A stretch of DNA of 29,799 nucleotides from a virus: positions 1 to 29,799 of IMG/VR virus record IMGVR_UViG_3300031784_000142, one strand, 5' to 3'. The translations under genes were made by a program, and so were the position numbers. How positions within the stretch are numbered: position 1 is the first letter of the stretch; every line of letters starts with the position of its first letter. The notes under the pieces were generated by a model. That model searched no databases, was not told the DNA's origin, and was given only the letters and a program-made list of their open reading frames with translations. Positions 1-29,799 of this stretch are shown one piece after another.

Positions 1-205
1 GAAAACTCAATGAACGTAAAAATCCTCCTAGGCCTCCAATATGGACACCATCTTGATTGACATAATTGATGACTGCAAAGTTACGTAAGAATAAATTCAA
101 ACCATCAATGATAAGAACTCTATCATGTTTGTTAAACGTTGCTTTTCCAGGTTCATTACCTGGCTGAATGTTATCTAGTAACTTAAACAGATCTTTTTTA
201 TCCAT
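1..205 (-). CDS. rnh: RNase H / FEN-type 5' nuclease, N-terminal part (gene runs off the window)
   Basis: Only the first 68 codons are present; ATG at 205-203. The visible protein has a short polar lead (MDKKDLFKLL...), then a hydrophobic strand and acidic motif RVLIIDGLNLFLRNF at about residues 29-43, then an HIGGLGGFLRSL segment. This is the start of a PIN/FEN 5' nuclease: a strand ending in Asp that binds catalytic metal, then the glycine-rich segment found in T4-like phage RNase H homologues. In T4 this enzyme removes RNA primers and flaps on the lagging strand and works with gp32. It starts one base after the UvsX stop (207-209), so the two are surely co-transcribed. The remaining metal ligands lie outside the window, so activity cannot be judged. 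A general 5'-3' exonuclease annotation would be equivalent. Confidence 0.8.
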   Translation of the reverse strand, partial: MDKKDLFKLLDNIQPGNEPGKATFNKHDRVLIIDGLNLFLRNFAVINYVNQDGVHIGGLGGFLRSLSF

Positions 206-206
206 A

Positions 207-1292
207 TTATTCTTCGTCAATCAATGTTATATTTTCTTTACTTTCTTCCCATTCTGATTTGTCTTCAGTAAGACCAATACCATCAAGACTTCCTAAGATA
301 TGTACCCACTCATGAGCATGTTGTTTCTTATACTCATTAATATCTTTATTATCATCTTTAATAAAACCATGAACTGTAGCTACAACTGTATTTTTAGTTT
401 GTAGACCTGTAACGTGATTTTTATCTACTGATACTTTAGTGCGAACTGCAAATTCTACTTCTTTACCATCTTTAGTTGCTTTTAATTTACTAGTGCCACT
501 ATTAGTAATATTACCAAATGTGATTACAATAGAGCCATCTAAAAACATTGTCTCACCATTTTTCATCTTCATTTTAGGTTGAGCAAATATATTTTCAGCT
601 GGTGCGATCCAGATCTTATTAATTGCTACCATTGAATTTGTAAATTGTGAACTTTCTTTACGTGATAATGGAAAACGTTGATTAATAAAATTTCCAAATT
701 GTTGTGACATTGCACCTGCATTCCACATTGGATTATTTTTATTTGCTTCAACACTCATTTTACAAGGTATAGATCCTATTGAATCCCAAAAGAAACATAA
801 ATCATAAGGCAAATTACCTTTCTTTTGTTCATCTAACAAGTCAGCTATAAACTCTGCTACATCTTCAATAGTACCTAATGTACTTCTGTCAACATATAGG
901 AAGAAACCTTTATAATCTACAATTTCACCTGTTGTTGTGTCAACAACATCTTCAATTTGAAAACCCATTTGTTTAGCATGCTCCCAAGACCATTTCATCT
1001 CTGTAATAATGAACACAGGCAAAATGCCCATTTTCTGGGCATTAATTGCCAACTCAAGTAAAGCTGTTGTTTTACCTGTATTACTGTGTCCTCTTAAAAG
1101 ATTAATATGACCTATGGCTGCACCTGGAAGTGAAGTTGAATCTTGTAATGCTTCTGAAAATGGAATCCATCTCTGTTCTTTAAACTTAACTGTGCTGTTA
1201 AGTAATTTTTTCTCTTTGAATTTATCAAGGTTAAAACTTGATTTAATTTCTTCAGAGACTGCTGTCATTAAAGATTCTTTCTTTTTAGCCAT
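207..1292 (-). CDS. uvsX: UvsX-type RecA-like recombinase
   Basis: 361 aa, close to T4 UvsX (about 390 aa). RecA/UvsX ATPases coat single-stranded DNA and drive strand exchange, which phages use for recombination-dependent replication and repair. Seen: a Walker A loop GHSNTGKTT at residues 68-76, a strand ending in Glu in FIITEMKW (about 94-101, the position of the RecA catalytic Glu), and a Walker B-like LCFFWDSIGSI (165-175) with Asp170. The C-terminal tail is acidic (EDKSEWEESKENITLIDEE), as in many UvsX proteins. It lies 19 bp after the gp32-like gene and one base before the RNase H-like gene, a classic T4-type recombination/replication grouping. The upstream sequence has no Shine-Dalgarno. 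A replicative helicase core is the main alternative, but the context favours UvsX. Confidence 0.83.
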   Translation of the reverse strand: MAKKKESLMTAVSEEIKSSFNLDKFKEKKLLNSTVKFKEQRWIPFSEALQDSTSLPGAAIGHINLLRGHSNTGKTTALLELAINAQKMGILPVFIITEMKWSWEHAKQMGFQIEDVVDTTTGEIVDYKGFFLYVDRSTLGTIEDVAEFIADLLDEQKKGNLPYDLCFFWDSIGSIPCKMSVEANKNNPMWNAGAMSQQFGNFINQRFPLSRKESSQFTNSMVAINKIWIAPAENIFAQPKMKMKNGETMFLDGSIVITFGNITNSGTSKLKATKDGKEVEFAVRTKVSVDKNHVTGLQTKNTVVATVHGFIKDDNKDINEYKKQHAHEWVHILGSLDGIGLTEDKSEWEESKENITLIDEE

Positions 1293-1311
1293 AATTTGTA
1301 TTGATTAATTT

Positions 1312-2175
1312 TTATTCTTCGTCTTCAAATAAAGCATCAAACTTAGCTGCTTTAGATGTTTTAGTTGATGATGCTTTTAAAGCATAATTAGCTTTAGGAG
1401 CAGGAGCTTCATCTTCTCCATCCTCATCATCTTCCCAAGGTAAGTCTTTAGGAGCAGTATTAGTTGCCTTTGTAGGTGTTGCTACTTCTTCTTCCTCAGT
1501 TTCAGCTTCAGGATTTAAAAATTTCTCCAATACATTTTTAAGATCTTCAAATGTCATCTTCTTTTGAAGTTCAAGAACATTTGGTTGTTCAGATAACCAA
1601 GACTTAATTTCATTTTTATCAGTACCAAGTGGTGATGTTTTTGGTTTAACACGAATTGAACACTTGATACCTTGACGACCACCAATATCACCAGTCACTG
1701 CTTCAACTGTGAAGTCACGACCATCATTGATGTCTGTAAAGTCTCCATAATCCTCATCCTCAGCAATACCGAGCAATTGTATATAGATTTCTTTACCAAA
1801 TTCCCAGAGGCGAACACCTTTATCTTCTTCACCACGAACAACTACAGGAGCAAAAACTCGCATTTTAGGATCTAATTTCTTAGCCAATTGCCAATTTTCT
1901 TTCTCACTTGTGTTACGAAGTTGTTTAGCGAACTCAACAATAGGATCTTTTTCACCCCAGTTGGTCAAAGCATAAATAGGAAATTTAGAGAATCCGTAGT
2001 GTACAAACACTTCTTGAAATGGATTTTCTTTGTTGAGAGTTGAAGGTACAATTCGGATTTGATACTTACCTTCTTGTTTTGGTTTCCAATAGTACTTGGA
2101 ATAATCGACCTTTTCTTTTTTCTGTCCGGACGACTGTAGAGAATTCAATCTCTGTTTGATAGCATTAATGTCCAT
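1312..2175 (-). CDS. 32: gp32-like single-stranded DNA-binding protein
   Basis: 287 aa (T4 gp32 is 301 aa). Gp32 coats single-stranded DNA at the fork and recruits polymerase, recombinase and primase/helicase partners. Seen: a basic N-terminus (INAIKQRLNSLQSSGQKKEK) that fits the cooperativity segment, an aromatic- and basic-rich core starting YSKYYWKPKQEGKYQIRIVP, which is the typical entry to the gp32 OB fold, and a long acidic C-terminal region (ETEEEE..., WEDDEDGEDE) ending FDALFEDEE, typical of the partner-binding tail. Only one Cys is present (GIKCSIRV), so the zinc-binding site of T4 gp32 cannot form. It precedes uvsX by 19 bp and follows a 125-bp leader containing an inverted repeat. 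Identification rests on architecture and neighbours and is strong. Confidence 0.87.
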   Translation of the reverse strand: MDINAIKQRLNSLQSSGQKKEKVDYSKYYWKPKQEGKYQIRIVPSTLNKENPFQEVFVHYGFSKFPIYALTNWGEKDPIVEFAKQLRNTSEKENWQLAKKLDPKMRVFAPVVVRGEEDKGVRLWEFGKEIYIQLLGIAEDEDYGDFTDINDGRDFTVEAVTGDIGGRQGIKCSIRVKPKTSPLGTDKNEIKSWLSEQPNVLELQKKMTFEDLKNVLEKFLNPEAETEEEEVATPTKATNTAPKDLPWEDDEDGEDEAPAPKANYALKASSTKTSKAAKFDALFEDEE

Positions 2176-2300
2176 AAAAATTTGGTTTTTAAATTGTTAA
2201 TATAATATACTACTTATTTTTAATAAGGCCAAGCTAGCTTCTAAGAGCTTATAAACGGCCATGTCTTAAGTATTCAGTGTTAACGTTAGTTACCAATAAA
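2176..2300 (-). promoter_or_regulatory. Leader/intergenic region upstream of the gp32-like gene with an inverted repeat
   Basis: This is the longest gene-free stretch in the window (125 bp). It contains the perfect palindrome AAGCTAGCTT at 2231-2240, a second AGCTT at 2246-2250, and flanking GGCC blocks at 2227-2230 and 2257-2260, so an imperfect hairpin can form. A/T-rich sequence with TATATTATATT-like stretches lies between the hairpin and the ATG. T4 gp32 represses its own translation by binding a structured leader, so a regulatory leader here is plausible but not shown. No run of T follows the hairpin, so it is a weak terminator candidate. I cannot assign a promoter with confidence. Confidence 0.35.
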
Positions 2301-2777
2301 TTACAACTCAACAATCTTATACACCTTTGTGTTCAATTGTTTTAATTCATTATGTTGGGTTAATAAGATACAATTCCTATAATGCATCCAGTTAATTCTG
2401 TAAGTCACATCCACTACACCACCATTTAGCTTCTTAATTAATTCATTAAGTGCGTTAATAGTGTATAGCGTGTTAGTTTCCTTTTTACGGTGAACCAATA
2501 TAGTGTTTTCAGGAATTTCGTTTAAATTGGAGTAGTCGATATTATATGTGCAAACATATTCATCGCTATTCTTGATCTGTAAGACAAATATTTTGTTGTA
2601 CAGTACATCATACTGGCTTCTTATATTGTCTATAAGACTATCAATCTCATCTAATTCTGAAAATGTGCAAAATAGTTTGTTACTCACATCATCAAAGTTT
2701 AAGTCTGTTATATCAAACCCATAAGGTTTATTATACATATGTTGTGAGTAAGCTAAGGTCATAGTAGTTGTATCCAT
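2301..2777 (-). CDS. Unidentified protein overlapping the DNA polymerase gene
   Basis: 158 aa from the first ATG (2777), which overlaps the end of the polymerase gene by 47 bp. A later ATG at 2738-2736 would cut the overlap to 8 bp and give 145 aa starting MYNKPYGFDITDLNFDD. The conserved-looking acidic segment starts only after this second Met, and neither site has a Shine-Dalgarno, so the downstream start is a serious alternative. The protein is a soluble mixed alpha/beta chain with no signal peptide or membrane segment. I recognise no catalytic motif. Its place between polymerase and gp32 suggests a role in replication or its control, which is inference only. Confidence 0.7.
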   Translation of the reverse strand: MDTTTMTLAYSQHMYNKPYGFDITDLNFDDVSNKLFCTFSELDEIDSLIDNIRSQYDVLYNKIFVLQIKNSDEYVCTYNIDYSNLNEIPENTILVHRKKETNTLYTINALNELIKKLNGGVVDVTYRINWMHYRNCILLTQHNELKQLNTKVYKIVEL

Positions 2778-4005
2778 ATTTCATTTTGTATTTTAAGCCA
2801 TAACTAGCAAAAACAGAACATATATCTTCTAACAATTCTAATTCATCTTTGCTAATGTCAAATAAGAAAGCGTCGTAAGTATACAATACTAATTTAGTTT
2901 TATGACCTTTTATTATTGGTAATATATCTTGTAATATTAAAATATTTTGTGATGTTTCTAAATTTTGGACCCAATAATTAAATAACTTTTGAGGACCCAT
3001 ATTAGGTAGTTGTTCCTTATAGAACCTATGATTTGATATAGGGCATTCAATATAACCCTCAGTATTAAACTGTTCCCATAAAGTATCTATTAATGTTTGG
3101 GTTTTAGAGAAAAATTCTAAATCTTTATATTGATCAAAAATACCTCCATACAGTTGTTTAAAGGTAAGTTCTTTACTTGTTTTATAATCTACTCCATACA
3201 TTTGAGCCATATGATCATGTATTGACTCATCTCCAAAATCATATCCTATTTGTTTAGCAATTAGGGTTGGGTGGTAAGAATCAATATCAATATCAACAAA
3301 TTTTCCATTAGTAGAAACAAATGCTTGTCTACTTTTATCTTTAGGTAAAACAGCAAAATTGATACCATTGAAACTATTTGATGGTCTTTTAGTTGTAGTG
3401 TCTACATTGTACTGTGAGTATACTACATTGTTTTTTATTGAATAGAGGGTATTGTTTGGTGTAAAATAATCGTCTATAAGCGTTGTATTTACACTAATAC
3501 CACTTGATTCTATAATGTAGAAACACTCTATTGCTTTATTATAAAATTCAGATTGTAAAGTGAAGTTTATATGTTTAAAATATTCTTCACAGCGCTCATA
3601 ATGCTTAGCAATAGGAATAAATTTGTTTATATCATTTCGGTTTGGATATTGCCTATGGTAATAATCATAGATAGGAAATGATAAGTTCTCTGTATTGATA
3701 GGGGCATGTATTAAATTCTTTTTATTTAAAAAATACATACTTGTTTTCTTATCTCTAACAAATACTTCTTTATAACTAGCTATAAACTTTTTTACTTGTT
3801 GAAATGGAATTAAAAATGCTTCATTATGTAAGATAGGAATAACATATCCTTTTTTATCACCTTCAGGTCTAATATAAACTAATGAAACATCATTTAAGAC
3901 AGGATGTATTAGATCATGATTTAGAATAAGCTCAACAAAACATCTGTTAGTTTGCTGTTGAACAAACTCTTCAAATTGATGTTGACTTTCTATTAGATAA
4001 TACAT
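2731..4005 (-). CDS. Divergent, short family A (Pol I-like) DNA polymerase
   Basis: 424 aa, far shorter than T7 gp5 (about 700 aa). Family A signatures occur in order. A TKRPSNSFNGINFAVLP stretch (205-221) matches the 'GRLSS..PNLQNIP' region, followed by RQAFV. Motif A is D240 in DIDSYHPTLIA. Motif B (O helix) has K278, F282, Y286 and G287 with exact K-x3-F-x3-YG spacing. NYWVQ (343-347) corresponds to the 'N..(I/M)QG' helix before motif C. Motif C is YTYDAFLFD with D378, where the usual H-D-E is reduced to Y-D-A. Residues 20-145 look like the remains of the 3'-5' exonuclease domain but lack an obvious DxE pair. Phe282 rather than Tyr predicts discrimination against dideoxynucleotides. It heads the replication block, 45 bp after the baseplate genes. 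Motif A also resembles the family B DxxSLYPS pattern, but motif B spacing and the other motifs favour family A. Confidence 0.8.
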   Translation of the reverse strand: MYYLIESQHQFEEFVQQQTNRCFVELILNHDLIHPVLNDVSLVYIRPEGDKKGYVIPILHNEAFLIPFQQVKKFIASYKEVFVRDKKTSMYFLNKKNLIHAPINTENLSFPIYDYYHRQYPNRNDINKFIPIAKHYERCEEYFKHINFTLQSEFYNKAIECFYIIESSGISVNTTLIDDYFTPNNTLYSIKNNVVYSQYNVDTTTKRPSNSFNGINFAVLPKDKSRQAFVSTNGKFVDIDIDSYHPTLIAKQIGYDFGDESIHDHMAQMYGVDYKTSKELTFKQLYGGIFDQYKDLEFFSKTQTLIDTLWEQFNTEGYIECPISNHRFYKEQLPNMGPQKLFNYWVQNLETSQNILILQDILPIIKGHKTKLVLYTYDAFLFDISKDELELLEDICSVFASYGLKYKMKYGYNYYDLSLLTTYV

Positions 4006-4050
4006 AACCTTTATTTACCATAATATAACAAAAAATTATCTTAAGCCAAG

Positions 4051-4587
4051 CTAAGGTTTTTCTTTGTAATATTGAGTCCAGTTTTCTTTTAAATAAAGAC
4101 CTAAACCAAAAACTGATTTTTTTTGTTCAACTGTTATAGTAGAGTTTTGGTTTGTTTGAGCTACTTGATTTATGTCACCTGTTAATTTCCATATTAAAAG
4201 AACAGGATTATATAATTGCCAAGGCACTTGAGGATTACGTTGGATATAACTGTCATAAGTTTTTTTATCTGTTTCAATAAAAAGAGGTTGGTTATATTTC
4301 ACTAAAAAATGACGATTAAAAAATCCATTTTTATAGTCTTGGTCTGTAGGGAAAAGTGGGGATTGAGCAAGACCAATTGGTTTTGGCAGTCCAGTTATAA
4401 CTTTTGTTGGTTCAAATTTAACTATTTCCTTTGAATTGGGGGTGTTTTGATCTTGGCCTGTAAAGAATTTCCCATTATATAAAGCATAGTACGGTCCAAT
4501 ATAAAAGTCACTTGTGCCTTGATAAACAAATTGTTTATTAGAAGCATAAAGACCAGTTTTAATTTTATTTTTAGGTAGATAAGCCAT
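4051..4587 (-). CDS. Unidentified protein at the end of the baseplate block
   Basis: 178 aa, TAG stop at 4051-4053. Its ATG overlaps the stop of the 781-aa gene in a TAATG arrangement (4585-4589), so translation is likely coupled. The N-terminal half is rich in Tyr, Gly and Lys (KTGLYASNKQFVYQGTSDFY, then IGPYYALYNGKFFTG), like a beta-structured virion protein. The C-terminal part has a hydrophobic PWQLYNPVLLIWKL segment that is too short and mixed to be called membrane-spanning. No enzyme motif is seen. Its position suggests a baseplate, hub or tail-tip accessory protein. This is inference from context; I do not recognise the family by name. Confidence 0.72.
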   Translation of the reverse strand: MAYLPKNKIKTGLYASNKQFVYQGTSDFYIGPYYALYNGKFFTGQDQNTPNSKEIVKFEPTKVITGLPKPIGLAQSPLFPTDQDYKNGFFNRHFLVKYNQPLFIETDKKTYDSYIQRNPQVPWQLYNPVLLIWKLTGDINQVAQTNQNSTITVEQKKSVFGLGLYLKENWTQYYKEKP

Positions 4588-6932
4588 TACTCAGATTTTG
4601 GTAATAATGAAATTGGTGGTTTTGGGTTTTGAAGTGGTTTCTTATAAGGTATACCTATAGTATTAATAACTGTTTCCCAACCTTTAGAAGCATCTACTTT
4701 ATGTTCTATAGTTGTAGTTATAAATTTTAATCTATTATAATATTCTTTAGGCAATAGGTTTTCAGTTATAGTAAAAACTTGATATTGTTTGAGACCACTT
4801 ATACCTTTAACCGTTAAGTTAAGATTTAAAGGTATAAATATAGTTCCAGGTATAGTACCATCTTGTGTAGCATTATATAAATCTTTTTGAAGCACATTCA
4901 TAATATAATTACTATAGTAATCAATATCATCAGGACTTAATGATTTTTTCTGAGTGGTGGAATTTAATAATGTTATAAAATTACTAAACTCTTTTTCAAC
5001 ATTAGCTTGTTCTTCAGCTATTTTCTTTTCAGTATCTTCATCAGTTGGATTATTAGCATTAGCTTTAACTGTCACAATTCTATCTGTTATACCTGAATTA
5101 ATATTACTGTATGAAGTTGAAGCAGCAGATAAGGAACTGCCTCCTCCTTGCGCGCCTAGAGCTATAGCATTTCCAATTGATGAATATATATCTGTTTTTA
5201 AGCCAAAACTTGTAACAAAACTACCTGTCCCAGGAGTTTGTTTTGGATTAAAATAATTAACACTAATTTGAGATATTTCATTAGTAGCTTGATATTTCAC
5301 AGGCACTAAAGCTGTGTCTACAATAGAAAAAGTATTAGTAGCATCATCATAATCAATTTCAAATTTATTTATACCGCCTAAAGCTGAGCTAATACCATCT
5401 AATAATGACATTATAAATGATTGTAAAGCTATATCACCATCCTCATCTACGTTATTATCTAAAGAAGATATAATGTAATCTATATTAACATATATATGCA
5501 TAGTTTTAGCTACATATGGATTCGCGTCATCTTTAATTCTATATTTAGTACTAATATTACTCATAGGCCCTGTTTTAGGATCAGTAGATAAAGGTATTAA
5601 AGCTATTCTAGGATCAATAGGGACTTGGTTAAGTGTAGTTAAACACTCATTAGCATCATAATCATGATTTATTTTAAATATTGGAGGTGAACCATGAGTT
5701 GGTGCATCAGGAGAAGGAGGTGGTTGGTTTAATGTTTGAGCATTTGAAAGTTCTTCTAATTTTGTAGAAGAATAAATTTCATTTTTACTGATATCGTAAT
5801 ATAATATAAATGATTCTATTATTCGTAATAAAGCACCTAATTTTATATAATATTGATCACTTTGAATGTCTTTTCCATTTTTATTTGTTGTGACTTGAAG
5901 ATTTGGAAATTTTACTCTAATAGCTTCTTTTTCAGATAAAACCTTATTAGATGTTAAAGCACTATTATCATCCCCAGGTTCATTATAATTTGATTTGCGG
6001 CTAGATAAGCATTCTAGAGCTTCAGAATTTAGACAATTTTCAGGATCTCCAGTGTTATATCCATTTAAAAAACCATCTTTATTTAGTTTTCCATTTTGTC
6101 TAATTGTGCCTAGTATATGATGAAGATCAGATTTAGAATATCTATTATCATCTTTGTCTTCTTTTTTATTTGGGTCAAAATTAGTGTTAATTTTTAATGA
6201 TTCTATAACATCACCAGTAGATATAGCTGAAATGGTAACAACATATGTTCCATTTTCTTGGACTTCCCATTGAAAGTTTTTAATCCATCCAAAAAAAGCA
6301 TCATAATTACCACATGATTCTTTTCTTCTTTTTTCTAATTCTACTAATATTGTAGATGAAGTTTTACCTCCAGCTAAAAAAGCATCAGAAAAATTAGGTA
6401 TATCAAATCCTTGTTTTAATTTTCCTTCATTATCATAATAAACTGTGTGGCCCCATTCTAACAATAATGTGTATTTCAATTTTAAAAACAAAATGTTGAT
6501 AATATGAAGCTGAGTTATGTTATGACATATAAGTTGAATATTAGCTTCACGGATTGTACCACGGTTTAAGGTTTTAACATCCATTTGAGTTATACCTGGT
6601 GGTGGTACAAAACCATAGTCTGTACTAGAAGCAAATCCATATGATGAATCTGATAGATTATATCCTACACCTGAAGTGAAATTTCCATTAAAACGAGCGG
6701 CTTCTAAAATATATTGTTTAGCTAAAAGATTCCCAGCTAAATTTAATGGTAAACCATATTCTGTTAAAACATTTGGTCCTACATCAACTCCTGAGGTTAA
6801 TCTTATAAAAGTAGTATTAGAAGTTAAATATAATAATAAATCATTATCTTTATTAAATGATGATAATTTTTCTTGACGTTTGTTAATTTGATTTTTAACA
6901 TAGTCTTTAAAAGTTTCCCCTAAAATAGCCAT
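4587..6932 (-). CDS. Large baseplate protein, putative hub/central spike component
   Basis: 781 aa, starting two bases after the LysM-like gene. The conserved-looking core is GITQMDVKTLNRGTIREANI (about residues 113-132), then a long helix and KLKYTLLLEWGHTVYYDNEG. A large beta-rich middle region carries Asn- and Asp-rich linkers. A Ser/Ala-rich stretch (about 590-620) precedes a basic/acidic helical segment. The C-terminal domain includes FIPLNLNLTVKGISGLKQYQ and ends in a Pro-rich tail. In contractile tails the gene after the LysM adaptor usually encodes the hub or VgrG/gp27-like protein, and size and position fit. I cannot show a gp27 or gp5 fold from sequence alone and see no lysozyme or metallopeptidase motif. 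'Baseplate structural protein' is secure; 'hub' is inference. Confidence 0.72.
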   Translation of the reverse strand: MAILGETFKDYVKNQINKRQEKLSSFNKDNDLLLYLTSNTTFIRLTSGVDVGPNVLTEYGLPLNLAGNLLAKQYILEAARFNGNFTSGVGYNLSDSSYGFASSTDYGFVPPPGITQMDVKTLNRGTIREANIQLICHNITQLHIINILFLKLKYTLLLEWGHTVYYDNEGKLKQGFDIPNFSDAFLAGGKTSSTILVELEKRRKESCGNYDAFFGWIKNFQWEVQENGTYVVTISAISTGDVIESLKINTNFDPNKKEDKDDNRYSKSDLHHILGTIRQNGKLNKDGFLNGYNTGDPENCLNSEALECLSSRKSNYNEPGDDNSALTSNKVLSEKEAIRVKFPNLQVTTNKNGKDIQSDQYYIKLGALLRIIESFILYYDISKNEIYSSTKLEELSNAQTLNQPPPSPDAPTHGSPPIFKINHDYDANECLTTLNQVPIDPRIALIPLSTDPKTGPMSNISTKYRIKDDANPYVAKTMHIYVNIDYIISSLDNNVDEDGDIALQSFIMSLLDGISSALGGINKFEIDYDDATNTFSIVDTALVPVKYQATNEISQISVNYFNPKQTPGTGSFVTSFGLKTDIYSSIGNAIALGAQGGGSSLSAASTSYSNINSGITDRIVTVKANANNPTDEDTEKKIAEEQANVEKEFSNFITLLNSTTQKKSLSPDDIDYYSNYIMNVLQKDLYNATQDGTIPGTIFIPLNLNLTVKGISGLKQYQVFTITENLLPKEYYNRLKFITTTIEHKVDASKGWETVINTIGIPYKKPLQNPKPPISLLPKSE

Positions 6933-6934
6933 AA

Positions 6935-7234
6935 CTATGAATTTAAAGCATTGTAACTTGATATTATACTAGACACATCAGATGGAATTCGAATTTGAGT
7001 TTCTAAAGGCAAATACAATGAATTTTGAAAAGCATTAGGATTAGCTATAGATATTATCCACCACAAAGTAGGATCACCATAATATTGATTAGCTAATAAA
7101 TCAAATCTATCACCATCAGCTGATATGACATAAATATCATTAACAGATAAAGGGACTTCAGGGTATTGAACAGCCCTGTAGTAACTTACACCTTGAGGGT
7201 TTTTTATGACACGTGTATTTTGGTAGCGATTCAT
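6935..7234 (-). CDS. 53: gp53-like baseplate protein with LysM-type domain
   Basis: 99 aa. Residues 34-84 form a LysM-like module: IYVISADGDRFDLLANQYYG, then DPTLWWIISIANP, ending in LPLETQIRIP. The pattern 'GDRfDlLA..YYGDp.lWW.Ia.aN...l.lp.gt.iRIP' is the signature of the T4 gp53 / Afp7-type adaptor family, which joins the tube or hub to the baseplate wedge in contractile tails. T4 gp53 is longer (196 aa); this is the minimal form. It lies 16 bp after the 550-aa gene and 2 bp before the hub candidate, within one likely transcript. The LysM fold here is used for protein-protein contact, not cell-wall binding. That point is family knowledge. Confidence 0.86.
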   Translation of the reverse strand: MNRYQNTRVIKNPQGVSYYRAVQYPEVPLSVNDIYVISADGDRFDLLANQYYGDPTLWWIISIANPNAFQNSLYLPLETQIRIPSDVSSIISSYNALNS

Positions 7235-7250
7235 AACTTTAAATAATTAT

Positions 7251-8903
7251 TTAAAAACCACGAGGAGAATTTGACCTAGCTCTAGATACATAGTTAGAAT
7301 AAGCTATAGATTGGTCATTAATAAATGATCCAGAATATGGAATATCATATTGAGGAGCAAAATTATGAATAGGTGTAAAGGCCATAGTTACATCCATCAT
7401 TCGAGGTAATTGTCCTACATTGTCATTGTTTAACTCTACTAATCCATTAAATATATTTCCTTCTTGGTCTCTATTTATATCCCAACCTGCTTCAAAATTA
7501 GGTTTTAAACTAATACTGTTAACTATCCCAGGCATTTGATTAAAATAATTGCCAACTGTTAGTTTCACAATATTACCCATCATAAAACCTTGATTAGAAT
7601 AAGTAGGTGCTGTAGTTCCAACTAATTTGTTTAATTTTTTATATAATGGTATCATTTCAGCTCTAGAGTGAGCATATATAGTAAAACTTAAAGATATATC
7701 TCTAGTAAATCCACTATATTTATAAAAATTTTCTGCTCTACCTATATATTTGTAATTCTGCCAATCTCCTTTATAATTATCTCCTAAATCATTTATATAC
7801 GCTCTAAAAAATAAATAATCATTTTGAATAGTAGAGTCAGATGAAATAGCAGGGTTTAATATTTGAAAATAAAATCTTACTAAGTCTTTATTTTTCCATT
7901 CAGACGCTTCTTCTTCATTATTTATTACAAATAACTTATTGATTTCATCAGAATTTACAGAACCATTTGGATTTTGAAGTTTTTTTCTATCTTGTACACG
8001 ATATTCAGTTTTAGCTGTACCGTATGTTATTTCTCTATTGAATGTAGTATATGATGTTTCTGGGAGATTAGCATTTGGGTTAACAGCGTTTATAATAGCT
8101 CTAAAATCTGTAAATCCTGATTTGTTTACTTTATCAATAAAAGAAGGATTTTCTTTTAGTAAATCATTATCATAAGTATAAACATTATTTTGATTATACA
8201 ATATGTCATCATGTTCAGTAACATTTAAAGAATCTAATTTATAAGTATTAGTTCTATCTCTAAAAGTATAACTACCATTACCAGCTAATCTTATTCTAGT
8301 CCTACCTATACCTCCAACTGAATCTGGGCCTCCATCATAAGAAAGAGAATATTCAGAGTCTCTACTTATATGAAATGCTCTTTCTTGGGATGTTCTTGAT
8401 TCTGATCTACCTTTACTAGATATTTTATTATCAAATAATAAAGATAATCTACTAACATTATCAACTACATCCTTATTTAAAGTGTAATTAAAATATCCAC
8501 TAGTTCCTCCTTGAGCATATCCTAATTGAAAAGGATCTACACCTTGTTTATTTAAATGAAAACCTTCAGGTAATACAAGAACTTGTGATAAAGTACTAGT
8601 TGGTAAATATACCCTAGTTAAACCCCCAGGCATAGCTGGGTTTTGTCTTTCTAAAGCTATTTGCTTAGTTGTGAATAATACTCCTCTTGGTGAGGAATTA
8701 TCAGTGAAGAATTTAGTTAATCTCTCAAGATCAGTCAAAGAAGCCTGCAATGCTCCTTGTCTTAATAGAAAATCAGGAGGATTAACTGTTAGACCATCAG
8801 GTATAGGAGTGACAATATAGGGTTGGTTACTTGAACCGCCTCCTGGTCTGTCACCCCCATACTTTAATGATTTTAAATTTGTTTTTAGGTTGACTAATTT
8901 CAT
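7251..8903 (-). CDS. Unidentified baseplate/tail structural protein
   Basis: 550 aa, start codon overlapping the stop of the preceding 60-aa gene (TAATG at 8901-8905). The N-terminal region has a Gly-rich linker and a Pro-rich stretch (IVTPIPDGLTVNPPDFLLRQ). The middle is Asn-, Asp- and Tyr-rich. The best ordered part is the C-terminal third: FTRDISLSFTIYAHSRAEMI, then KKLNKLVGTTAPTYSNQGFM, then a VGNYFNQMPGIVNSISLKP segment and MAFTPIHNFAPQYD. Such 'mPGi..s' and 'v.m.FtPI..F' patterns look like a tail-tube-type beta-barrel, as in tube initiator proteins (T4 gp48/gp54, Afp5). Between tape measure and LysM adaptor this is the expected place for a tube-baseplate connector. The fold assignment is inference; structural role is likely. 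Confidence 0.72.
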   Translation of the reverse strand: MKLVNLKTNLKSLKYGGDRPGGGSSNQPYIVTPIPDGLTVNPPDFLLRQGALQASLTDLERLTKFFTDNSSPRGVLFTTKQIALERQNPAMPGGLTRVYLPTSTLSQVLVLPEGFHLNKQGVDPFQLGYAQGGTSGYFNYTLNKDVVDNVSRLSLLFDNKISSKGRSESRTSQERAFHISRDSEYSLSYDGGPDSVGGIGRTRIRLAGNGSYTFRDRTNTYKLDSLNVTEHDDILYNQNNVYTYDNDLLKENPSFIDKVNKSGFTDFRAIINAVNPNANLPETSYTTFNREITYGTAKTEYRVQDRKKLQNPNGSVNSDEINKLFVINNEEEASEWKNKDLVRFYFQILNPAISSDSTIQNDYLFFRAYINDLGDNYKGDWQNYKYIGRAENFYKYSGFTRDISLSFTIYAHSRAEMIPLYKKLNKLVGTTAPTYSNQGFMMGNIVKLTVGNYFNQMPGIVNSISLKPNFEAGWDINRDQEGNIFNGLVELNNDNVGQLPRMMDVTMAFTPIHNFAPQYDIPYSGSFINDQSIAYSNYVSRARSNSPRGF

Positions 8904-9085
8904 TAATCAGTTGGAGCATTATCTATATATTTAGGTGGAGTCACACCACGATAATTAGATAATTGGGTTCTTCGTAATGAGTCTGCTGGGTCAGGATAAA
9001 CCGCATCAGGTGGAGTAGCACCATCATAATCTGACAGAAGTGATTTTTGAGTCAACAATCTGTTTTTAAGTCCAAGTATTGCCAT
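8903..9085 (-). CDS. Small unidentified protein with an internal duplicated peptide
   Basis: 60 aa, preceded by one copy of the ATATTTATNA motif and translationally coupled to the 550-aa gene by a TAATG overlap. The chain contains two related segments: LSDYDGATPPDAVYPDPAD and LSNYRGVTPPKYIDNAPTD (consensus LS-Y-G-TPP). Pro and Asp are frequent; no hydrophobic helix, signal peptide or Cys is seen. It opens the baseplate block directly after the tape measure gene, so a small virion or assembly protein is plausible. I do not recognise a family. The frame is supported by tight spacing on both sides and by the motif upstream. Confidence 0.65.
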   Translation of the reverse strand: MAILGLKNRLLTQKSLLSDYDGATPPDAVYPDPADSLRRTQLSNYRGVTPPKYIDNAPTD

Positions 9086-9109
9086 GTTATTATTGGTTTT
9101 AAGGGTTTA

Positions 9110-9119
9110 TTATAAATAT
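9110..9119 (-). promoter_or_regulatory. ATATTTATNA motif, candidate late promoter (baseplate block)
   Basis: Coding-strand ATATTTATAA, 24 nt before the ATG of the 60-aa gene, in the 56-bp gap after the tape measure gene. It is one of eight such sites in the structural region and would serve the whole block from the 60-aa to the 178-aa gene. Confidence 0.45.
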
Positions 9120-9141
9120 ATAAATTTTAATTTTAATAATA

Positions 9142-12100
9142 TTATCCTCCAAAAGATGTTTGTCTTACTTTTGATACAAAAGTAGGTATATCAGATTTAA
9201 CATCAACTACTATTTTCTTATCAGTGCTAGATGCCATTACTTCTGTTAATCTATTTATAGCAGCTATAACAGCTGAGTTATCAACTACAGTTCCTCCACT
9301 AGTTGGAGAAGATTGAGGTTTATTAGTGGTTAAATAAACATTATCTTCTTTAATACCTTGCATTACTGGGGTTAATTGTCCTTTTTGGAATGTAGATACT
9401 ACTGGACCACCGTTAAGGTTAAGTTCACCGTCTTGGGCTTGAACAATGCCATCTTTTACTTTTTTAACACCACCAAAGAATGAATTTGATACTCCTTGGC
9501 CTCCACCTTCAACAAATGAAACTAACGATCCCATTAAACCACTAAATATAGCTCCTACACCTTCAGCTAATTTTTCAGCATCCATAGGATTTTTAGATAC
9601 AGATTCATGCAATTTAAGCATTTGATCTGATACTTTAACTATAGGAGTAACATCTCCCATGCTAGTTATTGTTTCAGCTAAAACCTTAAATGAATCACTT
9701 AAAGTAACAATAGCTTCAGCTAAAGATACAAATTTAGCTGGATCAAAATTTGCTATATTTGTAAGTTGAGTGTGAAGTTGAGGCAATAAATTAATTAAGT
9801 CTGAAATGACTTTATTTATTGTAACTTTATTTATATTATCCATTCCTTTTTTAAGGGAAGTCATGCTAGCAGGAAATTTATCTAATTTTAACTCAGCAAA
9901 TTTTTCAAATGATGTTAAATCTAAACCAGCAAAACTAGTGTTTAGATCAGTAAGGAGTTGTTTAAAACTAGTAAGATCCATCTTACCAAGTCCTGTTTTT
10001 TCATCAGTTGATGATAATTTTTTTACACCCTTAATAAAACCATCTACAGATTTGTCTAAATCAGAAAAGTTAGTTCCTAAAAATGATGTTATACCACTCA
10101 TATCAGAACCAAATGCTATATTTAATTCTGTAAATACATTTTGAAGATTTTCAAATGGATTTTTTGGAGTATTTGCATCTCCAAAATCATAACTTCCACC
10201 TAAAGCATTAAGTTCATCTAAAGCTTCTTTAAATTTACCAATTTTAGCTTTAATATCTCCTAATTCCATTTTAGCAAAGTTACTTAGATTTTCAAATACT
10301 TTTGAATCTCCTTGAAAAGCTTCACTTAATTTTTCAATAGGTTCTTTTAAATTAACTATATTATTATAATCACCTTCTTTTACTGTACTAGCTACTGTGT
10401 TAAGAGCATCTACACCATTTTTAAAATTAGTAGCGGCATTTACTAAATTAGATTTAGCTAACTCAGCAAATTTAAGAATATTCTCCATTTGTAAGCTACC
10501 TATAGCATTATCAAATGCTTGAAAAGAGGTAACTACAGGTTGAAGTTGCTCAGAAGTGACATTAATGCTTAATTTAGCAAAATGTTCAATTCCTGCTTTT
10601 AAATTATCTCCAGCCCCTACTAAATTTCCTTTAGATAACTCAGCAAATTTAATTATGTTATCTAAACCCGCAGCTGTAAAAGATGTAGAAAGAATTCTAA
10701 ATGCTGTTTTGATTTTTTCTGTATTCTCTTCTGAGATGTCAAAGGTCATGTTACCTAAGGTCTCAATAGCTGTTTTAAGTTTAGTAGCAGCTTCTTCTAA
10801 ACCACCTTTAGATAATTCAGCAAATTTAACTATATTGTCTATACCTAAACTTCCAAAAACTTGAGCTAATTTATGGAATGATTTTCGAGTAGCATCTAAC
10901 TTATCACCGTCTATAACTAACCCTCCAAGCTGTTTTGTAAACTCATCAATTCCTAATTTAAGAGTAGTAACAGCTGATACTAAACCAACTTTAGCAATTT
11001 GACCAAATTCTGTTAATTGGCTAAAATCTAATTCACCAAGTACATCTTCAAATTCATCAGCTATAAGCTCTATACTAGCTAATGAGGCTATAACAGCTTC
11101 ATTTGACTTACCATTAATTTTGATTTTCTCCATCTCGGACATGCCTCTTGCTAAATTGCGAACAGCTCCTACTATACTAACATTAGCTAGTTCAGAAAAT
11201 TGGAGAAGAGCATCTATATCTAATTCATCTATAGCATCTTCTACTTCATCAAAAACATCTTCTAATTGATCAAAATATTCAGCTAATTTTGATGAGAACC
11301 CAGTTATCATGCTTTTATCTAAAGCTTCACCTTTTAAATCTAAAGTAGCTAATTCTTGTATTCCTGCTACTAAATTTTGGGCGGCGCCAGCTAAACTAGC
11401 ACCAGCTAACTCACTAAAAGCTAAAAGTTCATCTATATCTAATTCATCAAAAGCATCTTCTATTTCTTCAAAAATATCCTCTAATTTATCAAAATCAGCA
11501 TCTGCTAAATTAGTGGTTAAAGAAGTAATGCCTTTATTTAACTCTACTCCTAAAGTTTCTAATTTTCCTCCACCAGCAACTTTTATTAAAGCATCTAATC
11601 CTCCAGCTACAACATACAGAGCACCCCCCATAGCTACTAAAGCAGCTACACCCGCTAGAAAAACTGCAGCTCCAATACCAGAAGCCATAGCTGCTCCTAA
11701 TCCTAATACTGCTCCTGTTAATAATACTAAAGCACCAGCAGCTATACCTAAATCTTCTGCTTTAACAGTAGCAAATTTATTCATAGCATCAGCCATAATC
11801 CATAGTGATCCAGCCATTATTACCATAGCAGCTGATGCTACTAACACATCACCTTTTCCTAAAAGTTTACTAAGAGCAAAAACAGCACCTCCTAAAGCTA
11901 ATAAAGCAACTGTTCCTTTTCCAATATCTTCCCAATCAACTAAAGCAAACTCTTGGAATGCTTTAGCTGCTATATATAATGATCCAGCTATTAAAACTAA
12001 AGCAGCAGATGCTTTTAGTAAACCTCCAGCTGCTTTTCCCATTGTTGAACCAAATTTTGATAATTTACCACCTGCTTTATCAGCTCCTTCTGGGACAGGG

Positions 12101-15027
12101 ACAGCTCCAGGAGCTGCTCCTCCGGCTGCGGCCATTCCGCTCCCAGCTGCTCCCGCTGCTCCTTTAGCTCCAGCAGTGACAGATGAGGCTTTACTTCCTA
12201 ATCCTTCTCCAGCTGCTTGTCGAGCTAAAACCATTTTTCGCTTATCAGCAAAACTAGTTGCTCCAGCAACTCCACCTGTGACTCCTGTTGTAGCGCCCGC
12301 AGCTCCAGCGGCTTTACCTCCTTTTCCAAAAAATCCTTTGATTTTATCCATTATCCCACCACCTTCACCTTTTCCTCCTCCAGGTATTCCATCAGCTGAT
12401 CTAATCCACATAGCATTCACGCGGCTACCGCCTGGGGCTCCTAACACAGCACTTTTAAGACTTCTAGCGGCAGTTAAAGCTTTAAAAGCTACAAATGTTA
12501 TAGCTATTTCTTTTAAATGGTCTGTAATAAAGCCAAAAAGTTTTGTTACACCTTTAGCTAAGGTCTCAATAAATGATTTTATTTCTTCTTTGTTTTCATT
12601 TATTTTTTTAAGAACACCCGCTACTCCTCCAGCTAAAGCTTTAATCAATGTTCCTACTGTAGGAGCTATTTCTTGAATAATACTAGCTAAATATTTTACT
12701 ATAGGTATAACATCTTTTTTAATAACAGGTCCTAATGATTTGATTAAGGCAAATAAAGTCTTACCAGCACCACCTGCTACTTCAGTTAGCATTTTAGCTA
12801 AGTCTAATATAGCAGGCATAATATCGTTTTTAAGGACATCAGACATTGCTCCTGCGCTATCAGGTGAGAAGAAAGCTGTAATTGCTTTACCTAACTCAAC
12901 AAACACAGGTCTCATGCCGTTTATAGCAGTCATAAACATTTTTATGTTTGCTGGGCTGAATACTGCTTTAAATAATGGCCATAATCTTGTAGCCATATAA
13001 TCTCTAAAATCTTCTAAAGCACGAGACATAGCTTCAGCTCGTTTAGAAGCAGCTAACTGGTTAGATATGTCAGCTTTTGTCATTCTCTTAGCTGCTTCTT
13101 CTCTGCTAATATTATGTTTATCCATTAACCCTTGTAGGGTTTTTTCAATATCAATTCTATCAGCTCCAAATTTATTGACTAACAGCTGTTGAGATCTAGC
13201 TTCAAGCAATTTATCTTTACTTATACCTAAAGTTTTAGCTAATGCTTCTTGATTAAGAACATTACCTTCAATAGCAGCTCCTTGAGATTGTAATATTTTA
13301 TCTAATTCTTTAGCCGCTGCGACTGTGTCTCCTCTTAAAGCAGCTTGTTGATAAGCATCAATATTAATTTCTCTGCCGGTTAAAGCTTGATACTCTAATT
13401 GATTTTGAATAGAAGATTCAAAATCTAATGTTTGCTCAGCAGCGCTAGCTATTTCATCTAAAGTCATATTTAGTTTAGTAGCTTGATAAGCGGCTTCAGC
13501 TAATGCTTTAGGATTTTGTTTTAAATTAAATGTTACAGCGGCACTAGCTTTAAGAGCTGTTTGTTCTATTAATCTTTGACTAACAGATGTTTTATATTTA
13601 CTATTTAATAGTGCTCCTTGAACTTTAATATTTTCTAAAACTTCTTTAGAACTTTTATTTTGTGTTATACCTAATCTCTCAAGTTTACCTGTTTCCTCAG
13701 CTGAATATCCTAGCCAATATGATAAGTCATGAGCGTCTTTTACAGATTTGGTCATTTGAGAAGCAAATAAACCTGTACCATCTGTTATAGCTTTAAGAGC
13801 AGGGCCTGCTTCAGCTACTCTCATAAAAGGATCAGCTGCTGCTGCAGCATTTAAACCATTTCTTATAGCATTTACTTGTCCACCAACTGCACTAAAGTTC
13901 TGAGCAGCAAATTGACCTGCTTTAGCATATTTTTCAAACACAGCAGCAAATTGATCTGCCATGCCCCATAGATTTTTAACAAAACCTACTACAGAACTAA
14001 CACCTCCTTTTAATAATGAGAAACCTTTTTTAATTAAACCAACACCAGCTGATACAGCTTTAGCTGCTAGTCCAGCCATAACTAAAGGATCAGTTAGGTT
14101 TTTCATTATAGACCCACCTAAAGAACCTATACCAGCTTTTAAAATTTTAAATTGACCTACTAATCCTGCTGATTTTGTGCCTCCTTTAGTAACTTGGTGA
14201 GCTACTTCTTTCATTTTTTCTTTAGCTTCATCCAAACCCATTTGGTCTGCTAATGATCCTAAACCAGCTTTGTTTAAAGCCTTACCTATGCCATCTATAG
14301 CTGCTCCGCTTAAACCAAGAGCTTTTTCAAGATTTTTAGCTTTTTGAGTTTCTTCATCTATAGTTTTAAGTAAACCTTTATAAAGTTCATTTTGATTTTC
14401 TAGAATTGAAGCATTTTCTTTTAAAAGACCTTGGGTTTTACGTAAAAGTTCACCTTGTTTTTCTTCTTTTTCATATATAGCATCTATAGTTTTTTGATAT
14501 TTATCAATTAAACTTTGTGATGCATGTTGGTTTTTTAATCTTTCAAGATGTTTTTCTTTAGCTTTTTTTAAATTTTCAAGATTTTCTAATTCTGATTTTT
14601 GTTCTTTTTCTTTATCTTTTAATAATTCTTGAGCATTCTCAAGTTCTAATCTAGCAAGTTCAGCTTTTTTCTTTTTATTAGCGAGCTCTTTAGAAGAAAG
14701 TTCACTTATACCTTGTTGATGAGACTGAATTTGGCTGGCTAAAGATGATAAATTATTATAAATCTTATTAGATTCTCTTAAACCAATATTAGCATTACTA
14801 ATTTCTTGAACAATTCTTTTAAATCCTACAGCAGCGTAAGATATTTCATCATTTTGTTCTTTAAATTCTTTATTAAGTTTTTCAAAAATAAACTTAATAT
14901 TATCAGCACTTTTTTCTAAATCTTGTAAATTAGTTGTGTCTACATTTTGTTTAAGAGCTTTAGAGAGTCTTTCTATCTCTAAAAGCATTTTCCTTAAATT
15001 ATCTGCTTCCTGTGGGGTTAGTGCCAT
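9142..15027 (-). CDS. Tape measure protein (tail length ruler)
   Basis: 1961 aa, the largest gene in the window and located between the chaperone frames and baseplate genes, as expected. Tape measure proteins set tail length and leave the tube at infection. Seen in order: strong charged coiled coil (about 110-240); Ala/Gly-rich segments with amphipathic helices (about 300-460), including GLIKKGFSLLKGG; helical region to about 880; a Gly/Ala/Pro linker (about 900-995); a cluster of hydrophobic, membrane-like helices (about 1000-1146) such as ASAALVLIAGSLYIAAKAF and VFLAGVAALVAMGGALYVVA; then about nine or ten degenerate repeats of roughly 60 residues with a FAELSKGNLV-type core (about 1165-1785); and a C-terminal segment VQAQDGELNLNGGPVV common near tape measure ends. 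No peptidase or muramidase motif was found. T4 gp29 is only 590 aa, so this tail should be much longer. Confidence 0.93.
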   Translation of the reverse strand: MALTPQEADNLRKMLLEIERLSKALKQNVDTTNLQDLEKSADNIKFIFEKLNKEFKEQNDEISYAAVGFKRIVQEISNANIGLRESNKIYNNLSSLASQIQSHQQGISELSSKELANKKKKAELARLELENAQELLKDKEKEQKSELENLENLKKAKEKHLERLKNQHASQSLIDKYQKTIDAIYEKEEKQGELLRKTQGLLKENASILENQNELYKGLLKTIDEETQKAKNLEKALGLSGAAIDGIGKALNKAGLGSLADQMGLDEAKEKMKEVAHQVTKGGTKSAGLVGQFKILKAGIGSLGGSIMKNLTDPLVMAGLAAKAVSAGVGLIKKGFSLLKGGVSSVVGFVKNLWGMADQFAAVFEKYAKAGQFAAQNFSAVGGQVNAIRNGLNAAAAADPFMRVAEAGPALKAITDGTGLFASQMTKSVKDAHDLSYWLGYSAEETGKLERLGITQNKSSKEVLENIKVQGALLNSKYKTSVSQRLIEQTALKASAAVTFNLKQNPKALAEAAYQATKLNMTLDEIASAAEQTLDFESSIQNQLEYQALTGREINIDAYQQAALRGDTVAAAKELDKILQSQGAAIEGNVLNQEALAKTLGISKDKLLEARSQQLLVNKFGADRIDIEKTLQGLMDKHNISREEAAKRMTKADISNQLAASKRAEAMSRALEDFRDYMATRLWPLFKAVFSPANIKMFMTAINGMRPVFVELGKAITAFFSPDSAGAMSDVLKNDIMPAILDLAKMLTEVAGGAGKTLFALIKSLGPVIKKDVIPIVKYLASIIQEIAPTVGTLIKALAGGVAGVLKKINENKEEIKSFIETLAKGVTKLFGFITDHLKEIAITFVAFKALTAARSLKSAVLGAPGGSRVNAMWIRSADGIPGGGKGEGGGIMDKIKGFFGKGGKAAGAAGATTGVTGGVAGATSFADKRKMVLARQAAGEGLGSKASSVTAGAKGAAGAAGSGMAAAGGAAPGAVPVPEGADKAGGKLSKFGSTMGKAAGGLLKASAALVLIAGSLYIAAKAFQEFALVDWEDIGKGTVALLALGGAVFALSKLLGKGDVLVASAAMVIMAGSLWIMADAMNKFATVKAEDLGIAAGALVLLTGAVLGLGAAMASGIGAAVFLAGVAALVAMGGALYVVAGGLDALIKVAGGGKLETLGVELNKGITSLTTNLADADFDKLEDIFEEIEDAFDELDIDELLAFSELAGASLAGAAQNLVAGIQELATLDLKGEALDKSMITGFSSKLAEYFDQLEDVFDEVEDAIDELDIDALLQFSELANVSIVGAVRNLARGMSEMEKIKINGKSNEAVIASLASIELIADEFEDVLGELDFSQLTEFGQIAKVGLVSAVTTLKLGIDEFTKQLGGLVIDGDKLDATRKSFHKLAQVFGSLGIDNIVKFAELSKGGLEEAATKLKTAIETLGNMTFDISEENTEKIKTAFRILSTSFTAAGLDNIIKFAELSKGNLVGAGDNLKAGIEHFAKLSINVTSEQLQPVVTSFQAFDNAIGSLQMENILKFAELAKSNLVNAATNFKNGVDALNTVASTVKEGDYNNIVNLKEPIEKLSEAFQGDSKVFENLSNFAKMELGDIKAKIGKFKEALDELNALGGSYDFGDANTPKNPFENLQNVFTELNIAFGSDMSGITSFLGTNFSDLDKSVDGFIKGVKKLSSTDEKTGLGKMDLTSFKQLLTDLNTSFAGLDLTSFEKFAELKLDKFPASMTSLKKGMDNINKVTINKVISDLINLLPQLHTQLTNIANFDPAKFVSLAEAIVTLSDSFKVLAETITSMGDVTPIVKVSDQMLKLHESVSKNPMDAEKLAEGVGAIFSGLMGSLVSFVEGGGQGVSNSFFGGVKKVKDGIVQAQDGELNLNGGPVVSTFQKGQLTPVMQGIKEDNVYLTTNKPQSSPTSGGTVVDNSAVIAAINRLTEVMASSTDKKIVVDVKSDIPTFVSKVRQTSFGG
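9680..11530 (-). repeat. Degenerate ~60-residue (about 180-bp) tandem repeats inside the tape measure gene
   Basis: The core IIKFAELSKGNLV...A...LK.GI recurs. Its DNA trace (plus-strand a[ag][ct]tcagcaaattt or close variants) is visible near 9890, 10270, 10460, 10640, 10820, 11000, 11190 and 11408, a spacing of about 180-220 bp apart from the first interval, which spans two units. Three middle units (near 10460, 10640, 10820) are the most alike; outer units are more diverged. The two units nearest the membrane-like helices are Asp/Glu-rich (DELDIDELLAFSELAG and similar). The pattern suggests growth of the ruler by tandem duplication. Confidence 0.75.
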
Positions 15028-15049
15028 AGTGTTTTATAATAGTAATATA

Positions 15050-15059
15050 TTATAAATAT
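15050..15059 (-). promoter_or_regulatory. ATATTTATNA motif, candidate late promoter (tape measure)
   Basis: Coding-strand ATATTTATAA, 22 nt before the tape measure ATG; its first base overlaps the stop codon of the upstream 99-aa frame. It is the only copy in the 31-bp gap. Confidence 0.45.
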
Positions 15060-15358
15060 TAATACTTTGGAGCTTTATTGGCTAATTTACCTTTAAAATG
15101 GTCTGGGAGTTGAATTTTACCATCTTTAATAGCGTTAGTTTGAGAAGCTAAATCACCATTTTTATTACCATTTTTCTCTTCATAATGTTCTTTCATTTTA
15201 TGGAAAGTGAATTTACGAAGCCAAATGGGCATGTTATAGACTGTCTCCCAGTCATAACCGCCCTGGCCATGAAAAACTATCTCATGAATTTGAGTAAATA
15301 AATTAACTCGGAATTGTTTGGCTATCTCAGAGGTCAGGCCAAAAAAAGCTAAGTCCAA
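15059..15358 (-). CDS. Tail assembly chaperone, downstream frame (probably expressed by frameshift)
   Basis: 99-codon frame from a TTG at 15358; there is no ATG before about residue 43, although the chain reads as coding from the beginning. Core: QIHEIVFHGQGGYDWETVYN followed by MPIWLRKFTFHKMKEHYEEK, a pattern typical of the small protein just upstream of the tape measure in T4-like phages. The frame overlaps the 244-aa gene by 32 bp, and a run of seven T (15341-15347) lies in the overlap, five codons before the 244-aa stop. Position (tube, then this pair, then tape measure) matches the G/GT chaperone genes of other tailed phages, where the second frame is made only as a fusion by ribosomal frameshift. 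Independent TTG initiation is possible but looks weak. Confidence 0.75.
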   Translation of the reverse strand: MDLAFFGLTSEIAKQFRVNLFTQIHEIVFHGQGGYDWETVYNMPIWLRKFTFHKMKEHYEEKNGNKNGDLASQTNAIKDGKIQLPDHFKGKLANKAPKY

Positions 15359-16061
15359 TGGGAATGTTAACTTTTGAGTCGCTCCCTTCGGGAAAAAAGG
15401 TCAGATCAACATCTGGTTGTACCTCCTTTATATGCTCTCTAAAAGCTTTAGAATCACGAGCTAAAAAAGCGTTATCAACAAAATGTCTAATGTCTTTAGC
15501 TTCTTCATTACCATCAACAGAAGTAATCATATACTTTAAACGAGTTGACAATTCTGGTGATGCGTTTTTATTAATTTTCTTTATACCTTCTAATTCAGCA
15601 TTAATTTTTTTCTCATCATACCCTGTTAAAAGTTTGTAAGTAATTTTAGTACCAGTTGAAGGAAGAGTATAAGAAAATTCATTCACTCCTTTTTTAAATA
15701 AAGATTCATCTAAAGACTTATTTTCAATAAGTGATAAATCAATAGTTTGTTCTTCACCATTATAAGTAAATGTATACTCATTACCATAGCCTAAAATACG
15801 AGCTGCTACTAATAAAGCATTTTTATCACCTACAATTAAATCTTCATATTTTACACCTGGAGTGATGATTAAAGATTTAATTAACTCATCTAATACTGTT
15901 CCTTTTTGAATGTAAGATTGATTAGTCAAAATGTCTTCTTCTTTAGCGGTCATATATTTCATTTCAATTTTACCACTTGATAGAGGACTTTCTTCTGGGT
16001 AAACTAAACCTTTAGAGGGTAGTTCAATAACTTCTGTTGGGATACTTAATTTGTTTTCCAT
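15327..16061 (-). CDS. T4 gp26-like baseplate/tail assembly protein (upstream chaperone frame)
   Basis: 244 aa, TGA stop at 15329-15327. Begins LSIPTEVIELPSKGLVYPEE, a hallmark start of the T4 baseplate (gp26-type) family, followed by IEMKYMTAKEEDILTNQSYI, a helical core with ELIKSLIITPGVKYEDLIVG, and a beta-rich middle. In T4, gp26 helps assemble the baseplate hub. In this place, directly between tube and tape measure, the protein should act as the tail assembly chaperone that keeps the tape measure soluble. Preceded by a terminator and one ATATTTATNA motif, so it starts its own transcript. The last codons contain TTT TTT TGG, where a +1 (or -2) shift would join residue 240 to the 99-aa frame, giving a fusion of about 333 aa. 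Confidence 0.83.
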   Translation of the reverse strand: MENKLSIPTEVIELPSKGLVYPEESPLSSGKIEMKYMTAKEEDILTNQSYIQKGTVLDELIKSLIITPGVKYEDLIVGDKNALLVAARILGYGNEYTFTYNGEEQTIDLSLIENKSLDESLFKKGVNEFSYTLPSTGTKITYKLLTGYDEKKINAELEGIKKINKNASPELSTRLKYMITSVDGNEEAKDIRHFVDNAFLARDSKAFREHIKEVQPDVDLTFFPEGSDSKVNIPIGLSFFWPDL

Positions 16062-16094
16062 AAATAATTTTATTATAACATTTTTGTTTGTTAC

Positions 16095-16104
16095 TTATAA
16101 ATAT
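16095..16104 (-). promoter_or_regulatory. ATATTTATNA motif, candidate late promoter (chaperone pair)
   Basis: Coding-strand ATATTTATAA, 33 nt before the ATG of the 244-aa gene and just downstream of the tube-gene terminator. A terminator followed at once by this motif is what a new transcription start would look like. Confidence 0.5.
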
Positions 16105-16108
16105 ATAA

Positions 16109-16145
16109 GAAAAAAAGAAGCTCGCATTTTTTGCGAGCTCTTTTT
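16109..16145 (-). terminator. Intrinsic terminator after the tail tube gene
   Basis: Perfect 8-bp stem AGCTCGCA / TGCGAGCT (16119-16126 and 16132-16139) with a 5-base loop. On the minus strand it is followed by TTCTTTTTTTC, a good U-tract. The plus strand also has five T after the stem, so it may work in both directions. It is GC-rich against a very AT-rich background. It would cap the highly expressed tube transcript and separate it from the chaperone genes. Confidence 0.82.
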
Positions 16146-16165
16146 ATAATTGTTGAGTTTAACTT

Positions 16166-16654
16166 TTAGTAGTTTAACACGGCGTAGTCAATTGCTAATG
16201 TCATTGTGATGTTTATAGCAGTATTTTCAGTATCCCAGTTATATTCACCGAAGTTAGCGTCTTTTACAAATGCGCCTTTAAGTACCCATTCTGCTACTAC
16301 ATCACCCACAGGGCCGAGAGCATTGATAGTTAAATCTTTCTTATAGAAGTCAGAGTATCCATCTCTACCTGTAACAGATTCGTGTGATAAACGAACCCAT
16401 TCCATGATTACTTGAGCACCAGAAGGTGAGATTGGATCGTGAAGTGTCATAGTAACATCACCCCAAACTGTTTTACCTTTAACTTTACGTAAAACGTTAA
16501 TATGGTTTAATACTACTTCACCTTGAGTTAAACTTACAGCACTCACACCCTTGATCATCCAAGTAGGCACTCCATCCATATATAGGATAAATCGGTTAGC
16601 CTGTTTTGGTTCGAATGCTGTGAAAAACATTTCGTTATTATTTATAATTGCCAT
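16166..16654 (-). CDS. 19: Tail tube protein (gp19-like)
   Basis: 162 aa (T4 gp19 is 163 aa). It forms the inner tube through which DNA passes, assembling on the baseplate and inside the sheath. Seen: KQANRFILYMDGVPTWMIKG near the start, then VNHI..LRKVKGKTVWGDVTMTLHDP spread over residues 48-75, and a C-terminal INITMTLAIDYAVLNY strand, matching the gp19/T6SS-tube family order of beta strands ending in 'v.laiDya'. It follows the sheath gene, as in T4, and is bounded by an intrinsic terminator downstream and an ATATTTATNA motif upstream, so it can be transcribed as a single, strongly expressed unit. Length and strand pattern agree with the family; no anomaly noticed. Confidence 0.88.
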   Translation of the reverse strand: MAIINNNEMFFTAFEPKQANRFILYMDGVPTWMIKGVSAVSLTQGEVVLNHINVLRKVKGKTVWGDVTMTLHDPISPSGAQVIMEWVRLSHESVTGRDGYSDFYKKDLTINALGPVGDVVAEWVLKGAFVKDANFGEYNWDTENTAINITMTLAIDYAVLNY

Positions 16655-16675
16655 TTTCTTTTAGTTTTTATTTGT

Positions 16676-16685
16676 TAATAAATAT
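16676..16685 (-). promoter_or_regulatory. ATATTTATNA motif, candidate late promoter (tail tube)
   Basis: Coding-strand ATATTTATTA, 21 nt before the tube ATG, in the 50-bp sheath-tube gap. With the terminator downstream it defines a one-gene transcription unit. Confidence 0.45.
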
Positions 16686-16704
16686 TTAAACAGTTAACCT
16701 TTTA

Positions 16705-18423
16705 TTATTCAAAAGTAGCACCAGTTGGAGTAAGTGTGAAGTTCAAGTAAATAAATTCAGCTGTCTTTGTTGGTTGTAAGTAAATTTGACCTACTAACTC
16801 GTTTCTGTCAATTACAGCAGCGTTATTAATAGAATCATCCATTACAACTTTGAACGCGTACAAACCTTGTCTTTGTTGAACTGATTCAAGATATGGGTTA
16901 ACATTAGCTAAGAATGAGTTTCTTGTAGAAGCATTGTTCTGTTGGAATACTAATCCATTAGCAATTTGTCCGATATATCCTTTAAGCGCAATCATTAAAC
17001 GACGAACATTGATACGGTCAAGAGCAGAAGCTCTAGTTTGTAAGGTTTTGTTACCATATACTACAACACCTTGACCAGGGAATGTAGCTAATGGATTAAC
17101 TTTACCAACATATAAACTGTCGCGAGTTGATTGTGATAATTTAGAAGCAGCTCTGATTACAGTGCTTAATCCACCTCTGTTAATACCAGCTGGAGCAAAC
17201 CATGGCTCAGCTACTCTATCGTTATAAGCATAAACACCTGGAATCATTACTGATGCAGGTACATTCACATACTGACCAGTAGCTGGGTCAAGTGTTTGGA
17301 CCCATGGGTAATAAGCAGCACCATATGATGAATCAATAGTATTTGCTGTAGCAACTACATCAGCAGCTGAAGCTGTATAAGCTCCTAAATCCATAACATA
17401 CACACTATCACCTCTATTTTCAGTGTTTGTAAGAGCAACACTCATTGTAGTGTCATGATCTTCATAGTTCAAACCAGGAGTTACTAACACATTAAATTGA
17501 TAATCATTAGCACTAGCTAACAAACTAATTGAAGCTGTGTAGCAATCAGCATTAACACCTTGCATATCAATAGGTGTAATATTTTCATACCACTTAGCAT
17601 CAACATTTACTTTACCAGTACCGCCGTTAAATGAACCAGTTGTGTTAGCACCTGTAGCTATAGGAATAGAAGATGTATAAGCATTAACTGGAGAGCCACC
17701 TACTAAGTATTGGGGGGTTGGGCTAACTACTTGTTTAACTCTTACATATCTTGATTTATTAGGATAAGTACCTGTAATTTGTAAGGTATCTTCACCATCT
17801 AAATTTACCTGAGTGAATGAGTAATCACCAATTCTTCTAGCTACATAATTCTCAGAAAGTGGATCCATTGATAATCCAGTATATGTTTCTAGAATAGCTG
17901 GGTTTCTATCATCATCATCACCTCTACGGATATACAAGTTAAATGTACCTGTATTAATGTTTGGAGACACAATTTGGAAACGAACGCTATGAATTGAAGC
18001 TGAGCCTAAGGTATTAAATGCATTGTTAGCATTAACTGAAGTTCCAGTGTTCATATTAGCACCTTCAGAAATAGTAGCTAAAGTAAATGCTACTTTAGAG
18101 CCACTACCAGCGATTGAAGCTGAAGCAGGAGAGTAAGCACCTGATACAACACGAGTTACTAATAATGTCTCACCTCCATTTTGGAAGTAATTATAAGCCA
18201 TTATAGAGGTAAAATACGAGTATGAACCTGAGTTTGCTATAACTTCTACATCACCAAAACGACTAATAAAGTCAGTATAAGATGTAACAGTTACAGGAAT
18301 ACCAACAGGGCCTTTAACAGTTGGACCAATGATAGCAGCACCAATTTGAGGTGGTTGTTCTGCTATAAATGAAGTGTCTATCTCTCTTGATAAAACACCG
18401 GGGGATAATAAAATTTCTGCCAT
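16705..18423 (-). CDS. 18: Tail sheath protein (gp18-like)
   Basis: 572 aa (T4 gp18 is 659 aa). The sheath contracts to drive the tube through the cell envelope. N-terminal hallmark: LLSPGVLSREIDTSF (about 5-19), followed by IGAAIIGPTVKGPVGIPVTV and a FISRFGD segment, then YNYFQNGGETLLVTRV. Residues about 120-330 are a variable insert domain, probably exposed on the sheath surface. The C-terminal part has the family core: VAEPWFAPAGINRGGLS, VNPLATFPGQGVVVYGNKTL, ALDRINVRRLMIALKGYI, then a late ELVGQIYLQPTKTAEFIYLN strand pair that makes the inter-subunit mesh. It is preceded by 68 bp with one ATATTTATNA motif. Clear member of the family. Confidence 0.96.
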   Translation of the reverse strand: MAEILLSPGVLSREIDTSFIAEQPPQIGAAIIGPTVKGPVGIPVTVTSYTDFISRFGDVEVIANSGSYSYFTSIMAYNYFQNGGETLLVTRVVSGAYSPASASIAGSGSKVAFTLATISEGANMNTGTSVNANNAFNTLGSASIHSVRFQIVSPNINTGTFNLYIRRGDDDDRNPAILETYTGLSMDPLSENYVARRIGDYSFTQVNLDGEDTLQITGTYPNKSRYVRVKQVVSPTPQYLVGGSPVNAYTSSIPIATGANTTGSFNGGTGKVNVDAKWYENITPIDMQGVNADCYTASISLLASANDYQFNVLVTPGLNYEDHDTTMSVALTNTENRGDSVYVMDLGAYTASAADVVATANTIDSSYGAAYYPWVQTLDPATGQYVNVPASVMIPGVYAYNDRVAEPWFAPAGINRGGLSTVIRAASKLSQSTRDSLYVGKVNPLATFPGQGVVVYGNKTLQTRASALDRINVRRLMIALKGYIGQIANGLVFQQNNASTRNSFLANVNPYLESVQQRQGLYAFKVVMDDSINNAAVIDRNELVGQIYLQPTKTAEFIYLNFTLTPTGATFE

Positions 18424-18462
18424 GTTATTTAAGTTAATTAATTGTTTTTAATATGGGTTTGA

Positions 18463-18472
18463 TGATAAATAT
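18463..18472 (-). promoter_or_regulatory. ATATTTATNA motif, candidate late promoter (sheath)
   Basis: Coding-strand ATATTTATCA, 39 nt before the sheath ATG, in the 68-bp gap. The largest distance of the eight copies. Confidence 0.42.
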
Positions 18473-18491
18473 CCTAGAACTGTTCAAAAAA

Positions 18492-18740
18492 CTAAGTGCT
18501 CATAAACTCTCCTTTTTCCAAATTAATAGTACCATCACCGTATTTTGATTGTAATTGTTTTCCTAAAACATCTTCTTTTTGTTTTAGTTTTTCATAGTCA
18601 AGTTTTAGTTTTTGTTTAGTTAATTCTAATTCTTGAAATTGAATTTCAATAGTACCAAACTTATCAATTATAGAATATCTTTCTTGTTGAACTGCTTTTA
18701 ATTGTGTAATCTCTTCTTGGGTTAAAACTTTTGTTTCCAT
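18492..18740 (-). CDS. Small coiled-coil protein of unknown function
   Basis: 82 aa, almost entirely predicted helix: LTQEEITQLKAVQQERYSII, then a charged heptad-rich stretch FQELELTKQKLKLDYEKLKQ, ending in a short Gly-containing tail. Leu at regular heptad spacing supports a coiled coil, probably dimeric or trimeric. No Cys and no signal or membrane segment. Lies between the fibre cluster and the sheath gene, with its own ATATTTATNA motif only 11 nt before the ATG. A virion scaffold, fibre-attachment or assembly factor would fit, but I cannot identify it. Coding status is supported by the tight gene packing and the upstream motif. Confidence 0.7.
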   Translation of the reverse strand: METKVLTQEEITQLKAVQQERYSIIDKFGTIEIQFQELELTKQKLKLDYEKLKQKEDVLGKQLQSKYGDGTINLEKGEFMST

Positions 18741-18751
18741 TTTTTAATTTA

Positions 18752-18761
18752 TTATAAATAT
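18752..18761 (-). promoter_or_regulatory. ATATTTATNA motif, candidate late promoter (82-aa coiled-coil gene)
   Basis: Coding-strand ATATTTATAA, 11 nt before the ATG, in the 32-bp gap. The shortest distance of the eight; as a -10 element it would leave a leader of only a few bases. Confidence 0.4.
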
Positions 18762-18772
18762 TTAAATTAGTA

Positions 18773-18988
18773 TTACAAACCTAAAGCTACTATAAATGAA
18801 GTCATATCATGGTATAGTATTCCATCTACAGGTAAATCCATTTGTAATAATACTACTTCGTGATCTAATTCAATACCCACTTGCAAATAATTATGAATTT
18901 CATATCCTAAACCTGATGTAAATTCAGTTTTGGTGAAGTATCTATTTTTACCTTGAAAATTTATTCCATTTTCTATTGTTGTAATCAT
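18773..18988 (-). CDS. Small unidentified protein
   Basis: 71 aa, 4 bp after the 502-aa fibre gene, so it shares that transcript. Sequence features: ENGINFQGKNRYFTKTEFTS, an amphipathic EIHNYLQVGIELDHEVVLLQ stretch and a hydrophobic end (SFIVALGL). It reads as a small mixed alpha/beta protein without signal peptide or membrane helix. Being translated right behind a fibre gene, it might be a fibre-assembly chaperone, as small genes beside fibres often are; there is no sequence motif to prove it. The frame has no competing long frame here. Confidence 0.62.
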   Translation of the reverse strand: MITTIENGINFQGKNRYFTKTEFTSGLGYEIHNYLQVGIELDHEVVLLQMDLPVDGILYHDMTSFIVALGL

Positions 18989-18992
18989 ATTT

Positions 18993-20501
18993 TTATACTT
19001 TTGTAGCTATAAATCTATAAGCTCGAGTTAAATCAGCGGTTGTTGCGTTAGCGGCAGCAAATATAAACCACTTATCTGTTGTCCAATCTATATTAAGTGA
19101 AGAAATACCACCTGTTCCTGCTGAGATTGTACCAAATTCATCACTAGGTAAATTACCTGTTGTAGGACTGAAAAGTGTAGTTGATGTAGAAGAACTAACA
19201 AACAATAATCTAGTCATACCTAGTCCTCTAACGGTAGTTGTATTAAACCTAGCTACTTGAGTGGCTCCAGTAACTGATCTAGAGAATTCAGTAGTTGAGC
19301 CAGTAATATAAAAATAAAAAGATGTATTTGAAGCAGCGTTTGGTTTATCCCAATAACACTGTATTCTAATAGTATCTCCTACAGTGAAAGTATTAGCAGG
19401 AATAAGAAGATTATAACTAGCTGATATGGCTGCAGAACCAGTTAAATCTAATCCAGTTCCCATATATTTGGCTATTATATTTGAAGTACTAGGGATTACT
19501 GATCCAGTTGGTATACTAATAGTTGCATTATTAAAACTAATAGCACCGTTATTAAATCCTATGCTAGCGGAAACAGAACCACTTATAAAATATACAGAAC
19601 CATTACTAACATATATTTCATTCCAAGCAGCAGTTGGTGATCCTAAATTATATAGAGAAGTGTTATTTGTATATGGACCCTCAGGAATTATGTCTCCATT
19701 TACAATAATTTTATCATTTTCAGACCAATCAACTAAAATTGTTTCTCCATCAAGACCATATAGATATCTATCACTCCAATTAATAGAAGTAATACCATTT
19801 GTATCTCTAAGTTGACTATCACCCCATCCAACAGATGTAAAACCACTACTGTAGGATAGTGTAGATACAGTAGTATCAATAATTTTATATTTAGGAGATG
19901 TATTATACACAACAAATCCACCAGAAACTATTAAACTACCTGTTACTTGAGCACTACCTGTTAATAATAAAACATTAGAAGCACTATCAAAAGTAAAGTT
20001 TGATGAACCACTAAATCCTCCAAGTCCATTAAATTGAATTTGTTTATTTAGTCCCCCAGGTGTTCCACTTCCTCCACCCCCAACAGCACTAGCAGATACA
20101 TATGTTAGTAATCCAGATGCAGAATTGTAAACCACAACATGCTGTTGTGATTGTGATTGCATCATAGGCATAAACACAGATCCAGTATAATAATCAGAAG
20201 TAACATCTAATATTGGATAACCAGAAATGTCTGTGACTGTGAATATAGATCCAGAGAAAGTATCATTTACTGTTAGTAAATTACCTTGAGAACCATAAAC
20301 TTGAGCTAATGTTGAACCAGATCCTATTACAGTTAATTGGTTTCCATTTGAGCTTGAGAATAGGACTTTAGAAGCAGTGATATATTGTGTTATTGATACA
20401 GATCCAGTAACGCCTACTGATCCTGTCACTTGTAGCGATCCTGTTACATTGGAATTTCCTTGAGAGAAATACCCATTTTTTATTACAAATTCATTTGCCA
20501 T
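18993..20501 (-). CDS. Modular tail fibre / adhesin protein
   Basis: 502 aa. N-terminus MANEFVIKNGYFSQGNSNVT, then a 'VTGSLQVTGSVGVTGS' Thr-Gly-Ser repeat common in phage fibre shafts. Next comes a QHVVVYNSASGLLTYVSASA segment closed by a GGGGSG linker, an IQFN...FSGSSNFTF module, a 16-residue repeat with Trp at position 8 (TSVGWGDSQL, TSINWSDRYL), and a NNTSLYNLGSPTAAWNEIYV module. These last three modules also occur, in the same order, in the 1187-aa fibre. The C-terminal ~150 residues (TIRIQCYWDKPNAA... onward) are unlike the other fibres and are probably the receptor-facing tip or trimerisation end. It lies 33 bp after the LamG-like gene with one ATATTTATNA motif. Confidence 0.82.
   Translation of the reverse strand: MANEFVIKNGYFSQGNSNVTGSLQVTGSVGVTGSVSITQYITASKVLFSSSNGNQLTVIGSGSTLAQVYGSQGNLLTVNDTFSGSIFTVTDISGYPILDVTSDYYTGSVFMPMMQSQSQQHVVVYNSASGLLTYVSASAVGGGGSGTPGGLNKQIQFNGLGGFSGSSNFTFDSASNVLLLTGSAQVTGSLIVSGGFVVYNTSPKYKIIDTTVSTLSYSSGFTSVGWGDSQLRDTNGITSINWSDRYLYGLDGETILVDWSENDKIIVNGDIIPEGPYTNNTSLYNLGSPTAAWNEIYVSNGSVYFISGSVSASIGFNNGAISFNNATISIPTGSVIPSTSNIIAKYMGTGLDLTGSAAISASYNLLIPANTFTVGDTIRIQCYWDKPNAASNTSFYFYITGSTTEFSRSVTGATQVARFNTTTVRGLGMTRLLFVSSSTSTTLFSPTTGNLPSDEFGTISAGTGGISSLNIDWTTDKWFIFAAANATTADLTRAYRFIATKV
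19490..19930 (-). repeat. Fibre module shared with the 1187-aa fibre (matches about 26275-26815)
   Basis: Starts at GGFVVYNT, runs through the Trp repeat and the SLYNLGSPTAAWNEIYVSNG core, and ends near ATISIPTGSVIP. The other copy reads GGLFVYNT, SLGSPTAAWKDLYVSNGS and ASVTLPTSSIV. Protein similarity is obvious and stretches of DNA are also similar (for example around 19600-19680 against 26385-26465), indicating duplication or recombination between fibre genes. Confidence 0.8.
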
Positions 20502-20534
20502 ACTTTAAATCTTTTCCCTATCCCAGATTTGTTA

Positions 20535-21311
20535 TTAATAAATATTAAATCTTCCTTTATGTGCGTTAAAGTTTTGAGTTACTTCTGCTTGGGTAAGTTC
20601 GCGGTTGTAGACTTTTATTAAAGCGGCATCATATGTTGTGACTCTGCTAAAAGCATTATTTCTTCTAGTTCCAAAAGATATATTACTTGTTGATGTTGAT
20701 GAAAAACTTCTAAAATTAGGATCTTCATCTAATATGAATTGATTCATAGTTAAAGGAACTGAGTTTATGTATATTTTTTGACTTGAGCTAGGAATGTTAG
20801 AGACAAGGTAATCACATGCTACAAAAGAATAATGGACCCATTTATCTAGTAAAGTAGTTTGAAGAAAAGATAAATCATTTATTCCAAAAATATCAGAACT
20901 ATTTGTTGTGAAACCAAATTGACCAGTTGGAGTTCCACTACCTGCTCTAATACTTATTCCATAGTAAGTAGTAAATCCAAAAAGATATGAATTAGCTGTA
21001 TTGGTATCCCCAGTATAAGAGGGTATTTTAGCCCACATATCAACAGTGACATACTCAGTTGTGCTATTTATTTCATTTATATTATTAATATACATGAACC
21101 TATCATTAGTCCCAGCATCATCAGCTACAAAAGAAGCATAACCATTTGCTATAGTTACAGGATTATTTCCATCATTTAAACTTGCTGTGTTATTATATGG
21201 AGTTAAATCATACCAAGTAGTTCCACTTCCAGGATATGATCTTTTATTTAATGCATCGTAATGCATTACTAATCCATCTGTTACTATTTTTCCACCTATT
21301 GAAGTACTCAT
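20535..21311 (-). CDS. LamG/concanavalin-like domain protein, putative adhesin
   Basis: 258 aa, essentially one LamG-type beta-sandwich. Features: TDGLVMHYDALNKRSYPGSG near the start, 'WYDLT' Trp, a central VTVDMWAKIP strand, KWVHYSFVACDY, QKIYINSVPL, and the family-typical end ALIKVYNRELTQAEVTQNFN followed by HKGRF. LamG sandwiches bind glycans or proteins; in phages they usually decorate virions and help adhesion. No N-terminal fibre shaft is present, so it may attach to another fibre or the capsid. It lies 4 bp after the 1245-aa fibre gene, so both should be co-transcribed. No glycosidase catalytic pair was recognised, so binding rather than cleavage is the safer call. Confidence 0.82.
   Translation of the reverse strand: MSTSIGGKIVTDGLVMHYDALNKRSYPGSGTTWYDLTPYNNTASLNDGNNPVTIANGYASFVADDAGTNDRFMYINNINEINSTTEYVTVDMWAKIPSYTGDTNTANSYLFGFTTYYGISIRAGSGTPTGQFGFTTNSSDIFGINDLSFLQTTLLDKWVHYSFVACDYLVSNIPSSSQKIYINSVPLTMNQFILDEDPNFRSFSSTSTSNISFGTRRNNAFSRVTTYDAALIKVYNRELTQAEVTQNFNAHKGRFNIY
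20536..20545 (-). promoter_or_regulatory. ATATTTATNA motif, candidate late promoter (502-aa fibre)
   Basis: Coding-strand ATATTTATTA, 34 nt before the fibre ATG, overlapping the stop of the LamG-like gene. Only copy in the 33-bp gap. Confidence 0.43.
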
Positions 21312-21315
21312 TTTA

Positions 21316-24300
21316 TTATATACCTTTTATTATTGTTTTTATTACTGCACCTGTAGATCCTGTCACTTGTAGTGAAGCAGAACCGGCTGTTAAAGCTACT
21401 GAGAAGATAAATTCAGAGGTTGATCCTATATCTGTTGTTGTTGTTTCTGTATATCTAATATTACTACCACTCCATATAGACATTATCTGTCCTGCTCTAG
21501 CATTTAATCCTGATGTTAAAGTATAATCAAAAAATGCTCCATCATATGATGCTGTTTGTAAGGAATAAATAGTATTAATACCACTTACAGTTGTAATTTT
21601 AGCTGTGGTGTAAAGAGCTTGAGCAGAACCAGTACCAAAAAATAATGTTCCATTAACATTAGTAGAACCTGTAATTAAAACAGATCCTGTAAATGAAGCT
21701 GTTCCTATAGTTTGAGTAGAACCTGATGTTATAAGAGAACCAGTTAAATATACTTCTGAACTAGAGGATATAAAAGTAAGAGCAGCACTTCCTCCAAATG
21801 TACTAGCACTATTAAATTGAATACTGTTAGTAGGAGAAGCTGGGGGTGTGGGGGTTCCACTTCCGCCTCCACCTATTGCACTTGAAGCTGTGTAGTAAAC
21901 TTGACCTGAAGAAGTATTATACATTAATACTTGGGTTTCAGGTAAAGTAGGAATTCCTTTTAAAAATACATTTGAAGCACTTACTTCAAACCATGATCTT
22001 GAAGCAAATAAAAGATTATGTCTATCAAATATTAAACTATATATAGTATATGTATCTCCAGAAAAAAAGTTTTGATTAGCTTCAGGACTTACAGAAATGT
22101 CATAATTACCTCCACCATAATTTTTAACACTAGTAATAGTAAAAGTTTCACTACCTGACCCTCCAACTATAGTTATTGTATCTCCAACAGAAGGACCAGT
22201 ACCTAGTTGATGTTTAAGAGAAAAAGTATTACCTTTATCTGGGGTAAAAGCATTTAGTTGTCCTGAGCCAACAGCTGAAAGAGTTTCTGTTCCATCACCA
22301 ATTATAAAAGCACTTTGTGATGGTAAAGCTATATTATATTGACCTACTACTGTTGAGTATGATCCAGACGCTATAGTTCCTTTACCTTCAGTGTGGGACC
22401 AATTACCTAAAGCTATAGTATTATAACCATTTTGTAAACTATGAGAAGTATAAATATATCTAAAATATTCTTCAGCACCTAATACTCCATTTTTATTATA
22501 TTGAATATAAGTGTCTGATGGGGCAGCAGAAGCAGTGGCTGCAAAAGAGGCTGTTGCTGCATAAGAAGCACTTGTAGATCCGGAAGCATAAGAAGCACTT
22601 AACACACTACTAGAACCAAATGGTCCCCACACATTAGAAGCGGTTATAAATGAAGCAGTATATGCTAATGATGAAGTAAAAGAAAATGAACTTGTATCAC
22701 TGTAAGATGCAGATAATGCATAAGAACTTGATAAAGCATAACTACTGCTTAAACTATAACTTGAACTTATAGCTTGTGAAGCACTTTGAGCCCAAGAAGC
22801 AGTACCAAAAAATCCAACAGTGTTGGGTCCAAATGAAGCAGATATTGCTCCACTCACTATCATTGAACCTGTTAGTGTAACAATATTATTAACATAATTA
22901 AAAGTAAAGTTTTCACTTCCACTAAATTCACTTCCACTATTGAATTGGATTTGAGTATTCGCTCCACCCGCAACTCCTGCTCCTCCAGGAATAGTTACAG
23001 TTACATTATTTCCATTAGTTGTAGTTGCTACCCCAGCACCTGTAAAGTTTATAGATGCTACAGTAGCTGTTAATCCAGTACCTGAGGATGATATAGCTAC
23101 ATTTGCTGTTGCTGTTCCTCCTAAAGAAGAAGAACTTAAATAAAATAACTTACCTGAAGCTGTATCTACAACTACAACATTTACTTGTGGGGTAGATGTT
23201 AGTCCTGGGAAGAAAACTGATTTAGTTACAGTTAAAGAGCTGGAGAAAGAAGCTGTAGTGTTGGTAAAAGAATAAACACTTGGTACTGCAGGATCAGCAT
23301 TAAAACTTAAATCTATAGATTGAGATGTTATCTCAATGTATGTGTAAGTGTTTGTTGATCCAGCAGCTGTTCCTAAAACATTTGAACCTGTGTTAAAGTA
23401 ATGAAAACTACCACTAACACCAAATCCTTGAAAAGGATCTGTTTCATTACCTCCTACTAAATCACTATATATAAAATATGAGTATCTATTAGTATCATGT
23501 TTTCTATTACCTGTAAATATTAAATCTGTATTAGCAAAGTTAGGGCTAGAAGAAGCATATGATGATGTAGCAGCGAAAGAGGCTGTTAGAGCATAAGAAG
23601 CTGTTACTGCTTGCGAAGCAGATAAAGCATAAGAAGCAGAAAAAGCATATGATGCGGATACTGCTTGAGAAGCACTTACAGCCCAACTTGATGTCCCATA
23701 AAAACCAACAGTATTAGGCCCAAATGATGCTGATACTGCTCCATTTACAAGCATTGAGCCTGTTAAAGTTACAATGTTTGTAGTTGAATTGAAGGTAAAT
23801 TCAGGTTCACCATCAAATACTCCAGCATTATTAAATTGAATTTGGGTATTTTCACCACCAGGTATTCCTCCACCTCCTGTTCCTCCTCCACCGCCTACAT
23901 TCCTAAATAAACCAGCTTGAACTATTTTATTTTCAGCATTGTTTAAATCAGTAGTGTTTCCTTTTATAACTAAGTAAGCTGAAAAAACATAAGAATTTGC
24001 TGTAGCATCACTTTCAACAAATTCCTCTGATAATATAGAAGCTATAGCTTCATCATAAGTATCATAAACATTTTGTCCATAATAAACGTGAGCTCTACCA
24101 GAAATTGGATTCACCATCACACGTTGAATAGACCAATCAGTACTATTGACAGAAGCTAAAATACCTGTTCCGTTATCATATTTACCTGGGTCTATAGTAG
24201 TATAGTAAGAACCACCGTTGTTATCAAAATCATATCCAGACCCACTTCTATATATTCTTACAATACTAGCTGTGTTGTAAGTATACACATTGTAAATACT

Positions 24301-25053
24301 AGGCTCATTAGGATCATTATTATAATATCCTCCTAAATTAAAAGCAGTACCTGATCCTATATTTAATCTTAAAGTACCAGTTTGACCACTAGTAGCTACA
24401 CCTTTTAATTTTAATGGTCCAAATGCTCTAATAAAAACATTCTGCTGTCTATCAATATCATAAACAGTTTGAACATTCATGCTAGAACCATTAGTTTCTA
24501 TATTATCATAATGTGATATTCTACCTAAAGGAATATAGAATTGATATTGTTCAGGAACAAAAAATACATTTTGTTGACTAGCACTACCTTCATTATCTAT
24601 ATAAACAAAAGTATTTTGATATGTTCCTATATTTTCTATACTTTGAGTTATAGAATTCCAAGAAACATATTGAACTACAGGCCCTATTTCAGAATTAGAA
24701 GCAGCATTGTGATCAACAATTAAACCAGCTCCAGGGGTTATAAGAAAAGAACTAGCAGAATATGATAATACACCTCCATAAAGAAGACCTGTATTTAACA
24801 TACCTTCTATCCATTTCCATTTTACAACATTCCCATCTTGTCTAACATACATGTCATATCCTAGGGAAGTGTTGGATGCACTTTGATATAAATAAGTTGA
24901 AGAAGGATATAAAAGACCTGTTGGATTTGGGTCTTGAATAGGGTCAAGTCTTAAAGGATTAACATATGAAGCTGTAGCAGCGTATGAAGAGGATATGGTA
25001 GAATCTGCTATTGCTGCTTTTCGAGCATATTGACTTATATAGACTTGGGCCAT
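21316..25053 (-). CDS. Giant modular tail fibre protein (1245 aa)
   Basis: Starts MAQVYISQYARKAAIADSTI. Modules in order: a ~350-residue domain (about 45-395; WKWIEGMLNTGLLYGG ... FIRAFGPLKLKG ... KIVQAGLFRNV) shared with the 1187-aa fibre; a poly-Gly linker; an IQFN...FTF...LTGS module; Ala-Ser-Tyr heptads (SASYAL-type); a GKLFYLSSSSLGG linker; a second IQFN module and heptad block; a YadA-head-like stretch (NTIALGNWSHTEGKGTIASG, then VVGQYN); a third QVLMYNTSSGQVYYTASSAI linker with GGGGSG; a third IQFN module; and a small C-terminal beta domain ending IKTIIKGI. This is a trimeric-fibre architecture: shaft repeats with globular insertions. No catalytic motif is seen. Its own ATATTTATNA motif lies 13 nt before the ATG; the LamG-like gene follows by 4 bp. 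Confidence 0.85.
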   Translation of the reverse strand: MAQVYISQYARKAAIADSTISSSYAATASYVNPLRLDPIQDPNPTGLLYPSSTYLYQSASNTSLGYDMYVRQDGNVVKWKWIEGMLNTGLLYGGVLSYSASSFLITPGAGLIVDHNAASNSEIGPVVQYVSWNSITQSIENIGTYQNTFVYIDNEGSASQQNVFFVPEQYQFYIPLGRISHYDNIETNGSSMNVQTVYDIDRQQNVFIRAFGPLKLKGVATSGQTGTLRLNIGSGTAFNLGGYYNNDPNEPSIYNVYTYNTASIVRIYRSGSGYDFDNNGGSYYTTIDPGKYDNGTGILASVNSTDWSIQRVMVNPISGRAHVYYGQNVYDTYDEAIASILSEEFVESDATANSYVFSAYLVIKGNTTDLNNAENKIVQAGLFRNVGGGGGTGGGGIPGGENTQIQFNNAGVFDGEPEFTFNSTTNIVTLTGSMLVNGAVSASFGPNTVGFYGTSSWAVSASQAVSASYAFSASYALSASQAVTASYALTASFAATSSYASSSPNFANTDLIFTGNRKHDTNRYSYFIYSDLVGGNETDPFQGFGVSGSFHYFNTGSNVLGTAAGSTNTYTYIEITSQSIDLSFNADPAVPSVYSFTNTTASFSSSLTVTKSVFFPGLTSTPQVNVVVVDTASGKLFYLSSSSLGGTATANVAISSSGTGLTATVASINFTGAGVATTTNGNNVTVTIPGGAGVAGGANTQIQFNSGSEFSGSENFTFNYVNNIVTLTGSMIVSGAISASFGPNTVGFFGTASWAQSASQAISSSYSLSSSYALSSSYALSASYSDTSSFSFTSSLAYTASFITASNVWGPFGSSSVLSASYASGSTSASYAATASFAATASAAPSDTYIQYNKNGVLGAEEYFRYIYTSHSLQNGYNTIALGNWSHTEGKGTIASGSYSTVVGQYNIALPSQSAFIIGDGTETLSAVGSGQLNAFTPDKGNTFSLKHQLGTGPSVGDTITIVGGSGSETFTITSVKNYGGGNYDISVSPEANQNFFSGDTYTIYSLIFDRHNLLFASRSWFEVSASNVFLKGIPTLPETQVLMYNTSSGQVYYTASSAIGGGGSGTPTPPASPTNSIQFNSASTFGGSAALTFISSSSEVYLTGSLITSGSTQTIGTASFTGSVLITGSTNVNGTLFFGTGSAQALYTTAKITTVSGINTIYSLQTASYDGAFFDYTLTSGLNARAGQIMSIWSGSNIRYTETTTTDIGSTSEFIFSVALTAGSASLQVTGSTGAVIKTIIKGI
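22290..22432 (-). repeat. YadA-head-like left-handed repeat segment within the 1245-aa fibre
   Basis: Residues read NTIALGNWSHTEGKGTIASG followed by YSTVVGQYNIALPSQS and FIIGDG. The spacing of A.G..S..EG..T.A.G and 'VG.YN' is like the trimeric autotransporter head repeat, a trimeric left-handed beta-roll. Only about three rungs are present, so it is a short insertion in the shaft. Confidence 0.55.
22520..22805 (-). repeat. Ala-Ser-Tyr heptad repeats (second block)
   Basis: About 21-bp DNA periodicity encodes seven-residue units of the type SSSYALS / SASYSDT / ASFAATA, in two runs (about 22520-22600 and 22660-22800). The same unit recurs at 23550-23692. Regular heptads rich in small residues suggest a tight trimeric shaft. 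Confidence 0.7.
23550..23692 (-). repeat. Ala-Ser-Tyr heptad repeats (first block)
   Basis: Six to seven consecutive heptads of type SASYALS, SASQAVT, TASFAAT in the 1245-aa fibre, encoded by near-21-bp repeats with the plus-strand core gcataagaagc. Each block follows an IQFN...LTGS module and a FGPNTVGF(Y/F)GT(S/A)SWA peptide, so block plus module were duplicated as one unit. Confidence 0.72.
23870..24910 (-). repeat. ~350-residue fibre module shared with the 1187-aa fibre (matches about 27050-28110)
   Basis: Landmarks in this copy: KWKWIEGMLNTGLLYGG, GAGLIVDHNAAS, FIRAFGPLKLKG, GSGTAFNLGG, NDPNEPSIYN and KIVQAGLFRNVGGGG. Matching landmarks in the other copy: RLRWLEGNLYTGLLHGG, GSGIVVDLNAS, FIKAFGPLKLSG, AGTAFADGR, TDPNNPSYIT and RIVQSGLFRSVVGG. 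Same order, similar spacing, both ending in a poly-Gly hinge. Divergence is high between landmarks. Confidence 0.82.
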
Positions 25054-25066
25054 TAACTACTTTTAA

Positions 25067-25076
25067 TTATAAATAT
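25067..25076 (-). promoter_or_regulatory. ATATTTATNA motif, candidate late promoter (1245-aa fibre)
   Basis: Coding-strand ATATTTATAA, 13 nt before the ATG, in the 38-bp gap between the two giant fibre genes. Confidence 0.43.
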
Positions 25077-25091
25077 TAATTTTAAAGCTAG

Positions 25092-28000
25092 TTAATATAG
25101 TCTTCTCAAATATCCTGTAACATTAGTAACTGAAACTATTTGGCCTCCTACTTCTGAAGCGTATCTCAGGCGAAGTTGCCCTGTTGATGTTACATTAATA
25201 TGGCCTTGCATTATAGAAGCATTGTTTGTTGTAGCAAAAGATGAAGCAGCTGTACCACCACCATCAAAAGTAGCAAACATAAAAGCAGCTCTATCCGCAA
25301 CTCCTGTACTATAGCCTATATCAGCTGCTAAGTAACTAAATGCTGTTGTACCACTAATAGAAAGTTTAATTCCTACGGTTGTAGCGGCAGAATTATATGT
25401 TGTATATATTTCAAATTCATAAAACCCAGCACTAATATTATTCCAACCAGCTGAACTATGTACATCTGCTAGTGTTGTGCTACCATTATTTACTGTACCA
25501 CCAGTATAAGCAATAAATGAGGGGGCAAAAGTACTTGATAATGATGAAGCAGTTAAAGCAGTTAAAGCAGTGGTAGCAGTACCATTAAAATTAGTAGCGG
25601 TTAAAGTGCTTGTATTAGTACTATAAGCAGGACCATTAGCATATAGTGAAGTATTACTACCTTCAGTACTTTGTACAAACATAGGTATGTAATAATCATT
25701 TCCTGATAGCCCATCTATTATAAACACTTGTGAAGTATTTGTAGCATTTGTAGCATTAGTAGCCCAACTTGATGTGCCAAATAATGATCCTGTTATACCA
25801 CTAGTGACAGATAATTTACCAGGTATAGTTACTGTTGTACCATCATCTGATATTTGAGATGAGGTCATATGATGACTACCATCACCTTTAGAGAGGTAAT
25901 TTGTAGTGATGCCAACTTCATTTCCTAAACCACTTGTATTTCTAGGTCCAGTGAGTAATAATCCACCATCATATGCTGCTCCAGATGGATTTGAGTAAAT
26001 CCAAACATCATTTTGTGAATCCCACAATAATGACCCTGTTCTTCCTGTTGCTAATGAACCCGAATCTTTAACTGCTATGCCTCCAAATCGTACTGCGGGT
26101 GTAGATGTATTAACTGTTATAATATTTGTTGAGATATCAAGTTGAGATGAAGTAATATAAACTACACTTTGTGTTCCAAAAATTGTTAAATTGTTTAATA
26201 TAGTTAATGAACCACTTAAAGTTAAATTTTGATTTAAAGTATTAAGATAGGAAGCAGTTTGAGCAGTTGTTACTATAGAACTAGTAGGTAAAGTAACTGA
26301 TGCTCCTGTAAAAATTATATTATTGTTGTTATCTAATTTTATGCTAGCTTGACTTGAACCACTTATAAATGTTATAGAACCATTACTAACATATAAATCT
26401 TTCCATGCTGCAGTAGGTGAACCTAGGCTCCATGAAGATGTGTTGTTTGTAATAGGATCTCCAGGAATAAGATCACCTATAATCTTTATTATATTATCTG
26501 TATAGTAATTTAAAGCAGGTGTTACTCCATCTGATTGTAATAATTGTTTAGTATTCCAATTTATAGAGGCAACTTCATTAGAATCTAAAGTTTGTCGATT
26601 CTCCCAATCAACTGAGGTATTGCGAGAACTATCAGTTAAAATATATTCATTCCATTTTACAGTCTCAAATCCATTATTTCCTATTAATCTTCTATCACCC
26701 CAACTAACACCTGTTATTCCATCAGATGAAATTAAAGCTCTATTTAAAGTATCAAGGCTGTTATTATTAGTGACTGTATTATATACAAATAAACCTCCAG
26801 AAATTGTTTGGTCTCCTCTAAAAATATTTGAACCTGTTATTGCAAATGATCCAGTTTTTGAATTTAAAACATAATCAGAAGCAGATATAAAATTTGTAGC
26901 CCAACTTGCAGTACCATATAAACTACCTGTTAAAGATCCTGAAAGAGAATAGCTGTTTTTCCATTTAGATGAAGCAAAATCATATACTAAAGATTGTTTA
27001 TCTGTTAAAGTACCTAATTGTACATCAGTTAGAGCTGATAAGTCTGATGCTCCTCCTCCACCACCTCCACTGCCTCCAACTACCGATCTAAATAATCCTG
27101 ATTGGACTATTCTGTAGTCAGATGGAGTTGTAAAGCTACCATTACCTCTAATGAAAATAGTTGCTAATTGTATAGCATTTTGTTGTGTATTGGGTGTTTC
27201 TACAAAAGGTTCTTGTTGATAATCTCTTTGAGCTATATCTAAAGAATTATATTCACCTAATCCATAATAAACAACTATACCTTTTGTCGCACTATTTGGA
27301 TACCAAAAAACACGGTAAGCGTAGTATTTACCACCACTAGTATTTACTAATGATCCACTACCATTTAGGTTATATTTAGTTACATCAATTCCTGTAAAAC
27401 CTAAAGCATTGTTTGTGTCTTGAACAAAAGCTGACCCTGATTGATAATATCTAAATATTTTTGATACTGTAGTTCCTGGGTCTGTGATGTAGGAAGGATT
27501 ATTAGGGTCTGTTTGGTAATTTCTACCATCTGCAAACGCTGTACCAGCAGCAACTGTTAAACCTAAAGAACTACTTGTGAGTAAGGTAAATCCTGATAGT
27601 TTAAGTGGTCCAAATGCTTTTATAAAGTCATAAGTTCTTTGTTTGTAACCATATGCTACATTTGGATAGGTGATTGAAGCATTTACAGTGGATTTGTTTT
27701 GGTGAAGAACTGTTCCTATTGATATAGATTCGTTGTACTGTCCATTAAACCATGGATCAGTTTGTTGAATTATTTGGCCATTGCTATCAATACCAATAAA
27801 GGTTTGAACAGCATTTGTTAATTCATTAATGCTTTGATTAAGAATATTATCCCAATTAACAAACTTTATTGTTGGATATGGATCATCAGTTAAAGAAGCA
27901 TTTAAATCTACCACAATACCACTACCACTACTTACATTAAAAGTAGTTCCACCAACTGGAGCTGTTATATTTCCACCATGTAATAGTCCGGTATATAGAT

Positions 28001-28655
28001 TACCTTCTAACCAACGTAAGCGAGTTACGTTATTGTATCCACTACCATTTTGACTAAAGTATAAGTCGTTTGTTGAACCTGATACATAGATATAAGAAGC
28101 AGAAATTGAAGTATCTATGTTTGTGCTTACAGGGTCAAATCTTATATAACCATCATGTAAAGTATCACCATATATTCTGACAGTGGGGTTATTTGTTCCA
28201 AATGCTCCTGAGATTATGATACTGCCTGATAATCTAGTATTTCCTAGCAGAGAATTATTTCCAATTTGTGTTGTGGAACCAGTTATATTTAAAGAACCAG
28301 TCATTGTAGTAGTTCCTTGTATATCACTTGATCCACTAATTCTTATACTACCGCTTAATACTGTATTACCAATAAGAGTATTATTACCAGTTTGTGTTGT
28401 AGAACCGGTTATATTTAAACTACCTGTTAATGTTAAAGTATTAGAAGCACTATTAAAAGTAAAGTTTGATGAGCCACTAAATAATCCATTTCCATTAAAC
28501 TGTACTGAAGTATTAGGACCTTCAGGGACAGCTACTGCTGTGAATACAAAAGCAGAGCCTGTGCCGTCATAAACATTAACACCATCAGGGGTTTGTAAAA
28601 CTCGTTGGTATGTATTCTCAATATTTTGACCTGTTAAGTCAAAGGGTCCAGCCAT
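25092..28655 (-). CDS. Giant modular tail fibre protein (1187 aa)
   Basis: Starts MAGPFDLTGQNIENTYQRVL. Modules in order: IQFN-type module (SVQFNGNGLFSGSSNFTF), a duplicated TGSLNITGSTTQ shaft peptide, the ~350-residue domain shared with the 1245-aa fibre, a poly-Gly hinge (VVGGSGGGGGG), a short ALTDVQLGTLTDKQSLVYD segment, a YGTASWATN/FISASDYVL stretch, four 16-residue Trp repeats, the NNTSSWSLGSPTAAWKDLYV module shared with the 502-aa fibre, and another shaft region. The C-terminal ~130 residues (from about AYTGGTVNNGSTTL) are a separate beta-rich tip with FYEFEIYTTYNS and end VTGYLRRLY, perhaps a jelly-roll head. No peptidase or lyase motif was seen. Tail fibre or long adhesin is the safe call. 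It lies 15 bp after the 187-aa gene, with no ATATTTATNA motif, so it shares the upstream transcript. Confidence 0.84.
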   Translation of the reverse strand: MAGPFDLTGQNIENTYQRVLQTPDGVNVYDGTGSAFVFTAVAVPEGPNTSVQFNGNGLFSGSSNFTFNSASNTLTLTGSLNITGSTTQTGNNTLIGNTVLSGSIRISGSSDIQGTTTMTGSLNITGSTTQIGNNSLLGNTRLSGSIIISGAFGTNNPTVRIYGDTLHDGYIRFDPVSTNIDTSISASYIYVSGSTNDLYFSQNGSGYNNVTRLRWLEGNLYTGLLHGGNITAPVGGTTFNVSSGSGIVVDLNASLTDDPYPTIKFVNWDNILNQSINELTNAVQTFIGIDSNGQIIQQTDPWFNGQYNESISIGTVLHQNKSTVNASITYPNVAYGYKQRTYDFIKAFGPLKLSGFTLLTSSSLGLTVAAGTAFADGRNYQTDPNNPSYITDPGTTVSKIFRYYQSGSAFVQDTNNALGFTGIDVTKYNLNGSGSLVNTSGGKYYAYRVFWYPNSATKGIVVYYGLGEYNSLDIAQRDYQQEPFVETPNTQQNAIQLATIFIRGNGSFTTPSDYRIVQSGLFRSVVGGSGGGGGGASDLSALTDVQLGTLTDKQSLVYDFASSKWKNSYSLSGSLTGSLYGTASWATNFISASDYVLNSKTGSFAITGSNIFRGDQTISGGLFVYNTVTNNNSLDTLNRALISSDGITGVSWGDRRLIGNNGFETVKWNEYILTDSSRNTSVDWENRQTLDSNEVASINWNTKQLLQSDGVTPALNYYTDNIIKIIGDLIPGDPITNNTSSWSLGSPTAAWKDLYVSNGSITFISGSSQASIKLDNNNNIIFTGASVTLPTSSIVTTAQTASYLNTLNQNLTLSGSLTILNNLTIFGTQSVVYITSSQLDISTNIITVNTSTPAVRFGGIAVKDSGSLATGRTGSLLWDSQNDVWIYSNPSGAAYDGGLLLTGPRNTSGLGNEVGITTNYLSKGDGSHHMTSSQISDDGTTVTIPGKLSVTSGITGSLFGTSSWATNATNATNTSQVFIIDGLSGNDYYIPMFVQSTEGSNTSLYANGPAYSTNTSTLTATNFNGTATTALTALTASSLSSTFAPSFIAYTGGTVNNGSTTLADVHSSAGWNNISAGFYEFEIYTTYNSAATTVGIKLSISGTTAFSYLAADIGYSTGVADRAAFMFATFDGGGTAASSFATTNNASIMQGHINVTSTGQLRLRYASEVGGQIVSVTNVTGYLRRLY
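26525..26730 (-). repeat. Exact-period 16-residue Trp repeat in the 1187-aa fibre
   Basis: Four consecutive 16-residue units with Trp at position 8: DGITGVSWGDRRLIGN, NGFETVKWNEYILTDS, SRNTSVDWENRQTLDS, NEVASINWNTKQLLQS, then a degenerate fifth. Consensus xGxTSVxWxxRxLxxS. Two or three units also occur in the 502-aa fibre (about 19758-19850). The 48-bp period and alternating polar/hydrophobic pattern suggest one beta-hairpin or beta-helix rung per unit. Confidence 0.8.
28204..28432 (-). repeat. Duplicated ~33-residue shaft peptide in the 1187-aa fibre
   Basis: Two copies of TGSLNITGSTTQ-x-GNN-x-L-x-GNT-x-LSGSI-x-ISG, at about 28330-28432 and 28204-28302, separated by a 9-residue spacer containing DIQGTTTM. 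DNA similarity between the copies is high, so the duplication is fairly recent. Confidence 0.78.
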
Positions 28656-28670
28656 AACTTATTAATTTTT

Positions 28671-29234
28671 TTATTTAGGGAGTTTTGAGATAATCCCGTC
28701 TATAATTTCTTGAACTTGGTTTTGTTCAATTTTATTTTCTTGCAAATAAGTAGCCACAATGTTATTAACTTTATCTTTTTTAATAGTTAAGTTTTTAACA
28801 TTGATATCTTCTTTAATTAACATCCTAACTAACTTAATTACATGTTCTGTTATAGGATCAATGTTTTCTTCTTTAATACCACTAACTTGAATTTTAGGAG
28901 TATTCTCCATTATAAGTTCTGCGTCTTGGGATTTAACTTCTACAGTTAATTTTTTAGATGCTTCAACTTGAAAACTTGATTTCCATGGTGTAAAATACGT
29001 ATCCTCTGCGATGATCTCAAGCTTAATTTGACCTTCTGTGTTACTTTCTAAAAGACCTTTTAATTTTTTAATAGGAATAGTACATTTTCCATCTTTATTA
29101 ATGGAACCATTGAATAAAAGATTTACATCTTCTGTTTCAATAATTAAACGAGCTTGACTATTTTTTAATGAAGCACCTTCAAGTTTAATATTACACTCAA
29201 ATACTTCAGGTTTGTCTGTAAAAAGTTTATACAT
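28671..29234 (-). CDS. Unidentified two-domain protein upstream of the fibres
   Basis: 187 aa. The N-terminal ~95 residues look like a beta-sandwich (FECNIKLEGASLKNSQARLI, LLFNGSINKDGKCTIPIKKL, then IKLEIIAEDTYFTPWKSSF). After a linker (EVKSQDAELIMENTPKIQVS) the C-terminal ~75 residues are helical and Lys/Glu-rich (VIKLVRMLIKEDINVKNLTI). This beta-then-helix plan suggests a structural or assembly protein with a binding tail. One base separates its ATG from the stop of the 107-aa gene. I recognise no catalytic motif or named family. Head, neck or fibre-attachment roles are possible; none can be chosen from sequence. Confidence 0.72.
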   Translation of the reverse strand: MYKLFTDKPEVFECNIKLEGASLKNSQARLIIETEDVNLLFNGSINKDGKCTIPIKKLKGLLESNTEGQIKLEIIAEDTYFTPWKSSFQVEASKKLTVEVKSQDAELIMENTPKIQVSGIKEENIDPITEHVIKLVRMLIKEDINVKNLTIKKDKVNNIVATYLQENKIEQNQVQEIIDGIISKLPK

Positions 29235-29235
29235 T

Positions 29236-29559
29236 TTATAAATCTACTTTTATATTTATTCCTAAAACTTCTTTAGCCACTAGGGCTATATCTGTTATAC
29301 GTATTTTACGATCTATTATTTCTTTAGTTTCTTTGTATTCTTTGCCTTCAATCTTACAAAGTAATTTAATAAATTGTTTTTTCTTTTGTTTATCTTTCCA
29401 TATGTCTTCAGGAGCTTTACCTCCTGTTAAACCTTCTAATACTTCAATTATTAGTGCGCAATCATCCCAAGTAAACGGATTTTTACTTTGGTTCGGGAAT
29501 GGATTTGTATTCCAAGCAAAATTCGCTTTACCCCACTGGAATGGTATTCTTTGTTGCAT
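29236..29559 (-). CDS. Unidentified small protein with aromatic N-terminal repeats
   Basis: 107 aa. The N-terminus has short aromatic peptides, IPFQWGKANFAWNTNPF and NPFTWDDCALIIEVLEG, in which the F-x-W motif appears three times. The rest is helical and very Lys-rich (DIWKDKQKKKQFIKLLCKIE) and ends in a VAKEVLGINIKVDL segment. No known motif is recognised. Packed tightly with the genes on either side (14 bp and 1 bp), so it belongs to the same transcript. The aromatic repeats could be docking peptides for a larger virion protein; this is speculation. Confidence 0.68.
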   Translation of the reverse strand: MQQRIPFQWGKANFAWNTNPFPNQSKNPFTWDDCALIIEVLEGLTGGKAPEDIWKDKQKKKQFIKLLCKIEGKEYKETKEIIDRKIRITDIALVAKEVLGINIKVDL

Positions 29560-29573
29560 TAATTAGTATTTAA

Positions 29574-29799
29574 TTACACTCGTTCAATACTATATGATAA
29601 GGCTTTACTAGTGTGAGCTACTTGATTAGGTATCGCTGAGAAGAACATCCAATACTCTGTGTTGGCCATATCAGCGGTAAACTCAGAGATGGGAAGAGTG
29701 GTTGCAATGTCGTCTGTTGTAGATGTAGAACCAGAATTTATGAATCGTAGTTTAACGCCATCATAACTTAAATCTCGTTTTATTCCGACATATCTAATA
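29574..29799 (-). CDS. C-terminal end of an unidentified gene (runs off the window)
   Basis: The last 75 codons of a frame with no internal stop, TAA at 29576-29574. The visible protein ends LPISEFTADMANTEYWMFFS, AIPNQVAHTSKAL and SYSIERV, with a Ser/Thr-rich INSGSTSTTDD stretch before it: a beta-rich chain of virion type. Its end vaguely resembles the C-terminus of the 502-aa fibre (SSSTSTT ... W-FIFAA ... RAYRFIATKV), but this is too weak to call homology. It lies 14 bp upstream of the 107-aa gene. The start and identity lie beyond the window. Confidence 0.65.
   Translation of the reverse strand, partial: IRYVGIKRDLSYDGVKLRFINSGSTSTTDDIATTLPISEFTADMANTEYWMFFSAIPNQVAHTSKALSYSIERV

Follow-up and report, generated by a model that had tools for sequence, protein, structure and literature searches.

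Between the tail tube and tape measure genes of the viral record IMGVR_UViG_3300031784_000142, two reading frames overlap, and the second does not reach an ATG until about residue 42. The window, i.e. the whole 29,799-nt stretch that was analysed, carries all the features described below on its minus strand. Frame A (15327..16061) encodes 244 residues and ends with AGC TTT TTT TGG CCT GAC CTC TGA, in which a run of seven T residues (15341..15347; TTT at 15347-15345 and TTT at 15344-15342, then TGG) lies five codons before the stop codon (TGA, 15327..15329). Frame B is +1 relative to frame A and is open across the run; counted from a TTG (15356..15358) it comprises 99 residues (15059-15358), and counted from the GGC after the run it comprises 93 (15059..15340). 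The pair lies between the upstream gene of a gp19-like tail tube protein (16166..16654; phrog_4542, E 4.6e-21; PF06841, E 2e-5) and the downstream gene of a 1961-residue tape measure protein (9142..15027; phrog_4372, E 3.3e-7), near the tail sheath gene (16705..18423; phrog_23, E 2.2e-73). The phage is contractile-tailed. The original prediction described a tail chaperone pair joined on the T run by a +1 or -2 frameshift; the coordinates on which it rests were all correct. Our reading, to which we assign a probability of about 0.9, is that a tail assembly chaperone gene of the G/GT type undergoes programmed +1 ribosomal frameshifting, with a predicted 333-residue product (15062..16061) for which no protein or reporter data are available. 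The +1 reading reproduces the fusion length of ~333 residues that had been expected.

Profile comparisons place frame A in the T4 gp26/gp51 family (PF12322, phrog_150), with matches to PF12322 (24.6 bits, cut-off 24.5), to phrog_150 (E 1.9e-10) and, using hhalign, to the gp26 group (E 1.7e-12). The phrog_150 match of the 333-residue fusion extends to residue 255, i.e. across the junction. Frames A and B were folded separately and not as the fusion. Frame A was predicted by AF2 with a pLDDT of 93.9, and frame B was predicted as helices with moderate confidence (pLDDT 75). The top PDB matches of the frame A model in VIA are weak, namely YqbN (Z 5.5) and the HK97 tail assembly chaperone (Z 4.7), followed by ORF19 of a Vibrio PICI-like element (Z 3.8) before a drop to Z 2.3; all three fall in the N-terminal 95 residues. 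Foldseek returned no PDB match to frame A with E <= 0.001, and searching PDB sequences with a profile of the fusion gave no significant hit. The matches of frame A in BFVD include baseplate hub and gp26-like proteins. The likeness of the modelled fold to known tail assembly chaperones is suggestive only.

Homologues of the junction were collected from viral contigs, GTDB contigs and isolates, giving 303 loci with 242 unique junctions. Frame B is in the +1 frame relative to frame A in every one of the 242, which excludes chance, and the +1 frame stays open for at least 150 nt beyond the frame A stop in 241. The exception (L012) has a frame B stop 79 nt after the frame A stop and reflects either an assembly error or a real loss. 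The T run or a close variant of it is present at the site in all 242 junctions, and an in-frame T7 occurs at the site in 224 of them, compared with 4 of 61,720 codons elsewhere in the same genes. Overlap, T run and frame relation are thus conserved, as the original prediction needed them to be, and no homologue found in this lineage fulfilled its refuting condition of separated genes and a proper ATG. The 192 junctions fetched by frame A queries alone gave the same result, so that the picture is not an artefact of searching with junction peptides. Queries with LR756508 and with a mixed gp26 alignment retrieved no loci. Homopolymers are error-prone, and a sequencing error or a frameshift mutation in a single-gene chaperone could in principle mimic the arrangement. 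However, the same arrangement recurs in the 242 unique junctions, from many samples and also from isolate genomes, and this lineage showed no homologue with a single uninterrupted frame; an error of this kind can be practically dismissed.

The slip site is a 9-mer, TTTTTTTGG in 220 of the 242 unique junctions. The other 9-mers are TTTCTTTGG (9 junctions), CTTTTTTGG (3), TTTCTTTAC (2), TTTTTTTTC (2), TTTTTTTAC (2) and four more with one junction each in distant phages. Distant isolates retain the site, as CTT TGG in immuto and as T7-GG in Mel-JY01 and RM378. The A-site codon is UGG in 232 junctions and another sense codon in the rest. The frame A stop lies 5 to 12 codons 3' of the first slip codon in the relatives. 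Immediately 3' of the run in the window, per-position conservation marks a near-invariant GGCCTGAC (15333..15340), which is dual-coded as W-P-D in frame A and G-L-T in frame B; CCTGAC follows the T run in 166 of 235 junctions, and CCT in nearly all of the 235. No downstream RNA structure stands out as a stimulator (z of -0.91, compared with -1.12 in a control region). Slippage of the RNA polymerase on T7, giving mRNAs with one base fewer or two more, would also place frame B in register, and most junctions do carry a seven-base homopolymer. Perfect runs of seven are short for efficient polymerase slippage. At 14 of the 242 sites the longest T run is only three, yet the frame relation is kept, which argues against polymerase slippage and makes it very improbable.

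The direction of the proposed shift was assessed from the re-pairing of the P-site tRNA. Perfect +1 re-pairing on one of the two slip codons is possible in 242 of 242 junctions, whereas perfect -2 re-pairing is possible in 228, and +1 is preferred on this basis. The original alternative of "+1 or -2" can thereby be narrowed: the site and the frame relation are borne out, and +1 is the favoured direction. A -2 ribosomal frameshift on T7, in the style of phage Mu, would yield a 334-residue fusion with one extra Phe. It would need the first TTT of the run, and this codon is indeed conserved beyond codon usage: in a less redundant set, TTT rather than the synonymous TTC was found in 199 of 201 Phe cases, compared with a background of 0.806 (P 2e-16, a value that makes the evidence look too strong, because related sequences were treated as independent). 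The same bias could reflect slipping at codon 1 or an effect in the E site, and the slipping codon is not settled. The 14 sites that do not allow perfect -2 re-pairing (TTTCTTTGG, TTTCTTTAC, TTCTTTCGG, TTCTTTCGT and TTTCTATTC) all fit +1, and TTTCTTTGG resembles the CUU_U slip of prfB. A -2 shift is accordingly improbable for the family, but it is not excluded at the window's own site.

Frame B could instead be an ordinary overlapping gene that starts from the TTG at 15358 or from another non-ATG codon. The window and many of its close relatives do have such a TTG 5' of the run; it is not conserved. Between the slip site and the stop that precedes it, 62 of the 242 junctions contain no ATG, GTG or TTG, and 51 of these also lack CTG, ATT, ATC and ATA. 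Stops are frequent in frame B 5' of the run, in many junctions just before the site, and this part is little selected as protein (dN/dS 0.73). From the frame A stop to a conserved YNMP methionine, frame B has a dN/dS of 0.14, compared with 0.92 and 1.30 for the other two frames. Purifying selection acts on frame B in the part that lacks an ATG. Translation of frame B, in many relatives without a start codon of its own, is thus inferred from sequence, with no protein evidence on the point. A separate start would also leave the conservation of T7 unexplained and is, like polymerase slippage, very unlikely. The four rivals considered, an own TTG start, sequencing error, polymerase slippage and -2 shifting, are all disfavoured by the junction tests. 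Several points count against the +1 frameshift: protein and reporter data are lacking, T7 in the window also fits -2, the TTG precedes the site there, no classical stimulator has been identified, and the PDB fold matches are weak. A real and conserved +1 signal is nevertheless highly probable, and the claim of a chaperone pair between tube and tape measure survived the sequence tests, with no experimental proof of the fusion.

Existing annotation treats frame B unevenly. In Flavobacterium phage immuto (NC_055915), frame B is annotated from an internal ATG (L162:3354-3464), and among immuto, Listeria LIS04 (L166) and GXN1 (L165) it either starts internally, as in immuto, or goes unannotated. 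Ten of 44 members of the frame B family weakly match PF20546 (DUF6760; best E 0.00075), a possible link to other short tail proteins.

Frame B was related to gp51 through a second group of phages. In Syn9, P-SSM2, S-PM2, HTVC008M, KVP40, phiM12, Cr30 and PhiW-14, the last part of gp26 is overlapped, in the -1 frame, by a segment that matches phrog_634. The frame B profile matched this gp51-like segment with an hhalign probability of 96.4 (E 1e-9, score 48.3), compared with a best score of 17.0 from 60 column shuffles, and a larger frame B profile gave E 2.9e-9. Direct hhalign comparison of the frame B profile with the single T4 gp51 sequence gave nothing; the link to T4 gp51 runs via the -1 group (E 1.3e-4; phrog_634). 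By these profile comparisons frame B is homologous to the C-terminal segment of gp51. In the cyanophages, pelagiphage, KVP40, phiM12, Cr30 and PhiW-14, the two segments found here also overlap, at the equivalent position and with a T-rich slip site. However, their second frame is -1 and their site (L349-L356) is canonical U_UUU_UUY, occurring as U_UUU_UUC or U_UUU_UUU no more than two codons ahead of the gp26 stop. All 57 unique junctions of cyanophage type, among which the KVP40-type ones are counted, have the heptamer T_TTT_TTC. In 50 of them the stop is followed 2 nt later by an ATG, and TAATG or TGATG stop-start overlaps occur in KVP40, phiM12, Cr30 and PhiW-14, so that re-initiation is a live alternative in the -1 group. 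In Syn9 an ATG of this kind is absent, and the annotated gp51 begins within the conserved segment. Where annotation was read in the -1 group, it gives separate genes and no frameshift.

T4 itself has two separate genes. T4 gp26 and gp51 both match full-length PF12322 (E 8.8e-64 and 3.9e-52) and match each other by blastp (E 2e-6); by this similarity they are paralogues (L168:5803-7229). T4 gp51 carries an extra C-terminal segment (phrog_634, E 1.2e-23), and the -1 fusion of P-SSM2 (residues 76-285) aligns with it (residues 64-246) colinearly across the junction (E 2e-8). Frame A is a homologue of gp26 and of the gp51 N-terminal part, and frame B of the gp51-like C-terminal segment. In the window these parts are one gene with a probable frameshift, whereas in T4 they are two divergent full genes without a slip site. 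T4 gp26 ends with GLKEFFELL, at the point where the unshifted product ends, and has lost the slip site (TTC TTT GAG). Homologues cover at least 80% of T4 gp51 in 1,334 phage records. An ancestor of T4 may have swapped frameshifting for gene duplication, an inference drawn without a tree to establish which event came first. It is probable, at a lower level of confidence than the +1 shift itself, that the T4 superfamily makes one two-product chaperone in three ways: by +1 shifting in Bacteroidota, Microcystis, Rhodothermus and some Firmicutes phages, by -1 shifting in cyanophages, KVP40, rhizobial phages and pelagiphages, and by duplication in T4. The direction would have switched while the products were kept, and gp51 would be a GT-type tape measure chaperone. 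T4 gp51 looks like the GT-type long form, with gp26 as the G form in this scheme. The evolutionary account is well supported by sequence and has no protein evidence behind it.

According to the proposed mechanism, most ribosomes would read frame A to the TGA and produce the 244-residue gp26-like, G-like chaperone. A minority would pause with UUU in the P site of UUU UUU UGG, the next Trp codon being presumably slow. The peptidyl-tRNA(Phe) would re-pair one base downstream on UUU, and reading would resume with GGC CUG ACC in frame B to give the GT-like fusion with its T-like extension. The actual shift of the ribosome, the Phe codon on which it occurs, the product ratio and the chaperone function are all inferred. 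If the two products act as lambda gpG/gpGT do, both would coat the tape measure protein, and the domain from frame B would bring in tube subunits or the hub. The lambda and similar systems likewise place a pair of overlapping frames between the genes for the major tail protein and for the tape measure, with a slippery site near the end of the first frame and a short extension fused (PMC5009743). The present case differs in using +1 on UUU UUU UGG instead of the usual -1, and in belonging to the T4 gp26/gp51 family and not to lambda G/T. In the CUU_UGA +1 site of prfB (release factor 2), the P-site YUU likewise slips forward onto UUU, and variants here use CUU U. However, the A-site codon here is a sense codon, mostly UGG, and not a stop, and there is no autoregulatory logic.

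Tail chaperones are known with -1, -2 and +1 shifts (Atkins et al. 2016, PMC5009743). The G-T system of the haloarchaeal myovirus HSTV-2, cited there as very likely +1, is another +1 case in a myovirus tail chaperone, but has an archaeal host; homology and slip sites were not compared. The expectation that a +1 or -2 site next to a gp26-like protein would be unusual therefore holds only in part: +1 shifting in tail chaperones has precedents (PMC5009743), and what is unusual is its occurrence in the gp26/gp51 family of the T4 superfamily and the fact that direction differs between lineages. No earlier report of frameshifting in gp26/gp51 was found in the open literature; priority is uncertain since subscription papers were outside the search. 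Atkins et al. 2016 (PMC5009743) describe wide conservation of G-T frameshifting, with T4 as the exception. The present results suggest that this exception is only apparent, with relatives carrying the signals and T4 having split the products into paralogues. T4 gp26 and gp51 are listed as hub assembly chaperones, and gp51 as essential and of unknown function (PMC3004832). Their role becomes directly testable. The results also point to mis-annotation of gp51-like genes across many phage genomes, and they provide a large natural alignment for studying how +1 sites work and how frameshift direction changes.

The closest isolate is Flavobacterium phage immuto (64% identity), and relatives are present in several Flavobacteriales MAGs, from which the host is inferred to be probably a member of the Bacteroidota. 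Two small ORFs (18492-18740 and 18773-18988) lie upstream of the sheath gene; a family scan of 18492-18740 gave no significant match. The second half of the tape measure protein (9142-15027) seems to carry several repeats of a motif like FAELSKGNLVGAGDNLKAGIEHF.
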